From Sphingobium sp. YR768 (lineage in GTDB: Bacteria > Pseudomonadota > Alphaproteobacteria > Sphingomonadales > Sphingomonadaceae), in NCBI RefSeq assembly GCF_900111125.1, contig NZ_FOGE01000001.1, positions 248,001 to 312,000 of the forward strand: DNA of 64,000 bases. Direction: 5' to 3'. Under the pieces are notes generated by a model, which saw nothing but the letters and a program-made list of their open reading frames with translations, was not told where the DNA came from and ran no database searches. A program made the position numbers and the translations under genes. This document shows positions 1 to 64,000 of this stretch, in pieces. Position 1 is the first letter of the stretch. Each line of letters starts with the position of its first letter.

Positions 1-339
1 GACGAATCGGATGGTCGATCCTTCGGCCACGCCCGGATAATCCCCCTGCCGGTCGAGATTATCCTTGTTGGTCAACGCATAATGGCCCGGCTTCCCGTCC
101 TGTGCGGGCTGGATATCCAGGAAAAGCCCTTCCGGCCCGGTCCATTTTCCGACCCAGTCGTCCGTCGGCAGGCGCGCGTCCGCGACGCCATTGACCGGCG
201 CCGCGTCGGCATCATCGACATTCTCGATCGTCGGCGCTGCCGCCATATTATTGGCCGTCGCCTGATTGTCCGTGCCTCTGGCGCATCCGGCCAGCAGCAC
301 AGGCAGAGCCAGCGGAATCAGAAGGGCGCGCATCATCAT
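1..339 (-). CDS. Lipoprotein, 5' part only (cut by window start)
   Basis: The reading frame starts with two or three ATG codons behind a clear AGGAG ribosome site and runs off the left edge, so only about 113 N-terminal residues are seen. The N-terminus is a signal peptide ending in a lipobox (L-A-G-C, Cys near residue 18), so the mature protein is probably a lipid-anchored periplasmic or outer-membrane protein. The following segment is rich in Ala, Asn and Asp, as is usual for a flexible tether. Then comes a stretch with a W-x-G-K-W-x-G-P-E-G pattern, such as small beta-barrel lipoproteins have. I do not recognise the family. It is divergent from the TetR-type gene at 453. Confidence 0.7.
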   Translation of the reverse strand, partial: MMMRALLIPLALPVLLAGCARGTDNQATANNMAAAPTIENVDDADAAPVNGVADARLPTDDWVGKWTGPEGLFLDIQPAQDGKPGHYALTNKDNLDRQGDYPGVAEGSTIRFV

Positions 340-452
340 AACATCTCCTGAAGGGACTATTTCTATCGAAACCCCTTTCCCGCCCGGTTCGATCCCTTGT
401 CACCTGCCTGTCATAGGCTCAAAGGGTGGCGTAGGGCGCCGGGGGGTACAGA

Positions 453-1091
453 ATGACGCAGAAGCGGGAGAATAAAGTGGGCAGGACGCGCGAGCGGGCG
501 CGCTTCGTGCGCGAGGCGGCGGATGTCCGGCGGCAGGCGCTGATCGAGGCGACGGCGCGATGCCTGGCCGAAAAGGGCGTTGGCGGCACATCGGTTCGTG
601 CCATCTGCGCGCGCGCGGGCGTCTCGTCCGGCCTGCTGACCCATTATTTCGACGGTGTCGACGCACTGATCCTCGCCACTTATGCGGAGGTCGGTGCGAA
701 AGTGTCGGCCGCGCTGGATGCGGCGATCGAGGCGGCCGGGGACGATCCGAAGGACCGGCTAAGCGCCTGCCTTCAGGCCAATTTCAAGGCGCCGATCCTG
801 GACCCGGACCTGCTCGCCACCTGGATCGCCTTCTGGAGCCTGGTCAAGTCCGATGCGCAGATCGCCGCCGTCCATGCCGATGTCTATGGCGGATCGCGCG
901 CGCAGATGGAAAGTCTGCTGCGCGCCGCTGCGCCGGCGATGAGCGAGGCGCAGGCGCGCATTGCGGCGATCAGCCTGACGGCGCTGGTCGATGGATTGTG
1001 GCTGGAACTCTGCCTCGACCGATCGGCCTTTTCGCCCGAAGAGGCGCAGGCGATGGTTGAGAAGGCAATGCGGCAGGCAATCGCCATATAA
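453..1091 (+). CDS. TetR/AcrR-family regulator, BetI-like
   Basis: A 212-residue transcription factor. Residues about 28-75 form the TetR helix-turn-helix ([17 protein letters not shown], then [20 protein letters not shown]), with the conserved tyrosine-phenylalanine turn. The remaining helical part resembles the C-terminal ligand-binding domain of BetI-type regulators, but no choline-oxidation genes are next to it, so the betI name is not assigned. It starts 113 bp from the divergent lipoprotein gene and may control that gene or itself; this is inference. The peroxiredoxin gene ahpC follows 139 bp downstream with its own ribosome site, so co-transcription is not certain. Confidence 0.85.
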
Positions 1092-1230
1092 GTCGATCCG
1101 GTCGATCAATAGGATCGGCTGTGATCGCTTTTCTCACTTAACCCATCCGAGAAAACCAATTTCCCCCGAATCGTCCGCATCCCTACATGGGTCAGGCAAC
1201 AGCAACCCCGTTAAAGGAACTGGACAGCCC

Positions 1231-1794
1231 ATGGCTCTTATCAACACCCCCCTGAAGCCCTTCAAGGCGACCGCGTACAAGGAAGGCAAGTTCGTCGACG
1301 TTACCGATGCCGACGTGAAGGGCAAGTGGGCCGTATTCTTCTTCTATCCCGCCGACTTCACCTTCGTCTGCCCGACCGAACTGGAAGATCTGGCCGACAT
1401 CTACCCGACCCTTCAGGGCATGGGCGTGGAAGTCTATTCGGTGTCGACCGACACCCATTTCTGCCACAAGGCCTGGCACGACACCTCGCCGGCGATCGGC
1501 AAGATCAACTATTTCATGCTGGGCGACCAGAACCACGACATTTCGAACCAGTTCGGCGTTCTGCGTGAAGGCGTTGGCCTGGCCGACCGTGGCACCTTCG
1601 TGCTCGATCCCGAAGGCGTGATCCAGCTGGTTGAAATCACCCCCGAGGGCGTGGGTCGCAACGCGGCCGAACTGCTGCGCAAGATCAAGGCGCTCCAGTA
1701 CTGGACCAGCCATCCGGGCGAAGTCTGCCCCGCCAAGTGGGAAGAAGGCGAAGCCACCCTGGCGCCTTCGCTCGACCTGGTCGGCAAGATCTAA
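1231..1794 (+). CDS. ahpC: Alkyl hydroperoxide reductase subunit C (typical 2-Cys peroxiredoxin)
   Basis: 187 residues, the same length as Escherichia coli AhpC. The peroxidatic cysteine lies in the F-T-F-V-C-P-T-E motif (Cys47) and the resolving cysteine in E-V-C-P (Cys166), so the full disulfide cycle is present. The enzyme reduces hydrogen peroxide, organic peroxides and peroxynitrite in the cytoplasm and is itself reduced by AhpF, whose gene follows. The start at ATG is preceded by AAAGGAAC. A strong hairpin with a T-run follows the stop, so ahpC can be made in excess of ahpF from one promoter. No oxyR gene is adjacent. Confidence 0.97.
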
Positions 1795-1838
1795 ATAAAG
1801 TCCTGAGAAGGCCCCTGCCGGACCGGGTCGAGAATACT

Positions 1839-1859
1839 CCCCGGCCCGGCGGGGTTTTT
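1839..1859 (+). terminator. Intrinsic terminator/attenuator between ahpC and ahpF
   Basis: A CCCCG / CGGGG stem with a 6-nt loop is followed directly by TTTTT. It stands 44 bp after the ahpC stop and about 110 bp before ahpF. Partial read-through would give more AhpC than AhpF. Confidence 0.75.
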
Positions 1860-1970
1860 ATACCGAAATTCATCGCTATCTTTGACGCCGGGCCTTCGGG
1901 TCGCACCATCCCGGCGACTAGATAGTCGCGTGCCCCGCTGCGGCGCGCCAACCCCATGGAGAAGCACAAG

Positions 1971-3551
1971 ATGTTGGACGCAAATCTCAAGGGCCAGTTG
2001 AAGGCCTATATGGCAAACATCACGCAGCCCATCGAGCTGGTGGCGTCGCTGGACGATGGCGCGAAGTCGCGCGAAATGAACGAATTGCTGACCGAGATCG
2101 CCGAACTGTCGGACAAGGTTTCGGTCGTGAGCGGTAACGACAAGCGCAGGCCCAGCTTCATGATCCGCCGCGTCGGCACGGATATCGGCGTGACCTTCGC
2201 GGGCCTACCGATGGGGCATGAATTCACCTCTCTGGTGCTGGCGCTGTTGCAGGTCGGCGGCCATCCGTCGAAGGCGGCGCAGGATCTGATCAGCCAAGTC
2301 AAGGATCTGGACGGCGATTTCGCGTTCGAAACCTATTTCTCGCTGTCGTGCCAGAACTGCCCCGACGTGGTGCAGGCGCTGAACCTGATGAGCGTACTCA
2401 ATCCGCGGATCAGCCATGTCGCCATCGACGGCGGGCTGTTCAAGGATGAGGTGGATGCGCGCAAGGTGATGGCCGTGCCGACCATCTTCCTGAACGGCGA
2501 ACCCTTTGGGCAGGGCCGGATGGAACTGGAACAGATCGTCGCCAAGATCGACAGCGGCGCCGAAGCGCGTGCCGCTGAAAAGATCAAAGCGCAGGATCCG
2601 TTCGAAGTGCTGGTGATCGGCGGCGGCCCCGCAGGCGCGGCATCGGCTATCTATGCGGCGCGCAAGGGCATCCGCACGGGTGTCGCTGCGGAGCGCTTTG
2701 GCGGTCAGGTGCTGGATACGATGGATATCGAGAATTTCATCTCGGTCAGCCGCACCGAAGGCCCCAAGCTGGCGTCGGCGCTGGAAGCGCACGTCAAGGA
2801 CTATGATGTCGAGATCATGAACCTGCAAAAGGCGGCCAAGCTGATCCCGAGCAAGGTCGAGGGCGGCTATCATGAAGTCGTGCTGGAAAATGGCGCGTCG
2901 CTGAAGGGCCGCACCATCATCCTGTCGACCGGCGCGCGCTGGAGGCAGATGGGCGTGCCGGGCGAAGACGAATATCGCAACAAGGGCGTGGCTTACTGCC
3001 CGCATTGCGACGGCCCGCTGTTCAAGGGCAAGCGCGTGGCGGTGATCGGCGGCGGCAATAGCGGCGTCGAAGCAGCCATCGACCTGGCCGGCATCGTCGC
3101 TCATGTGACGCTGATCGAATATGACAGCCAGTTGCGGGCCGACGCGGTGTTGCAGCGCAAGCTCGCCAGCCTGCCGAACGTGAAGGTCATCACATCGGCG
3201 CTGACGACCAAGGTCGATGGCAATGGCGAGCGGGTGACGGGCCTGTCCTACAAGGACCGCAACCATGGCACCGAACATGATGTCGAACTGGAAGGCATTT
3301 TCGTCCAGATCGGTCTGGTGCCGAACACCGAATGGTTGCAGGACGCGATCGCTTTGTCGCCACGCGGCGAGATCGAGATCGATGCGCGCGGCGAAACCAG
3401 CCAGCCGGGCATCTTCGCGGCGGGCGACTGCACGACGGTTCCCTATAAGCAGATCGTGATCGCCATGGGTGCGGGATCGACGGCGGCCCTTTCCGCCTTC
3501 GACTATCTGATCCGCCTGCCCGCCAGCGAAGAGGCCGCGCAGGCGGCGTAA
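1971..3551 (+). CDS. ahpF: Alkyl hydroperoxide reductase subunit F
   Basis: A 526-residue flavoprotein that passes electrons from NADH through FAD and two disulfide centres to AhpC. The N-terminal thioredoxin-like pair holds C-Q-N-C (Cys127, Cys130). The thioredoxin-reductase part begins with the FAD-binding [12 protein letters not shown] segment near residue 215, has C-P-H-C-D (Cys343, Cys346) and a second nucleotide-binding GGGNSG segment. I chose the ATG that gives [13 protein letters not shown], which matches the E. coli AhpF N-terminus and has GGAG 10 bases upstream; an ATG five codons earlier overlaps that ribosome site. It is convergent with the transporter gene at 3594, with a palindromic repeat between them. 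Confidence 0.97.
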
Positions 3552-3565
3552 GGCATAAACCATGC

Positions 3566-3589
3566 GTTCCCCGGCGCAGGCCGGGGAAC
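3566..3589. repeat. REP-like palindrome (GTTCCCCGG family), single copy
   Basis: A near-perfect 10-bp-arm palindrome, core TTCCCCGGCGCAGGCCGGGG, lies in the 42-bp gap between two convergent stops (ahpF and the transporter). The same core occurs as a paired, inverted arrangement at 49089-49154. It could also act as a bidirectional transcription stop. Confidence 0.8.
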
Positions 3590-3593
3590 AGCC

Positions 3594-4895
3594 CTAAATC
3601 GGCCTGTCCTGTAACGAATCGGCAGATTTGCGTCTCCCCAACACGCTCGGCGCGGTTTCTGGCAGCAGCGCCAGCACCGGCAGCACGCAGAGCGCCACCA
3701 CTGCGATCATAGCGCCCGGCGCCGGTGCCCAGCCGCTGCGTTCCACCAGAAGATGCGCCAGCCAGGGCGTCAGCCCGCCGAACAGCGCGGTGGCGCTGGT
3801 CGCGCCGAAGGCGAGGCCGCTCAGCCGCCCTTCTCCCGGAAATTGCTCTGCGGTGGCGACCGCCCCCACCGCGCTGACCGCCCCGCCCAGACAGGCGAGA
3901 ACCACCGCGCCGGCCAGCGCCATGGCAAAGGCCCCCTGCATCATCGCAAACATCAGCATGGGTAGCGTCATGCCCGCCAGCGCGAGCCCCACCAGTACCG
4001 GCCGTCGCCCTATGCGGTCGCTCAGCCAGCCGGTGAGCGGCGTCACCATGATCACGGCCAATGCCGCCAGCGTCGCCAGCCATAGCGCATCCGCCTCCCC
4101 CGTGGTCCCCATGGCGGACAGGAAAGCGGGGACATAGGTGATGCCGACATAATAGCTGATCGATCCCAGCGCCGAAATCGCGAACCCCCGGCCGATCGCA
4201 GCGCGATGATGGCGGAGGCTGTAGCGCAGCGGATTTTGCGGGATCGTGGCTTCCGCCCGCTGGCGGAGAAAATCGGGCGTCTCCTCCATGGTCGATCGCG
4301 CCAGCAGGATCACCCCGGCCAGCGCCGCTCCGACCCAAAAGGGAATGCGCCATCCCCATGCCGCCAGCGCGGCTTCATCCAGCGAGGCGACGACGATCGC
4401 CGAAACGCCCGCCGCCAGCAGTGCGCCCACCTCGCTCGCCGCCGACGCCAGCGACGTCACCAGACCACGCCGCTCGGCCCGCGAACCTTCCAGCAGATAG
4501 GCGACAACGCCGGTATATTCGCCGCCGACGGAGAAGGCCATCAGACAGCGCAGCCCGATCATCAGCCATCCCGCCATCGGCCCGACCTGCGCATAAGTGG
4601 GCAGCATGGCCGTCGCCAGCATCGCCGCCGTCATCATACCCATCGACAGCAGCATGGCCCGCCGCCGCCCGTGGCGATCGCCGATATGGCCGAAGATGAT
4701 CGCGCCGACCGGACGCATCAGATAGGCGATGGCAAAGCCCGCCAGCGCATCGCCCAGTCCGACCGCGCCACCGCCAAAGAAAGTGCGGGACAATAAAGTC
4801 GCAAGATAGAGATAGAGGGTGAAATCATACCATTCGACAATGGTGGACAGGCCCGCGATCAACAGCGACCGGTTGGACATGCGATCGGCCAGCAT
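3594..4895 (-). CDS. MFS transporter, metabolite:H+ symporter (MHS/ProP-like)
   Basis: 433 residues with about 12 hydrophobic spans in the inner membrane. The N-terminus has the MHS-type sequence V-E-W-Y-D-F in helix 1. The loop between helices 2 and 3 has G-D-R-H-G-R-R-R, the MFS signature, repeated in weaker form as S-D-R-I-G-R-R-P in the second half. Relatives carry citrate, alpha-ketoglutarate, proline or betaine with protons; the substrate here cannot be read from sequence. I use the ATG at 4895 because GAAGGAGGG stands six bases upstream. An in-frame extension of 22 residues lacks a ribosome site. Confidence 0.85.
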   Translation of the reverse strand: MLADRMSNRSLLIAGLSTIVEWYDFTLYLYLATLLSRTFFGGGAVGLGDALAGFAIAYLMRPVGAIIFGHIGDRHGRRRAMLLSMGMMTAAMLATAMLPTYAQVGPMAGWLMIGLRCLMAFSVGGEYTGVVAYLLEGSRAERRGLVTSLASAASEVGALLAAGVSAIVVASLDEAALAAWGWRIPFWVGAALAGVILLARSTMEETPDFLRQRAEATIPQNPLRYSLRHHRAAIGRGFAISALGSISYYVGITYVPAFLSAMGTTGEADALWLATLAALAVIMVTPLTGWLSDRIGRRPVLVGLALAGMTLPMLMFAMMQGAFAMALAGAVVLACLGGAVSAVGAVATAEQFPGEGRLSGLAFGATSATALFGGLTPWLAHLLVERSGWAPAPGAMIAVVALCVLPVLALLPETAPSVLGRRKSADSLQDRPI

Positions 4896-5057
4896 CGGCC
4901 CTCCTTCTCTGCTCGTCGCGGCATCGACGCGCATCGTGCCGGAAAAGCGGCGCCAGTCCAACCACGCATCGGCGCAGGAATCGCATCACCCGCTGCCCGC
5001 TACGCCATGCACCGCGATCCGACCGAGAGAAATGTACTAAATTGTAACCGGCCGGAC

Positions 5058-5112
5058 ATTCATTGCTAACGCCTCGCAATGAATATTGCATAATCTGGCA
5101 ATCATTCGCATT
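5058..5112 (+). promoter_or_regulatory. Fur-like operator region of the TonB-dependent receptor
   Basis: Four alternating ATTGC/GCAAT half-sites lie within 45 bp. They include a perfect 9-bp inverted repeat ATTCATTGC/GCAATGAAT (5058-5066 and 5076-5084) and a GCAATCATTCGC segment at 5098-5109. The latter differs in one base from the symmetric alphaproteobacterial Fur-type pattern TGCGAAT-N-ATTCGCA. Iron control is inference from the gene downstream. Confidence 0.5.
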
Positions 5113-5116
5113 AGCG

Positions 5117-5140
5117 CCCTGAGAAAAGACTGATTCAGGG
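5117..5140 (+). promoter_or_regulatory. Hairpin overlapping the receptor ribosome site
   Basis: CCCTGA (5117-5122) pairs with TCAGGG (5135-5140). The 3' arm contains part of the CAGGGAG ribosome site of the receptor gene starting at 5148, so the leader could limit translation. It is a short 6-bp stem and may be chance. Confidence 0.35.
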
Positions 5141-5147
5141 AGTTTCC

Positions 5148-7571
5148 ATGTCAAAATCCGCCCATGCGTCGAAGCTGACGCCCACTTTCCTCGCACTGAG
5201 CTGCGTCGGCATGGTGTCGATGCCGCTGGCTGCCGCCGCACAGGAGCAGGGTGCCGGCGAAGGCCAGAAGCTGGGTTCGGTGACCGTCACCGACAGCGCG
5301 ATCGACGAGCAGGGCTATAAGGTCGACAAGCCTTCCTCCCCCAAATATACCGCGCCGCTGCTGGACACGCCCAAGAGCGTGACCGTCATTCCCGCGCAGC
5401 TGATCAAGGACACCGCCGCCGCGTCGCTGACCGAAGCGCTGCGCACCGTGCCGGGCATCACGCTGGGCGCTGGTGAAGGCGGCAATCCGCTGGGCGACCG
5501 CCCGTTCATCCGCGGCATGGATTCGCAGGCCAGCACCTATCTGGACGGCGTGCGCGACGTCGGCGCGCAGAGCCGCGAAGTCTTCGCGGTCGAGCAGATC
5601 GAAGTCGTCAAGGGTTCGGACAGCAGCATGGGCGGTCGCGGCAATGCCGGCGGCTCCATCAATCTGGTCACCAAGGCGCCGACGGCGGATCGCTTCGTCG
5701 CGGCCACCGGCGCGCTGGGCAATGCCGATTACAAGCGCGCGACGATCGACATCAACCAGTCGATCAACGATTTCGTCGGTGTGCGCCTGAACGCCATGTG
5801 GCATGATCAGGATGTCGCCGGTCGCGACGCCATCTGGTCGAAGCGCTGGGGCGTCGCGCCCTCGATCAAGCTGGGCCTTGATGGCCCCACCAGCCTGACC
5901 ATCAGCTATTATCATCTCGAAACCGACGAGCTGCCGGATTCGGGCATCCCCTATCTCTATACCATCAACAACGCCCCCACCGGCGTGACCGAAACCGGTC
6001 CGGCCAAGAGCTACACTAATTCCGCCGGCGAGACGGTGTCGGTTCCGCGCGGCGCCTATTATGGTCTGGCCGATCGCGATTTCCGCAAGACCAATGTCGA
6101 CAACCTGACCTTCCGCTTCGAACATCAGTTCGACGGCAATGTCACCCTGCGCAACACCAGCCGGTACGGCACCAGCAAGCAGGGCTATGTCTGGACCCAG
6201 CCCGACGACAGCCAGGGCAATGTCGCCAATGGTCAGGTGTGGCGCCGCATCAACAGCCGCTACAGCGAAACCTGGGGCCTGCTGAACCAGACCGACCTGT
6301 CGGGCGAATTCACCATCGGCGGCATCAAGAACAGCTTCGCCGCCAGCGCGGAATTCAGCGAAGAAGTCGCCTGGAACGGCAGCTATGTAAACTCGACGGG
6401 CGGAACGATTGCCACCGGCACGTCCTTCACCGTATTGGAAGGCGGACGTTGTGGTGCGGCATCGACCGCGCTTTACAATTGCACCAGCCTGACCGATCCC
6501 AATCCCTACGACCCTTGGGTCAGCTATCTGAATGATAAGTCATCGGTCGAAGCGCCGATTACGCTGAGCGCCCAGAAGACCTGGACCAAGTCGGCCACCA
6601 CGACCAAGTCGGCGTCCTTCTTCGACACGATCAGCTTCAGCGATGCGCTGTTGCTGAATATCGGCGGCCGTTACGATCGCTATGAAACGACGGTCACGCC
6701 GGGCCTTGCCCTGGCATCGACCGCGAACCGCGTCAGCTACAAGCGCACCGACGACCTGTGGACCTATAATGTCGGCCTGGTCTTCAAGCCCGCGTCGAAC
6801 GGCAGCATCTATGTGTCGACCGCGACCGCCGCGACGCCTCCGGGTGCTTTCCTGGCCAATGGTTCGGAGGGCAATGCGCTCAACACCTCGTCGCAAGCGC
6901 TGACCGACGCGCTGAAGGTGGAAAAGACCAAATCCTATGAAGTCGGCACCAAGTGGAACCTGCTGAACGACAGCCTGGCGCTGACGCTGGCCGCATTCCG
7001 CACGGAAACGAAGAATGCCCGCGCTACCGACGCCAATGGCACGGTCAGCTTCATCGGTGAACGGCGCATCCACGGCATCGAATTCAGCTTCAACGGCAAT
7101 ATCACGCCGGAATGGAATGTCTTCGGCGGTTACACCTATATGGACTCGGAAATCGTCGACGGCGGCTATACCGCGACGTCGGGCGTCTATGCGCCGGCCG
7201 CGACCACCGGCAAGCGCTTCCCCAACACGCCCAAGCACAGCCTGACGACCTTCACCAATTACAAGATCATCCCTGCCTTCACCGTGGGCGGCGGCGCGAT
7301 CTATATGGGCAAGGTCTATGGCGGCTATGCAGACACCCGGTCGGTCAACAGCAGTGGCGAAGTCGTCATCGGCAAGACCCTTGCCCGTATGGTGCCCAGC
7401 TACTGGCGCTTTGACGGCAACGCCTCCTACAGCTTCAGCGACGCGATCCAGTTGCAGGTCAACGTCCAGAACGTGCTGAACAAGCGCTATTATGACAAGG
7501 CCTATAGCTCGCATTATGCGAACCAGGCGGCGGGTCGCACGGCCATCGCCACGCTGAACATCAAATATTGA
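5148..7571 (+). CDS. TonB-dependent outer-membrane receptor, catecholate-siderophore (Fiu-like) type
   Basis: An 807-residue outer-membrane protein. Residues 1-31 are a signal peptide ending A-A-A-A-Q. The plug domain follows (about 60-190), with the expected T-P-K-S-V-T-V-I-P, L-R-T-V-P-G-I-T and I-E-V-V-K-G-S-D-S segments. A 22-strand barrel ends in L-N-I-K-Y, with an aromatic final residue for BAM recognition. The plug and barrel pattern is closest to receptors for ferric catecholates such as Fiu and its relatives; the actual ligand is not known. No TonB/ExbBD genes are nearby. AGGGAG precedes the start. Upstream half-sites suggest iron control. A strong terminator follows. Confidence 0.9.
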   Translation: MSKSAHASKLTPTFLALSCVGMVSMPLAAAAQEQGAGEGQKLGSVTVTDSAIDEQGYKVDKPSSPKYTAPLLDTPKSVTVIPAQLIKDTAAASLTEALRTVPGITLGAGEGGNPLGDRPFIRGMDSQASTYLDGVRDVGAQSREVFAVEQIEVVKGSDSSMGGRGNAGGSINLVTKAPTADRFVAATGALGNADYKRATIDINQSINDFVGVRLNAMWHDQDVAGRDAIWSKRWGVAPSIKLGLDGPTSLTISYYHLETDELPDSGIPYLYTINNAPTGVTETGPAKSYTNSAGETVSVPRGAYYGLADRDFRKTNVDNLTFRFEHQFDGNVTLRNTSRYGTSKQGYVWTQPDDSQGNVANGQVWRRINSRYSETWGLLNQTDLSGEFTIGGIKNSFAASAEFSEEVAWNGSYVNSTGGTIATGTSFTVLEGGRCGAASTALYNCTSLTDPNPYDPWVSYLNDKSSVEAPITLSAQKTWTKSATTTKSASFFDTISFSDALLLNIGGRYDRYETTVTPGLALASTANRVSYKRTDDLWTYNVGLVFKPASNGSIYVSTATAATPPGAFLANGSEGNALNTSSQALTDALKVEKTKSYEVGTKWNLLNDSLALTLAAFRTETKNARATDANGTVSFIGERRIHGIEFSFNGNITPEWNVFGGYTYMDSEIVDGGYTATSGVYAPAATTGKRFPNTPKHSLTTFTNYKIIPAFTVGGGAIYMGKVYGGYADTRSVNSSGEVVIGKTLARMVPSYWRFDGNASYSFSDAIQLQVNVQNVLNKRYYDKAYSSHYANQAAGRTAIATLNIKY

Positions 7572-7581
7572 TGATGGATCA

Positions 7582-7608
7582 GGGGGCTGCCAACCGCAGC
7601 CCCCTTTT
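7582..7608 (+). terminator. Intrinsic terminator of the TonB-dependent receptor
   Basis: GGGGGCTGC and GCAGCCCCC form a perfect 9-bp stem with a 5-nt loop, followed by TTTT. It starts 11 bp after the stop codon and 15 bp before the end of the convergent L,D-transpeptidase gene. Confidence 0.9.
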
Positions 7609-7622
7609 CTATCTAGTGGATA

Positions 7623-8297
7623 TCAGGGGTGCGAGAGGCGTAGCCCGAAAATCGCCGGATCGATTTCCAGCATCGGCACGCCGTCCTGTTCGGCATCGGG
7701 CGGCGCGATCATGCCAGATCCCCTACCGGTCCCGAAACTCACCACCGCGCTGCCGGGATCGCTCAGCACCAGCGGATCGAGCTTCAGCGCCGCCGTCAGC
7801 CGCGCCTGCGTCACTTCGACCAGCGTGCCCATCCGGGTAAGCGTGAAGAGCTGGCGGGCGAAGGCATAGGGCAGACGGATGCAGCCATGGCTGGCCGGAT
7901 AGCCCGGATTATGCCCGGCATGCAGCGCAATCCCGTCCCAGGTCAGGCGCTGCATGAATGGCATGGGCGCATTGCTGTACAGGTTGGAGCGGTGCCATTC
8001 CCGCTTTTGCAGGATCGGATAGGCGCCGGTCGGGGTGCGATGCCCCTTCATGCCCGTAGAGACGCTGGCGATGCCGATCAGCCGGTCGCCGCGATAGACA
8101 TGGACGCGCTGTTTTTCGATGCTGACGATCATGTAGAGCGGACCGTCGCTGCCGCCCTCCTCCAGCCAGCGATAGCCGCCCGGCGCCAGTGCAGCGTCCG
8201 CCAGCATATCCGCCGCGCCAGCAGACGACGCGGAGAGCAATCCGGCCGCGAGCCCAAGGGCTAACAGGCGCAAGGGCGGGAGGCGGAAAACATGCAT
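7623..8297 (-). CDS. L,D-transpeptidase (YkuD domain), secreted
   Basis: 224 residues with a signal peptide (about 1-29, ending S-A-G-A-A). The YkuD catalytic domain covers about residues 53-165. The active-site pattern is H-A-G-H-N-P-G-Y-P-A-S-H-G-C-I-R, with His126, His137 and the nucleophile Cys139 all present. Family members make 3-3 cross-links in peptidoglycan or attach outer-membrane proteins to it, in the periplasm. No LysM or other wall-binding domain is seen, which fits the short family members. The C-terminal 50 residues lie outside the domain and have no recognised motif. Confidence 0.9.
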   Translation of the reverse strand: MHVFRLPPLRLLALGLAAGLLSASSAGAADMLADAALAPGGYRWLEEGGSDGPLYMIVSIEKQRVHVYRGDRLIGIASVSTGMKGHRTPTGAYPILQKREWHRSNLYSNAPMPFMQRLTWDGIALHAGHNPGYPASHGCIRLPYAFARQLFTLTRMGTLVEVTQARLTAALKLDPLVLSDPGSAVVSFGTGRGSGMIAPPDAEQDGVPMLEIDPAIFGLRLSHP

Positions 8298-8386
8298 AAT
8301 GCTTTCTTAACCATGCAAAGCAGCAGCGCCAGCCCCGTTTCGGGCACGGGCTGTCCGGTCCCGCCTTGGGACAATATTTGCGCGGA

Positions 8387-9268
8387 TCAGTCCTGCGTCA
8401 GCGATCGGATCAGCGCTGCGGTCACGCCATAGGTGGCGGTGGCGCGCAGGCGTGCGGCATCGGCATGGGGCGCCACCAGCAGGCCGATGGTGCGGGTCAG
8501 GGTGAAGCCCGCCAGGTCCGGCATGGATATCCCCGACTGGGCGAAGCAGGCGGGCATCACCGTCACACCCAGCCCCGCCCGCACCAGCGCCAGCGCTCGA
8601 TCGTCATTCGCGGTCTTGGCGGCGAAGAAGGGGCGCACGCCGCGCGCGGTGAAATGACGGCTGGTATCGGCCAGCGCCTCACAATTGCGGCGCGCGATCA
8701 TCACATTGTCGGCCAGCGCCTCCGCCGGCACGGAGGAGGTGGCGGCCAGCGGGTGATCCAGACTGAGCGCCAACCGATAGGCTTCATCGAACAGGGGTTC
8801 GGCGACAAAGCGATCATCCTCCGTTCGCACCAGCGTCAGCGCCAGATCGATCCGCCCGCGCGCCAGCCGGTCGATCAGGTCGCGTTCGCGTGCTTCGACA
8901 AATTCGACCCGCTCCGTCGCCGCATGGGGGCGCAGCGCGCGCGCCAGCGCTTCATGCCAGGCGGTGGGGATGGTCGTCAGCATGCCCAGCCGGATCGTCG
9001 CCTGCGCATCCTGCCCATGGACCGATCGTTCAGCCTGATTGAATTCCGCCTCGATCCGCCGGGCGTGGACGGCGAAGCGGGCGCCGGCGGGCGTCAGTTC
9101 GACGCGCCGGTTGCTGCGTTCGAACAGGGCCGTGCCCAGCGACCGTTCCAGCTTGGCGATGCCGACCGACAGGGTCGGTTGCGATACATGGCATTGCGCC
9201 GCCGCCCGGGAGAAATTGCCATGGTCGACCACGGCCAGAAAATAGCGGATGGGATAGCGATCGATCAT
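8387..9268 (-). CDS. LysR-family transcriptional regulator
   Basis: 293 residues. The N-terminal winged helix-turn-helix shows the family pattern F-L-A-V-V-D-H-G-N-F-S-R-A-A-A-Q-C-H-V-S-Q-P-T-L-S. The rest is the periplasmic-binding-protein-like effector domain (G-L-G-V-T-V-M-P near residue 240). The gene is divergent from ilvD with a 220-bp gap, but no direct evidence ties it to branched-chain amino acid synthesis. A 17-bp palindrome covers the start codon; no good ribosome site is seen upstream, so the true start is less certain than usual. Confidence 0.88.
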   Translation of the reverse strand: MIDRYPIRYFLAVVDHGNFSRAAAQCHVSQPTLSVGIAKLERSLGTALFERSNRRVELTPAGARFAVHARRIEAEFNQAERSVHGQDAQATIRLGMLTTIPTAWHEALARALRPHAATERVEFVEARERDLIDRLARGRIDLALTLVRTEDDRFVAEPLFDEAYRLALSLDHPLAATSSVPAEALADNVMIARRNCEALADTSRHFTARGVRPFFAAKTANDDRALALVRAGLGVTVMPACFAQSGISMPDLAGFTLTRTIGLLVAPHADAARLRATATYGVTAALIRSLTQD

Positions 9269-9283
9269 AGAGAATATCTATGG
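9267..9283 (-). promoter_or_regulatory. LysR-type palindrome at the regulator's own start codon
   Basis: CATAGAGAATATCTATG is a perfect 6-5-6 inverted repeat that includes the T-N11-A core typical of LysR-family binding sites (ATAG-N7-CTAT). One arm contains the start codon of the LysR gene. Autoregulation is inferred. Confidence 0.45.
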
Positions 9284-9488
9284 CGGTATAGAGTCTGTTT
9301 GGGAATGCGCCTTTGGCGCATCCGCGCGGGCAATGCCGCTTGCGCTGGCCCACGCGCCGGAATGTCGGGCGAGTGCGATAATCGGACGCAAGAAAATGAC
9401 GCAATGCATCCAAAAAAGGAATAATATGTTTCAAAGCCCGGTTCCCGGCTGTAGAGGGACCGCGAATATTCCCTGAAGGACCTGAGTC

Positions 9489-11339
9489 ATGCCTGCCTAT
9501 CGTTCCCGTACCACCACCCACGGCCGCAACATGGCGGGCGCTCGTGGCCTCTGGCGTGCGACGGGCATGAAGGACGAGGATTTCGGCAAGCCGATCATCG
9601 CCATCGCCAACAGCTTTACCCAGTTCGTGCCCGGTCATGTCCACCTGAAGGATCTGGGCCAGCTGGTCGCGCGCGAGATCGAGGCCGCGGGCGGCGTCGC
9701 CAAGGAATTCAACACCATCGCGGTCGATGACGGCATCGCCATGGGCCATGGCGGCATGCTCTATTCGCTGCCCAGCCGCGACCTGATCGCCGACAGCGTC
9801 GAATATATGGTCAACGCCCATTGCGCCGACGCGATCGTGTGCATCTCCAACTGCGACAAGATCACGCCCGGCATGTTGATGGCCGCGATGCGCCTCAACA
9901 TCCCCGTCGTCTTCGTGTCGGGCGGGCCGATGGAAGCGGGCAAGGCGACCGTGCGCGGCAAGAAGGTCGCGCTCGATCTGGTCGACGCGATGGTCGTCGC
10001 CGCCGACGAAAATTACACCGATGAAGAAGTGAAGACCATCGAACGGTCCGCCTGCCCCACCTGCGGCAGCTGTTCGGGCATGTTCACCGCCAATTCGATG
10101 AACTGCCTGACCGAAGCTTTGGGCCTGTCGCTGCCGGGCAATGGTTCGACGCTGGCCACCCATAGCGATCGCGAGCGGCTGTTCCGCGAGGCGGGGCATC
10201 TGATCGTCGACATCACCAAGCGCTATTATGAGCAGGATGACGAGAGCGTCCTGCCGCGCAACATCGCCAATTTCGCCGCGTTCGAAAATGCGATGAGCCT
10301 GGATATCGCCATGGGTGGCTCCTCCAACACGGTGCTGCATCTGCTGGCCGCCGCGTTCGAAGGCGGCATCGACTTCACCATGGCGGATATCGACCGGCTG
10401 TCGCGCCGCGTGCCCTGCCTGTGCAAGGTCGCACCGGCCAAGAATGACGTCCATATGGAGGATGTCCACCGCGCAGGCGGCATCATGGCGATTTTGGGCG
10501 AACTGGAGCGTGGCGGCCTGATCGATGGATCGCTGCCGACCGTGCATGCGCCGACCATGTCGGCCGCGCTCGCCCGCTGGGATATTGGCCGCACCAATAG
10601 CGAGGAAGTGCGCAACTTTTATCGCGCAGCGCCCGGTGGCGTGCCGACACAGACCGCCTTCAGCCAGTCCGAGCGCTGGGAAGAGCTGGACACCGACCGT
10701 GAAAAGGGTGTGATCCGCTCTGTTGAGCATGCCTTTTCCAAGGATGGCGGCATCGCCGTGCTCTATGGCAATCTGGCGCCCGAAGGCTGCATCGTGAAGA
10801 CGGCGGGCGTAGATGAGAGCATCTTGGTCTTCCACGGCACGGCGCGCGTCTATGAAAGCCAGGATGCGGCGGTCGCCGGTATCCTTGGCAATGAGGTGAA
10901 GGCGAACGACGTCGTCGTCATACGCTATGAAGGGCCCAAGGGTGGCCCAGGTATGCAGGAAATGCTGTACCCGACCAGTTACCTCAAGTCGAAGGGGCTG
11001 GGCAAAGCCTGCGCGCTGATCACCGACGGGCGCTTTTCCGGCGGCACGTCGGGCCTGTCGATCGGTCACGTCTCGCCCGAAGCGGCCGAGGGCGGCATGA
11101 TCGCGCTGGTCCAGACGGGAGACCCGATCGTCATCGATATCCCTGCCCGCGTCATCAAGGTCGATCTGGACGACGCGCTGCTGGCCGAACGCCGCGCCGA
11201 GATGGAAGCGCGCGGGGCCAAGGCGTGGAAACCCTTCGGCCGCAAGCGCGAAGTCTCCCCGGCCCTGCGCGCCTATGCCGCGATGACCACCAACGCCGCC
11301 AAGGGCGCGGTGCGCGACGTCAGCCAGATCGAACGCTGA
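9489..11339 (+). CDS. ilvD: Dihydroxy-acid dehydratase
   Basis: A 616-residue cytoplasmic iron-sulfur enzyme, the same length as E. coli IlvD. It dehydrates 2,3-dihydroxy-isovalerate and 2,3-dihydroxy-3-methylvalerate, the step before transamination to valine and isoleucine. Cluster-ligand motifs are C-I-S-N-C-D-K (Cys122) and [12 protein letters not shown] (Cys192, Cys195). The C-terminal region has the family segment [25 protein letters not shown] lies 8 bases before the start. A GC-rich imperfect hairpin follows the stop but lacks a T-run. Other ilv/leu genes are not in the window. Confidence 0.97.
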
Positions 11340-11382
11340 TCCCGGAAGGGCGGCGGCCTGTGCCGTCGCCTTCCCCTAAAAT

Positions 11383-11478
11383 GGCTTTGTTGCGTCACAA
11401 GGTGATGGCTTCCGTTTTGGCCCGCCTATGATGTTGCGCTGAAGCGGCACGGGGACGCTGAAAGTGTGGTTTATACCA
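11383..11478 (+). pseudogene. Decayed N-terminal fragment of an IS5-family transposase
   Basis: Translating 11427-11453 gives Y-D-V-A-L-K-R-H-G, and after a +1 shift 11455-11472 gives T-L-K-V-W-F. Together they match the conserved N-terminal Y-x-x-A-L-x-R-R-G-S-L-T-x-W-F/V segment of IS5-group transposases. The rest of the gene is absent and the following DNA is AT-richer. The stretch starting GGCTTTGTTGC at 11383 may be an old insertion-sequence end. The remainder of the gap to 11658 holds nothing I can identify. Confidence 0.55.
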
Positions 11479-11658
11479 ACATGTGCGCTGCAATCCTCAA
11501 TCGGTTCTTAGAGATCAGAATGCCCAACACCGTCAGAACGGCGTAATAATGACAAGTGATTAGAAGATTGACCTTCCTAGGCGCTATGTGACAAGGCCGT
11601 TGACAGTCCATGTAACACGTCTACAATCCTTATTAATTTCAGCATTATAGGCTTTTTG

Positions 11659-12759
11659 ATGATCTCTCACGATGGATTCAATGGCCGCGCTGTCATCGAA
11701 ATGGTTCATAATGCAATTGTTTGCCCCCTCGTGACGCTGGAGACAGCAAAGAGCAGGGGTGAACTCGGGACATTCGATGGCGGGGTCTATTTCCCGGACG
11801 GCCGGATTTGCGATACTGGCGTACAGGTAAAGGGGCGTTTCAGGAATGTCACAGCGCCACTTTCCATTGCAGACGTCAAGACGAAAATGGCTGGAAAGCA
11901 TATTTTTGGCGGGCTGTTGCATGGTTGGCATTTTGGTCATTTCGTGACTGAGAGCATTGCGCGACTTTGGGCCATTCGCGAGCTTGAAGGCGACTATGAA
12001 TCACTGGTCTTCTACGATCGCCATCTCGGTCGAACGCCACCCAATTTCGCTGCTGCTTTTATCAAGTCTTTAGGATGGCATGGCCCCATCACTATCGTGG
12101 CTGAGCCGACACAATTCGAATTGCTGGCAGTGCCATCGCAGATTTGCGATGTGCCGACGGGCTATGCCAATGGCCATCCCATGGTGCGCAGGCTGTTTGA
12201 CCCGTTGAAGTCCCAGCCTCTAGACGGCCCCGAGAAGATTTACGTGTCCCGATCCAAACTCGGTCACTCCAAGGGCGGCTTCTTTCTGGAGGAGAACATC
12301 GAGGCAAATCTGATCGCCGAGGGCTATGAGATTGTGCACCCTCAGGAACTGAGCATCGCGGAGCAATTTCGTCTTTACCGGTCAGCGAAAAAAATCGTCG
12401 CTGCAGAAGGCTCACCGGTTCATCTGATGTCCTATGCGTGCGAACCCGATCAGGACATATTCGTCATCTGGCGACGTGGCGTGCATTCTATCTATCTGCG
12501 ATTGATGGAATCCTTCGGCGGGCCCGACATAAAAAATCCCTCCTGCATAGACCGGCTGATCTATCCGAACGACGGTAGCGACTATCTCAAGGCCAGAAGC
12601 GTGATTGATTTCGCCAAGCTGCGCGATCTGCTTGTAAATCGCGGGTTTATTTCTGGGGAACGATGGTCGAGTCCTCAAGGGGATATGCTAGAGGCCATGG
12701 TTGAGAAAGCGCTGCGGCCCAGAGGCGGCATGACATTCTCGCAGCGCGCTTTTCGCTGA
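11659..12759 (+). CDS. Glycosyltransferase family 61 protein (DUF563)
   Basis: 366 residues with no signal peptide. The GT61 hallmarks are visible: H-G-W-H-F-G-H-F-V-T-E-S-I-A-R-L-W near residue 95, K-I-Y-V-S-R-S-K near 195, H-P-Q-E-L-S-I-A-E-Q near 233 and A-A-E-G-S-P-V-H-L-M-S near 255. Bacterial relatives sit in capsule or exopolysaccharide clusters and act on the cytoplasmic side; the donor sugar and acceptor are unknown. The base composition is visibly less GC-rich than neighbouring genes, and a decayed transposase lies just upstream, both consistent with acquisition. I use the first ATG at 11659; no convincing ribosome site is seen there. A beta-helix gene follows, convergent. Confidence 0.8.
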   Translation: MISHDGFNGRAVIEMVHNAIVCPLVTLETAKSRGELGTFDGGVYFPDGRICDTGVQVKGRFRNVTAPLSIADVKTKMAGKHIFGGLLHGWHFGHFVTESIARLWAIRELEGDYESLVFYDRHLGRTPPNFAAAFIKSLGWHGPITIVAEPTQFELLAVPSQICDVPTGYANGHPMVRRLFDPLKSQPLDGPEKIYVSRSKLGHSKGGFFLEENIEANLIAEGYEIVHPQELSIAEQFRLYRSAKKIVAAEGSPVHLMSYACEPDQDIFVIWRRGVHSIYLRLMESFGGPDIKNPSCIDRLIYPNDGSDYLKARSVIDFAKLRDLLVNRGFISGERWSSPQGDMLEAMVEKALRPRGGMTFSQRAFR

Positions 12760-12820
12760 TAGCGGAAGGCTTCGCCAGAAAGGCGCGGTCCCGGATATGA
12801 TACCGGCCCGCGCCCGACTA

Positions 12821-14083
12821 TCATTCAGGATTGGTCAATTGGGGGGCAAGGCGCGCTCTCATATTCTTGTTCCCGTTGATCACATTGCCTGAGGAGGCGG
12901 CTGTTCGGTTCGGCACTTTGGCAAGGAAGGTCCACATCACGCCACCATCCGAACCATCGCCCTGGCTGTGCTTGGGCTGGACCGTACCAGACTCCCCGCC
13001 ATCGGTGGACAGATAGATGGCGCCATTGCTGTAAATATAGCTTTTCGGTTTATAACGGGCCGCTGGCTTCCATGCCTGATAGCCCCACCGGGCACGCACG
13101 CCATAATTTTGCGTCATTCGGGCCTGATTGTCATCCGTCACATTGTTGATGACGGTGTTATTCTGTCCGGCACCGCCATATCCGCCCATGACATTGATGC
13201 CCGATGCAGTCGCTCCACACCTTGGCTTGTAATATTTGTAGGTCGGAACAAGGCATTGGCCATTATTCTTGGTTGTGTTGCGCGTGATCAGGTTGTTGGA
13301 GCCAAAGACGCCGATCCCGCTGAAGGCGCAACCGATGGCCTCATTATTCTGCACCACGCTGTTACTTCCGCTCATGGAAAAGCAGTTGTCGCCGGTTCCG
13401 CTGGCGCGGTTGCCTGTCCAAGTGATGTGGTGCGTGGAATAAGTGGCGCCCAACAGTTCCAGTCCGTTACTGGTCGTCCAGTTTCCCCTCGCCAGAACAT
13501 CATGGGATCCTCCGTTGATGGAAACCCCGAACGCCGCGTTATTCTGAAAATGGTTGTCGAGAATGCTGATCTGGGAGGACTCTGCGCCTATGATGATGGC
13601 GGAATTCGAACTATTTTCCCATGTCCCATTCTGGATCAGACCTTTGCTGGCACCGTAAAATACGAAGGACCCCGCATTCTTCGCGCCCCCGCCGATCCAT
13701 TGGAAGCCTTCCGACGACGATCGGCCGGCGCCTGCACCGCGACCTTGCCCATCGAACAAACATCCTCGGATGGTGGTGCGCGGCGCTGACGAATTGACGA
13801 ACCGGCCCGAGGTCGCGACTGACTGGATAATGGTACCGCGATCGCAGATGAGCGCTGCGTCAGCGCCGCTGACCTGAATCTCTCCGGAAACGCGATAAGG
13901 CTTCCCGGTATTCGGCATTCTGACCTGTTGCCCCTTCCCGAAGCTGTTCCGAAGAATTTCGGTATAATCGGTCGTGGGAGACGTCTGGGGCAGCAGTTTG
14001 AGGATATTCACCGGCTCGCGCGCCTGTGCGCCGGACCCGAGGAGCATGGCTCCCAAAGCGAGCATTGCATAAGGCTTCACCAT
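12821..14083 (-). CDS. Secreted right-handed beta-helix protein
   Basis: 420 residues. The signal peptide (about 1-22, ending G-A-Q-A) follows an AGGAG site five bases before the chosen ATG; an earlier in-frame ATG has no such site. Residues about 90-310 are a repeated, Asn- and Gly-rich pattern (N-N-x-A, G-I-N-V-M-G-G-Y, N-N-V-T) typical of parallel beta-helix polysaccharide lyases or depolymerases. The last 80 residues form a separate W-x-P-x-x-x-Y-x-x-x-S-Y-I-Y-S-N-G-A-I-Y module that resembles small carbohydrate-binding or tail-spike add-ons. Catalytic residues cannot be named. The GT61 gene beside it suggests a role in making or trimming a surface polysaccharide. Confidence 0.75.
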   Translation of the reverse strand: MVKPYAMLALGAMLLGSGAQAREPVNILKLLPQTSPTTDYTEILRNSFGKGQQVRMPNTGKPYRVSGEIQVSGADAALICDRGTIIQSVATSGRFVNSSAPRTTIRGCLFDGQGRGAGAGRSSSEGFQWIGGGAKNAGSFVFYGASKGLIQNGTWENSSNSAIIIGAESSQISILDNHFQNNAAFGVSINGGSHDVLARGNWTTSNGLELLGATYSTHHITWTGNRASGTGDNCFSMSGSNSVVQNNEAIGCAFSGIGVFGSNNLITRNTTKNNGQCLVPTYKYYKPRCGATASGINVMGGYGGAGQNNTVINNVTDDNQARMTQNYGVRARWGYQAWKPAARYKPKSYIYSNGAIYLSTDGGESGTVQPKHSQGDGSDGGVMWTFLAKVPNRTAASSGNVINGNKNMRARLAPQLTNPE

Positions 14084-14328
14084 TTCAACTCCTGCCGCCA
14101 TCAGTTGCTGATAACGGTTAAACGAGGCGTAAGGTTGCGCCAGCCAGCCCCGTTATCAAGCCTTGGGCATGTTGTGGTGTCAGGCTCTGGCGGTCAACGA
14201 GATGCGGGCCTTTGATCGGGCATCCGCCCCAGAGGATTCGTCTATCATCCTGTTGTGCGACACATGCCCGCTTCGGCATATATGCCGGCAGCACAGACCG
14301 TGCCGTTCGATTATCCACCATCCGCTCA

Positions 14329-14356
14329 TTGAAGGTTCATCCAGACGCCCTATATA
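14329..14356 (+). promoter_or_regulatory. Sigma70-like promoter of the intergenic small RNA
   Basis: TTGAAG (14329-14334), a 16-bp spacer and TATATA (14351-14356) place a start near 14363. No coding start lies within reach before 14494. Confidence 0.55.
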
Positions 14357-14362
14357 GGTCTT

Positions 14363-14453
14363 GTCACTTGTCACTTCTTCCCCCCTTTGGAGTGACACCT
14401 CCCTGAACCTTGGCCCCGCCGTGCAGCTTTTGCTCCGGCGGGGTTACTTTTAT
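14363..14453 (+). ncRNA. Candidate trans-acting small RNA, mmgR/ar8-like
   Basis: About 90 nt in a 410-bp gap. From the inferred start there is a first hairpin with arms 14370-14377 and 14389-14396 (perfect GTCACT/AGTGAC plus one wobble and one C-G pair). Then comes an unpaired stretch containing CCTCCCT (14398-14404). Last is a terminator hairpin CCCCGCCG/CGGCGGGG (14414-14421, 14436-14443) with a T-rich tail. Stem-loop, exposed CCUCCCU and intrinsic terminator is the layout described for mmgR-family RNAs of alphaproteobacteria, which use that sequence against ribosome sites. Family membership is inference from layout, not from an alignment. The other 300 bp of the gap show nothing else. Confidence 0.5.
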
Positions 14454-14493
14454 CCCGCTGGCGCGGGCGGCGCTTCCGGTCTAGCGATGGGCC

Positions 14494-16680
14494 ATGAAGC
14501 CCCTTCGCACGCTGTCGCTCCTCGCCGCCCCGCTCCTCTTCATCCAGCCGGTTCTGGCCCAGTCTGACCCCATGCCCGACCCCATGGCCGGATGGCGCAC
14601 GCAGGCGGCCCGCGTGAGTATCGTCCGAGACGACTGGGGCATCGCCCATATCCATGGGAAAAGCGATGCAGATGCGGTGTTCGGCATGATCTATGCCCAG
14701 GCGGAGGATGATTTCCCCCGGATCGAGGCCAATTATCTGACTGCGCTGGGCCGCACCGCCGAAGCGGAGGGGGCAGCCGCCCTATGGCAGGATCTGCGCG
14801 CACGGCTCTATATGGACCCAGCCAAGCTGCAAGCGGACTATGCCGCCAGCCCCGTATGGCTGAAGCGGTTGATGACCGCCTGGGCCGACGGGCTGAACTA
14901 TTATCTGGCGACCCACCCGCAGGTGAAGCCGCGCGTGATCACCCGATTCGAACCCTGGATGGCGCTCAGTTTCACCGAGGGCAGCATCGGCGGCGATATC
15001 GAGCGCATTCCGCTCGATGATCTCAAGACTTTCTATGCCGGCCCCGGCGGCCCGGCGATCGCCATGGCGGACCCGGACCCGGAACCGCGCGGATCGAACG
15101 GCTTCGCCATTGCCCCGAAGAAGAGCGCCAGCGGCCATGCGCTGCTGTGGATCAATCCGCACACCAGCTTCTTCTTCCGGTCCGAATTGCAGATGCGCAG
15201 CGATGCCGGACTGAACACATATGGCGCGGCGACCTGGGGCCAGTTCTTCATCTATCAGGGCTTCAACGAAAGCGCGGGATGGATGCACACGTCCAGCACG
15301 GTCGATGCGGTCGACGAATTTCTGGAAAGCGTCACCCGCCATGACGATGGATCGCTGACCTATCGCTATGGCACGCAGGACCGGCCGGTGAAGAGCAGCG
15401 ACATCACCCTGTCCTATCGCACCGAGAGTGGCGAGATGGCGCAGCGCCGCTTCACCACCTATGCCACCCATCATGGCCCGGTCATCGGCCAGAAGGATGG
15501 CAAATGGATCGCCTTCGCCATGATGGACAAGCCGATCGCGGCGCTGGAGCAATCCTATCTGCGCACCAAGGCGCAGGATTATGCCCAGTTCCTGAAGGTC
15601 GCGCAGCGCAAGGCCAATTCGTCCAACAATACGATCTTCGCCGACGCGAAGGGGACGATCGCCTATCTCCATCCGCAATTTATCCCGCTGCGCGACGACC
15701 GGTTCGATTATCGCAAGCCCGTCGACGGCAGCGATCCGGCGACCGACTGGAAGGGGCTGACGCCGATCGACAAGGTGCCGCATCTGCTGAACCCGGCGGG
15801 CGGCTGGATCCAGAATACCAATAACTGGCCATGGTCCGCGGCGGGCAAGGATAGCCAGAAAGCATCCGACTTCCCCCGCTACATGGATATGGTGGGCGAA
15901 AATCCCCGTGGCGACCATGCTGTCATGCTGCTGGAGAAGGGGCAGGGATTCACGCTGGACACGCTGACCACTGCCGCCTTTGATTCCTTCCAGCCTGCCT
16001 TTGCGCGGTGGGTGCCGGACCTTGTGCACGACTGGGATGCGCTGCCTGCTACCGCCCCTCTCAAGGCGAAACTGGCCGAACCCGTCGCGGCGCTGCGGGG
16101 TTGGGATTATCGCTGGAGCCTGGAATCGATCGCCAACAGTCTCGCCTGCCTGTGGGCCGAGGATTTGCGGCAGTGGACGCTGACGCAGAAGGCGGACGAC
16201 GACCAGACCCTCTATGATCGGATGAATGCCACGCCGTCCGCCGAACGGCTGCGCCTGCTGTCCGGCGTGATCGACCGGATGCAGAAGGATTTCGGCGGCT
16301 GGCGCACGCCCTGGGGCCAGATCAACCGCTATCAGCGGCTGACCGGCGCAATCACCCAGGATTTCACCGATGAGGGCGCCAGCCTGCCCGTGCCCTTCCC
16401 GTCCGCGCGCTGGGGATCGCTCGCCTCCTTCGGCGCGAAACCCTATCCCGGCACCAAGCGCTGGTATGGCACCAGCGGCAACAGCTTTCTGGCGGCGGTG
16501 GAATTCGGCAAGCGGGTGGAAGCGAAGGCGATCAGCGTCGGCGGCGAAAGCGGCGATCCCGCTTCCCCCCATTTCAACGACCAGACGCAGCGCTATATCG
16601 ACGGGCAATTGCGCCCCGTCTATTTCCACGCCGACGAACTGGCCGGCCATGTCGCGCGGACATATCGGCCGGGAGAATGA
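14494..16680 (+). CDS. Penicillin acylase family Ntn hydrolase, periplasmic
   Basis: 728 residues with a signal peptide (about 1-22, ending V-L-A-Q). The precursor is expected to cut itself between Gly200 and Ser201 in the R-G-S-N-G-F-A-I-A-P motif. Ser201 then becomes the N-terminal nucleophile of the beta chain, with the alpha chain being about residues 23-190. The beta chain has the expected H-T-S-S-T-V-D and N-S-S-N-N-T-I-F segments. Relatives cleave amide bonds in penicillins, acyl-homoserine lactones, aculeacin or other acylated compounds, so quorum-signal or antibiotic breakdown are both possible. It is probably independent of the GST gene 47 bp downstream. Confidence 0.88.
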   Translation: MKPLRTLSLLAAPLLFIQPVLAQSDPMPDPMAGWRTQAARVSIVRDDWGIAHIHGKSDADAVFGMIYAQAEDDFPRIEANYLTALGRTAEAEGAAALWQDLRARLYMDPAKLQADYAASPVWLKRLMTAWADGLNYYLATHPQVKPRVITRFEPWMALSFTEGSIGGDIERIPLDDLKTFYAGPGGPAIAMADPDPEPRGSNGFAIAPKKSASGHALLWINPHTSFFFRSELQMRSDAGLNTYGAATWGQFFIYQGFNESAGWMHTSSTVDAVDEFLESVTRHDDGSLTYRYGTQDRPVKSSDITLSYRTESGEMAQRRFTTYATHHGPVIGQKDGKWIAFAMMDKPIAALEQSYLRTKAQDYAQFLKVAQRKANSSNNTIFADAKGTIAYLHPQFIPLRDDRFDYRKPVDGSDPATDWKGLTPIDKVPHLLNPAGGWIQNTNNWPWSAAGKDSQKASDFPRYMDMVGENPRGDHAVMLLEKGQGFTLDTLTTAAFDSFQPAFARWVPDLVHDWDALPATAPLKAKLAEPVAALRGWDYRWSLESIANSLACLWAEDLRQWTLTQKADDDQTLYDRMNATPSAERLRLLSGVIDRMQKDFGGWRTPWGQINRYQRLTGAITQDFTDEGASLPVPFPSARWGSLASFGAKPYPGTKRWYGTSGNSFLAAVEFGKRVEAKAISVGGESGDPASPHFNDQTQRYIDGQLRPVYFHADELAGHVARTYRPGE

Positions 16681-16727
16681 CCGACAGGCTCTCGACACCG
16701 GCTTCCTGCCCCGTCTAAGACTATGCC

Positions 16728-17402
16728 ATGATGAAGCTCTTTATCGGTAACAAGGCCTATTCGAGCTGGTCGCTGCGCGGCTGGCTGGCATGCAAGCTTT
16801 CGGGCCTGCCTTTCGAGGAAGTGGTCGTCCCCCTCTATGACGAGGCATGGGAGAAGCGGCGCGAAGGCGACGAGTTCGCCCCCTCCTCCGGCAAGGTGCC
16901 GATCCTGTGGGATGGCGATGACATCGTCGTCTGGGACAGCCTGGCCATCGTCGAATATCTGAATGAGAAGACGGACAAGGAAGCATTCTGGCCGACCGAT
17001 CCGGCCGCACGCGCCATGGCCCGGTCGATGGCGGCCGAAATGCACAGCAGCTTCGCCGCGCTGCGCCGCGAGCACAGCATGAACATCCGGCAAATCTATC
17101 CCGCCGTGCCGCCGTCCGAGGGCGTGGCGCAGGATATTGGCCGCATCATGCAGCTTTGGGCACAGGCCCGTGCCCGTCATGGCGGCGATGGCGAATTCCT
17201 GTTCGGCCAGTTCAGCGCGGTGGACGTGATGTTCGCGCCGGTCGTCACCCGCTTCATCACCTATCAATTGCCGGTCGCCCGCTTTGCCGAAGCCTATATG
17301 GCCGCGATCATCGCCCATCCATGGATGCAGGAATGGATCGGCGGCGCGCAGGCGGAAGATTGGGTGATCGACCGGTTCGAAGCCCCGCCCCAGCCGGTAT
17401 AA
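16728..17402 (+). CDS. Glutathione S-transferase family protein
   Basis: 224 residues. The N-terminal thioredoxin-fold domain has K-A-Y-S-S-W-S-L-R, with Ser as the likely catalytic residue, and G-K-V-P-I-L, with the cis-proline, followed by V-W-D-S-L-A-I-V-E-Y-L for glutathione binding. The C-terminal helical domain shows F-S-A-V-D-V-M-F-A-P. It is a cytoplasmic enzyme that conjugates or isomerises electrophiles; the substrate is unknown. A second ATG directly follows the first. A membrane-anchored protein gene starts 6 bp after the stop, so the two are probably co-transcribed. Confidence 0.85.
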   Translation: MMKLFIGNKAYSSWSLRGWLACKLSGLPFEEVVVPLYDEAWEKRREGDEFAPSSGKVPILWDGDDIVVWDSLAIVEYLNEKTDKEAFWPTDPAARAMARSMAAEMHSSFAALRREHSMNIRQIYPAVPPSEGVAQDIGRIMQLWAQARARHGGDGEFLFGQFSAVDVMFAPVVTRFITYQLPVARFAEAYMAAIIAHPWMQEWIGGAQAEDWVIDRFEAPPQPV

Positions 17403-17407
17403 TCCGC

Positions 17408-18076
17408 ATGAGCGACACGCCCGACAGCCCGACACCGGAAAGCCCCAAGCCTGAAAGCCCCAAGGAAGCGCGCGCGGCCGAAGCTGCCGCCATTCGCCGC
17501 CGCTGGATCACGCTGGGCGAGGTCATCGCCGTGCTGGCGGTGTCGATTTCCGCCCTGACTTTGTATCTCAACTGGTCGGACAAGCGGGACGAGCGCGCCG
17601 ACAAGGCATCGGAAAGCCGCAAGGCATCGAGCCGCGCGTCCGCGCTGGTGCTGAATGCGCAGACGGTGAAGGATGACCGGATCGTCCTGAAACCCACCGA
17701 TCCCGACCAGATCATCCAGAGCCAGACCATAGCCTTCCCCCGCGCGCTGGGCGTTGACCCGGTCGACACCACCGGCGATCCGCGCATCGAGGCGGGCTGG
17801 TTCGCCGACCCGCTCAAGAAGGCACGGGCGAAGGCGAAGCTCCCCGACGACAGCGTGGGCGACGAGCGACTGCCGGTGGCGATCACCACCCGCTTCGTGG
17901 TCGGCGGCGATGCCTATGAGAATGTCGCCCTCTATGACATCGGCTATGGCATAGCCGGGCGCTGGATCGCGGGACACAGCCTGTCGCTGCGCGGCCTTTC
18001 GCGCGTCGAAACGGTGAAGGCCAGCAACGCCCAGGCGCGGATCGACGCGCGCTGGGCGCGGCTGAGCCAGAAATAG
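17408..18076 (+). CDS. Membrane-anchored protein of unknown function
   Basis: 222 residues. The first 30 residues are a Pro/Glu/Ser-rich cytoplasmic tail with three near-repeats of E-S-P-K-P. A single hydrophobic span follows (about 36-56: L-G-E-V-I-A-V-L-A-V-S-I-S-A-L-T-L-Y-L). Then a charged stretch leads to a roughly 150-residue globular part, probably periplasmic. I do not recognise the globular fold; it has G-G-D-A-Y-E-N-V-A-L-Y-D-I-G-Y-G-I-A-G-R-W. It starts 6 bp after the GST gene and is followed 108 bp later by the TauE/SafE exporter. Confidence 0.7.
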   Translation: MSDTPDSPTPESPKPESPKEARAAEAAAIRRRWITLGEVIAVLAVSISALTLYLNWSDKRDERADKASESRKASSRASALVLNAQTVKDDRIVLKPTDPDQIIQSQTIAFPRALGVDPVDTTGDPRIEAGWFADPLKKARAKAKLPDDSVGDERLPVAITTRFVVGGDAYENVALYDIGYGIAGRWIAGHSLSLRGLSRVETVKASNAQARIDARWARLSQK

Positions 18077-18184
18077 CCCAAGCCCTGCTTCACCCCCTGA
18101 AACCCGAAACCCGCTTGTCTTGGCGGCCGCAACCGGCTGGAAGACCGGACGCAGGGTTGGGACAATAAGGATAAGACGCGCATC

Positions 18185-19033
18185 ATGAATCTGATGGCAT
18201 CGATCGACTTGTTTCACGCGATCGCCGGCCTGCTGGTCGGCCTGCTGGTGGGCGTGACCGGGGTTGGCGGCGGATCGCTGATGACGCCGCTGCTGGTGCT
18301 GATGTTCGGCGTCAGCGCGAAAACGGCGGTCGGGACCGACCTGCTGTTCGCGGCGATTACCAAGATCGTCGGATCGACAGTCCATAGTCAGCGCGACACG
18401 ATCGAATGGCCGATCGTGCGGCGCATGGCTGCGGGCAGCATTCCGGCTGCCATCGTCACGCTGCTGATATTGGGCTGGATCGGCGACATCGGCAAATCCA
18501 GCGAACATATCATTCTCTATTCGCTGGCGAGCCTGCTCGCCGTGACCTCGGCGGCTGTCATCGGTCGCAAATGGCTGTTCCGCCATCGCGGTGACCTGGG
18601 CGCCAGTCATTCCCACGCCGCCATCCTCTATGGCACGACGGGGCTTGGCGCGCTGATCGGCGCAGCGGTGTCGCTCTCATCAGTCGGCGCGGGCGCGATC
18701 GGGGTGACGGTGCTGCTGTTCCTCTATCCCCGCCTGCCGGTGGCGCGCATCGTGGGATCGGACATCGCCCATGCCGTGCCGCTGGCGCTGATCGCGGGCG
18801 CCGGCCACTGGCTGATGGGCGACGTCAACGCCGTGCTGCTGATGAACCTGCTGATCGGATCGATACCCGGCGTGATCGTCGGCAGCTATATGTCGTCCCA
18901 TGCGCCGGACAAGGTGTTGCAACCGCTGCTGGCCGCCGTGCTGGCGGTGAGTTCGTGGCAGCTTTTCGTGAAGGCGCGGACGCCCGATCCGGTCAAGGTA
19001 GAGGCCCCCGCACCAGCCCAGCCTCACCCCTGA
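18185..19033 (+). CDS. Sulfite exporter TauE/SafE family permease
   Basis: 282 residues with 7-8 hydrophobic spans. Each half carries the family signature: G-V-T-G-V-G-G-G-S-L-M-T-P-L-L near residue 24, and the weaker S-L-S-S-V-G-A-G-A-I-G-V-T-V-L-L in the second half. TauE/SafE proteins move sulfite, sulfoacetate or other small organosulfur anions across the inner membrane. No sulfur genes are adjacent, so the substrate is open. AAGGATAAG lies 9 bases before the chosen ATG; an in-frame ATG three codons on is also possible. A bidirectional terminator follows. Confidence 0.85.
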   Translation: MNLMASIDLFHAIAGLLVGLLVGVTGVGGGSLMTPLLVLMFGVSAKTAVGTDLLFAAITKIVGSTVHSQRDTIEWPIVRRMAAGSIPAAIVTLLILGWIGDIGKSSEHIILYSLASLLAVTSAAVIGRKWLFRHRGDLGASHSHAAILYGTTGLGALIGAAVSLSSVGAGAIGVTVLLFLYPRLPVARIVGSDIAHAVPLALIAGAGHWLMGDVNAVLLMNLLIGSIPGVIVGSYMSSHAPDKVLQPLLAAVLAVSSWQLFVKARTPDPVKVEAPAPAQPHP

Positions 19034-19040
19034 CCCAAAG

Positions 19041-19080
19041 AAAAAGCCCGGCCGCTCCATGGGGAGCGCCGGGCCTTTTT
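19041..19080. terminator. Bidirectional terminator between the exporter gene and ndk
   Basis: A GC-rich stem of about 12 bp (GCCCGGC-GCTCC / GGAGC-GCCGGGC) with an ATGG loop has AAAAA on its left and TTTTT on its right. It lies between two convergent genes and can stop transcription from both sides. Confidence 0.9.
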
Positions 19081-19102
19081 CATCCGTCAGGATGATCGGC
19101 TA

Positions 19103-19525
19103 TCAGCCGACGATTTCTTCCGGCTTGAAGAAATAGGCGATTTCGATCGCAGCATTTTCTTCGCTGTCCGAACCATGGACCGAATTGGCTTCGATCGATT
19201 CGGCCAGTTCCTTGCGGATGGTGCCGGCGTCGGCATTGGCGGGGTTGGTGGCGCCCATGATGTCGCGGTTGCGCTTCACGGCGTCTTCGCCTTCCAGAAC
19301 CTGGACGACGACCGGGCCGGAAATCATGAAGGCGACCAGATCGGCGAAGAAGGGGCGTTCCTTATGAACGGCATAGAAGCCTTCGGCCTGTTCGCGGCTC
19401 ATGCGGATGCGCTTGGAAGCGACGATGCGCAGACCGGCTTCCTCCAGCATCTTGGCGACCGCGCCGGTCAGGTTGCGACGGGTCGCGTCGGGCTTGATGA
19501 TCGAGAAAGTGCGCGTGACGGCCAT
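19103..19525 (-). CDS. ndk: Nucleoside diphosphate kinase
   Basis: 140 residues, the usual length. It transfers the gamma phosphate between nucleoside triphosphates and diphosphates through a phosphohistidine, His117 in [11 protein letters not shown] near the N-terminus and G-A-T-N-P are also present. I start at the ATG that gives [13 protein letters not shown], as in relatives, rather than three codons upstream. Cytoplasmic, housekeeping, single gene with its own terminator. Confidence 0.97.
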
Positions 19526-19672
19526 GGCCCTCAATACTCCAGATGGTGGGAAATAAAGTTGCGCGCCCTTTAGACGCGGGCGGGCCGGGCCGCAAGAGGC
19601 TTAACCGTGCGGGGGCGGAGTGGGATTGAGGGAGGAGATAGGGCGGCGGCCGTGGGTGGGAGTGTTTCACAC

Positions 19673-19783
19673 CGTCATCCCCGCGCCCCGAAGGGCGGCC
19701 GCAGGCCAACGCGGGGATCCATCTCTCGCCTTTTCCCCTGCTGCCAGGTTCGGAGATGGGTTCCCGCTTTCGCGGGAATGACG
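19673..19783. repeat. REP-like inverted pair, CGTCATCCCCGCG family
   Basis: About 110 bp begin CGTCATCCCCGCG and end CGCGGGAATGACG, with two smaller palindromes inside (around GCGGCCGC and GCTTTCGCGGG). It occupies most of the 269-bp gap between ndk and the small gene at 19795. No coding sequence is seen in it. Confidence 0.75.
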
Positions 19784-19794
19784 AAGTTGGGTGG

Positions 19795-20070
19795 TTAGCT
19801 GCCGTTCCGCCATCGGCGCACAATGACGTTTACAATGGCCCTTGATCCGAGACCTACAGCCGCAATACTAAGTGCCGCCCCGACGAAAACTAGCCCGTCG
19901 GGAATGCAATCGAGCTGATTTTCTGGCGCGCATTGGCCTAAAGAGACGATAAGGAAGGCTTCGCTAAGGAGGGGCACGGCGGCAACGATCGCCAAACCGC
20001 ATCCCAGCTTGCCACCAATGCTTCTGCCACTTTCGTAAGCTCGGCGCTTCATCGCGTTACAATAGGCCAA
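19795..20070 (-). CDS. Small predicted membrane protein, unknown
   Basis: 91 residues with two likely membrane spans (about 22-42 and 58-80) and a short basic tail. Two cysteines lie in the loop between the spans (C-A-P and D-C-I-P) and could form a disulfide. I do not recognise a family. Its codon use is less GC-biased than ndk or holC, like the next small gene, and both are boxed between repeats; together they may be an acquired cargo. The start is uncertain: an ATG at residue 7 would also do. Confidence 0.5.
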   Translation of the reverse strand: MAYCNAMKRRAYESGRSIGGKLGCGLAIVAAVPLLSEAFLIVSLGQCAPENQLDCIPDGLVFVGAALSIAAVGLGSRAIVNVIVRRWRNGS

Positions 20071-20112
20071 CGGCGAACTTCCGCAACTGGTCGCCGGCTG
20101 CCTGACCGAATT

Positions 20113-20424
20113 TCAGAGGATGACGCCTTGACGATAAGCCAGCTTCGCGTTGCCGAAAATGCGCGTGCCGCGCCGGGTAACATCAAGGCTGATTTGCTCG
20201 CGTTCAATTCGCGTCATCAGCACTCCAACGCAATCATACTCTCCCAAGCCGATATCCCGGCTCGTCTCGACATGGAGAGCCAAGCGAACAGGATCAGGTC
20301 CGTAGTTTCGCACTATGGCGTCGTCGCCATAAAAGCGCTTGATGGTGTCCGTTATAAATGATGCCTCAACGGCACTGACCGGGGCTGGAGCAACTGGCGG
20401 CATGGGAGAATGAGAGGCGGGCAT
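20113..20424 (-). CDS. Small protein of unknown function
   Basis: 103 residues with a Pro/Ala-rich N-terminus (first 22 residues), then a compact part with L-A-L-H-V-E-T-S-R-D-I-G-L-G-E-Y-D-C-V-G-V-L-M-T-R and a basic, Gly-containing end. No signal peptide or membrane span is evident. I do not recognise a family. It lies between the small membrane protein gene and holC on the same strand; spacing of 42 and 92 bp allows, but does not show, co-transcription. An in-frame upstream extension overlaps holC and is unlikely. Confidence 0.5.
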   Translation of the reverse strand: MPASHSPMPPVAPAPVSAVEASFITDTIKRFYGDDAIVRNYGPDPVRLALHVETSRDIGLGEYDCVGVLMTRIEREQISLDVTRRGTRIFGNAKLAYRQGVIL

Positions 20425-20516
20425 AATCCCAACATAACGGATAGGAGAATGTCCGCAATCGGGTCCAAATAACTGACACCTTAACAGCCAACTTTGGTCG
20501 AAACCAACCCGCCCGC

Positions 20517-20954
20517 TTAAGGCCCCTGCACCCATTTGCGGCCTTCCTGCCGCCAGAAGCGGGGTTCGACGCCGTCCGCCTTGCTGAGCGCGCGCCAGCT
20601 CGACCGTGCCCCGTCGATCGTGTCGGCGTCGAAGAAATAGAAGGCGCGCTCGAAGTCCAGTGCTTCCTCCCGCCAGATGCCGTCGGCCAGCGCGATGTGG
20701 GCCGCGCCGTTGAGGGCCACGCATTGCCCGCTCAGCAGGATCGGCTGATGCGCCTCCCCGCCCTCGCCCGTCCGGCCATGGGCCAGGAAGCTTTCGGGCG
20801 GGCCGGCCCACAGGCCTTGCGAAATCCGCTCCAGCCGTTCGGGCTCCTGCGCCACCACCAGCAGGCGCGCGCCCATGCCCAGGATGCGGCCCGCAATGGC
20901 GGGCAGCACCTGATCCACGGGATCGCGGCTAAGCTGATAGAAGTCGACCTGCAT
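20517..20954 (-). CDS. holC: DNA polymerase III subunit chi
   Basis: 145 residues, typical of alphaproteobacterial HolC. The N-terminal V-D-F-Y-Q-L, the central G-A-R-L-L-V-V-A-Q-E-P-E-R-L-E-R-I and the W-A-G-P-P-E-S-F-L-A-H-G motif identify the family. Chi joins the clamp-loader complex, through psi where present, to single-strand binding protein at the replication fork. In sphingomonads and other alphaproteobacteria holC follows pepA, as here: pepA is 80 bp upstream on the same strand, with a repeat between. Confidence 0.92.
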   Translation of the reverse strand: MQVDFYQLSRDPVDQVLPAIAGRILGMGARLLVVAQEPERLERISQGLWAGPPESFLAHGRTGEGGEAHQPILLSGQCVALNGAAHIALADGIWREEALDFERAFYFFDADTIDGARSSWRALSKADGVEPRFWRQEGRKWVQGP

Positions 20955-20982
20955 GGGCGGAGCCTTGGTTGAAGGAGTGGCG

Positions 20983-21028
20983 CGTTCCTGCGCAGGGCGG
21001 AACTGGGCTCCTGCCTTCGCAGGAGCAC
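20983..21028. repeat. REP-like inverted pair, GCTCCTGCGAAGGCAGGAGC family (diverged left half)
   Basis: The right half is GGGCTCCTGCCTTCGCAGGAGCAC, an intact palindrome; the left half (GTTCCTGCGCAGGGCGGAAC) is a diverged copy. It sits between the pepA stop and holC start and belongs to the same family as 50559, 52433, 54561 and 60740. Confidence 0.75.
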
Positions 21029-21035
21029 CGATCCC

Positions 21036-22481
21036 TTACGCCTCGAACTTGTCCGCGACCAGACGGTCGATCAGGCGCACGCCATAGCCGGTTGCGCCCT
21101 TGTCCCAGGTGCCGCCGGGCTTGTCGGACCAGACCATGCCGGCAATGTCGAGATGCGCCCATTTCACGCCCTCTTCGACGAAGCGCTTGATGAACTGGGC
21201 GGCGGTGATCGATCCGGCGAAACGGCCGCCGATATTCTTCATGTCGGCGATCGGGCTGTCGATCAGCTTGTCATAGGCGGCCGACAGCGGGAAGCGCCAC
21301 AACTGGTCGCCGGTCGCCTTGCCCGCCGCGATCAGATCGTCGGCAAGGCCATCGTCATTGGCGAAGAGGCCGCCATATTGATCGCCCAGCGCCACGATCA
21401 TCGCGCCGGTCAGCGTCGCCAGATCGATCACGACCTCCGGCTGATAGGTGCGCTGCGCCCAGGTCAGCGCGTCGCACAGCACCAGACGGCCTTCGGCGTC
21501 GGTGTTCAGCACTTCGATCGTCTGGCCCGACATGGAGGTCACGATGTCGCCGGGGCGCTGGGCATTGCCGTCCGGCATATTCTCCACCAGCCCGCAAATG
21601 CCCACGACATGCGCCTTCGCCTTGCGCCCGGCCAGCGCCTTCATCGCGCCGGCGACGGCGCCCGCGCCGCCCATGTCCCACTTCATGTCTTCCATACCGG
21701 CGGCCGGCTTGATCGAGATGCCCCCGGTGTCGAAGGTCACGCCCTTGCCGACGAAGACGACGGGCTTTTCAGATGCGCCATTGGTGCCGTCCCATTCCAG
21801 CGCCAGCAGACGGGCTTCGCGCACCGAGCCCTGCGCCACGCCGAGCAGCGATCCCATGCCCAGCGCTTCCATCGCCGCCTTGTCCAGCACGGTGATCTTG
21901 ATGCCCAGCGCTTCGAGCGGGCGGCAGCGTTCGACGAAGCTTTCGGGATAGAGGATGTTCGCCGGTTCCGACACCAGTTCGCGGGTGAAGGCCACGCCCT
22001 CGGCGATCGCCGCTTCCTTCGCCCAGGCGGCGTCCGCGCCGGTCGCGACCAGCGTCAGCGTCTTGAGCGTCGGCTTGGCCTTTTCGGGCTGGCGGGTGCG
22101 GTAGGTGTCGATGCGCCAGCCGCGCAGGCGTGCGCCGAAGGCCAGCCGGGCGGCCTGTTCGCCGGTCGCGCCGCCGAAAAACTCGACGGCGGCATGAACC
22201 GCCCCGCTGGTCGATAGCTTGGCGGTCAGCGCGGCGCCGGCCTTTTCATAATCCTGCTCGCCGGCCGACCCCACGCCCAGCAGCAGCACGCGCAGCGTCT
22301 TGCCGCCTTCTTCCACGAAGCTCTCGAAGCTCGTCCCGGTTTCGCCCGTGAAGCGCGACGCGGCAGCCCCCGCCGCCAGCGTCGGCGCGGCGGCCAGCGG
22401 CAGCGCATCGAATCCGCCCTTGGGCACGATGAAGGCCAGAGTATCGGCATCGGGGCGGGTCGGGCTGAACTGGATATCCAT
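21036..22481 (-). CDS. pepA: Leucyl aminopeptidase (family M17)
   Basis: 481 residues. The C-terminal catalytic half carries the M17 signature N-T-D-A-E-G-R-L and the metal-ligand segments V-G-K-G-V-T-F-D-T-G-G-I-S-I-K-P and D-M-G-G-A-G-A-V. The N-terminal half is the variable macro-like domain. It is a two-metal cytoplasmic peptidase that removes N-terminal residues from peptides. I start at the ATG giving M-D-I-Q-F-S-P-T-R-P, which matches the usual N-terminus; the frame is open 37 codons further but lacks support. It is divergent from lptD across a 164-bp promoter region. Confidence 0.95.
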   Translation of the reverse strand: MDIQFSPTRPDADTLAFIVPKGGFDALPLAAAPTLAAGAAASRFTGETGTSFESFVEEGGKTLRVLLLGVGSAGEQDYEKAGAALTAKLSTSGAVHAAVEFFGGATGEQAARLAFGARLRGWRIDTYRTRQPEKAKPTLKTLTLVATGADAAWAKEAAIAEGVAFTRELVSEPANILYPESFVERCRPLEALGIKITVLDKAAMEALGMGSLLGVAQGSVREARLLALEWDGTNGASEKPVVFVGKGVTFDTGGISIKPAAGMEDMKWDMGGAGAVAGAMKALAGRKAKAHVVGICGLVENMPDGNAQRPGDIVTSMSGQTIEVLNTDAEGRLVLCDALTWAQRTYQPEVVIDLATLTGAMIVALGDQYGGLFANDDGLADDLIAAGKATGDQLWRFPLSAAYDKLIDSPIADMKNIGGRFAGSITAAQFIKRFVEEGVKWAHLDIAGMVWSDKPGGTWDKGATGYGVRLIDRLVADKFEA

Positions 22482-22645
22482 CGGGGCTATGCTTCCTCTT
22501 ATCTTGATCGGCGGGAAAACCGCCTTCTTGCCTGTCAGATAGTGCGGCTTTCCCCGTCTGGCAAAGCCGTTCGACCGATTTTGCATGGCCATGGATGCAG
22601 CGGGCGATTGCGGACCGGCCCGCTGTGCGATAGGCGAGATGTCCG

Positions 22646-24925
22646 ATGCGCCCGTCTATAAGGCCCGACCGCTTGCGAAACACCCTGTTCCTTCTTTCCT
22701 TCCGCGCCGCATTGCTGGGCGGCGCCGCGCTCGCGGCCAGCCAGTCCGCACTGGCGCAACAGCTTAACGAGCCGCAGACCCCGATCAGCGCGCCCGACGC
22801 GCCCGTCCCCGACAATGAGGATGAAATCGGCTTTGCCGCCGACGCGCTGCAATATGACAGCAACAACGAAGTCGTCACCGCGACCGGCAATGTCCAGTTG
22901 CTGCGCGACGGCAATCGCCTGCGCGCCGACAAGGTCGTGTGGGATCGCAACAGCGGCAAGGTGGAGGCGCAGGGCAATGTCTCCGTCATCGATCCCGAAG
23001 GCAACACCGCCTATGGCGACCGATTCGACGTGACCGACACGCTGAAGGACGGCGCGGTCGACAATATGCTGCTGGTGCTCCAGTCGGGCGGTCGACTGGC
23101 GTCGCAAAAGGGGGAGCGGGTCAACGGCGTCTATACGCTGCACCATGCCTCCTATACCGGCTGCACGGTCGAGGGCGGCGATGGCTGCCCCAAGGAACCG
23201 ACCTGGCAGATCAACGCCGTACGCGTCATCTATGACCCGGTGCGGCAGCGCGTGACGTACAAGAACGCCAATATCGAACTGTTCGGCCTGCCGCTGATCC
23301 CGCTGCCCGGCCTGTCTCATCCGGTCGGCGATGGCGGCGCCAGCGGCCTGCTGGTGCCCAATCTGCGCTATGACCGCAACAATGGCTTCGAAGCGGCGCT
23401 ACCCTATTATTTCAAGCTGGCGCCCAATCGCGACCTGACCGTCACGCCGCATGTCTATACCGAAACGCTGCCGATGCTGGAGACGACCTATCGGCACCTG
23501 ACCGATCGGGGCGCCTATCAGATCACCGGCTATGTCACCCATGGCCGGCGCGTGGGCATTGGCGACACCGATACGACGACCGCCAATACCGAAAAGGATA
23601 TTCGCGGCTATCTGGATGCCAGCGGCAAGCTGCAACTGTCGCCGGAATGGAGCATCGACGGGTCGATTCGGGCCGTGACCGACCGCACCTTCCTGCGCCG
23701 CTACGATATCAGCCGCGAAGACCGGCTGCGCTCGACCATCGGCGCGCAGCGCATGGATGACGACAGCTATCTGTCGATTCGTGGCTGGGTGGTGCAAACG
23801 CTGCGTACAGGCGATTCGCAGGGGCAGACCCCGATCGCCCTGCCGGTCGTCGATTATCGCAAGCGCATCAAGGACCCGTTGCTGGGCGGCGTGCTGCAAT
23901 TGCAGGCGAACACACTGGCCATCACCCGCACCCATGGGCAGGACACGCAGCGCGCCTTTGCCGCGGCCGAATGGAATTTGCGCACGCTGACGGGGATGGG
24001 TCAGGAAGTGACCTTCACCGGCTATCTGCGCGGCGACCTCTATCATAGCGGCGACAATGATCTGACGTCCGTCGCCAGCTATGCCGGCAGTCCGGGCTGG
24101 CAGACGCGCGGTATCGCCGCCGCCGCCGTAGACATGCGCTGGCCGTTCGTGGGTGAAGCCTTTGGCGGCGTGCAGCGCATTGCCCCGCGCGTCCAGATCG
24201 TGGCGTCGCCCCATATCGCCAACCTGTCGCTGCCCAATGAGGATGCGCGCGCGGTCGATCTGGAGGACAGCAATCTCTTCGCGCTCAACCGCTTCGCCGG
24301 TTATGACCGCTATGAGGATAGCTCGCGCATCACCTACGGGCTGGAATATAGCCTCGACCTGCCCAATTTCTCGCTACAGAGCAATGTCGGCCAGAGCTAT
24401 CGCCTCGACAGCCGGGAAAGCATCCTGCCCGATGGCACCGGCCTGTCCGATCGCACGTCCGACATCGTCGGCCGCACGACGATCCGCTACAAGGATTTCA
24501 TCAGCTTCACCCATCGTTTCCGGCTGGACAAGGACAATCTGTCCGTCCGCCGCAACGAGATCGACGCCACCGTCGGCAGCAAGAACACCTATGTGATGGC
24601 GGGCTATCTCCGCCTGAACCGCGACGTGATTTCGGGACTGGAAGATTTGCAGGATCGCGAGGAACTGCGCCTGGGCGGCCGGGTGCAATTCGCGCATTTC
24701 TGGTCCGTGTTCGGATCGACCGTCATCGACCTGACCGATGCGCGGGAAGACCCGATCAGCGTGTCGGACGGATATCAGCCGGTGCGCCATCGGCTGGGCA
24801 TCGCCTATGAGGATGATTGCCTGACGCTGGGCTTCACCTGGCGGCGCGACTATCAGACCAATGGCGACGCGCGGAAGGGAAATGGCTTCGCGCTACGTCT
24901 AGCTTTCCGTAATATTGGCATATAA
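22646..24925 (+). CDS. lptD: LPS-assembly outer-membrane protein LptD
   Basis: 759 residues. A signal peptide (about 1-38, ending S-A-L-A-Q) is followed by a periplasmic LptA-like jelly-roll (about 65-200; F-A-A-D-A-L-Q-Y-D-S-N-N-E-V-V-T-A-T-G-N-V) and a large C-terminal beta-barrel. Two Cys lie in G-C-T-V-E-G-G-D-G-C-P, and a late Cys occurs in E-D-D-C-L-T-L, consistent with the disulfides needed for assembly. With LptE it inserts lipopolysaccharide, or in sphingomonads possibly another glycolipid, into the outer leaflet. That point matters because many sphingomonads carry glycosphingolipids instead of LPS. First gene of the lptD-surA-pdxA-rsmA operon. Confidence 0.95.
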   Translation: MRPSIRPDRLRNTLFLLSFRAALLGGAALAASQSALAQQLNEPQTPISAPDAPVPDNEDEIGFAADALQYDSNNEVVTATGNVQLLRDGNRLRADKVVWDRNSGKVEAQGNVSVIDPEGNTAYGDRFDVTDTLKDGAVDNMLLVLQSGGRLASQKGERVNGVYTLHHASYTGCTVEGGDGCPKEPTWQINAVRVIYDPVRQRVTYKNANIELFGLPLIPLPGLSHPVGDGGASGLLVPNLRYDRNNGFEAALPYYFKLAPNRDLTVTPHVYTETLPMLETTYRHLTDRGAYQITGYVTHGRRVGIGDTDTTTANTEKDIRGYLDASGKLQLSPEWSIDGSIRAVTDRTFLRRYDISREDRLRSTIGAQRMDDDSYLSIRGWVVQTLRTGDSQGQTPIALPVVDYRKRIKDPLLGGVLQLQANTLAITRTHGQDTQRAFAAAEWNLRTLTGMGQEVTFTGYLRGDLYHSGDNDLTSVASYAGSPGWQTRGIAAAAVDMRWPFVGEAFGGVQRIAPRVQIVASPHIANLSLPNEDARAVDLEDSNLFALNRFAGYDRYEDSSRITYGLEYSLDLPNFSLQSNVGQSYRLDSRESILPDGTGLSDRTSDIVGRTTIRYKDFISFTHRFRLDKDNLSVRRNEIDATVGSKNTYVMAGYLRLNRDVISGLEDLQDREELRLGGRVQFAHFWSVFGSTVIDLTDAREDPISVSDGYQPVRHRLGIAYEDDCLTLGFTWRRDYQTNGDARKGNGFALRLAFRNIGI

Positions 24926-25013
24926 GGGTCACGCATCCCGTGTTCCCTGTCAGGGCTGGTTAAGGCGGACCGGCGCATCACGCGCCGTACCGTATTGGAG
25001 ATTTTTGCCGACG

Positions 25014-26399
25014 ATGCTGTCTGTCGTTCCCTCGCCCAACCGCCTGTCGCATGGCGTTCGTTCGGGCCTGCGCACCCTGCTTCTGTCCTCGGCGCTGCTC
25101 AGCGCCGTCGCCCAGCCTGTCCTGGCACAGACGGTCGGCGACGATGACGGCGTCGGGGCGCAGCAGCTCAACCTGCCCAAGGACGTCACCGTTTTTGGCA
25201 AGAGCGACCCCAATGTCCGCAAGGCGACCGCGATCGTCAACGGCCGCATCATCACCGGCACCGACATTGACCAGCGGCTTGCGCTGATCATCACCGCCAA
25301 TGGCGGCAAGGTGGCGGATGACGAGAAGGAGCGGCTGCGCGTGCAGGTGCTGCGCAACCTGATCGACGAAACGCTGCAAATTCAGGAAGCCGCCGCCAAC
25401 GACATCAAGATCGACCCGGCAGAGGTCAACCAGAGCTATGAGCGGGTGGCGAGCAATTTCCGCCAGTCGCCGGCCCAGTTCGACGGCTATCTGCGCGAAA
25501 AGGGCAGCTCGGCCGCCAGCATCAAGCGCCAGATCGAAGGCGAACTGGCCTGGAGCCGACTGCAACGCCGTAATATTCAGCCCTTCGTCAACGTGTCGGA
25601 GGACGAAGTGAAGTCGGTGGTCGACCGGCTGAACGCGGCCAAGGGTGCCGATGAATTCCGCCTCGGCGAAATCTATCTGTCGGCCACGCCGGAAAATCGC
25701 GAACAGATCGTCGCCAACGCCCGCAACATCATCGAACAGATTCAGAAGGGCGGCAGCTTCCAGGCCTATGCCCGGCAATTCTCCGAAGCGTCGACCGCTG
25801 CGGTCGGCGGTGATCTGGGCTGGATCAAGCCGGGGCAGTTGCCGAGCGAACTGGCGACGGCCGCCGCAGACATGCAGGTCGGCCAGATTGCCGGCCCAAT
25901 CGAAACCGTGGGCGGCGTGTCGATCATCTATGTGATGGACAAGCGCAAGGTGCTGACCGCCGATCCGCGCGATTCGCTGCTCAGCCTGAAGCAATTGTCG
26001 GTCCTCTTCCCGCAGGGCACGAGCAAGGAGACGGCCAGCGCCAAGGCCGCCGCCTTCGCCGCCGCGGTCAAGGAGATCAAGGGTTGCGGCCAGGCGAATG
26101 AGATTGGCGGAAAGATCGGCGCCGATGTCGTCGACAATGACAATGTGAAGATCCGTGACCTGCCGCCGCAGTTGCAGGACATTCTGCTGAACCTTCAGGT
26201 CGGCGAAACCACGCCGCCCTTCGGCTCCATCACCGATGGCGTGCGCGTGCTGGTGGTCTGCGGCCGCGACGATCCGGCATCGGCCAATGCGCCCAATCCG
26301 GACCAGATCATGGCCCAGTTGGAAGAAGAACGGGTCAACAAGCGCGCCCGCATCTACCTGCGCGATCTGCGACGCGATGCCATCATCGAATATAACTGA
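25014..26399 (+). CDS. surA: Periplasmic peptidyl-prolyl isomerase/chaperone, SurA type
   Basis: 461 residues with a signal peptide (about 1-38, ending P-V-L-A-Q). The N-terminal chaperone part covers about 60-220. One parvulin (PpiC) domain is clear (about 215-310; E-I-Y-L-S-A-T, F-S-E-A-S-T-A-A-V-G-G-D-L-G-W). A second, degenerate one follows. It escorts unfolded outer-membrane proteins, among them LptD, to the BAM complex. Its place directly after lptD is the classic arrangement. The ATG used follows TTGGAG at long spacing; the frame is open further upstream but overlaps the lptD stop. Confidence 0.93.
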   Translation: MLSVVPSPNRLSHGVRSGLRTLLLSSALLSAVAQPVLAQTVGDDDGVGAQQLNLPKDVTVFGKSDPNVRKATAIVNGRIITGTDIDQRLALIITANGGKVADDEKERLRVQVLRNLIDETLQIQEAAANDIKIDPAEVNQSYERVASNFRQSPAQFDGYLREKGSSAASIKRQIEGELAWSRLQRRNIQPFVNVSEDEVKSVVDRLNAAKGADEFRLGEIYLSATPENREQIVANARNIIEQIQKGGSFQAYARQFSEASTAAVGGDLGWIKPGQLPSELATAAADMQVGQIAGPIETVGGVSIIYVMDKRKVLTADPRDSLLSLKQLSVLFPQGTSKETASAKAAAFAAAVKEIKGCGQANEIGGKIGADVVDNDNVKIRDLPPQLQDILLNLQVGETTPPFGSITDGVRVLVVCGRDDPASANAPNPDQIMAQLEEERVNKRARIYLRDLRRDAIIEYN

Positions 26400-27414
26400 C
26401 ACCGGCGCGCCGGATCGAACCGATCTGGCGCCCTTCGCCGTCTCGCTGGGCGATCCGGCGGGCATCGGGCCGGAAATCGTCGCAAAGAGCTGGGTGATGC
26501 GCGAAGCGCGCGGCCTCCCGACTTTCTTTGCGGTCGGCGACATTGCTTCGCTGCGCGCGGTCTGGCTTGGCCCGATCCAGACGATCAGTTCGCCCGAGGA
26601 AGCCGCCCATGTCTTCGGCAACGCCCTGCCCTGTCTTCAGGTGGCCGAAGCGGGTGAGATCGTGCCGGGCAGCCCCAGCATCGATGGCGCACGCACCGCA
26701 TTTCAGGCGCTGGAAGTCGCGGTCGGCCTCGCCCGGTCCGGATCGGCGGCCGGCATCGTCACCGCGCCGGTGGGCAAGGAACAACTGTACGGCGTGGGCT
26801 TCACCCATCCGGGCCAGACCGAATTCGTGGCGGAACGCTGTGGCGTGGCGCCGCATAATGCGGTGATGATGCTGGCGGGGCCTTCGCTGAAGGTCGTGCC
26901 GATCACCATCCACATCGCGCTGGCAGATGTGTCGAGCGTGCTGACCATCGACCTGATCCGCGCCCGTGCGATGACCACGGCCAAGGGATTGCAGCGCAAT
27001 TTCGGCATCGCCCGCCCGCGCCTCGCCGTCGCCGGGTTAAACCCGCATGCGGGCGAAAATGGCGCGCTGGGCCGCGAAGAGATCGACGTGATCCGACCGG
27101 CGATCGAACTGCTGCGCGCCGATGGGCTGGACATTGTCGGTCCGCTGGCGGCCGATGGCATGTTCCACGCCCGCGCCCGCGAAACCTATGACGCGGCGCT
27201 GTGCATGTATCATGATCAGGCGCTGATCCCGATCAAGACGCTGAATTTCGACGATGGCGTCAACATCACGCTGGGCCTGCCGATCGTGCGCACCTCACCC
27301 GATCATGGCACCGCCTTCGGCATTGCCGGCACCGACAGCGCCAATCCGGGCGCCATGATCGCCGCGCTCAAGATGGCAGCCGAAGCGGCCCGCGCCCGCA
27401 TCGCTCATGGCTGA
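26377..27414 (+). CDS. pdxA: 4-hydroxythreonine-4-phosphate dehydrogenase
   Basis: 345 residues. It oxidises 4-phosphohydroxy-L-threonine, then the product condenses to pyridoxine phosphate with PdxJ. Family motifs are [28 protein letters not shown] with a metal-ligand His, and M-Y-H-D-Q-A-L-I-P with the second and third metal ligands. The ATG chosen lies inside the last codons of surA (23-bp overlap), suggesting translational coupling; no other ATG fits. The stop overlaps the rsmA start by 8 bases. Confidence 0.95.
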
Positions 27415-28243
27415 TACCCGCCCCTCTTTGCCGCCGCTGCGCGACGTGATCGCGCGCCATGGCCTGGCCGCCAGCAAGGCGCTTGGCCAGAATTTCCTGC
27501 TCGACGAACAATTGCTCGATCGCATCGCCGCCATTCCCGGCCCGCTGAAGGACGCCCCCGCGTTCGAGGTCGGCCCCGGCCCCGGCGGCCTGACCCGCGC
27601 CATCCTGCGCGCGGGCGCCCGTCTGGTGGCGGTGGAGCGCGACCATCGCTGCCTGCCCGCGCTGGCCGAACTGACCGAAGCCTTCCCCGATCAGCTTCGC
27701 GTCATTTCCGGCGATGCGATGGAGGTGGACGCCCATGGCGAAGCGGGCGCGGGCGCGCATATCATCGCCAACCTGCCCTATAATGTCGGCACGCCCCTGC
27801 TGGTCGGCTGGCTGTCGGCTGACTGGGCGCCGCTGCCCTGGTGGAACAGCCTGACCTTGATGTTCCAAATGGAGGTGGCCGAGCGCATCGTGGCGAAGCC
27901 GGGCACCGACCATTATGGACGCCTCGCCATACTGTCCCAGTGGCGCAGCGATGCGCGTATCGCGATGAAAGTGCATCGCAGCGCCTTCACCCCGCCGCCC
28001 AAGGTCATGTCGGCCGTGGTCCACATCACGCCCAAGCCTGCGCCAGACGGCGTGCAACTGAAGTTTCTGGAGCGCCTGACCGCCGCCGCCTTCGGCCAGC
28101 GGCGCAAGATGATGCGCCAGAGCCTCAAGGGCCTGCCCGGTGCGCTGGAGGCGCTGGAAAGCCTGGGCATCGACCCGCAACGGCGCGCGGAGACGGTGAG
28201 CGTCGAGGAATTCGTCGCTATTGCGCGGATATTGAGCCAGTGA
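27407..28243 (+). CDS. rsmA: 16S rRNA dimethyladenosine transferase
   Basis: 278 residues. It adds two methyl groups to each of two adjacent adenines in the 3' hairpin of 16S rRNA during small-subunit assembly (also called KsgA). The N-terminal K-A-L-G-Q-N-F-L, the AdoMet-binding [12 protein letters not shown] and the catalytic N-L-P-Y-N are all intact. It overlaps pdxA by 8 bases, so translation is probably coupled. Cytoplasmic; loss in other bacteria gives kasugamycin resistance. Confidence 0.96.
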
Positions 28244-28268
28244 CGGCGGACAGAGGCGCGGCCAGCCC

Positions 28269-28817
28269 ATGTCCCGCCTGATCCTGTTCAACAAGCCCTA
28301 TGACATGCTGTCCCAGTTCACCGACCGGGGCAGCGAAACGACGCGCGCGACCCTGTCGGACTGCATTTCCATCCCCGGCGTCTATCCGGCGGGGCGGCTG
28401 GATCGGGACAGCGAGGGCCTGTTGCTGCTGACCGATGACGGCCGCCTGCAATCGCGCATCGCCGATCCCAAGTTCAAGACGGCCAAAACCTATCTGGTGC
28501 AGGTGGAAGGCGAGATTGGCGAGGAGGCTCTCACGGCGCTGCGACGCGGCGTGCAGTTGAAGGACGGCCTCACCCGCCCGGCCGAGGCCGAACGCATCGC
28601 TACCCCTGATCTGTGGCCGCGCGATCCCCCGATCCGCGTGCGCAAGAGCGTGCCCGATGGCTGGATCAGCCTCACCATCCGCGAAGGCCGCAACAGGCAG
28701 GTACGGCGCATGACCGCTGCCGTGGGCCATCCCACGCTGCGGCTGGTGCGCTGGCGTATCGGCGACTGGACGCTGGAGGGCATCGCGCCGGGCGAATGGC
28801 GCGAGGTGCGGGTTTAG
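28269..28817 (+). CDS. rRNA pseudouridine synthase, RsuA/RluB/E/F group (RluE-like)
   Basis: 182 residues. It lacks the N-terminal S4 domain of RsuA and RluB, which fits RluE, the enzyme for a single 23S rRNA uridine in E. coli. The catalytic aspartate is in [15 protein letters not shown] (Asp45), and the C-terminal [11 protein letters not shown] motif is complete. It starts 25 bp after rsmA and continues the operon. The exact target base cannot be told from sequence. Confidence 0.85.
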
Positions 28818-28955
28818 GGCGGGGAGCGACCAATGGTGATCGTTCCGCAAGATAATCCTGATTCTTGAAACCGGCCATTCATTCAGAAGGCAGGTAGAAG
28901 GCCGAATGCCGAGCGGACGTTGCGCTCTTTGGAATTTTGGGGAACGATATTCAGT

Positions 28956-29240
28956 ATGACCGCAACCAAGATCACCACCCTCGATGACGGCTCGTCAGTT
29001 CTTGAAGCCTTCGACTACCGTTCTGAGTTCGCGTTTGATGATTTCGCATCATGGATCGCCGATACGCTCATTATCAATCCCATTTCTGGCGAGATTGGGG
29101 ACGATACGGAACCTTTCAACTTCGAGTGGAGCGGCTCCGTTTTCAAAGCTGATTGGAACGATCAACATGGATGCTTCATCGCATTAGCGGATGGCCCGAA
29201 TGAGGCGCTTAGACAGATACAGAGCGCTTTATCCTTCTGA
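28956..29240 (+). CDS. Small protein of unknown function
   Basis: 94 residues, acidic, with no signal peptide or membrane span. Segments such as D-D-G-S-S-V-L-E-A-F-D-Y-R and D-D-F-A-S-W-I-A-D-T-L-I suggest a compact soluble domain. I do not recognise a family. It is noticeably AT-richer than the operon before it, and a repeat block follows it; it could be a recent arrival. The ATG at 28956 has only GGGGA at long spacing. Confidence 0.5.
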   Translation: MTATKITTLDDGSSVLEAFDYRSEFAFDDFASWIADTLIINPISGEIGDDTEPFNFEWSGSVFKADWNDQHGCFIALADGPNEALRQIQSALSF

Positions 29241-29368
29241 CGGACGGCAAATGTATACGTCCGTTGATGAGCGGATTGTTGCCTAACGATTTTTCCGTGC
29301 ATCGTCCGCTATCGCCGGTCATCACTTCAAAAGCCAACCGTCCCCAATCCACCCATAGCGGACCTTAT

Positions 29369-29500
29369 TCCCCCTCCCGTAAACGGGAGGGGGTTAGGGG
29401 GTGGGCTGGCGCTGGGTTGCAAATGCCCACCCCGCTGCGACTAAATTCGCTGCGCTCATTAAGTCTCGCCGCCCCTCCCGCCTGCGGTAGGGGCAATAAA
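29369..29500. repeat. Sphingomonad-type intergenic repeat block
   Basis: CCCCTCCCGT-AAACG-GGAGGGGG is followed by CCCACCCCGC and CCGCCCCTCCCGCCTGCGGTAGGGG. It lies in the 373-bp gap between the small gene at 28956 and the TPR gene; similar C-rich/G-rich units occur at 31388-31513. The rest of the gap (29241-29368, 29501-29613) shows no gene, RNA or clear terminator. Confidence 0.6.
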
Positions 29501-29613
29501 AGCGTGACCTGCGCCAATCATCCAAATCCGGCATTTGTCGGCACTGGGATGGGTCCACGCTACTTAAAAAGTAAGATTCCGGCGCAGCCCTCTCTCTCCG
29601 CCTCAAGCCCCGA

Positions 29614-30135
29614 TCAGGGCTTTTCGACCGGCGCGGCCTTGGGCTCCGGCGCAGCGGTCTTGTCGGTCATCGCGACGGCGGGTGGGCCTTTCTGGATCGC
29701 GGCGGCGAGTTTGCCGACCGGGGCGCAATCGCCCTTGCACAGGGCCTGCGCCTTGGCGAGGACATCCTTGGCGCTCGTCACGGCGCCCTTTTCCATCATC
29801 GCTTCGCCCTGTCCGGACAGGGCCGCGATATCGGTCGGGTCGAGCAGCAGCGCTTCCTTGTAGAGGCGGATCGCCTTGCCCTGAAGCCCCTGGGCGCGCG
29901 CCACTTCGGCCAGTTCGACATAGGCCGTGCGGTTGCGCGGATCGATGACCAGTGCGCTTTCCAGCGCATCGGTGGCCCCATCCAGATTGCCGGCCCGGCG
30001 TGCGGCCTCCCCAGCCTTCTGCCATTCCACCGATTGCGGACTGATCTGACTGTCGGGCTTCTGGCTCAGCCCCACGCTCGACACGGTGGTCAGAACGACG
30101 GCAAGGGCGATCGAGGCAGGGGTGAAACGCATCAT
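29614..30135 (-). CDS. Periplasmic TPR-repeat protein
   Basis: 173 residues. A signal peptide (about 1-22, V-V-L-T-T-V-S-S-V-G-L-S) is followed by two to three tetratricopeptide repeats (A-G-E-A-A-R-R-A-G-N-L-D-G-A; A-E-V-A-R-A-Q-G-L-Q-G-K-A; G-E-A-M-M-E-K-G-A) and an Ala/Pro/Lys-rich tail. TPRs hold protein partners; which one is unknown. Two Cys near residue 135 (L-C-K-G-D-C) may pair. GGAG lies 4 bases before the first of two adjacent ATGs. It is 74 bp downstream of rsmB on the same strand. Confidence 0.75.
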   Translation of the reverse strand: MMRFTPASIALAVVLTTVSSVGLSQKPDSQISPQSVEWQKAGEAARRAGNLDGATDALESALVIDPRNRTAYVELAEVARAQGLQGKAIRLYKEALLLDPTDIAALSGQGEAMMEKGAVTSAKDVLAKAQALCKGDCAPVGKLAAAIQKGPPAVAMTDKTAAPEPKAAPVEKP

Positions 30136-30209
30136 TATCTCCAGCCATGTTTCAGGCGCTGATTCCACGCAATAGTCGCGATTTTGCGCGCCTTTGTCCA
30201 TGGTCTGTT

Positions 30210-31385
30210 TCAAGTCCCCCGCTTGAGCCGCGCGAAGTAGAAGCCGTCGCTGCCATCATGCGCCGGCGTCAGCAACAGCCCCGCCCCATGCCGGCGCCCC
30301 ACCGGCAGGTCGATCGGGTCCGCCACCCAACCGGCATGGCGCGCGAGGAAGGCGTCCGCCTGATCGCGCCCCTCCCGGTCCGTCAGGGCACAGGTAGCAT
30401 AGAGCAGCACGCCATCGGGCGCCAGCAGCGGCGCGGCGAAATCGAGGATGCGGGCCTGCTCCGCGACGAGCCGGTCCAGCCGCTCCGGCGTCAACCGCCA
30501 GCGCGCCTCCGGATTGCGACGCCATGTGCCCGTGCCGGAGCAAGGCGCATCGACCAGCACGATGTCCGCCTGCCCCTTCAGGCTGTCCAGCGCCCGCGCT
30601 TCATGGCTCTGGTCCAGCAGCAGCGTTTCGATGAAGGTCGCCCCCGCCCGCTCGGCCCGTGGCCCCAGCCGCGCGAGGCGCGACCGGATCGTGTCGGCGG
30701 CGATCAAAGTCCCCTTGCCCGCCATGGCGGCGGCCAGCGCCAGCGTCTTGCCACCTGCGCCCGCGCACAGATCCACGACGGTCATGCCCGGCTGCGCGCC
30801 GCAGGCCTGCACGATGAACTGGCTGCCGGCATCCTGCACCTCGACCAGACCCTGTTTCCAGGCGATATTCTGTTCGATCGGGAAGCCTTCGGGCAGGCGG
30901 CGGCCCTGCGCAAGCCCGGCGATGGGATCGGCATCGGGCAACAGCGCAGCGAAATCGGCCGGCGTCCCTTTGAGCGCATTGACCCGCAGGTCGACCGGGG
31001 CACGGCCGAGAAGCGCGTCCTGCTCCACCGGCGATGCCAGCCAGGGCATCAGCCAAGCGGGCACGGCGCCCGGCGCCGCGCCTGGCTCGCCCGGTGCTAT
31101 CGGTTCGGGCGCATGGGCGCTGCCATCGAACAGGGCGGCGATTTCGGGCAGGTCGTGCGCCAGCCCGACCATCGCCATCCGCCCGTCATCGGGCCGTTCG
31201 GCCGCGCGGCGAATCGCGCGATAGACATGGTCGCGCACCGCCCGCCGGTCCCGCGAGCCGGCATAGCGGCGGTCCTTGAAGTAGCGGGCGATCAGCGTGT
31301 CGGCGGCGGGGCCGCCGTCACGAGCGGACGCGATAATCGCATCGAGCAGTTCGATCGCCGCCTGAATACGAGCCGATGGGGTCAT
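30210..31385 (-). CDS. RsmB/NOP-family rRNA (cytosine-C5) methyltransferase
   Basis: 391 residues. The catalytic domain has V-V-D-L-C-A-G-A-G-G-K-T-L for AdoMet, D-A-P-C-S-G-T-G with the catalytic-cycle Cys, and L-Y-A-T-C-A-L with the nucleophilic Cys. The N-terminal 110 residues resemble the NusB-like part of RsmB in shortened form. Probably modifies 16S rRNA (C967 type); other NOP enzymes differ mainly in target. It follows guaB on the same strand, with a repeat between. Confidence 0.85.
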   Translation of the reverse strand: MTPSARIQAAIELLDAIIASARDGGPAADTLIARYFKDRRYAGSRDRRAVRDHVYRAIRRAAERPDDGRMAMVGLAHDLPEIAALFDGSAHAPEPIAPGEPGAAPGAVPAWLMPWLASPVEQDALLGRAPVDLRVNALKGTPADFAALLPDADPIAGLAQGRRLPEGFPIEQNIAWKQGLVEVQDAGSQFIVQACGAQPGMTVVDLCAGAGGKTLALAAAMAGKGTLIAADTIRSRLARLGPRAERAGATFIETLLLDQSHEARALDSLKGQADIVLVDAPCSGTGTWRRNPEARWRLTPERLDRLVAEQARILDFAAPLLAPDGVLLYATCALTDREGRDQADAFLARHAGWVADPIDLPVGRRHGAGLLLTPAHDGSDGFYFARLKRGT

Positions 31386-31387
31386 AT

Positions 31388-31513
31388 CCTCCCCCGCAGG
31401 GGGAGGGTGGTGGAGGGGACGGGCGGCAGGCGCAGCGTCAGGAGAGGCTGCGCCAAGCGGCGCGCCCCCTCCACCACTGGCTGCGCCAGCGGTCCCCCTC
31501 CCCGTACCGGGAA
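31388..31513. repeat. Intergenic inverted repeat with CCTCCACCA/TGGTGGAGG arms
   Basis: CCTCCCCCGCAGGGGGAGG is followed by GGTGGAGGGG, a GC-rich middle with GCGCAGC/GGCTGCGCC, and CCCCCTCCACCA. The block fills nearly the whole gap between guaB and rsmB. Confidence 0.7.
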
Positions 31514-31520
31514 GGAATGA

Positions 31521-32996
<1,476 letters not shown>

Positions 32997-33138
32997 CTAT
33001 GCGGACCGGACGGAGGAGAAACCGATCGCTGGGGATTTGTGGCGGCCCATGTAACCACTCCGGCGCCAAACGGCCAGACCCCTTGGGGATTTTGTTTACG
33101 CCTTTCTTGTCATCCCGATCCCGGCAGCCAGCCTGTCG

Positions 33139-34785
33139 CTACGCCCCCTGCCCATCCCGTCCGCGATAGAGCAAATTGGAAAAGCGCGCCTGCCCGTTGC
33201 CCGACACAAACAGCGCCGGGCGCAGGCTCAGGAAACCATCCGCCAGATTGTGATTATAGCTCGACACTTCATAGGAAATGATCTTGCGCCACGCCTTGCC
33301 GGCGCCGCGAATATAGAAGCTGGCGACATTATCGTCATTGACGACCCGCAGTGAAAAGCGGCTGCCCACAGCCGGTCCGGGCGGCGGATAGCCCTGTTCC
33401 TGCCCGACCTTGTAATTGTGCAGCGCGCCCGCATCCGATCCCAGGCCGACAAAATATCGGGCGTTGTAGAAGAGAAGAAGCCCTGCCTGCGCGCCGCCCT
33501 CCAGTTCGACATCGACACGCACTTCATAGGAGCGGTCCCCGGCGATGAAGGCCAGCGGCGAGGATTCCGCCGGCCCCTTCCCCTGCGCCTTCAACGTCAG
33601 CGCGCCATCCTTGAAAGCAACGCGATCAAGATAGTCCGCGCCGGGCGCAAAGAAGGCCAGTCGGCTCCCCATGTCGTCCGGCTTGAACGGACCGGACAGG
33701 GCAAGCCCCGGTCGGTCGGCGCGCCGGGCCGCCGGCATGGGCAGCGCCGCCGACAGGTCACCGCCGGTCATGCGCGGCCAGCCATCCGCATCCCAGACGA
33801 ACGGTTCCAGCAGCATCTGCCGCCCCAGCGTGCGATAGCCATTTTCATAGCCATGATAGGCCAGCCACCAATCACCCGCTGGTCCCTGAACCGCCGTGCC
33901 ATGGCCACGCGACCACCAGGATTCGTCGGCGCGCGCCGTCCGCACGATCGGGTTATGCGGGCAATTTTCCCAAGGACCGTTGATCGATCGGGATCGGGCG
34001 ACGATCACCATATGGCTGGTCGGCGGCCCCGCCGTACCGCCTTGCCCGGAAAACAGATAGAACCAGCCGTCACGACGCAGTATCTTGGGGCCTTCCAGCG
34101 CCACCCCCTCGATGATCCAGTCCTCCGGGATCGGCCAGCCCGCATAAACCTGCTCGACCGCCCCCTCCCGGCGCAGCCCGTCATCGCTGATCCGCACCCG
34201 CGCGCCACCGTTCAGGAACAGATAGCGTTTGCCATCCTCGCCCACCGCATGGCCGGGGTCGATATAGCCCTTGATGTCCATGTCGACGGGCTCGCTCCAC
34301 GGCCCCTCCATCCGGTCGGCATGGACGACGAAAATCTTGCAGGGAATGGCCGGCCCTGCTTCAAAACTGGGATCGGCCGGGTTGAACACCGGAATATAGA
34401 TGAAATAGCGGCCGTCATGTTTCGCGATGTCCAGCGCCCAGACGGAGCCGAGCGGCACGGTCAGCGCTGGCCCCACCGGCCGCCAGTTCACCAGATCGCG
34501 CGAATGCCAGATCACGACCGCCGGGAAATAGTCGAAGGAAGAGAAGGTTGCCCAATAATCGGCGCCATCCTTCAATATGTTGGGATCAGGCCGATCCCCC
34601 GACAGAACCGGGTTCAGGAAGCGCCCATTGCCCAGGTCCGCCAGCCGCTCACCTTCGGCACCACGGCGCCAGACCGGACTGGTGGCACAAACCTCCGCCG
34701 CCTTTGCCTCACCCAGCCCCGGCATAGCCAGCCCGGCCGTCGAAGCCAGTCCCAGGAACATCGCGTCACGCCGGGAATGGACCAA
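33139..34785 (-). CDS. Glycoside hydrolase family 43 protein with C-terminal lectin-like domain
   Basis: 548 residues with a twin-Arg-containing N-terminus (H-S-R-R-D-A-M-F-L-G-L-A) that may direct Tat export. Residues about 60-350 form the GH43 five-bladed propeller: base Asp in D-R-P-D-P-N-I-L-K-D-G, pKa-modulating Asp in G-Y-I-D-P-G-H-A and general acid Glu in I-E-G-V-A-L-E-G-P-K. The last 200 residues match the beta-sandwich found in beta-xylosidases of this family (Y-E-V-R-V-D-V-E-L; G-L-L-L-F-Y-N-A-R-Y). The likely substrates are xylo- or arabino-oligosaccharides. It stands alone between guaB and ftsH. Confidence 0.88.
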   Translation of the reverse strand: MVHSRRDAMFLGLASTAGLAMPGLGEAKAAEVCATSPVWRRGAEGERLADLGNGRFLNPVLSGDRPDPNILKDGADYWATFSSFDYFPAVVIWHSRDLVNWRPVGPALTVPLGSVWALDIAKHDGRYFIYIPVFNPADPSFEAGPAIPCKIFVVHADRMEGPWSEPVDMDIKGYIDPGHAVGEDGKRYLFLNGGARVRISDDGLRREGAVEQVYAGWPIPEDWIIEGVALEGPKILRRDGWFYLFSGQGGTAGPPTSHMVIVARSRSINGPWENCPHNPIVRTARADESWWSRGHGTAVQGPAGDWWLAYHGYENGYRTLGRQMLLEPFVWDADGWPRMTGGDLSAALPMPAARRADRPGLALSGPFKPDDMGSRLAFFAPGADYLDRVAFKDGALTLKAQGKGPAESSPLAFIAGDRSYEVRVDVELEGGAQAGLLLFYNARYFVGLGSDAGALHNYKVGQEQGYPPPGPAVGSRFSLRVVNDDNVASFYIRGAGKAWRKIISYEVSSYNHNLADGFLSLRPALFVSGNGQARFSNLLYRGRDGQGA

Positions 34786-34880
34786 GAAATTTCCCCTAAA
34801 ATTTGTCTGTAGTAGCCCCTGCTTTTGATCCGCCCGCCGTCACAACACAATGACCTGAAACGTAAAAAGGGCCACAAACG

Positions 34881-34919
34881 AAAAGGGGGCGCGGCCATCA
34901 CGGCCACGCCCCCATTTTT
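34881..34919. terminator. Bidirectional terminator downstream of ftsH
   Basis: GGGGGCG-GGCC / GGCC-CGCCCCC stem with an ATCAC loop, with AAAA on its left (T-run for the minus strand, so for ftsH) and ATTTTT on its right. It separates ftsH from the GH43 gene, so that gene has its own promoter. Confidence 0.8.
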
Positions 34920-34934
34920 CGCCTGTCCTGCGCC

Positions 34935-36887
34935 TTATGCGCCGGCCGGGGTCGGATCGCCGAACGGCCCCTTGCGCTTGCGCGTGCGGGGGATGGAGGA
35001 GCCTGCCGCCGGGATCACCGAAGGCTTGATCGTGGTGCCGTCGTCGCGGGTGATCTCGCCCTTGTCGAGCAGGGTCTTGATCTCTTCGCCGCTCAGCGTC
35101 TCATATTCCAGCATGGCGTTGGCGAGCAGGTGCAACTGGTCCTCATGGCCCTTGAGCAATTCCTGCGCGCGGGCATAGCCCTGCTCCACCAGAGCGCGGA
35201 TTTCGGCATCGATCAGCTTGGCCGTCTCATCCGACATATGGACGCGCTGGCTCTGCGAATAGCCAAGGAAAGTCTCGCCCTGCTGCTCTTCATATTGCAG
35301 CGGACCCAGCTTGTCGGACATGCCCCACTGGGTCACCATGTCGCGCGCCAGTTTGGTGGCGTACTGGATGTCGCCCGAAGCGCCGCTCGACACCTTGTCG
35401 TATCCGAAGATGATTTCCTCGGCCACGCGGCCACCCATGGCGACGGCCATGTTCGCGTGCATCTTGTCGCGATGATAGCTGTAGCTGTCCCGTTCCGGCA
35501 GGCGCATCACCATGCCCAGCGCACGGCCGCGCGGGATTATCGTCGCCTTGTGGATCGGGTCGGACGCCGGCTCATGGACCGACACGATGGCATGGCCCGC
35601 CTCATGATAGGCGGTCATTTTCTTCTCGTCGTCGGTCATGACCATGGAGCGGCGTTCCGCGCCCATCATTACCTTGTCCTTGGCCGATTCAAACTCGTCC
35701 ATCGCGACCAGCCGCTTGCCACGCCGGGCGGCGGTGAGCGCCGCTTCGTTGACGAGGTTGGCGAGGTCCGCGCCGGAAAAGCCCGGCGTGCCGCGCGCAA
35801 TGGTGCGCGGATTGACGTCCGGCGCCAGCGGCACCTTCTTCATATGGACGGCCAGAATCTTCTCGCGACCCTCGATGTCGGGACGGGGCACCACGACCTG
35901 ACGGTCGAAGCGACCCGGACGCAGCAGTGCGGGGTCCAGCACGTCGGGGCGGTTGGTGGCGGCAACGATGATGATGCCTTCATTGGCCTCGAAGCCGTCC
36001 ATTTCGACCAGCAGCTGGTTCAGCGTCTGCTCGCGCTCGTCATTGCCATTGCCCAGGCCCGCGCCACGATGGCGGCCGACCGCATCGATTTCGTCGATGA
36101 AGACGATGCAGGGCGCGTTCTTCTTGGCCTGTTCGAACATGTCGCGCACGCGGCTTGCGCCCACGCCCACGAACATTTCGACAAAGTCGGAACCGGAGAT
36201 GGTGAAGAAGGGCACGCCCGCCTCCCCCGCGATGGCGCGGGCCAGCAGCGTCTTGCCGGTGCCGGGCGAACCGACCAGCAGAGCGCCCTTGGGGATCTTG
36301 CCGCCCAGACGCGCGAACTTGCTCGGGTCCTTCAGGAACTCGACGATTTCCTGCAATTCCTCGCGTGCTTCGTCGATGCCGGCAACGTCATCGAACGTCA
36401 CCTTGCCATGCTTTTCGGTCAGCAGCTTGGCCTTGGACTTGCCAAAACCCATCGCGCCGCCCGCGCCGCCGCCCTTCTGCATCTGGCGCAGCACGAAGAA
36501 GGCGATGCCCAGGATCAGCAGGAACGGCAGCGACTGGAACAGCAGATATTGCCAGAAGCTGGGCTGCTCTTCGGCCTGACCGCTATATTTGACATTATAG
36601 TCGTCCAGCATCTTGGTCAGGCCCGGATCATTGACCGGGATGGTGGTGAATTTCTGTCCGCTAGTGAGCGTGCCGCTGATCTTGTCGGCGGCGATGGCCA
36701 CGTCCTTGACCTGGCCTTCCTGCACCTTCGAACGGAATTCGGAATAAGCGACGCCCGAGCCGGCCGTGGAAGCCGTGCGGGTTTCGAACAGCGATACGAA
36801 CAACAACAGGGCGACGATCACGCCAGCCCAGATCATCGCACTTTTCATCCAGGGATTGCCCTGCGGGTCTTTCTCGTCGTTCATCAT
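34935..36887 (-). CDS. ftsH: ATP-dependent zinc metalloprotease FtsH
   Basis: 650 residues. Two membrane spans (about 15-33 and 110-128) flank a small periplasmic domain. Then come the AAA+ ATPase (G-S-P-G-T-G-K-T near 205; D-E-I-D-A-V; second region of homology near 310) and the M41 peptidase with zinc motif H-E-A-G-H. It is a hexameric inner-membrane machine that degrades misassembled membrane proteins and regulators such as LpxC. I start at the first of two adjacent ATGs preceded by AAAGAGAG; an extension of ten codons lacks support. It follows tilS and a small membrane protein gene, the usual sphingomonad order. Confidence 0.96.
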
Positions 36888-36966
36888 CACTCTCTTTCGC
36901 CAGCCAAGATAGGGCACGCCCGCAAAATCGCAAGCGAAGGCGGCGATATGTGTATGTTTAGGGCCC

Positions 36967-37158
36967 TCAGGCCCCGAGCAACCCGCTCAGCCCGACATAG
37001 CCCAGCGCCAGCGCCAGTCCCGCCGACAGGCCGCACAGCAGATAGCCCATATAAAGCAGCAGCGGCGGATGCGGCTTCGCCAGCTTCCTGTTCCGCTGCG
37101 CTGCTGAAAGAATGACGCTGGCCAGCAAGCCATAGGTCAGCGCTGCAAATTCCACCAT
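36967..37158 (-). CDS. Small predicted membrane protein between tilS and ftsH
   Basis: 63 residues: a first span at about 5-19, a basic loop ([12 protein letters not shown]) and a second span at about 34-58. GGGGAAT lies upstream of the ATG. The sequence looks like a real two-span membrane peptide rather than a random frame. Location just before ftsH may hint at a substrate or adaptor, but this is only a guess. Confidence 0.5.
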
Positions 37159-37305
37159 GGTCCGATATTCCCCGTAAATTATGCAGGCCGATTAACCATA
37201 AGGCGGGTTAAGAAAATATCATTGCAGCGCAGCAAAGCGGCGAATCGTGGGAGTTCAGCGGCCGCCCGTGGAACCTTTCCGTAACGATATTTTGGCGTGC
37301 GTTCG

Positions 37306-38250
37306 TCAGCGACGTGGAGGCGCGGCGCGCAAGGTCCAATGCACCCCGCCCTTCAACAGCCAGTCACCCAGACTCGCCTGTCGCCCCGCCATCGCTTCGG
37401 CCATCGCCCGGTCCAGGCTGTCGCCGCGTGGCGACGGCGCCTTCGCCAGCGTCAGCATATGCAGAACCAACCGACGCAGATATTCGCGCGGCAGGTCGGT
37501 GCGATCCAGTCGCCATTCCGCGCCTTCCGCCCGGACGTGATCGGCCGCCAGCGTGGCGACGGTCCAGTCGAGCGCCGCCTCCGCCTCCGCCAGTGCGGCC
37601 GCGCTGCGGGCCGCCGCCTCCGGATCGAGCCAGTGCGCATCCGCCAGCGCAAGGCGCATCGCCGCCCGGTCGAAACGGGGATCGGCATTGGACGGATCAT
37701 GGACATGCGGCAGGCCTTCCGCCGCCGCCAGCGCCTGAAGCATCGGCTTGCGCATGCCCAATAGTGGCCGGACCACCCGCCCGGAACGGCCGCGCACCCC
37801 CGCCAGCCCACCGACCCCTGCGCCCCGGTTGAGCCGCATCAGCAGGGTTTCGATCTGATCATCGGCATGATGCGCGGTCATGATCCAGTCGATGCCGCGA
37901 TCAGCGCGCCAGGCCTCGATCACCCGATAGCGCATCGTCCGTGCCCAGGCCTGAACATTGCCCTCCAGCGGCGCGTCGGGGATCAGCGTGGCGTGATCGA
38001 TCCCGTGGCCCGCGCACCAGCGCGCGACCATCGCCGCTTCTTGCGCAGACTCCTTGCGCAACTGATGATCCACAGTGACGGCCGCGACCCGCTCCGGAAA
38101 GGCCTGCACCGCGAGGAAAAGCAACGCCATGCTGTCCGGCCCGCCCGACACGGCCACGCCAAAGCGCGCCGCCGGATCATGTCCGACCAGCGCCTGCGTC
38201 GCCGCGATCAGCCGCGCCTTCAGCGCCGCGCTATCCTTGCTTAGCTGCAC
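37306..38250 (-). CDS. tilS: tRNA(Ile)-lysidine synthase
   Basis: 314 residues, the short form without the C-terminal domains of E. coli TilS. The ATP-pyrophosphatase P-loop S-G-G-P-D-S-M-A-L-L lies at residues 35-44. T-A-H-H-A-D-D-Q-I-E-T-L-L-M-R-L-N-R-G is the family signature. It changes C34 of the minor isoleucine tRNA to lysidine so that it reads AUA. The start is GTG, overlapping the cpoB stop by 10 bases, which suggests coupling. Confidence 0.93.
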   Translation of the reverse strand: MQLSKDSAALKARLIAATQALVGHDPAARFGVAVSGGPDSMALLFLAVQAFPERVAAVTVDHQLRKESAQEAAMVARWCAGHGIDHATLIPDAPLEGNVQAWARTMRYRVIEAWRADRGIDWIMTAHHADDQIETLLMRLNRGAGVGGLAGVRGRSGRVVRPLLGMRKPMLQALAAAEGLPHVHDPSNADPRFDRAAMRLALADAHWLDPEAAARSAAALAEAEAALDWTVATLAADHVRAEGAEWRLDRTDLPREYLRRLVLHMLTLAKAPSPRGDSLDRAMAEAMAGRQASLGDWLLKGGVHWTLRAAPPRR

Positions 38251-39167
38251 TTCGCCTTGACGCGGCCCTTGTCCATCATGCCGCGCAGGCTGGAGGACAG
38301 ATTGTCGCCATAGACCTGCTCCAGTTCCTCATAGACCTTGCAGGCGTCGGTCGGCTTCTTGAGCTGGATCAGGGCTTCGCCCAGATAGGTCAGGCTGTCG
38401 GGCGCACGTTCGCCGCGCGGGCGCTTCTGGTAATTTTCATAGAAGGCGACCGAGGCGAGCGCCGGCTTGCCATCGTCCAAATAGGCGCGACCCAGCAGAT
38501 TCTGCGCCTTGCTGGCCACCGAACTGCTGCCATATTTGTCGACCGTCGCCTTCAACTGAGCCTGCGCTTCAGGGTAGAATTTCGCGTCCCACAGACGGAA
38601 GCCATAATTATAGGCGTCGCTGGCCGCATCCGATGTGCTGGGCCGTTCGATCGCGGCGACGGCCGCCTTGCGTTCGTCGCTGGCCGGGGCGGGCGCTGCC
38701 GGCTTGGGCGCGGCGGGCTTCGCGGCCGTCGGCTTGGCGGCAACAGGCGCTGCGGCGGGATCGACGGCGACGGGCGCGGACACGCTGGGCCGGGGTGCGG
38801 TTTCAGCCTGGGCCAAACGCGCGTCGGTATCCGCCTTGTAGCGGTTGAAGGACTCTTCAAGCTGACGCAGCTTGTAGCTATTTTCTTCCGTCTGCCCGGT
38901 AATGGCGGCCAGTTGCGATTCCAGCGCCCCGACCCGTGCGGTCAGGTCCGAAATCGGCGTGCCCGACGGCGTACCCGGCATCACGGTCGGCGCGGCGGGG
39001 CGCGTAATCTCCGCCTCCAGCGGCGTACCGGCCGGGAATACCTTGCGCTGTACGGCGCGCATTTCCTTTTCCAGCCGGTCCACCCGACCTTCGACAGATG
39101 ACTGTGCGATGGCCGGTGAGGCGACCGCCATCAGGACGGCCGTTGTGGCAAAAAGGGCGTTACGCAT
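38241..39167 (-). CDS. cpoB: Cell-division coordinator CpoB (Tol-Pal YbgF)
   Basis: 308 residues. After the signal peptide (about 1-21, ending A-I-A-Q-S) comes an N-terminal coiled coil (V-E-G-R-V-D-R-L-E-K-E-M-R-A-V; L-E-S-Q-L-A). A Pro/Ala-rich linker follows. The C-terminal TPR domain is about 185-305, with Y-N-Y-G-F-R-L-W-D-A-K-F-Y-P-E-A. CpoB links the Tol-Pal machine to peptidoglycan synthesis at the septum. In many genomes it closes the tol-pal operon; here tol and pal are absent and tilS follows instead, as usual in sphingomonads. Confidence 0.9.
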   Translation of the reverse strand: MRNALFATTAVLMAVASPAIAQSSVEGRVDRLEKEMRAVQRKVFPAGTPLEAEITRPAAPTVMPGTPSGTPISDLTARVGALESQLAAITGQTEENSYKLRQLEESFNRYKADTDARLAQAETAPRPSVSAPVAVDPAAAPVAAKPTAAKPAAPKPAAPAPASDERKAAVAAIERPSTSDAASDAYNYGFRLWDAKFYPEAQAQLKATVDKYGSSSVASKAQNLLGRAYLDDGKPALASVAFYENYQKRPRGERAPDSLTYLGEALIQLKKPTDACKVYEELEQVYGDNLSSSLRGMMDKGRVKAKCS

Positions 39168-39242
39168 GATGATCCCCGACTAACTTTGTCGCCTTAACCA
39201 TAAGGCGTAATTTTCCGCGGTAAAGCGCGACGTGTGGCGGGT

Positions 39243-40190
39243 TCAACCGGCGGTCGGCTGAACGCTGCCCGCCCCGGCTCCGCCCGGTGCAGGCGCAACC
39301 GGCGCAGCCTGCGGCACCGGACTGTTCAGCGTGGGCGTACCGGTGGCGGGCGACCGGCGCGGAGCCGGGCGCGATGCCGGTGCAGCGGGTTCGGGCGCCG
39401 CCGCCGGAGCGGTCCCCCGCGCCAGCAGCGCTTCGGCGTTTACCGGCACATCGGCGATGGTGCGGTCTGCCGCGCCCAGCGGCGGGATCGGCTTGCCACC
39501 GACCGTCACGGACAGCGCCTGCGGACGGCCGGTCAGGATCATCGGCCCTTTTGCGGCGGGCGGCAGGGTGAAGCTCTCGCCCTTCTTCATCAGCCCGTCC
39601 TTCAGCCGTTCGCCCGCTTCGTCATAGATGCGCAGCCACACATCATCGACAGCGGTGAAGACGACCGGCTGGGCAGCTGCCGGAACCGGCGCGGCGCCGG
39701 TGGGACGCGCGGCAGCGGGCGCCGCCTGTTCCTGTGCGATTTCCTCGCCGGTCGGCGGCGTCAGCAACTGGGTGCGCCAGATGGTGTAGCCTGCGATCAG
39801 CAGCACGACGATCGCCGCCACCACCCAGGCCAGCCGACGCGGCGGCACACGCGCCGGATCGACCGGCTCGAAAGCCTCATACCGATTGGCCCCGATATCG
39901 CTGGCATGGACGCCATGACGCACCTCGGCGGCGATCGCCACCTCGTCCAGATCGACGGCGCGCGCATAAGCACGCGCAAAACCAACGGCATAGGGAATGC
40001 CCGGCAGCGCGGCATAATCGTCCCGCTCCACCGCCTCCAGCTGGCGCTGCGCGATCCGGGTACGGGTCGCGACATCCTGAATCGAAAGACCCTGCGCTTC
40101 CCGCGCCGCACGCAACTTTGCGCCCGGCGTAGTGAGCTGCGCTTCCGGCACGCTATCCGCGCCGGTATCCAGTTGATTTTCTTCTGCCAT
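39243..40190 (-). CDS. rodZ: RodZ-like cytoskeletal protein (HTH + DUF4115)
   Basis: 315 residues. The N-terminal helix-turn-helix (about 24-90: G-A-K-L-R-A-A-R-E-A-Q-G-L-S-I-Q-D-V-A) faces the cytoplasm. One membrane span lies at about 123-140. A periplasmic part with the DUF4115 domain (about 180-255: D-D-V-W-L-R-I-Y-D-E-A-G-E-R-L) follows, and a Pro/Ala-rich tail ends the protein. RodZ joins MreB to the elongation machinery. No mre genes are in the window. 75 bp upstream of cpoB, same strand. Confidence 0.85.
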   Translation of the reverse strand: MAEENQLDTGADSVPEAQLTTPGAKLRAAREAQGLSIQDVATRTRIAQRQLEAVERDDYAALPGIPYAVGFARAYARAVDLDEVAIAAEVRHGVHASDIGANRYEAFEPVDPARVPPRRLAWVVAAIVVLLIAGYTIWRTQLLTPPTGEEIAQEQAAPAAARPTGAAPVPAAAQPVVFTAVDDVWLRIYDEAGERLKDGLMKKGESFTLPPAAKGPMILTGRPQALSVTVGGKPIPPLGAADRTIADVPVNAEALLARGTAPAAAPEPAAPASRPAPRRSPATGTPTLNSPVPQAAPVAPAPGGAGAGSVQPTAG

Positions 40191-40264
40191 GCTGCTCCGC
40201 GACCTTTTGGGCTGCGCCTTGTCTCACTGTGGGACGGGCCTTGTCAACGCCGCGTCCCGGCAAT

Positions 40265-42541
40265 TCAGCTCAGTTCGATATTCCGCTCGACAGCCCATTG
40301 GGTCAGGGGCGTGCGGATATCCGTCACCCCGCCGTCCAGCCATTCGCGCATCATATCCTGCAATTGCTGCGCGTCGATCGCTCGGATCATCGCCTTGACC
40401 GGCCCTACCGACGCCGGCGTGATCGACAGGCGACGGATGCCAAGGCCGATCAGCGCCATCGCCTCCAGCGTGCGCCCGCCCATTTCGCCGCAGACACCGA
40501 CGGGCACCTGATGCGCCACGCACGCCTTCACCACCCGGTCGAGGAACCGCAGGATCGCGATGCTCAGCCAGTCATAGCGTTCGGCCAGCTTGGGATGCGC
40601 CCGGTCGGCGGCGAACAGGAACTGGGTCAGGTCATTGGTGCCGATCGACAGGAAATCGACGCGCGGCAACAATATGTCCAGCACCTCGGCCAATGCCGGC
40701 ACTTCCAGCATCGCGCCATATTTGACCGCGATCGGCAGCTTCTTCTTCTGCGACTGCAACCATTCGCGCTGATGCTCCACCAGCGCGCGCGCCTGTTCAT
40801 ATTCCCATGGCTCCGACACCATCGGGAACATGATGTTCAGCACCTTGCCCGCGCTACCCTCCAGCAACGCGCGCGCCTGCACCTTCATCAGCGCGTCGCG
40901 ATCCAGCGCCAGCCGCAGCGCGCGCCAGCCCATCGCCGGATTATCCTCCAGCTCCTCGTCGCCATCCCGCGTCATATAGGGCAGCGCCTTGTCGCCGCCG
41001 ATATCGACCGTGCGGAAGATCACCGGGCGGTCGCCTGCCGCGTCCAGCACATCCTTGTACAGGCGCTGCTGCTTTTCCCGCTGCGGCAGGGTGGCCGACA
41101 CCAGAAACTGGAATTCGGTGCGGAACAGGCCGATGCCGTCGGCGCCAACGATATCCAGCGCCTGCGCATCCTCGCGCAGGCCCGCATTGACCATCAGTTC
41201 CACCCGCTGCCCATCGGTCGTGACCGAAGGCAGATCGCGCATCGCGGCAAATTCGGCCCGACGCTTCTGGGTTACGTGCAATTTGCTCTCAAACGCCTCG
41301 TCCATGTCGGCGCTAGGACGGATCAAAAGCGTGTTTTCCGCGACATCCATCAAAATAAGGTCGCCCTCATTCAGCTGATGCCGCACATCGCGCACCCGGC
41401 CCAGCACCGGCACGCCCATGGCGCGCGCGACGATGGTGACATGGGCCGTCAGCGACCCCTCCTCCAATATGACACCCCGCAGCCGCCGCCGGTCATATTC
41501 CAGCAGTTCCGCCGGCCCCAGATTTCGCGCGATCAGGATGGCGTCCTGCCGCAATCCCATCGTCGCCGCCGTACCCAGTTGCCCGGACACGATGCGGAGC
41601 AGGCGGTTCGCCATATCCTCCAGATCGTGCATCCGGTCCTGCAACAGCGCGTCGTCAATCTGCCGCATCCGCATCCGGGTGCGTTGCTGCACATGCTCGA
41701 TCGCCGCCTCGGCGGTCAGTCCGCTGTCGATTGCCTCGTTGATCCGACGTATCCAGCCTTCGTCATAGGCGAACATCTTGTAGGTTTCGAGCACCTCCTG
41801 ATGCTCGCCCTCGGTGCCGAACTCGGCCGCGCCGGTCATCCGGTCGATCTGCTCGCGCATCTTGGCAAAGGCGGAAATGACGCGCGCCCGTTCCGCCTCC
41901 GTATCCTCGGCCACCGTATGCTCGACATGGATGCGCGGCTGATGGAACACCGCATGGCCTCGCGCCATGCCCATCACCAGTTGCAGGCCGTGCAGCATCG
42001 TCGTGCTGGTGTCGGCCACGCGCGAATCCGCCGGGCCGTCATCGGCCAGCTCGGCATGGGCGATCAGTTCGGACAGCACCATGGCGACCGTCTGCAACGC
42101 CTCAATCTCGACCTCTTCATATTTGCGCGGATCAGCATGCTGCACGCACAACACGCCGATGGCGCGTTCCCGCCGCACGATCGGCACGCCCGCGAAACTG
42201 TGGAACAGTTCCTCCCCGGTTTCAGGGCGATAGGAAAAGTCGGGATGCGCCGCTGCCTCGTCCAGGTTCATCACCTCGACATTGGTAGCGATCAGGCCGA
42301 CCAGCCCTTCCCCCATCGCCATGCGGGTGACATGCACCGCTTCCTGCTTCAGCCCGCGCGTCGCGAACAGCTCCAGCACGCCCTCGCGCACCAGATAGAT
42401 GGAGCAGACCTCGCTCGACAGCGATTCGCCGATAATCTCCACCACCTTGTTCAGTTTCGCCTGCGCGCTGGTGCGCGCGGCCATCACTTCCTGAAGGCGG
42501 ACGAGGATCTGACGGGCGGCGGCGGCGGGGGAGCTTGGCAT
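40265..42541 (-). CDS. ptsP: PTS-Ntr enzyme I (phosphoenolpyruvate-protein phosphotransferase)
   Basis: 758 residues: N-terminal GAF domain (about 15-165), the phosphohistidine domain with G-S-L-T-A-H-V-T-I-V-A-R (His367), and the PEP-binding TIM barrel with D-I-G-G-D-K, G-T-N-D-L-T-Q-F and the C-terminal G-V-C-G-E-M-G-G. It takes phosphate from PEP to NPr in the nitrogen-related phosphotransfer chain that regulates potassium, nitrogen and stress responses; the GAF domain usually binds glutamine. Its partners ptsO and ptsN are not in the window. Divergent from the aminotransferase at 42703. Confidence 0.95.
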   Translation of the reverse strand: MPSSPAAAARQILVRLQEVMAARTSAQAKLNKVVEIIGESLSSEVCSIYLVREGVLELFATRGLKQEAVHVTRMAMGEGLVGLIATNVEVMNLDEAAAHPDFSYRPETGEELFHSFAGVPIVRRERAIGVLCVQHADPRKYEEVEIEALQTVAMVLSELIAHAELADDGPADSRVADTSTTMLHGLQLVMGMARGHAVFHQPRIHVEHTVAEDTEAERARVISAFAKMREQIDRMTGAAEFGTEGEHQEVLETYKMFAYDEGWIRRINEAIDSGLTAEAAIEHVQQRTRMRMRQIDDALLQDRMHDLEDMANRLLRIVSGQLGTAATMGLRQDAILIARNLGPAELLEYDRRRLRGVILEEGSLTAHVTIVARAMGVPVLGRVRDVRHQLNEGDLILMDVAENTLLIRPSADMDEAFESKLHVTQKRRAEFAAMRDLPSVTTDGQRVELMVNAGLREDAQALDIVGADGIGLFRTEFQFLVSATLPQREKQQRLYKDVLDAAGDRPVIFRTVDIGGDKALPYMTRDGDEELEDNPAMGWRALRLALDRDALMKVQARALLEGSAGKVLNIMFPMVSEPWEYEQARALVEHQREWLQSQKKKLPIAVKYGAMLEVPALAEVLDILLPRVDFLSIGTNDLTQFLFAADRAHPKLAERYDWLSIAILRFLDRVVKACVAHQVPVGVCGEMGGRTLEAMALIGLGIRRLSITPASVGPVKAMIRAIDAQQLQDMMREWLDGGVTDIRTPLTQWAVERNIELS

Positions 42542-42702
42542 ATTTGTTGCGCTATCAGATTGATGCGCCCACTTCCAAGGCGTTTCCTATTATCCGCGCC
42601 GCAATATTGTTGAGCAGAGCTTATTTGCATGGCGGGAACAATCTGTACAATCGTTCAACGGAACGAACGGGCCTCCATCGGCCCGGCAGGGAGAAATGGG
42701 AC

Positions 42703-43860
42703 ATGGCCACGCAACTCGACTCCGATTTTAAACAGGATCTCGCCGAACGGGGCTATTCGCGCCGTCAGATGGCGAAGGCCGCCGCCCTGCTGGGCGCAGC
42801 CGCCGCGACCATCCGCGTCACCGGCGCCGCCGCGCAGCAGGCGGCCAAGGCTGTCGCCGGGGCTGTGCGCATCGGCGCCAATGAATGCTGGACCGGCCCC
42901 TTCCCCGTCGCTGCCGAAGCTGCCTTCAAACTGGTGAAGGAAGGCAATCGCTACGAACCGGACAATGAGCATCAGAAGCTGTTCGACGCCGTCGCTTCGG
43001 TCGAGGGGATTCCCGCCGATCGCGTCGTCGCCTGGCCCGGTTCGTCCGATCCGCTGAGCCGCGTCGCCGTCGCCTATGCCTCCCCCACGCGCGGCATCGT
43101 CACCGCCGATCCGACCTATGAAGCCATCTGGCGCACTGCCGACTGGCTGGGCGCGAAGGTGACGAAGGTGCCGCTGACCAGCGATTACGCCCATGATGTG
43201 AAGGCGATGTTGGCAGCCGATCCCAATGCCGGCGTCTATTATATCTGTTCGCCCAATAACCCGACCGGCACCGTCACGCCGGTCGCCGACATCGAATGGC
43301 TGGCCAATAACAAGCCCAAGGACGCGATCCTGGTCGTCGACGAAGCCTATATCCACTGGGTCGACGGCCCCAATGCCGCCAAGCTCGCCGCCACCCGCGA
43401 CGACGTGCTGATCCTGCGCACTTTCTCGAAACTGTTCGGCATGGCCGGCATGCGCCTCGGCCTGACCTTCGGCGCGCCCAGCTTGCTGGAAAAGATGATG
43501 CGCTATGACGGCGGACAGGTGACCGGCATGCTGCCGATGACCGCCGTCGCCTGCGGCACCGCCTCCGTCACGCAGGCCGCACTGATCAAGGCCCGCCGCG
43601 CCGAAATGAACGCCGCCCGCGAAAAGGCGGTCAGCCATCTGACGACCAAGGGGATCAAGGTCATCCCCGGCAGCCAAGCGAACATGTTCATGATCGACTG
43701 GGGCAAGCCCGCCAAGCCGATGCTGGACGCGCTGCTGGCGCAGAATGTCCAGATCGGTCGCAGCTGGCCGATCTGGCCCAATGTCTCGCGCGTGTCCGTC
43801 GGATCGATGAAGGAAATGGAGGCGTTCAACGCCGCCATCGACAAGGTGTGGAAGGCCTGA
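42703..43860 (+). CDS. Tat-exported PLP aminotransferase, HisC-like fold (copy 1)
   Basis: 385 residues. The N-terminus holds a twin-arginine signal (G-Y-S-R-R-Q-M-A-K, Arg20-Arg21, then A-A-A-L-L-G-A-A-A-A). The rest is a class I/II aminotransferase like histidinol-phosphate aminotransferase: S-P-N-N-P-T-G-T near 183, V-V-D-E-A-Y near 211 and the PLP lysine Lys243 in R-T-F-S-K-L-F-G-M-A-G. A periplasmic place for a PLP enzyme is unusual. It is followed by a paralogue with the same layout. The substrate is unknown. GGGAGAAATGGG precedes the chosen start; longer frames overlap the ptsP promoter. Confidence 0.85.
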   Translation: MATQLDSDFKQDLAERGYSRRQMAKAAALLGAAAATIRVTGAAAQQAAKAVAGAVRIGANECWTGPFPVAAEAAFKLVKEGNRYEPDNEHQKLFDAVASVEGIPADRVVAWPGSSDPLSRVAVAYASPTRGIVTADPTYEAIWRTADWLGAKVTKVPLTSDYAHDVKAMLAADPNAGVYYICSPNNPTGTVTPVADIEWLANNKPKDAILVVDEAYIHWVDGPNAAKLAATRDDVLILRTFSKLFGMAGMRLGLTFGAPSLLEKMMRYDGGQVTGMLPMTAVACGTASVTQAALIKARRAEMNAAREKAVSHLTTKGIKVIPGSQANMFMIDWGKPAKPMLDALLAQNVQIGRSWPIWPNVSRVSVGSMKEMEAFNAAIDKVWKA

Positions 43861-43933
43861 TGTCTTTGCGGGATGCGCCGGAAGAGGCGCGGGCCGGTGC
43901 CGTAAAATTTTCCGCAGGAAAATAAAAAACAAC

Positions 43934-43966
43934 GGGCGGCGCATTGCGGAAATGCGCCGCCCTTTC
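43934..43966 (+). terminator. Intrinsic terminator after aminotransferase copy 1
   Basis: GGGCGGCGCATT and AATGCGCCGCCC form a 12-bp perfect stem with a 5-nt loop, followed by TTTCGTCTT. It isolates copy 1 from copy 2. Confidence 0.85.
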
Positions 43967-44014
43967 GTCTTCCCCCATGTGATTTGAACCGATTTTCAGA
44001 CGGGGACGGAAGAC

Positions 44015-45181
44015 ATGACCATGATGCTGAACAAGGATGCTCAGGAAGACCTGATCGAGCGCGGCTATTCGCGCCGTCAGTTGGGCGAAGTCGCCGCGCT
44101 GCTGGGCGCCGGCGTTGCCGCCAGCTCGCTGCTGGGTGGCGCTGCCATGGCGCAGCAGCAGGCTGCACGCGGCGTCAAGGGTGCGGTGCGCATCGGCTCC
44201 AACGAATGCTGGACCGGCCCCTTCCCCTCGGGCGTGCAGGCCGCCGCCGAAGCCGCTTCGTTCGGCAACTGGTACGACCCGGACAACTATAAGGGCGACC
44301 TAATCACCACCGTCGCCGCCGTCGAAGGCATCCCCGAAGCGCAGGTCATGCCCTGGCCGGGTTCGGGCGGCCCGCTGGTCAGCATCGTCGCGGCCTATTG
44401 CTCGCCCACCAAGGGCCTGGTCACTGCCGACCCGACCTTCGAATCCGCCTGGCGCACCGCCGATTACATGAAGGCACCCATTGCCAAGGCGCCCCAAGCG
44501 ATCGGCAAGGGTCATGACGTGAAGGCGATGCTGGCCGCCAACCCGAACGCCGGCCTCTATTATATCTGCACGCCGAACAACCCGACCGGCACCATCACGC
44601 CGCTGGCCGACATCAAGTGGCTGCTGGACAACAAGCCGGCCGACGCCATGCTGCTGGTCGACGAAGCCTATATCCACTTCTCCGAAGCCCCCAGCGCCGC
44701 TTCGCTGATCGGCAACCGCAAGGACATCATTGTCATGCGGACCTTCTCGAAGCTGTTCGGCATGGCCGGCGTCCGCCTCGGCCTGACCTTCGCCGATCCC
44801 GAAGTGCAGAAGCGCATCTCGCTGTTCGGCCCCTCGGCCGGCGGCCTGGCGATCACCGCCATGCATTGCGGCAATGCGGTCTACAAGGAAGCCGCTCTCA
44901 TCAAGGCGCGCCGCAATGAAATGATCGGCAACCGCGACGAAACCATCGCATGGCTGGCCAAGAAGGGCCTGGAAGTCCATCCCGGCAGCCAGGCGAACAT
45001 GTTCATGGTCGACTGGAAGAAGCCGGCCAAGGAGATGCAGGCCGCGCTGATGGCCACCCCGGAAAAGGTGCAGATCGGCCGCAACTGGCCCATCTGGCCC
45101 AACGTCTCGCGCGTGACCGTCGGTTCCGCCGACGACATGGCCAAGTTCCGCGCCGCCGTGGACAAGGTCTACAAGGCGTAA
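44015..45181 (+). CDS. Tat-exported PLP aminotransferase, HisC-like fold (copy 2)
   Basis: 388 residues, colinear with copy 1 over nearly the full length and sharing long identical blocks (I-G-x-N-E-C-W-T-G-P-F-P; W-P-G-S; H-D-V-K-A-M-L-A-A; P-N-V-S-R-V). The signal has Y-S-R-R-Q-L-G-E-V-A-A-L-L-G-A-G and a clear cleavage site A-M-A-Q-Q. The PLP lysine is Lys246. Each copy has its own terminator, so they are expressed separately. Differences cluster in the segment after the hinge (T-K-V-P-L-T-S-D-Y against A-K-A-P-Q-A-I-G-K), which may mean different substrates. Confidence 0.85.
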   Translation: MTMMLNKDAQEDLIERGYSRRQLGEVAALLGAGVAASSLLGGAAMAQQQAARGVKGAVRIGSNECWTGPFPSGVQAAAEAASFGNWYDPDNYKGDLITTVAAVEGIPEAQVMPWPGSGGPLVSIVAAYCSPTKGLVTADPTFESAWRTADYMKAPIAKAPQAIGKGHDVKAMLAANPNAGLYYICTPNNPTGTITPLADIKWLLDNKPADAMLLVDEAYIHFSEAPSAASLIGNRKDIIVMRTFSKLFGMAGVRLGLTFADPEVQKRISLFGPSAGGLAITAMHCGNAVYKEAALIKARRNEMIGNRDETIAWLAKKGLEVHPGSQANMFMVDWKKPAKEMQAALMATPEKVQIGRNWPIWPNVSRVTVGSADDMAKFRAAVDKVYKA

Positions 45182-45206
45182 AACGTCTCTCACTGTCACG
45201 AAGGAA

Positions 45207-45235
45207 GGGCGTCCGGGCAACCGGGCGCCCTTTTT
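45207..45235 (+). terminator. Intrinsic terminator after aminotransferase copy 2
   Basis: GGGCGTCCGG pairs with CCGGGCGCCC (one G-U pair) around a GCAA tetraloop, followed by TTTTT. Confidence 0.92.
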
Positions 45236-45308
45236 ATTGGCTATCGGCCCACGGCACCGATCTCGACACTCTTCGAGCCGCCCTAGCCGGAGATGAGTTT
45301 ACCTTGAT

Positions 45309-45362
45309 CCGTTCGTTTCGAGCGAAGTCGAGAAACGCTCGCACTGCGCTCGAAACGAGCGG
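45309..45362. repeat. CGTTTCGAGC-type intergenic inverted repeat
   Basis: CGTTTCGAGCGAAGTCGAGA leads into AAACG, then GCTCGAAACGAGC. It is an inverted pair of a repeat unit often seen between sphingomonad genes, lying between the terminator of copy 2 and the convergent membrane-protein gene. Confidence 0.6.
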
Positions 45363-45394
45363 AGGTGATTGGACAGACCTGATGCCAACTCGCT

Positions 45395-46489
45395 CTAAAA
45401 GCCGTTCAGGCTGTCGGGCAGCGTCTCGGTCGGCGGCGTGCCATAGCCATTATTAGCCGCCTTCGCCGCGCCCAGCCGATTGAGCGCGTCCGCCGTCCCG
45501 GCCCGGATACGCTGGATGCGATCGTCCGTCATCACACTGTCGTCCGACAGCAGCCGTGCCGACGCTTGCAGACTGTCGGCGCTCGTCACCTGACGAAAAT
45601 AGAAATCCGGCGGGAATCCACGTTCGGATGCGGCATTCTCGATCAGCGCGGCGGCCCAGTCGAACCCGATGCATTGGTCGAAATCGCGGGCCATATGCGA
45701 CACAGCCAGCCGGTTGTGGCAGTCGCGGCTGTAATCGGCCGCGCCGGTCATTCCAGTTGCGGTATAGACGCGATCAAATTCGCTGACCGCCGTCTGGAGA
45801 TCGGCATCGTCCAGTGCCGGGATGACCGATGCGGCCGGCGTTTCCATGCCCATGGGCGGCTGCGCAGATGCGTCATAGGCAGGCGCATCGTTGATCGGCT
45901 CCGGCGTATCATAGGCGGTCGCCGCCGCATCGGGCCGGTCCATATGGTCGATCGCGTAGACGATCACCATCCCCACAACCCAGAATAGCAGCAGATAGAC
46001 GACCGGCTTGCGCAGGCGGCGGAGCAGCCGGCCGACATGCCACCAGCCATTCTGCCCGCCCGTCTTGCGCCCGGCACTGGCGGTCCGGGCGACATGCGGC
46101 GTCGGCCGGGCCGAGGGGCGGGCGCCCGGATCGAACACCTCCTCATATTCGCCCTCGATAATGCCGTCATCTTCGACCGGGCGCCGGCGCGCCCGCCGTG
46201 CCATGTTGAGCGGAATGATCGCCATCAGCGACGCGATCACCAGTCCGGCGATCGCGGGCAACAGGAAGGCCAGCCCCGGTGCGACGAACAGCAGTGCGAA
46301 GAACCAGTGCCATCCCCAGACATTCTTGGCGCACAGGAAGGCCGCAATGGTCAGCGGCAGGGTGAAGCGGAAATAGAGGCACAGGCCGATGATGAACAGG
46401 GCGCCCAGCACGCCCAGATATGTTTCCAACCCCTGCAGGGATGCGACGACCTGCGCCACGGCATAAAGCGCGATGAATATCCCCGGCAT
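45395..46489 (-). CDS. Membrane protein of unknown function
   Basis: 364 residues. Three or four hydrophobic spans lie in the first 110 residues (I-F-I-A-L-Y-A-V-A-Q-V-V; L-G-A-L-F-I-I-G-L-C-L). An acidic-basic loop follows, then one more span near 170 (V-V-Y-L-L-L-F-W-V-V-G-M-V-I). The C-terminal 170 residues are soluble, with four Cys that could pair (R-D-C-H-N; F-D-Q-C-I). No family recognised. GGGGGATCG stands before the chosen ATG; the frame is open 28 codons further. Convergent to aminotransferase copy 2. Confidence 0.7.
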   Translation of the reverse strand: MPGIFIALYAVAQVVASLQGLETYLGVLGALFIIGLCLYFRFTLPLTIAAFLCAKNVWGWHWFFALLFVAPGLAFLLPAIAGLVIASLMAIIPLNMARRARRRPVEDDGIIEGEYEEVFDPGARPSARPTPHVARTASAGRKTGGQNGWWHVGRLLRRLRKPVVYLLLFWVVGMVIVYAIDHMDRPDAAATAYDTPEPINDAPAYDASAQPPMGMETPAASVIPALDDADLQTAVSEFDRVYTATGMTGAADYSRDCHNRLAVSHMARDFDQCIGFDWAAALIENAASERGFPPDFYFRQVTSADSLQASARLLSDDSVMTDDRIQRIRAGTADALNRLGAAKAANNGYGTPPTETLPDSLNGF

Positions 46490-46620
46490 CGATCCCCCTG
46501 ACGCTTGTCCTGCCCCGCATGCAGCGGGCCTGCCCTCATCTGCGGCCAGCCCGCCATAGCCGCCGATAATCACGATTTCCTAAATTTATCCATGGCTTTC
46601 GCGAAATAGGGCAATGGAAT

Positions 46621-47490
46621 TCACACGGTTGATATCAGCCCCGTCGCCCGCGCCCGCAGCACCGCGATCATCTCCCGCCCCAATTCGGCCAGCGCGCCCT
46701 CTCCTTCCCGCGCATAGAGCGCCACTTGCATCGGCGCGACCGCGCCCAGATCGAAACGCCGTGCCAGCCCTGCCTCGCTCACTCCCGCCAGCGGCAGCAA
46801 CGACACGCCCACCCCCGCCGCCACGGCCGCGACCACGCTCTGTAAGCTGCTGCCGGAAAAGGCGACGAACCAGCGCCGCCCCTCCCGCTCCAGTTGCGCG
46901 AACATCTCTTCGCGATACAGGCCGCCCGCCGGGAAACAGACCAGCGGCAGCGCCTCTTCCGCCATCGCCTCCGCGCCAGCCGCGGCGAACCAGCCCAGCG
47001 GTTCGGCAAAAGCCGCGCGACAATCCGGTCCGGCGACAGCCTCCTTCACGATGACGATATCGAACTCCCCCTGCCGGTATCGCGCGGCCAGATCGCGGCT
47101 CAAGCCCGTGGTCGCGTCCAGCCGGACATGCCGGTGCGCCCGCGCAAAGGCGGCAAAGGCCTGCGCCATTGCGCCCGTCGCCAGATCCTCCGGCAGGCCG
47201 ATCGAGATCGCCGCCGTCCCCGCCGGATCGCGCAGCAACAGCGCGGCGTCTTCACTCAGCAGCAGGATGCGCCGGGCATGACCGATCAGCCGCTCGCCCA
47301 TCGCCGTCAGCCCCACCGGCCGCGCCGACCGGTCGACCAGCGCATGCCCCGCCATTTCCTCCAGCCGGGCCAGTTGCTGGCTGATGGTCGACTGGGTCAT
47401 GTTCAGCCGCTCGGCCGCGCGGGTGAAATTGCCGCTGTCGGCGATGGCGACAAAGGCGCGCAGCAGGCGGGGATCGAACATGGCAGCCAT
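46621..47490 (-). CDS. LysR-family transcriptional regulator
   Basis: 289 residues. The N-terminal DNA-binding part is F-D-P-R-L-L-R-A-F-V-A-I-A-D-S-G-N-F-T-R-A-A-E-R-L-N-M-T-Q-S-T-I; the C-terminal effector domain has V-A-A-G-V-G-V-S-L-L-P-L near residue 220. It is divergent from the amidohydrolase gene, the usual arrangement of a LysR protein and its target. A Fur-box-like palindrome lies only 10 bases upstream of the ATG used, so it would overlap its promoter or leader. A TTG two codons upstream is a less likely start. Confidence 0.88.
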   Translation of the reverse strand: MAAMFDPRLLRAFVAIADSGNFTRAAERLNMTQSTISQQLARLEEMAGHALVDRSARPVGLTAMGERLIGHARRILLLSEDAALLLRDPAGTAAISIGLPEDLATGAMAQAFAAFARAHRHVRLDATTGLSRDLAARYRQGEFDIVIVKEAVAGPDCRAAFAEPLGWFAAAGAEAMAEEALPLVCFPAGGLYREEMFAQLEREGRRWFVAFSGSSLQSVVAAVAAGVGVSLLPLAGVSEAGLARRFDLGAVAPMQVALYAREGEGALAELGREMIAVLRARATGLISTV

Positions 47491-47499
47491 TATCAATCC

Positions 47500-47514
47500 G
47501 AATGATAATCATTC
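47500..47514. promoter_or_regulatory. Fur-box-like palindrome between divergent genes
   Basis: GAATGATAATCATTC is a perfect 7-1-7 palindrome with the TGATAATCA core of the classical Fur box. It lies in the 93-bp gap between the LysR gene and the amidohydrolase gene. A second perfect palindrome, GCATGATCATGC, is at 47530-47541. Confidence 0.6.
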
Positions 47515-47583
47515 CAACATCTAATTTGCGCATGATCATGCATCCCTTATGATCGCGCCTTTCCCACGGAGCGCGCGCCGACG

Positions 47584-49032
47584 ATGAAGAGACTGCTGGC
47601 CACCACCCTGCCCCTGATCGCGCTCATCGCTGCCCCTGCGCGCGCCGCGCCGCAGCAGGGCGACATGATGATCCGCCATGTCTCGGTCATCGATGTCGAA
47701 CATGGCCGCGCCAATGCCGATCAGGCCGTCGTCCTGCGCGGCGCGGATATCGTCGCGGTCGGCCCGGACAAGGCGATAGCCAAGGCGTGGCGGGCAACCG
47801 GCGCGATCGAGGGCAAGGGCCGCTTCCTCATCCCCGCACTATGGGACATGCACGTCCATTTCGGCGGCGGCCGGGACCTGATCGAGGAGAATAAGGCGCT
47901 CCTCCCCCTCTATGTCGCCCATGGCATCACCACCATCCGCGACTGTTCCGGCGACCTGCCCGACAATGTCCTGCAATGGCGCCACGACATCGCCAGCGGC
48001 AGCCTGTTCGGCCCGCGCCTGCTCACCTCCGGCGCGAAGATCGAGGGGATCGCCCCTGTCTGGAAGGGCACGATCGAAGTCGGCAGCAAGGCCGATGTGG
48101 ACGCCGCCATCACCCGGCTGCAACAGCGCGACCATGTCGACTTCGTGAAGATCACAGACAGCACGTTGAAGCCCGACCTGTTCCTCTATGCCGTATCACA
48201 GGCGAAGGCGCATGGCCTGCGCAGTTCGGGCCATATCCCGATGGCGCTGACCGTCGGGCAGGCGGTGGATGCGGGCATCAGTTCGATCGAGCATCTCGAC
48301 TATGCCTATAAGGCGGGCGTGAAGGATGAGGCCGCCATTGCCGCCGATTTCGCCGCCGGCCGCATCGACCGGGCGGAAGCCAATCGCCGCCTCGACAGCG
48401 GTTTCGACAGCGACACCGCCATGGCCGCCTATCGCAATTTCGCCGCGAAAAATGTGTTCGTCACGCCGACGCTCAACGGCAGCCGCATCCTGACCTATCT
48501 CGATCGCGATGCCCATGCGAACGATCCCTATCTCGCCTATATCGGGCCGAAGCTGCGCAAGACCTATGACTGGCGCATCCAGCGCGCCGCAGGGGCCGAC
48601 GCCGCCGCCATCGCCGCGCGCCACGATCATTTCGAACGCATGGCCGCCATATTGCCGCTGCTGCAACAGGCTGGCGTCACGATCATCGCCGGCACCGACG
48701 CAGGCTTCCTCAACAGCTTCAACTATCCCGGCATCGGCCTGCATGACGAATTGTCGCTGTTCGTGAAGGAGGGGCTCACCCCGGCCCAGGCGCTCTCCGC
48801 CGCCACCCGCGCCGGCCCCGCCTGGTTCGGCCAGCTCGACCGCTATGGCAGCGTGGAGGCGGGCAAGGCCGCCGACCTCGTCCTGCTCGACCGTAATCCG
48901 TTGCAGGATATCGAGGCCACCCGCGCCATCGCCACCGTCGTCATGCGCGGCAAAAGCTATGACCGCGCCGCGCTGGACGTCATGCTGGCCGACACGAAGG
49001 CCAAGGTCGCGAACTGGAACAAGACGCCCTGA
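47584..49032 (+). CDS. Secreted amidohydrolase family metallo-hydrolase
   Basis: 482 residues with a signal peptide (about 1-21, ending A-R-A-A). The amidohydrolase barrel shows D-M-H-V-H for the first metal, F-V-K-I-T-D with a possible carboxylated Lys, S-S-G-H-I-P and S-I-E-H-L-D for the second metal, and A-G-T-D-A-G with the catalytic Asp. The pattern is closest to imidazolonepropionase-like and Xaa-Pro/Xaa-Arg dipeptidase members that are periplasmic in related bacteria. Most likely a dipeptidase or cyclic amidase; substrate unknown. Possible iron control through the Fur-like site upstream. Confidence 0.82.
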   Translation: MKRLLATTLPLIALIAAPARAAPQQGDMMIRHVSVIDVEHGRANADQAVVLRGADIVAVGPDKAIAKAWRATGAIEGKGRFLIPALWDMHVHFGGGRDLIEENKALLPLYVAHGITTIRDCSGDLPDNVLQWRHDIASGSLFGPRLLTSGAKIEGIAPVWKGTIEVGSKADVDAAITRLQQRDHVDFVKITDSTLKPDLFLYAVSQAKAHGLRSSGHIPMALTVGQAVDAGISSIEHLDYAYKAGVKDEAAIAADFAAGRIDRAEANRRLDSGFDSDTAMAAYRNFAAKNVFVTPTLNGSRILTYLDRDAHANDPYLAYIGPKLRKTYDWRIQRAAGADAAAIAARHDHFERMAAILPLLQQAGVTIIAGTDAGFLNSFNYPGIGLHDELSLFVKEGLTPAQALSAATRAGPAWFGQLDRYGSVEAGKAADLVLLDRNPLQDIEATRAIATVVMRGKSYDRAALDVMLADTKAKVANWNKTP

Positions 49033-49088
49033 AACGCTGCCGTTTCGCGTCGTCCAGCACTGCGCCATGATTTGAACCGTGACGTTCG

Positions 49089-49154
49089 GTTCCCCGGCGC
49101 AGGCCGGGGTCCAGTGCCACGCAAGGGGCTGGACCCCGGCCTGCGCCGGGGAAC
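49089..49154. repeat. REPIN: paired GTTCCCCGG-family palindromes
   Basis: Two 26-bp units, inverted and identical, are spaced by 14 bp. Each unit is itself a palindrome with core TTCCCCGGCGCAGGCCGGGG. It lies in the gap between the amidohydrolase and the lyase gene. A single unit occurs at 3566. Confidence 0.88.
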
Positions 49155-49280
49155 GCCAGATATGTGTCGATGTCTGCGCACAATGCCATTGTCCGCGCCA
49201 AGCAAAATGCTATCCCTTCGATTGCATCAATTTCCACCATGCGTTACCACGTTCCACAAAATGGATATGTGGAGACGAAG

Positions 49281-50549
49281 ATGCGTGGAAAAGGGCTGAC
49301 CTTGATGGGCGTTTTGCCGCTGCTGGTCGCGGCGGCCCCGGCACCTCAACCAGCCAGCTGGATCGACACCACCGGCCACCGCATCGTCCGCGTCGATGAT
49401 CGCCCCGGCAATTACGGCCTCTATTTCAACTATAACCCGTTCACCCCGGACGGGAAGCGGATGATCTACCTGACGCCGGAGGGCATCCGCGTTGCCGACA
49501 CCAGCAACTGGACCACGAAGCTGGTGCTGAAGGAAAAGATCGACCGGTTGCTCTTCGTCGGCAATCGCGCGCCGGTCGCCTATTACAGCACCAGTCCGAT
49601 CGGCAATGAAGCCGCCTCCACCATCTGGTCGGTCGATCTCGACACCGGCCAGCGCCGCCGCATCGCCGACCTTCCGGGTGGCCGCATCGCGTCGATCAAT
49701 GCCGACGATACGCTGCTCGCCGGCCATCGCGAGCTAGCCCCGCCGCCCGCCGCCATCGCCGCGCAGGGCAATCGCGATCCGAAAACCGGCTCCCCCACCT
49801 ATGCCGCCAATGGCCCGGACGGAAAGCCCCTGCCCTTCGCCGTCGCCAAGGAACAATGGATGGCCAAGCGCCTCGCCGCCGGGGTGCCGATGGAAATCTT
49901 CACCATCGACATCCGCACCGGCGAACGCAAAACCGTAACCCAGTCGAACGACTGGCTGAACCATGTCCTTTTCTCGCCATCGGACCCGACCCTCCTATCC
50001 TATTGCCATGAAGGACCGTGGCAGAAGGTTGACCGCATCTGGACCATCCGCACCGACGGCAGCCAGAAGACGAAAGTGCATCAGCGCACATTTCAGGGCG
50101 AAATCGCCGGCCATGAATATTGGGCGCCGGACGGCCGCACCATCTGGTATGACCTCATCCAGCCGATGGGCGTACGCTGGCTCGCCAGCCTCGACGTAGT
50201 GAGCGGCAAGCGCATCTGGTACAGACTGGGCGAAGGGCAAGGCAGCTATCATTACAGCTCCTCGCCGGACAACCGCCTCTTTTCCGGCGACGGCAATGAT
50301 GAGGGGAAATATATCAGCCTCTTCCATACCCGCGCCGACACCAATCCGCGCGTGCCCGATACGCTGGACGGCGACAGGCTGATCGCGGCCGGCGACCTGC
50401 AGACCGAGCGGCTCGCCGACCTGTCGAAACAGGATTATACGCTGGAACCCAACCAGCATTTCACCCCCGACGGCAAATGGCTGGTCTACCGCGCGAATGT
50501 GGAGGGCAAGCCGGCCATCTATGCGGTGGAAGTGGCGAAAGCGCAGTAA
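49281..50549 (+). CDS. Oligogalacturonate lyase-like protein (PL22)
   Basis: 422 residues. A weak signal peptide (about 1-22, L-M-G-V-L-P-L-L-V-A-A-A-P-A) is followed by a seven-bladed propeller. The PL22 segments are D-W-L-N-H-V-L-F-S-P-S-D-P-T-L-L-S-Y-C-H-E-G and G-H-E-Y-W-A-P-D-G-R-T-I-W-Y-D-L, with His residues that hold the metal in oligogalacturonate lyases. Such enzymes split unsaturated digalacturonate from pectin breakdown. The common cytoplasmic form has no signal, so export here would be a difference. GGAG lies seven bases before the chosen ATG. No other pectin genes are near except the unrelated GH43. Confidence 0.78.
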   Translation: MRGKGLTLMGVLPLLVAAAPAPQPASWIDTTGHRIVRVDDRPGNYGLYFNYNPFTPDGKRMIYLTPEGIRVADTSNWTTKLVLKEKIDRLLFVGNRAPVAYYSTSPIGNEAASTIWSVDLDTGQRRRIADLPGGRIASINADDTLLAGHRELAPPPAAIAAQGNRDPKTGSPTYAANGPDGKPLPFAVAKEQWMAKRLAAGVPMEIFTIDIRTGERKTVTQSNDWLNHVLFSPSDPTLLSYCHEGPWQKVDRIWTIRTDGSQKTKVHQRTFQGEIAGHEYWAPDGRTIWYDLIQPMGVRWLASLDVVSGKRIWYRLGEGQGSYHYSSSPDNRLFSGDGNDEGKYISLFHTRADTNPRVPDTLDGDRLIAAGDLQTERLADLSKQDYTLEPNQHFTPDGKWLVYRANVEGKPAIYAVEVAKAQ

Positions 50550-50558
50550 CAAAGCGAC

Positions 50559-50624
50559 GTGCTCCTGCGAAGGCAGGAGCCCAGTTCAGACCGTGGGACT
50601 GGGCTCCTGCCTTCGCAGGAGCAC
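50559..50624. repeat. REPIN: paired GCTCCTGCGAAGGCAGGAGC units
   Basis: Two 26-bp units, exact inverted copies, with a 14-bp spacer. Between the ends of two convergent genes; may stop transcription from both sides. Confidence 0.9.
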
Positions 50625-50633
50625 ATTGTAGCG

Positions 50634-51101
50634 TCAGGCGCTCGCGGCCGAGGTCTCACACAAGGCTTTGAATTGCGCCATCATCTGGTCCCAGCCGGGA
50701 TGGAAGCCCATTTCCTCATGCCGGGCCTTCGCCTCCACGTCCCAATGGCGGGCGGTGGCGGTGAAGCGTGTGCCTTCACCCTCATCCTCGAACCGCCAGA
50801 GCGCGGTCATGAAAGGCGTCTGCGGCACCCAGCCCGACGCATAAGCATCGGTCGTCACCGCCAGTGCGTTCGGCACCACTTCCAGAAACACGCCCTCCAT
50901 CGGCCCGGTTTCCTCGCCATCGGGGCCGAACATCTGCACCGCGCTCCGCCCGCCGGGGCGCAGATCCTGTTCGATCACCTCGGCCCGCCAGGGCTTGGGG
51001 CAGAACCATTCCTCCTTCAGGTCGACCCACACTTTCCAGCATATGTCACGCGGCGCGGCGATATGGCAGGTGACCGACAGTTCTTGGCTTTCGCTGCTCA
51101 T
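50634..51101 (-). CDS. SRPBCC (AHSA1-like) family protein
   Basis: 155 residues, matching the START-like SRPBCC fold of the AHSA1 type: I-A-A-P-R-D-I-C-W-K-V-W-V-D near the start, P-G-G-R-S-A-V-Q-M, and G-F-H-P-G-W-D-Q-M-M-A-Q-F near the end. The cavity protein binds hydrophobic ligands; function unknown. The ATG overlaps the stop of the PhnB-like gene by four bases (ATGA), so the two are translated together. Last gene of a five-gene minus-strand run. Confidence 0.85.
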   Translation of the reverse strand: MSSESQELSVTCHIAAPRDICWKVWVDLKEEWFCPKPWRAEVIEQDLRPGGRSAVQMFGPDGEETGPMEGVFLEVVPNALAVTTDAYASGWVPQTPFMTALWRFEDEGEGTRFTATARHWDVEAKARHEEMGFHPGWDQMMAQFKALCETSAASA

Positions 51102-51604
51102 GCTATTTCCCCCTTGGCCGCTTTCCCTTCGAAGGCCGCCTGCATCGCGGCGGTGTCCAGCTTCCGCATGGTCATCATCACGCCCATCATCCGGGCGATC
51201 CCCTCGCGGTCGTCGGTCTTGTAATTGTCCATGATCTGCCGCGTCACCAATTGCCAGCAAAGGCCATATTTGTCCGTAACCCAACCGCACGGCCCATCCT
51301 TGCCGCCATCGGCGGTCAGCGCGTCGAAATAGCGGTCCAGTTCCGCCTGATCCGCGCAGGCGACGGACAATGACACCGCCTCATCGAACTGAAATTGCGG
51401 ACCGCCGTTCAGCGCCTGATAGCTTTGCCCGAAGAGTGAAAACTCGACCAGCAGCACGCTGCCACCCGGCAACGGCGAAGGCGGCGGATTGTCCTGCGGA
51501 TAATAGCTGACATGGTCGATCGATCCGCCAAAGACGGACACATAATATTGCGCCGCCTCCAACCCATTGCCGTCGAACCAGAGACAGGGGGTGATCTTGT
51601 CCAT
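51098..51604 (-). CDS. VOC-superfamily protein, PhnB-like
   Basis: 168 residues. It begins M-D-K-I-T-P-C-L-W-F-D-G-N-G-L-E-A-A-Q-Y-Y, the standard PhnB-type (DUF899-free) vicinal-oxygen-chelate start, and includes F-G-Q-S-Y-Q-A-L-N-G-G-P and C-G-W-V-T-D-K-Y-G-L-C-W-Q. An extra 40-residue helical tail follows. Likely a small metal- or ligand-binding enzyme. Start overlaps the last base of the preceding gene; stop overlaps the SRPBCC start. Confidence 0.85.
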   Translation of the reverse strand: MDKITPCLWFDGNGLEAAQYYVSVFGGSIDHVSYYPQDNPPPSPLPGGSVLLVEFSLFGQSYQALNGGPQFQFDEAVSLSVACADQAELDRYFDALTADGGKDGPCGWVTDKYGLCWQLVTRQIMDNYKTDDREGIARMMGVMMTMRKLDTAAMQAAFEGKAAKGEIA

Positions 51605-52401
51605 CACGCCGCCCCCTTCATGCCCACCAGAGCGAACATAGCGCCCTGCGGATCGGTCGCCTGAATGATCCAGCCGCCGCCCGGCACCTCCATGGGGCCG
51701 TTCAGCACCGTGCCGCCGCCCGCCTTCACCTTCTCCACCGCGACATCGATATCGCCGACGACGAAGTAGAAGAGCCAGGCGGGTCGCGGCATTTCCTTGG
51801 GCAACGGCATGATGCCGCCCGTCATATCCTGAAAATCGCTGCCGCCGCTCTGGGACACAAGCTGGTAGCTGCCCATCTCGCCCATATCCATGGCGTCGCC
51901 CGTCGTCCAACCGAACTGGCCAGTGTAGAAGGCCAGATCCTTGCCGAAGTCACCGGCATAAAGTTCATGCCAGCCGACATGCCCCGGCGCCATCGGCGGC
52001 GGACCATCCATGCCGTCGGGACTGGAGCCCTTCAGCAGCATGAACACCGCGCCGCCCGGATCGGCCATCACCACAAAACGGCCGACGCCGGGTATATCCT
52101 CCGCCGCCCGCATCACCTTGCCACCGGCCGCACTCAGTCGCTCCGCGTCCGCATCGACATCTGCCGAACCGACATAGCCGCCCCACCAGGGCGTCATGCC
52201 ACAATCCTTCGCCTCAGCCGGGATCGCCATGACCCCGCCTAGCGGCCCGGCGCTGCCCGACACGACATGATAGGGCTCGCCCAAATCGCCGCCAAAGGGC
52301 GCGTTGGTCCAGCCGACCACATCGCCATAAAAAGCCAGCGCCGCTTCGGGATCGCTGGTCATCAATTCATACCAGAAGAATTTGCCGCTAAAGTCGGTCA
52401 T
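51604..52401 (-). CDS. Two-domain VOC (glyoxalase-like) protein
   Basis: 265 residues made of two similar VOC halves: F-F-W-Y-E-L-M-T-S-D-P-E-A-A-L-A-F-Y-G near residue 8 and V-G-W-H-E-L-Y-A-G-D-F-G-K-D-L-A-F-Y near 145. Each half ends in a D-P-x-G-A-x-F-x-L motif. The layout is like the CFP32 group of two-domain glyoxalase-like proteins. AGGAGAAACATC precedes the ATG. Substrate unknown; probably detoxification. Confidence 0.87.
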   Translation of the reverse strand: MTDFSGKFFWYELMTSDPEAALAFYGDVVGWTNAPFGGDLGEPYHVVSGSAGPLGGVMAIPAEAKDCGMTPWWGGYVGSADVDADAERLSAAGGKVMRAAEDIPGVGRFVVMADPGGAVFMLLKGSSPDGMDGPPPMAPGHVGWHELYAGDFGKDLAFYTGQFGWTTGDAMDMGEMGSYQLVSQSGGSDFQDMTGGIMPLPKEMPRPAWLFYFVVGDIDVAVEKVKAGGGTVLNGPMEVPGGGWIIQATDPQGAMFALVGMKGAA

Positions 52402-52432
52402 GATGTTTCTCCTGAAAAAGGGGGCAGGTGTC

Positions 52433-52507
52433 GTGCTCCTGCGAACGCAGGAGCCCAGGGTCGAACCAAGTGCCCTACATCCCGGGCTCCGGCCTTCGCC
52501 GGAGCAC
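52433..52507. repeat. REPIN of the GCTCCTGCGAAGGCAGGAGC family (diverged right unit)
   Basis: The left unit is GTGCTCCTGCGAACGCAGGAGC, the right unit reads GGGCTCCGGCCTTCGCCGGAGC. It separates the VOC gene from the DUF1428 gene inside an otherwise tight minus-strand run. Confidence 0.85.
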
Positions 52508-52513
52508 GACCTT

Positions 52514-52876
52514 CTAAGCCTTCGCGTCCAGCAGCACCTCGAACCCGCCATAAATCAGCCGCGCGCCGATGAAGGGCATGTCCTCGCCCTCCTTGGGCTG
52601 CATGCGTTCATCCTTCATGACTTTTTCGGCCCCGGCATCGCGGGTTTCCTTGTCAGGCCATTCGATCCAGGAAAAGACGACTTCCTCATCTTCCTCCGCG
52701 ATCACGGCTGTTCGGAAGTCGTTGACCTTGCCCGGCTTGATATCGTTCGCCCAGCATTCCACCACGCGCAGCGCGCCATATTCGATGAAGATCGGCGCGG
52801 CATAGGCCGCGACCTCACGATAGCGTTCCTTGTTGCCCTTGGGCACCGGGATCACGAAACCGTCCATATAGGCCAT
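52514..52876 (-). CDS. DUF1428 family protein
   Basis: 120 residues, full length for the family. It begins M-A-Y-M-D-G-F-V-I-P-V-P and includes G-A-L-R-V-V-E-C-W, F-S-W-I-E-W-P-D-K-E-T-R-D and the C-terminal F-I-G-A-R-L-I-Y-G-G-F. It is a ferredoxin-like fold of unknown function, often found next to VOC and SRPBCC genes, as here. Confidence 0.9.
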   Translation of the reverse strand: MAYMDGFVIPVPKGNKERYREVAAYAAPIFIEYGALRVVECWANDIKPGKVNDFRTAVIAEEDEEVVFSWIEWPDKETRDAGAEKVMKDERMQPKEGEDMPFIGARLIYGGFEVLLDAKA

Positions 52877-52899
52877 TTTCTCTCTCCTCTTCGGCTTGC

Positions 52900-53340
52900 T
52901 TATGCTTCGGCGGGCTGACCGGCCGCCATCATCGCCTCCATATCCATCCACATCACTTCCCAGATATGGCCGTCCAGATCGGCGAAGTTGCGGCCGAACA
53001 TGAAGCCATGATCCTGCCGGGGGTTGGGTTCGCTGCCGCCCGCCGCCAGCGCCTTGTCCACCGTCGCATTCACCGCGTCGCGGCTCGTCTCGCTCAAACA
53101 CAGCAGCACCTGGGCGGTTTCATGCGCATCGGGAATGGCGCGCGGGGTGAAGCTGCGGAACCGGTCATGGGTCAGCAGCATGACATGGATCGTCTCGGAG
53201 AATGTCAGCATCTGCGCATTGTCGTCAGCGAAATCCCGGTTCGGCACCGCGCCGACCGCTTCATAGAAAGCTATCGCGGCGGGCAAGTCACTGACCGGCA
53301 GGTTGACGAAAATCATCTTCGGAGCGGGTTCATTGGCCAT
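52900..53340 (-). CDS. VOC-superfamily (glyoxalase/bleomycin resistance-like) protein
   Basis: 146 residues: K-M-I-F-V-N-L-P-V-S-D-L-P-A-A-I-A-F-Y-E-A near the start, and D-L-D-G-H-I-W-E-V-M-W-M-D at the end, the typical VOC frame. First gene of the minus-strand run, divergent from the HxlR-type regulator at 53452. A preceding GTG adds one codon only. Substrate unknown. Confidence 0.88.
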   Translation of the reverse strand: MANEPAPKMIFVNLPVSDLPAAIAFYEAVGAVPNRDFADDNAQMLTFSETIHVMLLTHDRFRSFTPRAIPDAHETAQVLLCLSETSRDAVNATVDKALAAGGSEPNPRQDHGFMFGRNFADLDGHIWEVMWMDMEAMMAAGQPAEA

Positions 53341-53433
53341 CACGCTTCTCCTCTGAATTTTCAGGCGATCGCATGATCCTGCGACTCACCGCTTGAACTT
53401 TGTGCGCCCGATGATTATTTTCTGCAACAGTTA

Positions 53434-53450
53434 AGTTAGAAAAGATAACT
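53434..53450. promoter_or_regulatory. Candidate operator between the VOC run and its HxlR regulator
   Basis: AGTTAGAAAAGATAACT is a 5-7-5 inverted repeat (AGTTA/TAACT) that ends two bases before the HxlR gene start. HxlR-type regulators commonly bind such short inverted repeats near their own promoter. Function inferred. Confidence 0.45.
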
Positions 53451-53451
53451 A

Positions 53452-54135
53452 ATGAGTCAGAAACGCGCCTATCAGGACGGATGCGCCGTCGCTCACGCCC
53501 TCGACATCATCGGCGATCGCTGGGCGATGCCGATCATGCGCGAACTGATGCTGGGGCCAAAGCGCTTCACCGATCTGCGCGCCGGTCTGCCCGGAATCAG
53601 CGCCAATGTGCTGACGCAAAGGCTGGAGGAACTGGAAGCCTCCAGCATCCTGATCCGTCGCCGCCTGCCCCCGCCCGCCGCCAGCCAGATTTACGAACTG
53701 ACCGATTGGGGCCGCGAGTCGGAAATATTGTTTCAGGTGCTGGGCCGCTGGGCCTGCCGATCGCCCACGATGCAGCCGGGCAAGCCGATGAGTCCGGTGT
53801 CGGTGGTCCTGTCGATGCGCACGATGATCGACCGCAGCCGCATCGGCGATCTCGATGCCACGATCGGCTTCCGCTTCGGCGAGGAAGAATTTCGCGCCAC
53901 GCTCGGGGAGGGCAACTTCCTGATCGACCGGGGCGACGTGGCCGGTGCGGACACGATCCTGCGCGGCGACCAGAATGCGCTGGTCGCGGTCCTCTATGGC
54001 GGCGCGCGCTATGCCGACATGGCGGGCGCCCTGACGGTGGAGGGAGACACGGCACTGGCCGAACATTTCGCCACGCTCTTCCCCCTGCCCCCCAAGGCGC
54101 CCGATATGGTCAACCCTGCGCAGACAGCTTCATAA
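53452..54135 (+). CDS. HxlR-family regulator with C-terminal SCP2-like domain
   Basis: 227 residues. The N-terminal winged helix shows the HxlR pattern: C-A-V-A-H-A-L-D-I-I-G-D-R-W, then G-P-K-R-F-T-D-L-R-A-G-L-P-G-I-S-A-N-V-L, then L-E-E-L-E-A-S. The C-terminal 100 residues (F-G-E-E-E-F-R-A-T-L; A-D-T-I-L-R-G-D; A-L-V-A-V-L-Y-G-G) look like an SCP2 sterol-carrier-type domain, which could bind a hydrophobic effector. Divergent from the VOC/DUF1428/SRPBCC run, which it probably controls. Its 3' end overlaps the gdx gene on the other strand. Confidence 0.87.
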   Translation: MSQKRAYQDGCAVAHALDIIGDRWAMPIMRELMLGPKRFTDLRAGLPGISANVLTQRLEELEASSILIRRRLPPPAASQIYELTDWGRESEILFQVLGRWACRSPTMQPGKPMSPVSVVLSMRTMIDRSRIGDLDATIGFRFGEEEFRATLGEGNFLIDRGDVAGADTILRGDQNALVAVLYGGARYADMAGALTVEGDTALAEHFATLFPLPPKAPDMVNPAQTAS

Positions 54136-54430
54136 GCACCAGACCGCACAGGATCAGCCCGGCCGCCACAAGCCGCGCCGGGCTGATCGCCTCGCCCAGA
54201 AAAGCGACCCCCACCGCGAACGCGCCCAGGGCGCCGATCCCCGTCCAGATCATATAGGCCGTGCCCAGCGGCAGGCTGCGCATCGCCAGCGACAGCAGGC
54301 CGAAACTGGCGATCATTGCACCCAGCGTGATCAGGCTGGGGATCAGTCGCGTGAACCCCTGCGACTGTTTCATCGCAAAGGCCCAGATGATTTCCAGCAG
54401 ACCGGCAAAAAATAACGCAATCCAGGCCAT
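54110..54430 (-). CDS. gdx: Guanidinium exporter Gdx (SugE), SMR family
   Basis: 106 residues with four membrane spans. The N-terminus M-A-W-I-A-L-F-F-A-G-L-L-E-I-I-W-A has the essential Glu of small multidrug-resistance proteins (Glu13). G-T-A-Y-M-I-W-T-G-I-G-A in span 3 is the Gdx/SugE-type pattern. Members of this branch export guanidinium in exchange for protons as an antiparallel dimer. The leader upstream (54434-54503) has features of a guanidine-II riboswitch. Convergent overlap of 26 bp with the HxlR gene. Confidence 0.9.
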   Translation of the reverse strand: MAWIALFFAGLLEIIWAFAMKQSQGFTRLIPSLITLGAMIASFGLLSLAMRSLPLGTAYMIWTGIGALGAFAVGVAFLGEAISPARLVAAGLILCGLVLMKLSAQG

Positions 54431-54433
54431 GAC

Positions 54434-54503
54434 GGCTCTCCTTCAAGAGAGCCGGGCCGTCCCGGACTTGAAACCCGCGCGATGCAGGGGAGGACGTGGC
54501 CTC
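54434..54503 (-). promoter_or_regulatory. Candidate guanidine-II (mini-ykkC)-like riboswitch in the gdx leader
   Basis: Read on the minus strand, a hairpin CCGGG-ACGG-CCCGG (54465-54452) has the ACGR tetraloop that defines guanidine-II hairpins. An upstream hairpin GAGG-CCACGT-CCTC (54503-54490) contains ACG but not a strict ACGR loop. Directly downstream, GGCTCTC (54453-54447) and GAGAGCC (54440-54434) form a 7-bp stem holding the AAGGAG ribosome site, and its first two bases are shared with the ACGG hairpin, so the two structures compete. The target gene fits exactly. The irregular first hairpin is the weak point. Confidence 0.5.
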
Positions 54504-54517
54504 GCTTGTCGGGAAGA

Positions 54518-54546
54518 CAGATAGGCCTGCCCTATACAGGAGGCAA
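54518..54546 (-). promoter_or_regulatory. Sigma70-like promoter of gdx
   Basis: On the minus strand TTGCCT, a 17-bp spacer and TATCTG give a start near 54510, about 80 nt before the gdx ATG, just upstream of the candidate riboswitch hairpins. Confidence 0.5.
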
Positions 54547-54560
54547 GCCCAGCAATCACC

Positions 54561-54635
54561 GTGCTCCTGCGAAAGCAGGAGCCCAGTGTCGAACGATGTG
54601 CCCAGCATTCTGGGCTCCTGCTTTCGCAGGAGCAC
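54561..54635. repeat. REPIN of the GCTCCTGCGAAAGCAGGAGC variant
   Basis: Two inverted units with an A-A instead of A-G at the centre of each (GCTCCTGCGAAAGCAGGAGC). It lies between the gdx promoter and the end of the SDR gene. Confidence 0.88.
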
Positions 54636-54641
54636 TGATAC

Positions 54642-55382
54642 TCAATGCCCTCCGTTCAGCATCCCGAACACCTGCGCGAATTCGCCGCGCTTCGTGGCTT
54701 CACTCAGGAACTTCACCCGCTCGACATGGATTTCGTCCGGCGTCGGTTCCTGCCGCAGCAGCGCCATGGTTTCGGCGATGAAGCCCGCCAGCGGCATCAT
54801 CTGGTCATTTTCGGCATGGCCGGGCATCAAGTCGGTCTGCACGCCGGGCGGCACGATCTCGACCACGTCCACGCTGGTCGCCTTCAACTGTTCGCGCAGC
54901 GCGATCGACCAGCCATGGATCGCCGCCTTGGTCGCGCTATAGGTCGGCGTCGCCGCCAGCGGGACGAAAGCCAGCCCCGACGACACGGTCAGGATCGTCG
55001 ACGCCGCCTGCGCCTCCAGATGCGGCAGCAGCGCATGGGCCAGCCGTATCGGACCTAGCAGATTGGTCGCCACCGTGGCTTCGGCGATGGCCAGGTCGAT
55101 CTTTTCCTCCGCCACCATGATCCCGGCGTTCAGCAATATGGCGTCGAGCGACGGGAAATCCGCGACCAGCTTCGCCGCGAAGGCGATGATCGCCGCCGGA
55201 TCTTCCATGTCGAGCGTCATTGCCGCCATGCCGGGATGCGCCGCCACGACTGCGTCCAGCGCCGCCTGCCGCCGCCCGGCGATGATCACCTGATTGCCCG
55301 CGGCATGGAATTCATGCGCCAGCGCCGCGCCGATGCCCGATCCGCCGCCGGTGATGAGGATGGTGTTGCCTGCATTTTTCAT
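54642..55382 (-). CDS. Short-chain dehydrogenase/reductase
   Basis: 246 residues. The NAD(P)-binding T-G-G-G-S-G-I-G is at residues 11-18, N-A-G-I-M at about 88, the catalytic Ser in L-T-V-S-S-G, and Y-S-A-T-K with the Tyr and Lys. Resembles DltE/YdfG-like oxidoreductases; the substrate is unknown. Divergent from an HxlR regulator, a common pairing in which the regulator represses the reductase. Confidence 0.9.
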   Translation of the reverse strand: MKNAGNTILITGGGSGIGAALAHEFHAAGNQVIIAGRRQAALDAVVAAHPGMAAMTLDMEDPAAIIAFAAKLVADFPSLDAILLNAGIMVAEEKIDLAIAEATVATNLLGPIRLAHALLPHLEAQAASTILTVSSGLAFVPLAATPTYSATKAAIHGWSIALREQLKATSVDVVEIVPPGVQTDLMPGHAENDQMMPLAGFIAETMALLRQEPTPDEIHVERVKFLSEATKRGEFAQVFGMLNGGH

Positions 55383-55424
55383 GGGGAAGCTCCTTCAATT
55401 GGCTTGAAAGGCAATTTAGACCTA

Positions 55425-55459
55425 TACTCTCTTTTGGAAAGTAGGCACCGTAAAGTGCC
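55425..55459. promoter_or_regulatory. Candidate operator between the SDR gene and HxlR regulator
   Basis: TACTCTCTTTTGGAAAGTA has imperfect symmetry, and next to it GGCAC-CGTAAA-GTGCC (55444-55459) is a perfect 5-bp inverted repeat. Both lie in the 98-bp divergent gap. Confidence 0.4.
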
Positions 55460-55480
55460 GTAGTCACCCTAAGGTAAGAA

Positions 55481-55915
55481 ATGGCAAATCCGCTCGAAAC
55501 CCGCTTTCACGACGCCGATATTGCGCAGGCAGAGCATTATCTGGCGCATGAACCGCCCACCGATATCGACCCGCGCATCGAACGACTCGTCAACGATCTG
55601 ATCGGCCGCATCGCCGACAAATGGACGTTGCTGGTGCTGGAACTGCTGGAGGAGAAGGGCACGCTGCGCTTCACCGAAATCGGCCGACAGGTGGAGGGCA
55701 TCAGCCAGAAGATGCTGACCCAGACGCTGCGCCAGATGGAGCGGGACGGCCTGCTGACCCGCACCGTCCATCCGGTGGTGCCGCCGCGCGTCGATTATGC
55801 GCTGACCCCGCTCGGCAACAGCCTGAGCGCCGCCTTTTGCGGCGTCTGGGTCTGGGCCGAACGCAATCTGGAGACGGTGGAAGCCGCGCGCGCCAATTTC
55901 GACGCGCGCGACTGA
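55481..55915 (+). CDS. HxlR-family transcriptional regulator
   Basis: 144 residues with the winged-helix pattern L-I-G-R-I-A-D-K-W-T-L-L-V-L-E-L-L, F-T-E-I-G-R-Q-V-E-G-I-S-Q-K-M-L-T-Q-T-L-R and V-P-P-R-V-D-Y-A-L-T-P-L-G. The first 35 residues precede the usual start of the domain. Likely represses the divergent SDR gene in response to an electrophile or quinone; many family members sense through a Cys, but the only Cys here is Cys in A-A-F-C-G-V near the end. Confidence 0.88.
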   Translation: MANPLETRFHDADIAQAEHYLAHEPPTDIDPRIERLVNDLIGRIADKWTLLVLELLEEKGTLRFTEIGRQVEGISQKMLTQTLRQMERDGLLTRTVHPVVPPRVDYALTPLGNSLSAAFCGVWVWAERNLETVEAARANFDARD

Positions 55916-55918
55916 TCG

Positions 55919-56815
55919 TTACTGGTCGGACGTGGTCGGCACAGGCTGCACCACCAGCTTGGGCACGCTATTGTCCGGCAGCGTGCGCGCGACATCGGGC
56001 GGCCCCGCCATCGCCCCAGCCGCCACAGGTGCGGGAGCTGGCGCAGCGGCCGACGGCGGCGCCATATTCTGCACCGCGCTGGTCGAACTGGGCTGCCATC
56101 CTTCCGGCGGCACTTCGGCCGGCGGGCGCGGTGGCGGCGGCAGCGGCGTGGGCGACACCACGACCGTCACCGTCCCGCCAAAGCGCGACTGCCATTCCGC
56201 CAGCCGCCGCAGATAATCGGCATAGGCGGCGTAAAATTCCTGATAGGGCTTTTCCAGCTCTTTGAGCGCCTGGGGCGCATAGGCCAGAAGCTGATCCGAC
56301 GGCATCGTCATGATCTTGGCCCCCACCGCGACCGCGACCGGGCAGAAGCCCTTGATCACCGGCGGCAGGGCGAAGAAATTATAGACGACCGTATTGAGCT
56401 GCTCGCGCGATCCCACGCCCGACCGGCCAAAGGCCACCCGATAGTTGCGATCCACAGCCGCATTGGCGGCATTCAGGATCGGCTTATGGACGGCCAATAT
56501 CTGGTTATACTGGGTGCGCGCGGTATCGCCGAACCGGTCGCAATTGAGCGCCGCGACGTTCAGCGCCATGCGCACATGCCACAGCGCCGTGTTCGACGTG
56601 ATGCCCTTATTGGGCGTCAGATAATCGCCGCTTTCATCCTGGGTCGGCAGCGACATATTGTCGGCCGCCTGATTTGGCGGCACCGGACGCACGGTGGGCA
56701 CCACCGGCGGCGGCGGGGTCGGCGGCGGTGGCGGCGGCTTTGGCGTCGAACAGGCAGCCAGAACCGCCAGCGACACCAGGGAAATCCGGCCATAGAAACG
56801 GCGGGTTGCGGACAT
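55919..56815 (-). CDS. Proline-rich lipoprotein of unknown function
   Basis: 298 residues. The signal ends in a lipobox (A-V-L-A-A-C, Cys near 21), followed by a long Pro stretch (C-S-T-P-K-P-P-P-P-P-P-T-P). The middle (about 60-200) is an all-helical region with R-M-A-L-N-V-A-A-L-N-C-D-R and Y-N-Q-I-L-A-V-H-K, and the tail is Pro/Ala-rich again. The middle resembles conserved sphingomonad and Caulobacter hypothetical proteins, no named domain recognised. Polypro spacers suggest it spans part of the periplasm. 86 bp downstream of the nitronate monooxygenase gene. Confidence 0.75.
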   Translation of the reverse strand: MSATRRFYGRISLVSLAVLAACSTPKPPPPPPTPPPPVVPTVRPVPPNQAADNMSLPTQDESGDYLTPNKGITSNTALWHVRMALNVAALNCDRFGDTARTQYNQILAVHKPILNAANAAVDRNYRVAFGRSGVGSREQLNTVVYNFFALPPVIKGFCPVAVAVGAKIMTMPSDQLLAYAPQALKELEKPYQEFYAAYADYLRRLAEWQSRFGGTVTVVVSPTPLPPPPRPPAEVPPEGWQPSSTSAVQNMAPPSAAAPAPAPVAAGAMAGPPDVARTLPDNSVPKLVVQPVPTTSDQ

Positions 56816-56901
56816 CAATTTCTCCGATGGAACTCTGCCCCGGTCATGCCGGGCATTAGGGCCAGAGGAAATATGCCTTATGCTCCGTTCACCGCAAGCC
56901 T

Positions 56902-57915
56902 TCAGGCGGCTCGCCGCTCCAAAGCGGTTGCGGCCTGCGCCATCAGCTCGGCGATGATGTCGGCGACCGGCTCTTCCTTCGTCACCATGCCGACCGACTG
57001 GCCCGCCATCAGCGATCCGCCCTCCACATCGCCGTCGATCACCGCCTTGCGCAGCGCGCCGGCCCAATAATGTTCGATCTGGAGCTGCGCCTCCATCATG
57101 TCGACTGCACCGCTGTCCAGCAGATTGGCGACTTCGCGCTGCTTGGCGGTGAAGGCTTCGGTGCCCGCATTTTTGAGCGCGCGCACGGGGATGACCGGCA
57201 GGCGCGGGTCGATCTGCACGCTGGCGATCGCATCGCGGGCCGACGCGCGGAAGAAGGCTTTCTTGAACGCCGGATGGGCGATGCTCTCGCTCGCGCAGGC
57301 GAAACGGGTGCCCAACTGCACGCCGGCCGCGCCCATTTCCAGATAGGCGGCGATCGCCTCGCCCCGGCCGATGCCGCCAGCCACGAAGACGGGCACCTGC
57401 TCTGCCATCTCCGGCAGGATTTCCTGCGCCAGCACGCTGGTCGCCACCGGACCGATATGGCCACCCGCTTCCATGCCTTCCACCACCAGCGCGTCGACGC
57501 CCGATCGCACCAGCTTTTTGGCCAGCGCCAGCGCCGGAGCGAAACAGATCAGCTTCGCGCCCTTCTGCTTGATCGCTTCGATGCTGCCCTTGGGTGGAAG
57601 GCCACCGGCCAGCACGACATGGCTGACATCATGCTTCGCGCATATGTCGATCAGGTCGAACAGTTGCGGATGCATGGTGATCAGGTTCACGCCGAACGGC
57701 TTGCGCGTCAGCGCCTTGGTCGCGGCGATTTCCTTGTCCAGCAACTCAGGCGTCATCGCGCCACAGGCGATCACGCCGAAGCCACCGGCATTGGAAATCG
57801 CCGACACGAGGTTGCGCTCGCTGACCCAGCTCATCGCCCCGCACAGGATCGCGCTCTCGCACCCGAAAAATTCGGTGCCGCGAGCCATCAGGGAAGCGAG
57901 TTTGGCGGTGGTCAT
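56902..57915 (-). CDS. Nitronate monooxygenase
   Basis: 337 residues, a flavin TIM barrel. A-M-S-W-V-S-E-R-N-L-V-S-A-I-S-N-A-G-G-F-G at the start, V-V-E-G-M-E-A-G-G-H-I-G with the catalytic His, and A-G-G-I-G-R-G-E-A-I-A-A-Y-L-E-M-G-A-A-G-V for FMN phosphate are the family segments. Oxidises alkyl nitronates such as propionate-3-nitronate, a plant and fungal toxin; some members are FabK-like enoyl reductases, less likely here. GAAGG lies eight bases upstream of the chosen ATG. A terminator separates it from lysC. Confidence 0.88.
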   Translation of the reverse strand: MTTAKLASLMARGTEFFGCESAILCGAMSWVSERNLVSAISNAGGFGVIACGAMTPELLDKEIAATKALTRKPFGVNLITMHPQLFDLIDICAKHDVSHVVLAGGLPPKGSIEAIKQKGAKLICFAPALALAKKLVRSGVDALVVEGMEAGGHIGPVATSVLAQEILPEMAEQVPVFVAGGIGRGEAIAAYLEMGAAGVQLGTRFACASESIAHPAFKKAFFRASARDAIASVQIDPRLPVIPVRALKNAGTEAFTAKQREVANLLDSGAVDMMEAQLQIEHYWAGALRKAVIDGDVEGGSLMAGQSVGMVTKEEPVADIIAELMAQAATALERRAA

Positions 57916-57935
57916 ACATTCAGCCTTCAAGAATC

Positions 57936-57968
57936 AAAAAGCATCCCCGAACGCGATGTCCGGGGATG
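57936..57968 (-). terminator. Intrinsic terminator on the lysC side of the nitronate gene
   Basis: On the minus strand CATCCCCG pairs with CGGGGATG and a CTTTTT tail follows. It ends transcripts from lysC. Between it and the element at 58051 lies a REP-like piece (AATCCGCCTTTGCGGGGATAACG), otherwise nothing identified. Confidence 0.75.
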
Positions 57969-58050
57969 GTAAAGAGAGTCACATGACTTTCTGCAATCCG
58001 CCTTTGCGGGGATAACGCCGAAAGTAAAGAGCAACCCGGCTTGATCGATA

Positions 58051-58214
58051 TTTGGCTCAGGCCGAGCCGAAAATGGTATCTTTCGAGAACCTCGGGCCGA
58101 GTCACGTGCCTCGGCCCGACGCAGCGTGCTTAAAGCACGTGAGCACCGGAAGCGCAGAAAGTTGAAACGAGGCACGTGACTCATTTCAACGTTTGCAGGC
58201 CGGCCTGAGCCAAA
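58051..58214. mobile_element. 164-bp palindromic, TA-flanked element (MITE-like)
   Basis: Terminal inverted repeats of 14 bp, TTTGGCTCAGGCCG and CGGCCTGAGCCAAA, are perfect, and a TA dinucleotide stands on both outer sides. Inside there is a second perfect 14-bp inverted pair (GAGTCACGTGCCTC, GAGGCACGTGACTC at 58099 and 58169), and a 7-1-7 palindrome (CGTGCTT-A-AAGCACG) at the centre. The whole can fold into one long hairpin. Short length, no coding capacity and a TA target fit a non-autonomous element moved by an IS630/mariner-type transposase. It ends 6 bp from the lysC stop, so it is part of the lysC 3' transcript. Confidence 0.5.
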
Positions 58215-58220
58215 TAGCGA

Positions 58221-59486
58221 TTAAGCCGCCGGAGCGTCCAGACCATAAGCGGTGTGCAGAACGCGGACGGCCAGTTCCGTCTCGTCCTCGTCGATCAGCA
58301 CCGAGACCTTGATCTCGCTGGTGGATATGGCTTCGATATTGATGCCGCGTTCGGCCAGCGTCTTGAACATGGTGGCGGCGACGCCCGGATGGCTCCGCAT
58401 GCCCACGCCCACGACGCTGATCTTGGCGACCTGGGTGTCAGTGATGATCCGGCGGAAACCGATCTCTTCCTTCAGCCCCTCCAGAATGTCGACGCTGCGG
58501 GCGAGGTCCGCGCGCGGCACGGTGAAGGTGACGTCCGTCTCCTCCTTCTCCTTGCTGTCATTCTGGATGATCATGTCGACGTTGATCGCCGCATCGGCCA
58601 GCGGGCCGAAGATGCTGGCGACGGCGCCCGGCTTGTCGGGGACGCGGGTGACGATGATCTTCGCCTCATTCTTGTCATGGGCGATGCCGGTGATGAGCTG
58701 ACGTTCCATCTTCGTTTCCTTGAGCTTGGCTTCCAGTTCCTCGTCGCTCACGATCAGCGTGCCGGGGAGGTCGTCCTGGGTGGGATCATCGAAGGAAGAA
58801 AGCACCTGTACGACGACGCCTTCCTTCATGGCGAGGCCGACCGACCGGGTCTGGAGCACCTTGGCGCCGACCGAGGCCAGTTCCAGCATTTCCTCATAGG
58901 TGACGAGGTCCAGCTTGCGGGCACGGGCGACGATGCGCGGGTCGGTGGTGTAGACGCCGTCGACGTCGGTATAGATGTCGCAGCGATCGGCCTTCACCGC
59001 CGCCGCCACGGCGACCGCCGACGTATCCGAACCGCCCCGGCCCAGCGTCGACACGCGGCCATCGGCCATCATGCCCTGGAAGCCGGGGATTACGGCAACC
59101 TGCCCCGAACCCATCGCCTGGAGCAGCGCGCCGGTGTCGATCTTTTCCACGCGCGCCTTGGCATGCGCCTCGACCGTGCGGATCGGCAATTGCCAGCCCA
59201 GCCAGGACCGCGCGTCCACGCCCATGGCCTTCAGCGTCATGGCCAGCAGGCCGCTGGTGATCTGTTCGCCGGCGGCGACCACGACATCATATTCAGCCGG
59301 ATCGTAGAGGGCGGAGGCTTCCTTGCAGAAACCGACCAGACGGTCCGTCTCGCCCGCCATGGCCGACACGACGACGGCGACTTCATGCCCCTGTTCGACG
59401 ACATGTTTGACGCGCGCCGCCACGTTGCGAATTCGCTCCATCCCCGCCATGGAGGTGCCGCCGAATTTCATCACGATGCGCGCCAT
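58221..59486 (-). CDS. lysC: Aspartate kinase
   Basis: 421 residues, the monofunctional class. The kinase domain begins I-V-M-K-F-G-G-T-S-M-A-G and has L-G-R-G-G-S-D-T-S-A-V-A. The C-terminal third holds two ACT domains (A-S-I-F-G-P-L-A-D-A-A-I-N-V-D-M-I; M-F-K-T-L-A-E-R-G-I-N-I-E-A-I-S-T) that bind lysine and threonine for feedback control. It makes aspartyl phosphate for lysine, threonine, methionine and diaminopimelate. I start at M-A-R-I-V-M-K-F-G-G, which matches relatives; the open frame extends 30 codons upstream without support. Confidence 0.96.
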   Translation of the reverse strand: MARIVMKFGGTSMAGMERIRNVAARVKHVVEQGHEVAVVVSAMAGETDRLVGFCKEASALYDPAEYDVVVAAGEQITSGLLAMTLKAMGVDARSWLGWQLPIRTVEAHAKARVEKIDTGALLQAMGSGQVAVIPGFQGMMADGRVSTLGRGGSDTSAVAVAAAVKADRCDIYTDVDGVYTTDPRIVARARKLDLVTYEEMLELASVGAKVLQTRSVGLAMKEGVVVQVLSSFDDPTQDDLPGTLIVSDEELEAKLKETKMERQLITGIAHDKNEAKIIVTRVPDKPGAVASIFGPLADAAINVDMIIQNDSKEKEETDVTFTVPRADLARSVDILEGLKEEIGFRRIITDTQVAKISVVGVGMRSHPGVAATMFKTLAERGINIEAISTSEIKVSVLIDEDETELAVRVLHTAYGLDAPAA

Positions 59487-59999
59487 TTGCTTGTCGAACC
59501 TATTCCAGTTTATGAAACAATATGTCCCAAAGGGGCAAAACGGCGCTCCTATTAGCAGCCGCGACGGATATGGCAAGCAATCCTGCCCCCGTTCGGCACC
59601 GCCCCTGCCTATCCCCCTTCCAATGTTGGATTTCCTCTGATCTATACTGTCCCATGACAGCCTGTTTCATCCCTTCCGCCATAGCCGCCAAGCCGATCGG
59701 AACTGCCGCGCCCCTGTCGCTTGCCCGTCGCGCTTCAGGTGCGTCGGGGGAGCGTGGCAGTGACCCGATGCCAACGCCCTGTGCCGCGTTACAGATGCGC
59801 AGGTGGCGCGTCGCAGAGGCGTTATGATGGCGTTTTGCTCCAATAAGCCCGACGACGGTGTGAACTTCGGCCATGTCGCAAAGGATGCGCCTTCAGACAG
59901 GCCCCTTCCGGGGCCAGAAGGCTGCTATAATGGTTCCGGATCATGACCCGATGGTCTAGGGACGATCCGGGCCGCGATGCCCGCAGACCAAGGTGCAAG
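59487..59999. other. 513-bp divergent region between lysC and ubiG
   Basis: It holds the lysC and ubiG promoters. The only clear signal is a TATAAT at 59926-59931 toward ubiG, just after a GGCCCC-TTCC-GGGGCC hairpin (59900-59915). Open frames on both strands here look random: no ribosome site, no family motif, no hydrophobic pattern. No tRNA or riboswitch shape was recognised. Confidence 0.4.
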
Positions 60000-60734
60000 A
60001 TGACGGATACAGCCACAGCCACGATCGACCCGAAGGAAGCCGCCCATTTCGGCGCCATGGCCGCCGACTGGTGGGACCCCAACGGCTCCAGCGCGATGTT
60101 GCACAAGCTGAACCCGGTACGGCTGCGCTATATCCGCGCTGCGATCGACCGGCACTGGCCCGGCAGCGAACAGGCCTTCCGTCCGCTTGGCGGCAAGCGC
60201 GCGCTGGATGTCGGCTGCGGTGCGGGCCTGCTGACCGAACCGCTGGCGCGCCTTGGCGCCACCGTCACTGGCCTCGACGCCGCGCCGGAAAATATCGCCG
60301 CGGCGCAGGCCCATGCGCAGGGCCAGCATCTGACCATCGACTATCGCGCCACCCCGGTCGAGGATATGGCCGATACCGGCTATGATCTGGTCACATCGAT
60401 GGAAGTGATCGAACATGTCGCCGATCCCGCCGCCTTTATCGCCGCGCTGGCCGCGAAACTGGCGCCGGATGGCCTGATGATCCTCTCCACGCCCAACCGC
60501 ACGCCGCTGTCCCGCCTCGCCATGATCACCATCGGCGAAAGCGTAGGCGGTATCCCCAAGGGCACGCATGACTGGCAGAAGTTCATCACGCCCGAAGAAC
60601 TGACCGCGCTGCTGGAACAGGCCGGGCTGGAAGTGACCGACAGCATCGGCCTCAGCTTCGATCCCGGCCGGGGCTTCACCTTGTCGGCCAACACCGCGAT
60701 CAACTATCTGCTGACCGCACGGCACAAGAGCTGA
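60000..60734 (+). CDS. ubiG: Ubiquinone biosynthesis O-methyltransferase UbiG
   Basis: 244 residues. The family start H-F-G-A-M-A-A-D-W-W-D-P-N-G-S-S-A-M-L-H, the AdoMet motif A-L-D-V-G-C-G-A-G-L-L-T-E-P-L and S-M-E-V-I-E-H-V are intact. It performs both O-methylations in ubiquinone synthesis. AAGGTGCAAG lies immediately before the ATG. Divergent from lysC, as in several sphingomonad genomes. Confidence 0.95.
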   Translation: MTDTATATIDPKEAAHFGAMAADWWDPNGSSAMLHKLNPVRLRYIRAAIDRHWPGSEQAFRPLGGKRALDVGCGAGLLTEPLARLGATVTGLDAAPENIAAAQAHAQGQHLTIDYRATPVEDMADTGYDLVTSMEVIEHVADPAAFIAALAAKLAPDGLMILSTPNRTPLSRLAMITIGESVGGIPKGTHDWQKFITPEELTALLEQAGLEVTDSIGLSFDPGRGFTLSANTAINYLLTARHKS

Positions 60735-60739
60735 TCTGC

Positions 60740-60816
60740 GTGTTCCTGCGAAAGCAGGAACCCAGGGTTTTGCGGACAGCGCTTGCCGCTCTGGGCTCCA
60801 CATTTCGCAGGAGCAC
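60740..60816. repeat. REPIN of the CTCCTGCGAAAGCAGGAG family, partly decayed
   Basis: The left unit is GTTCCTGCGAAAGCAGGAAC; the right unit reads CTCCACATTTCGCAGGAG, with three bases out of symmetry. It fills most of the ubiG to DUF1801 gap. Confidence 0.8.
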
Positions 60817-60835
60817 TATATGAGAGGGACGGGAC

Positions 60836-61438
60836 ATGACCGACGAGTCCACGAAGGTCGATGCCTATATCGCCGCGCAGGCCGATTTCGCCCGGCCGAT
60901 CCTCACCCATTTCCGCGCCCTCGTCCATGCCGCCCGGCCCGGCGTGACTGAAGCGATCAAATGGGGCTTCCCCCATTTCATCCATGGCACCAAGAATCTC
61001 GCCTCCATGGCCGCCTTCAAAAGCCATGCCGCGATCGGCTTCTGGTATAGCGAGGATCAGACGGAGGCGCGCAGGGAACAGGGCGGCATGGGCCATCTGG
61101 GCAAGATCGCCAGCCTGTCCGACCTGCCTCCGGACGAGGAACTGCGCGCCATGCTGGACCGCGCCGTCGCCATGATCGACGCAGGCGCCAAGCCGCAATG
61201 GATGGAACGGCGCCAGCCGCGCGCCGCGCTGCCCATTCCCCCGGCGCTGACCGAGGCGATCGCAGCCAATCCGGCAGCGCAAGCCGTCTGGTCCGCCTTC
61301 CCGCCCGGCAAGGTCCGCGACTATGCCGAGTGGATCGGCGAGGCGAAGACCGACGCCACCCGCGACAAGCGCATCGCCCAGGCGGTCGACTGGATTGCGG
61401 AAGGCAAGGGCCGCAACTGGAAATATGAAAAGCGCTGA
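60836..61438 (+). CDS. YdeI/OmdA-like protein with DUF1801 domain
   Basis: 200 residues. The first 115 residues match DUF1801 (V-H-A-A-R-P-G-V-T-E-A-I-K-W-G-F-P-H-F, K-S-H-A-A-I-G-F-W). The last 65 residues (I-P-P-A-L-T-E-A-I-A-A-N-P-A-A-Q-A-V-W, Y-A-E-W-I-G-E-A-K-T-D-A-T-R) match the bacteriocin-protection (OmdA) tail. YdeI-type proteins are linked to resistance to cationic peptides, but the mechanism is not known. Cytoplasmic by sequence. Confidence 0.85.
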   Translation: MTDESTKVDAYIAAQADFARPILTHFRALVHAARPGVTEAIKWGFPHFIHGTKNLASMAAFKSHAAIGFWYSEDQTEARREQGGMGHLGKIASLSDLPPDEELRAMLDRAVAMIDAGAKPQWMERRQPRAALPIPPALTEAIAANPAAQAVWSAFPPGKVRDYAEWIGEAKTDATRDKRIAQAVDWIAEGKGRNWKYEKR

Positions 61439-61554
61439 ATCAGGCGCGACAAGACACAAGGCCTGACTTCACAATAGGCTATCCGCCGCGCCCCTGCTCC
61501 GCTATGCTGGCCGACATCGCGCGCCCACGGGCGCTATTCTGAAGGAACGCCGCC

Positions 61555-61656
61555 ATGGACATCAACCTGAACGCTCAGCCCCTCCGCTCTGCCTTCAGGA
61601 AAGTTTTCGTCCATGCCTGCCATTCTTCTTTCCAGCCTCTCCTGGTCCGCGCCTGA
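61555..61656 (+). CDS. Possible 33-residue leader peptide of the ABC-F gene
   Basis: ATG at 61555 is preceded by GAAGGA at 8-base spacing, a better ribosome site than most genes here. The frame runs 33 residues (M-D-I-N-L-N-A-Q-P-L-R start, V-R-A end) and stops 41 bases inside the ABC-F gene in another frame. Upstream peptides that control ABC-F expression through stalled ribosomes are known for antibiotic-resistance ABC-F genes. Whether this one is translated is unknown. Confidence 0.35.
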   Translation: MDINLNAQPLRSAFRKVFVHACHSSFQPLLVRA

Positions 61657-63187
61657 CGGCACCGCCGTCCTTTCCGGCCTCGACTTCGGCTTTACGTCCG
61701 AACGCATCGGCCTGATCGGCCGCAACGGCGTCGGCAAATCCACTCTGCTCGCGCTGATGGCGGGAGAGCGCCAGCCTTCGGCCGGGCGCGTCCAAATCGA
61801 TGGCACTGTCGCAACGCTGCGCCAATCCCCTTTGCCGGATCAGACGATCGCCGACCTGTTCGGCGTCGCCCCGGCCCTCGCCCTGCTCGATCAGGCCGAA
61901 GCCGGCACCGCCACCATGGCCGAACTGGAGCAATGCGACTGGACCCTGCCCGCCAGACTGGCGGACGCATTGGCGGAGGCCGGCCTCACCGCCGATCTCA
62001 TGACACCCCTCACCCATCTGTCCGGCGGCCAGCGCACCCGTGCCGCTCTGGCGGCCTGTGTCTTCGCGCAACCCGACTGGCTGCTGCTGGACGAACCGAC
62101 CAATCATTTGGATGCCGAAGGGCGGGAAGCCGTCACCGCCCTGCTGAAACGCTGGCGCGGCGGCGCGATCGTGGTCAGTCACGACCGCGCTCTGCTGGAC
62201 ATCATGGATGCCATCGCCGAACTGACCAGCCTTGGCATCGCCCGCTATGGCGGCAATTGGTCGGCCTATCGCGCACGCAAGGATGTGGAACTGGCAGCGG
62301 CGCAGGATAGGCTCGACCATGCCGAGCGGCAGGCCTCCACCATCGCCCGCAAGACACAGATAGCCACCGAACGGCAGCAGCGCCGCGACGGCGCAGGCGC
62401 ACGGCAGGCGGCGAAGGGGGGCTTGCCCCGCATTTTGCTGGGCAAGCGCAAGGAACAGGCGGAACGATCCGGCGGGGACGCCGCCCGTCGCAACGACCAG
62501 CAACGTCAACAGGCGCAGGAGACTATCGCAGAGGCGCGCGGCAAGATCGAGATTTTGGCGCCGCTGACCGTCACCTTGCCATCGGCCAATATCCCTTCCA
62601 GCCGGACCTTGCTGCGGCTGGAGGGCGTCACGGCTGGCCATGATCCCGCTCATCCGGTTCTTCGCGACCTGAGCCTGACGATCACCGGCCCCGAACGGAT
62701 CGCCATCACCGGTCCCAACGGCGCGGGGAAATCGACGCTGCTGCATCTGATCGCCGGTCAGATCGCGCCGTTCATCGGACAGGTCCACCAGCCCGAAAAC
62801 AGCGCCCTGCTGGATCAGGAGGCGAGCCTGCTCGACGGGGAAAACAGCATCGCCGACAATTTCGCCCGGCTGCATCCGGGCGCGACACGCAACGCCATTC
62901 ACGCAGCCCTGGCGCGTTTCCGGTTCCGGGCGGACCTGGCGCTACAACGGGTCGCGACGCTGAGCGGCGGGCAAAAATTGCGCGCCGCTCTGGCCTGCGT
63001 GCTGGGCGGCGACACGGTGCCGCCGCTGCTGCTGCTGGACGAACCGACCAACCATCTCGACCTCGATTCGATCGCCGCGATCGAGCAGGGACTGGCCGCC
63101 TATGACGGCGCCCTGATCGTGGTCAGCCACGACAGCGCCTTCCTCGACGCCATCGGCATCACCCGGCGCATCCCTCTACCTCAATGA
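61613..63187 (+). CDS. ABC-F family ribosome-associated ATPase
   Basis: 524 residues with two ATP-binding cassettes and no membrane span. Walker A motifs are G-R-N-G-V-G-K-S-T (about 36) and G-P-N-G-A-G-K-S-T (about 365). Both signature motifs (L-S-G-G-Q) and both Walker B/H-loops (L-L-L-D-E-P-T-N-H-L-D) are complete. The linker between the cassettes is charged and helical (R-Q-A-S-T-I-A-R-K-T). Family members enter the E site of the ribosome and help stalled translation, some protecting against antibiotics. AGGAAAG precedes the start at nine bases. Its end overlaps the convergent exporter gene by 7 bp. Confidence 0.9.
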   Translation: MPAILLSSLSWSAPDGTAVLSGLDFGFTSERIGLIGRNGVGKSTLLALMAGERQPSAGRVQIDGTVATLRQSPLPDQTIADLFGVAPALALLDQAEAGTATMAELEQCDWTLPARLADALAEAGLTADLMTPLTHLSGGQRTRAALAACVFAQPDWLLLDEPTNHLDAEGREAVTALLKRWRGGAIVVSHDRALLDIMDAIAELTSLGIARYGGNWSAYRARKDVELAAAQDRLDHAERQASTIARKTQIATERQQRRDGAGARQAAKGGLPRILLGKRKEQAERSGGDAARRNDQQRQQAQETIAEARGKIEILAPLTVTLPSANIPSSRTLLRLEGVTAGHDPAHPVLRDLSLTITGPERIAITGPNGAGKSTLLHLIAGQIAPFIGQVHQPENSALLDQEASLLDGENSIADNFARLHPGATRNAIHAALARFRFRADLALQRVATLSGGQKLRAALACVLGGDTVPPLLLLDEPTNHLDLDSIAAIEQGLAAYDGALIVVSHDSAFLDAIGITRRIPLPQ

Positions 63188-64000
63188 GCGGCAGAGGTAT
63201 CCACATTGGCGCGCGGTCTGGGCGCGATCCACACGATCACGGCCGCGGCGAACAGAATGATCGCCGATATGAAGAAGACATGATCGACCGCGATCACGGT
63301 GGCTTCCTGTTCGACCAGGTTCGAAATCGTCTGCCGCGCCTGTTCCACCGAGAAACCCAGGTTGGTCAGCACTGACTGGGTCTGGTCGGGTTGCAGAACG
63401 GATGCCATTTCGCTGCGCGACACGCGCTGGGAATCGCCCCATTCCGTCAGCACCAGCGACGTCGCGATCGCCGTCGCCATGGTCCGCACGAAATTCTGCA
63501 AGCCAGCCGCGGACGCCGTTTCGCTCGGCAGGACCGATCCCAGCGTCAGCGTGGTCAAAGGAATGAAGAAGAAGGGCAAAGCAAAGCCCTGGACGAATTG
63601 CGGAATGATCATGGTCCCGAAATCGACGCCGCTGGTCCAATGTGCCCGCACCAGCGACATGATGCCGATCCACGCCACCGCGCAGGAAATCAGCAGCCGC
63701 GCGTCGACCTTCGTCATCATCCTGGCGGCGATCGGTGCGGTGAACAGGGCCGCCATCGCCGTCATCGCCGTCACGATGCCGGCCCATGTCGCGGTATAGC
63801 CCATCGACATCTGCAACCATTGCGGGATGACGACGATACTGGCGAAATAGGAACCGAAACAGAGCGACAAGGTGAACAGGCCAGAGCTGAAACCGACATG
63901 GCGGAATACGCGGAGATCGACCACCGGATGTTCCTCGGTCAATTCCCAGATGACGAACACGAGGAAACCAATAAAGGCCATCAGCGCCAGCGCCACGATC
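63181..64000 (-). CDS. DHA2-type MFS drug exporter, C-terminal part (cut by window end)
   Basis: 273 residues of an open frame that continues past the window. Seven or more hydrophobic spans are visible, with the DHA2/EmrB-like segments G-Y-T-A-T-W-A-G, Q-G-F-A-L-P-F-F-F-I-P-L-T-T-L and S-A-A-G-L-Q-N-F-V-R-T-M-A-T-A-I-A-T-S-L. Such 14-span antiporters pump hydrophobic drugs with an HlyD-type adaptor, whose gene is usually next door upstream and would be beyond the window. Inner membrane. Confidence 0.88.
   Translation of the reverse strand, partial: IVALALMAFIGFLVFVIWELTEEHPVVDLRVFRHVGFSSGLFTLSLCFGSYFASIVVIPQWLQMSMGYTATWAGIVTAMTAMAALFTAPIAARMMTKVDARLLISCAVAWIGIMSLVRAHWTSGVDFGTMIIPQFVQGFALPFFFIPLTTLTLGSVLPSETASAAGLQNFVRTMATAIATSLVLTEWGDSQRVSRSEMASVLQPDQTQSVLTNLGFSVEQARQTISNLVEQEATVIAVDHVFFISAIILFAAAVIVWIAPRPRANVDTSAAH

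Follow-up and report, generated by a model that had tools for sequence, protein, structure and literature searches.

A candidate hexaloop variant of the guanidine-II riboswitch in gdx leaders of Sphingobium sp. YR768 and other Alphaproteobacteria

The leader of a small exporter gene of Sphingobium sp. YR768 combines a hairpin bearing the loop of guanidine-II riboswitches with an upstream hairpin whose loop has six bases, which raises the question of whether it is a diverged guanidine-II element, an element reduced to a single hairpin, or a chance resemblance. The leader was analyzed within the window, the whole stretch of 64,000 nucleotides, and compared with leaders of related genomes. The 106-aa product of the gene is an SMR protein (match to PF00893). 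Its best NCBIfam model is SugE, at 120 bits and just below the cut-off of 126, and a search of the PDB returned 8vxu (E 2.6e-29) and 6wk5 (E 6.1e-29), both of which we take to be Gdx-Clo, against E 1.9e-12 for EmrE. By these comparisons the product appears nearer to the Gdx/SugE than to the Qac/EmrE proteins and is assigned to the Gdx subtype. A protein search of the same genome gave no second match to it at E <= 0.001.

The elements of the leader are collected in Table 1. The coordinates and the gene matches confirm the first-pass annotation in placing a CCGGG-ACGG-CCCGG hairpin with a guanidine-II loop (P2) directly before a Gdx-type SMR gene, and in describing an upstream hairpin (P1) with ACGT inside a 6-nt loop. 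That annotation had also proposed that the ACGG hairpin shares two bases with a 7-bp stem covering AAGGAG, and this holds as well: G54453 and G54452 are common to both, the overlap is exactly two bases, and the arms of the stem fit each other in 155 elements (see below). Motifs like TTGCCT-N17-TATCTG were found in 22 of 40 same-genus leaders (mean 0.1 in shuffles), and their position ahead of P1 points to transcription probably starting a few bases 5' of that hairpin. In Magnetospirillum, a mapped transcription start lies 7 nt 5' of a guanidine-II element (PMC9549626).

Table 1. Elements of the gdx leader in the window. Parts are given 5' to 3' on the minus strand.
Feature	Position	Strand	Basis or remark
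gdx-type SMR exporter gene, 106 aa	54113..54430	-	start codon at 54430, stop codon 54110-54112
Ribosome-site hairpin over AAGGAG: GGCTCTC (54453-54447), loop TTGAAG (54446-54441), GAGAGCC (54440-54434)	54434..54453	-	sequence, fold; arm-pairing test in 155 relatives
Ribosome-binding site AAGGAG	54438..54443	-	sequence
P2 hairpin with canonical guanidine-II loop: CCGGG (54465-54461), loop ACGG (54460-54457), CCCGG (54456-54452)	54452..54465	-	sequence, alignment, relatives
Conserved unpaired AAGU immediately 5' of P2	54466..54469	-	base counts in 155 elements
Linker hairpin CCUGC-AUCGC-GCGGG between P1 and P2	54474..54488	-	MFE; arm test in 150 relatives; 73.1% of cells paired
P1 hairpin with conserved 6-nt loop: GAGG (54503-54500), loop CCACGT (CCACGU in RNA; 54499-54494), CCTC (54493-54490)	54490..54503	-	sequence, alignment, arm test, relatives
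Promoter-like motif TTGCCT-N17-TATCTG	54518..54546	-	sequence; same-genus leaders

An interspersed palindromic repeat, CTGCGAAAGCAGGAGCCCAG, occurs with its variants at window positions 54561-54635, 21003-21022, 50565-50618, 52439-52458 and 60746-60810 (8 matches at up to 3 mismatches, against 0.01 expected), and one pair of them builds a long inverted repeat immediately 5' of the gdx promoter. Matches to microRNA families at 54549-54639 were rejected as spurious because this repeat pair makes a long inverted repeat; their source is the interspersed palindrome, outside the leader.

Within the window, perfect 5-bp stems closing an ACGR loop were found four times, against a mean of 1.7 in 30 order-1 Markov copies, and the leader folded only modestly better than its shuffles (z -1.67), with 12 of 200 equalling or surpassing it. 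The ACGG hairpin by itself is not improbable and proves little; as P2 alone is compatible with chance, the comparison of leaders settles the question. Orthologues of gdx were collected by protein searches that covered 94 same-genus, 347 family and 289 class genomes, yielding 233 SMR loci and 217 unique leader-plus-gene pairs. The orthologue set of 153 unique leaders (145 classified, plus 8 others in the category "rfam", each of which is also among the places of the family search) leaves out SMR places at 42% identity or less in the same-genus search and six further places (G524, G482, the second of G635, G686, G532 and G502). P2 was called by rule as a stem of at least 4 bp around ACG whose loop is preceded by G, located 18-75 nt ahead of the start codon; nine rows were classed by hand (L088, L091, L105, L112, L172, L175 and L223 as canonical, L247 as CCACGU and L077 as CCAAAT).

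In this set the P1 loop is a hexaloop in 95 leaders (CCACGU 90, CCACGC 2, CCACGA 1, CAACGU 1, CAACGA 1), a pentaloop in 2 (AACGA), a canonical ACGN tetraloop in 23 (ACGA 20, ACGG 2, ACGC 1) and degraded in 1 (CCAAAU); 31 leaders have no P2 by rule, some of them holding partial or degenerate hairpins (e.g. L106 and L156), and one lies at a contig end. The hexaloop is carried by 39 of 42 leaders of the same genus but by only 2 of 34 in the class sample, one of these from the same family as the window, whereas 18 of those 34 are canonical. The conservation of the leader in relatives exceeds chance. The first-pass annotation had left the choice between a diverged version and a single-hairpin variant, the latter to be recognized by a first hairpin that varies. 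Such variation was not seen, P2 being accompanied by a P1 loop lacking ACG in just one leader (L077), and because P1 and its 6-nt loop are both conserved alongside P2, the diverged two-hairpin version is favored over the single hairpin. At one and the same leader position the loops form the graded series ACGA, AACGA, CAACGA, CCACGA and CCACGU, which suggests that the hexaloop descended from the canonical loop.

Three further loci deviate from these patterns. In L004 (genome G026), a 92% identical gdx has a leader from which both P1 and P2 have been lost; GGAGAGCCGTC is kept before the start codon and the sequence upstream differs. Two elements stand before SMR-like frames: one in G468 (L301/L335) with P1 CCACGA and a P2 loop GCGA, and one in G538 (L302/L334) with P1 UAACGU and a P2 pentaloop AACGG, the frame of the latter being interrupted by stops.

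Among 155 unique hexaloop elements the P1 loop is CCACGU in 150 and the P2 loop ACGG in 153 and ACGC in 2, although the constancy of ACG is partly by construction, because the element finder required ACG in both loops and the P2 letters and loop were fixed in the rows from the pattern scan. The three bases that make up the AAG before P2 are A in 153, A in 131 and G in 153 of these elements. In the 89 elements derived from protein searches, the P2 stem is CCGGG/CCCGG in 87 and the linker measures 15-38 nt (24 nt in the window), where about 7-40 nt is given for guanidine-II (PMC7544219).

For covariation, 137 of 157 hexaloop segments were kept and 131 aligned (L071, L086, L146, L265, L280 and L289 were left out). 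The named structure pairs in 90.9% of the cells of this alignment compared to 86.0% in shuffles, and 72 cells are changed on both sides compared to 24, with shuffles that leave relatedness in place; the number of further pair types was not exceptional (19 against 16.8 in shuffles, with 62 of 500 shuffles as high). Pairing reaches 92.7% of cells in P1, 73.1% in the linker hairpin and 100% in P2, and P1 closes with G-C in 101 of the 131 rows and with A-U in the other 30, never with a mismatch. When arms were exchanged among relatives, again leaving relatedness in place, own arms paired better than shuffled ones in P1 (-6.83 against -6.04 kcal/mol, sd 0.14, n = 155), in the linker hairpin (-8.16 against -6.42 kcal/mol, sd 0.14, n = 150) and in the ribosome-site hairpin (-11.22 against -8.77 kcal/mol, sd 0.17, n = 155). 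The P1, linker and ribosome-site stems vary with compensation, and the loops are fixed. P2 gave no covariation signal because its nearly invariant stem hardly varies. The base immediately 5' of P2 (54466 in the window) is U in 103, A in 13 and C in 7 of the elements with a G-C closing pair in P1, and A in 27 and U in 5 of those with A-U. This association is a hint of a tertiary contact, inseparable from ancestry; with one independent pair on starred branches, a coupling is not claimed.

The distribution of the element was followed by a pattern scan of named species genomes, which gave at least 120 stretches at no fewer than 123 places, with an SMR start downstream of 76 of the 123 places listed; one of these 76, L223, is a canonical leader in which CCACGT occurs by chance. 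The listed matches include Sphingomonadales, Acetobacteraceae, Roseomonadaceae, Methylobacterium, Reyranella, Henriciella, Ciceribacter, a Paracoccus MAG and, within Caulobacteraceae, Brevundimonas, Caulobacter, Phenylobacterium and Asticcacaulis. Among these matches, the hexaloop form occurs in several alphaproteobacterial orders and rarely before non-SMR genes. Listed places in Actinomycetota and other phyla look like chance, with P1 stems of 0-3 bp by a simple count and no SMR start, and were discarded. In a weakly resolved Gdx tree that includes 85 of the 157 hexaloop rows, all 85 fall in a single one of the two main groups. This group (SH-aLRT 88) comprises 111 rows, the others being 7 canonical, 2 pentaloop and 17 element-free; between hexaloop rows and those with a tetraloop or pentaloop there are 8 changes.

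The proposed search with the mini-ykkC covariance model did not recover the site. At cut-off, an Rfam search of the window gave no match; under permissive settings the guanidine-II model (RF01068) scored the window leader at 16.5 bits (E 0.72), below its gathering cut-off of 32 bits, and a search of the window's genome with this model returned no match at E <= 1. In the family search, 3 of 298 genomes pass the cut-off of RF01068. Among hand-chosen loci, 20 of each kind, the model detected no hexaloop locus and 12 canonical ones, missing the other 8. Most gdx leaders sampled from the family of the window escape the standard Rfam model. A covariance model of the hexaloop subtype (R1), which was built with the window's own leader included, gives that leader 73.8 bits and matches 52 of 298 family and 7 of 385 class genomes; a few of its matches are not hexaloop, e.g. 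G154 at 73387, G160 and G145.

A few elements stand before other genes. UAAP1/UAAP2-type proteins act in guanidine assimilation, and in a Rhodovastum MAG (L267, 5273-5330, plus strand) a hexaloop element precedes genes of this type (DUF1989), with scores of 199 and 253 bits, below the respective curated NCBIfam cut-offs of 206 and 285 bits; judged by these matches, this would be a guanidine-degradation type of gene context. In two Sphingopyxis genomes and in G154, gdx is followed by a second guanidine-II-like element before a stand-alone nuoA (PF00507), with the loop CCACGU in Sphingopyxis sp. LC81 (L193/L345) and Sphingopyxis witflariensis (L271/L344) and CAACGU in G154 (L332). All three genomes have another nuoA elsewhere, which in the two genomes read is followed by a frame recognized by eye as NuoB. 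In G101 (L343) gdx and a stand-alone nuoA are adjacent, and no second P2 was found between them. One further element, in a single genome (L320), precedes a different SMR gene, for which Smr is the nearest model. Hexaloop elements also precede a CBU_0592 family membrane protein (NF047864) in Brevundimonas sp. Leaf363 (L217) and a 59-aa membrane-like frame, which gave no Pfam match, in a Mesorhizobium MAG (L255).

With this anatomy, its conservation, the compensating changes in three stems and the gene context in hand, we put at roughly 0.6 the probability that the leader is a guanidine-II-like riboswitch of an unrecognized hexaloop subtype, namely a guanidinium-dependent translational ON switch in which P1 is the kissing partner of P2. 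In the ligand-free state, the terminal two G's of P2 would be part of the hairpin over AAGGAG. Guanidinium would bind at the kissing contact between the loops (C-G and G-C pairs, possibly with U-A as a third), stabilizing P1 and P2 and returning the two G's to P2, so that the ribosome-site hairpin would be weakened and translation of the exporter turned on. We infer the ligand, the kiss and the ON direction, the last because P2 overlaps the ribosome-site hairpin and because the accepted guanidine-II model is an ON switch (PMC7544219, PMC13064478).

The solved structures, as described in PMC5486947, allow the effect of the longer loop to be considered. In them two tetraloops kiss via C-G and G-C pairs, the fourth base of the tetraloop is extruded, and each guanidinium lies on the Hoogsteen edge of a G, is bonded to the phosphates of the tight turn and stacks on the closing G. 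The hexaloop leaves ACG intact, releases the fourth base (in most cases U) and adds CC at the tight turn; its U could form a third kissing pair with the A of the P2 loop in 151 of 155 elements. The pocket around the G of P2 should survive, because it needs only the C of its partner, whereas the pocket of P1 itself is probably lost or remodelled, because the two inserted bases fall at the turn that holds the ligand in the canonical structures. This same point weighs on the reading in which the element is functionally canonical, accommodating the extra C's with ACG in the standard geometry and binding two guanidinium ions cooperatively with nothing but its sequence changed. The ACG core of both loops and the unchanged gene context agree with it, and the extruded fourth base could vary (PMC5486947), but the insertion sits at the ligand-holding turn and the closing pair on which the ligand stacks is A-U, not G-C, in 32 of 155 elements, and we regard this reading as rather unlikely. 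A changed ligand, with the hexaloop switch sensing a guanidine derivative instead of guanidinium, has precedents in the methyl- and aminoguanidine tolerated by canonical pockets (PMC5486947) and in a guanidine-IV variant for which there is evidence that the ligand differs (PMC9788692); the context is nevertheless chiefly an exporter, as in canonical elements, plus one of guanidine-degradation type, and we consider it improbable.

Folding does not by itself reproduce a switch. With P2 forced or forbidden, the median accessibility of the ribosome site is 0.21 or 0.20, respectively, and it is higher with P2 forced in 87 of 157 cases, so secondary structure alone gives no switch, and a switch, if real, would depend on tertiary contacts or on folding during transcription. 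Such unchanged accessibility is what would be expected of a conserved leader structure that is bound by a protein or has no ligand, its guanidine-II resemblance being a relic, yet both loops retain the ACG core and intermediates connect the hexaloop to canonical elements at the same position, leaving this reading slightly more improbable still. Little credit can be given to masking of the start codon, in which CCA and the 5' arm of P1 would pair with the UGG of an AUGGCC start in the ligand-free state: AGGCCA (P1 5' arm and loop) is complementary to UGGCCU of the first codons in the window, and such pairs are present in some predicted folds, but CCACGU is kept before nuoA copies that start with GUGCUG and AUGCCG, which disfavors this role of the hexaloop, and the complementarity is shorter in elements with an A-U closing pair. 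A single-hairpin variant or a chance hairpin has next to no probability, for although ACGR hairpins arise by chance in such sequence and the ACGG hairpin alone might be one, the joint conservation of P1 and P2 in relatives rules chance out.

The hexaloop leader is thus described here as a newly recognized variant of the guanidine-II kind. It shares with guanidine-II (mini-ykkC, RF01068) two GC-rich hairpins joined by a linker, an ACG core in both loops, an ACGR loop in P2, an export or degradation gene context, a position just 5' of the ribosome site of an SMR exporter and the overlap of P2 with the ribosome-site hairpin. It differs in the six-base CCACGU in place of ACGR in P1, in a P1 stem that can be closed by A-U, frequently with a base bulged out two pairs below, in the nearly invariant P2 stem preceded by AAG, and in a score far below the cut-off. 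The leader probably functions as guanidine-II riboswitches do; we do not assign it to RF01068 because P1 lacks an ACGR loop and the score lies below the cut-off of the model. In the open-licence literature we found no paper on the CCACGU loop; the founding papers (Weinberg 2007, Sherlock 2017) and supplementary alignments lay outside the scope of this search and may already have included it.

Two systems offer comparisons. For the H4-H5 hairpins of vertebrate CA8, PMC12335538 speculates that a non-consensus loop partners a consensus loop and only one of them binds guanidine, and a defective loop partnering a good one at a single binding site is also what the hexaloop recalls; there the change is a C-to-U in a tetraloop of elephant RNA, whereas here a hexaloop is fixed in bacterial gdx leaders. 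The guanidine-IV variant Gd4v is likewise a deviating relative of a guanidine riboswitch class recovered by comparative genomics, but it belongs to another class and its gene context has changed, whereas the hexaloop mostly stays with the same exporter (PMC9788692).

A more specific version of the hexaloop switch is offered tentatively and as somewhat doubtful, namely that it is an asymmetric, one-ion subtype spread over several orders of Alphaproteobacteria, in which P1 would be a non-binding docking loop of three pairs and some copies would control an extra nuoA. If true, the nuoA copies would tie guanidine sensing to respiration in some lineages, and they raise the question of whether a guanidine-induced complex I subunit might protect respiration. 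Guanidine-II is among the smallest classes of riboswitch, and its model assumes a pair of similar ACGR loops and cooperative binding of two ligands. A subtype in which nature has remodelled one loop, and the graded intermediates that accompany it, would make the need for both pockets and for cooperativity directly testable, and it points to new candidate target genes.
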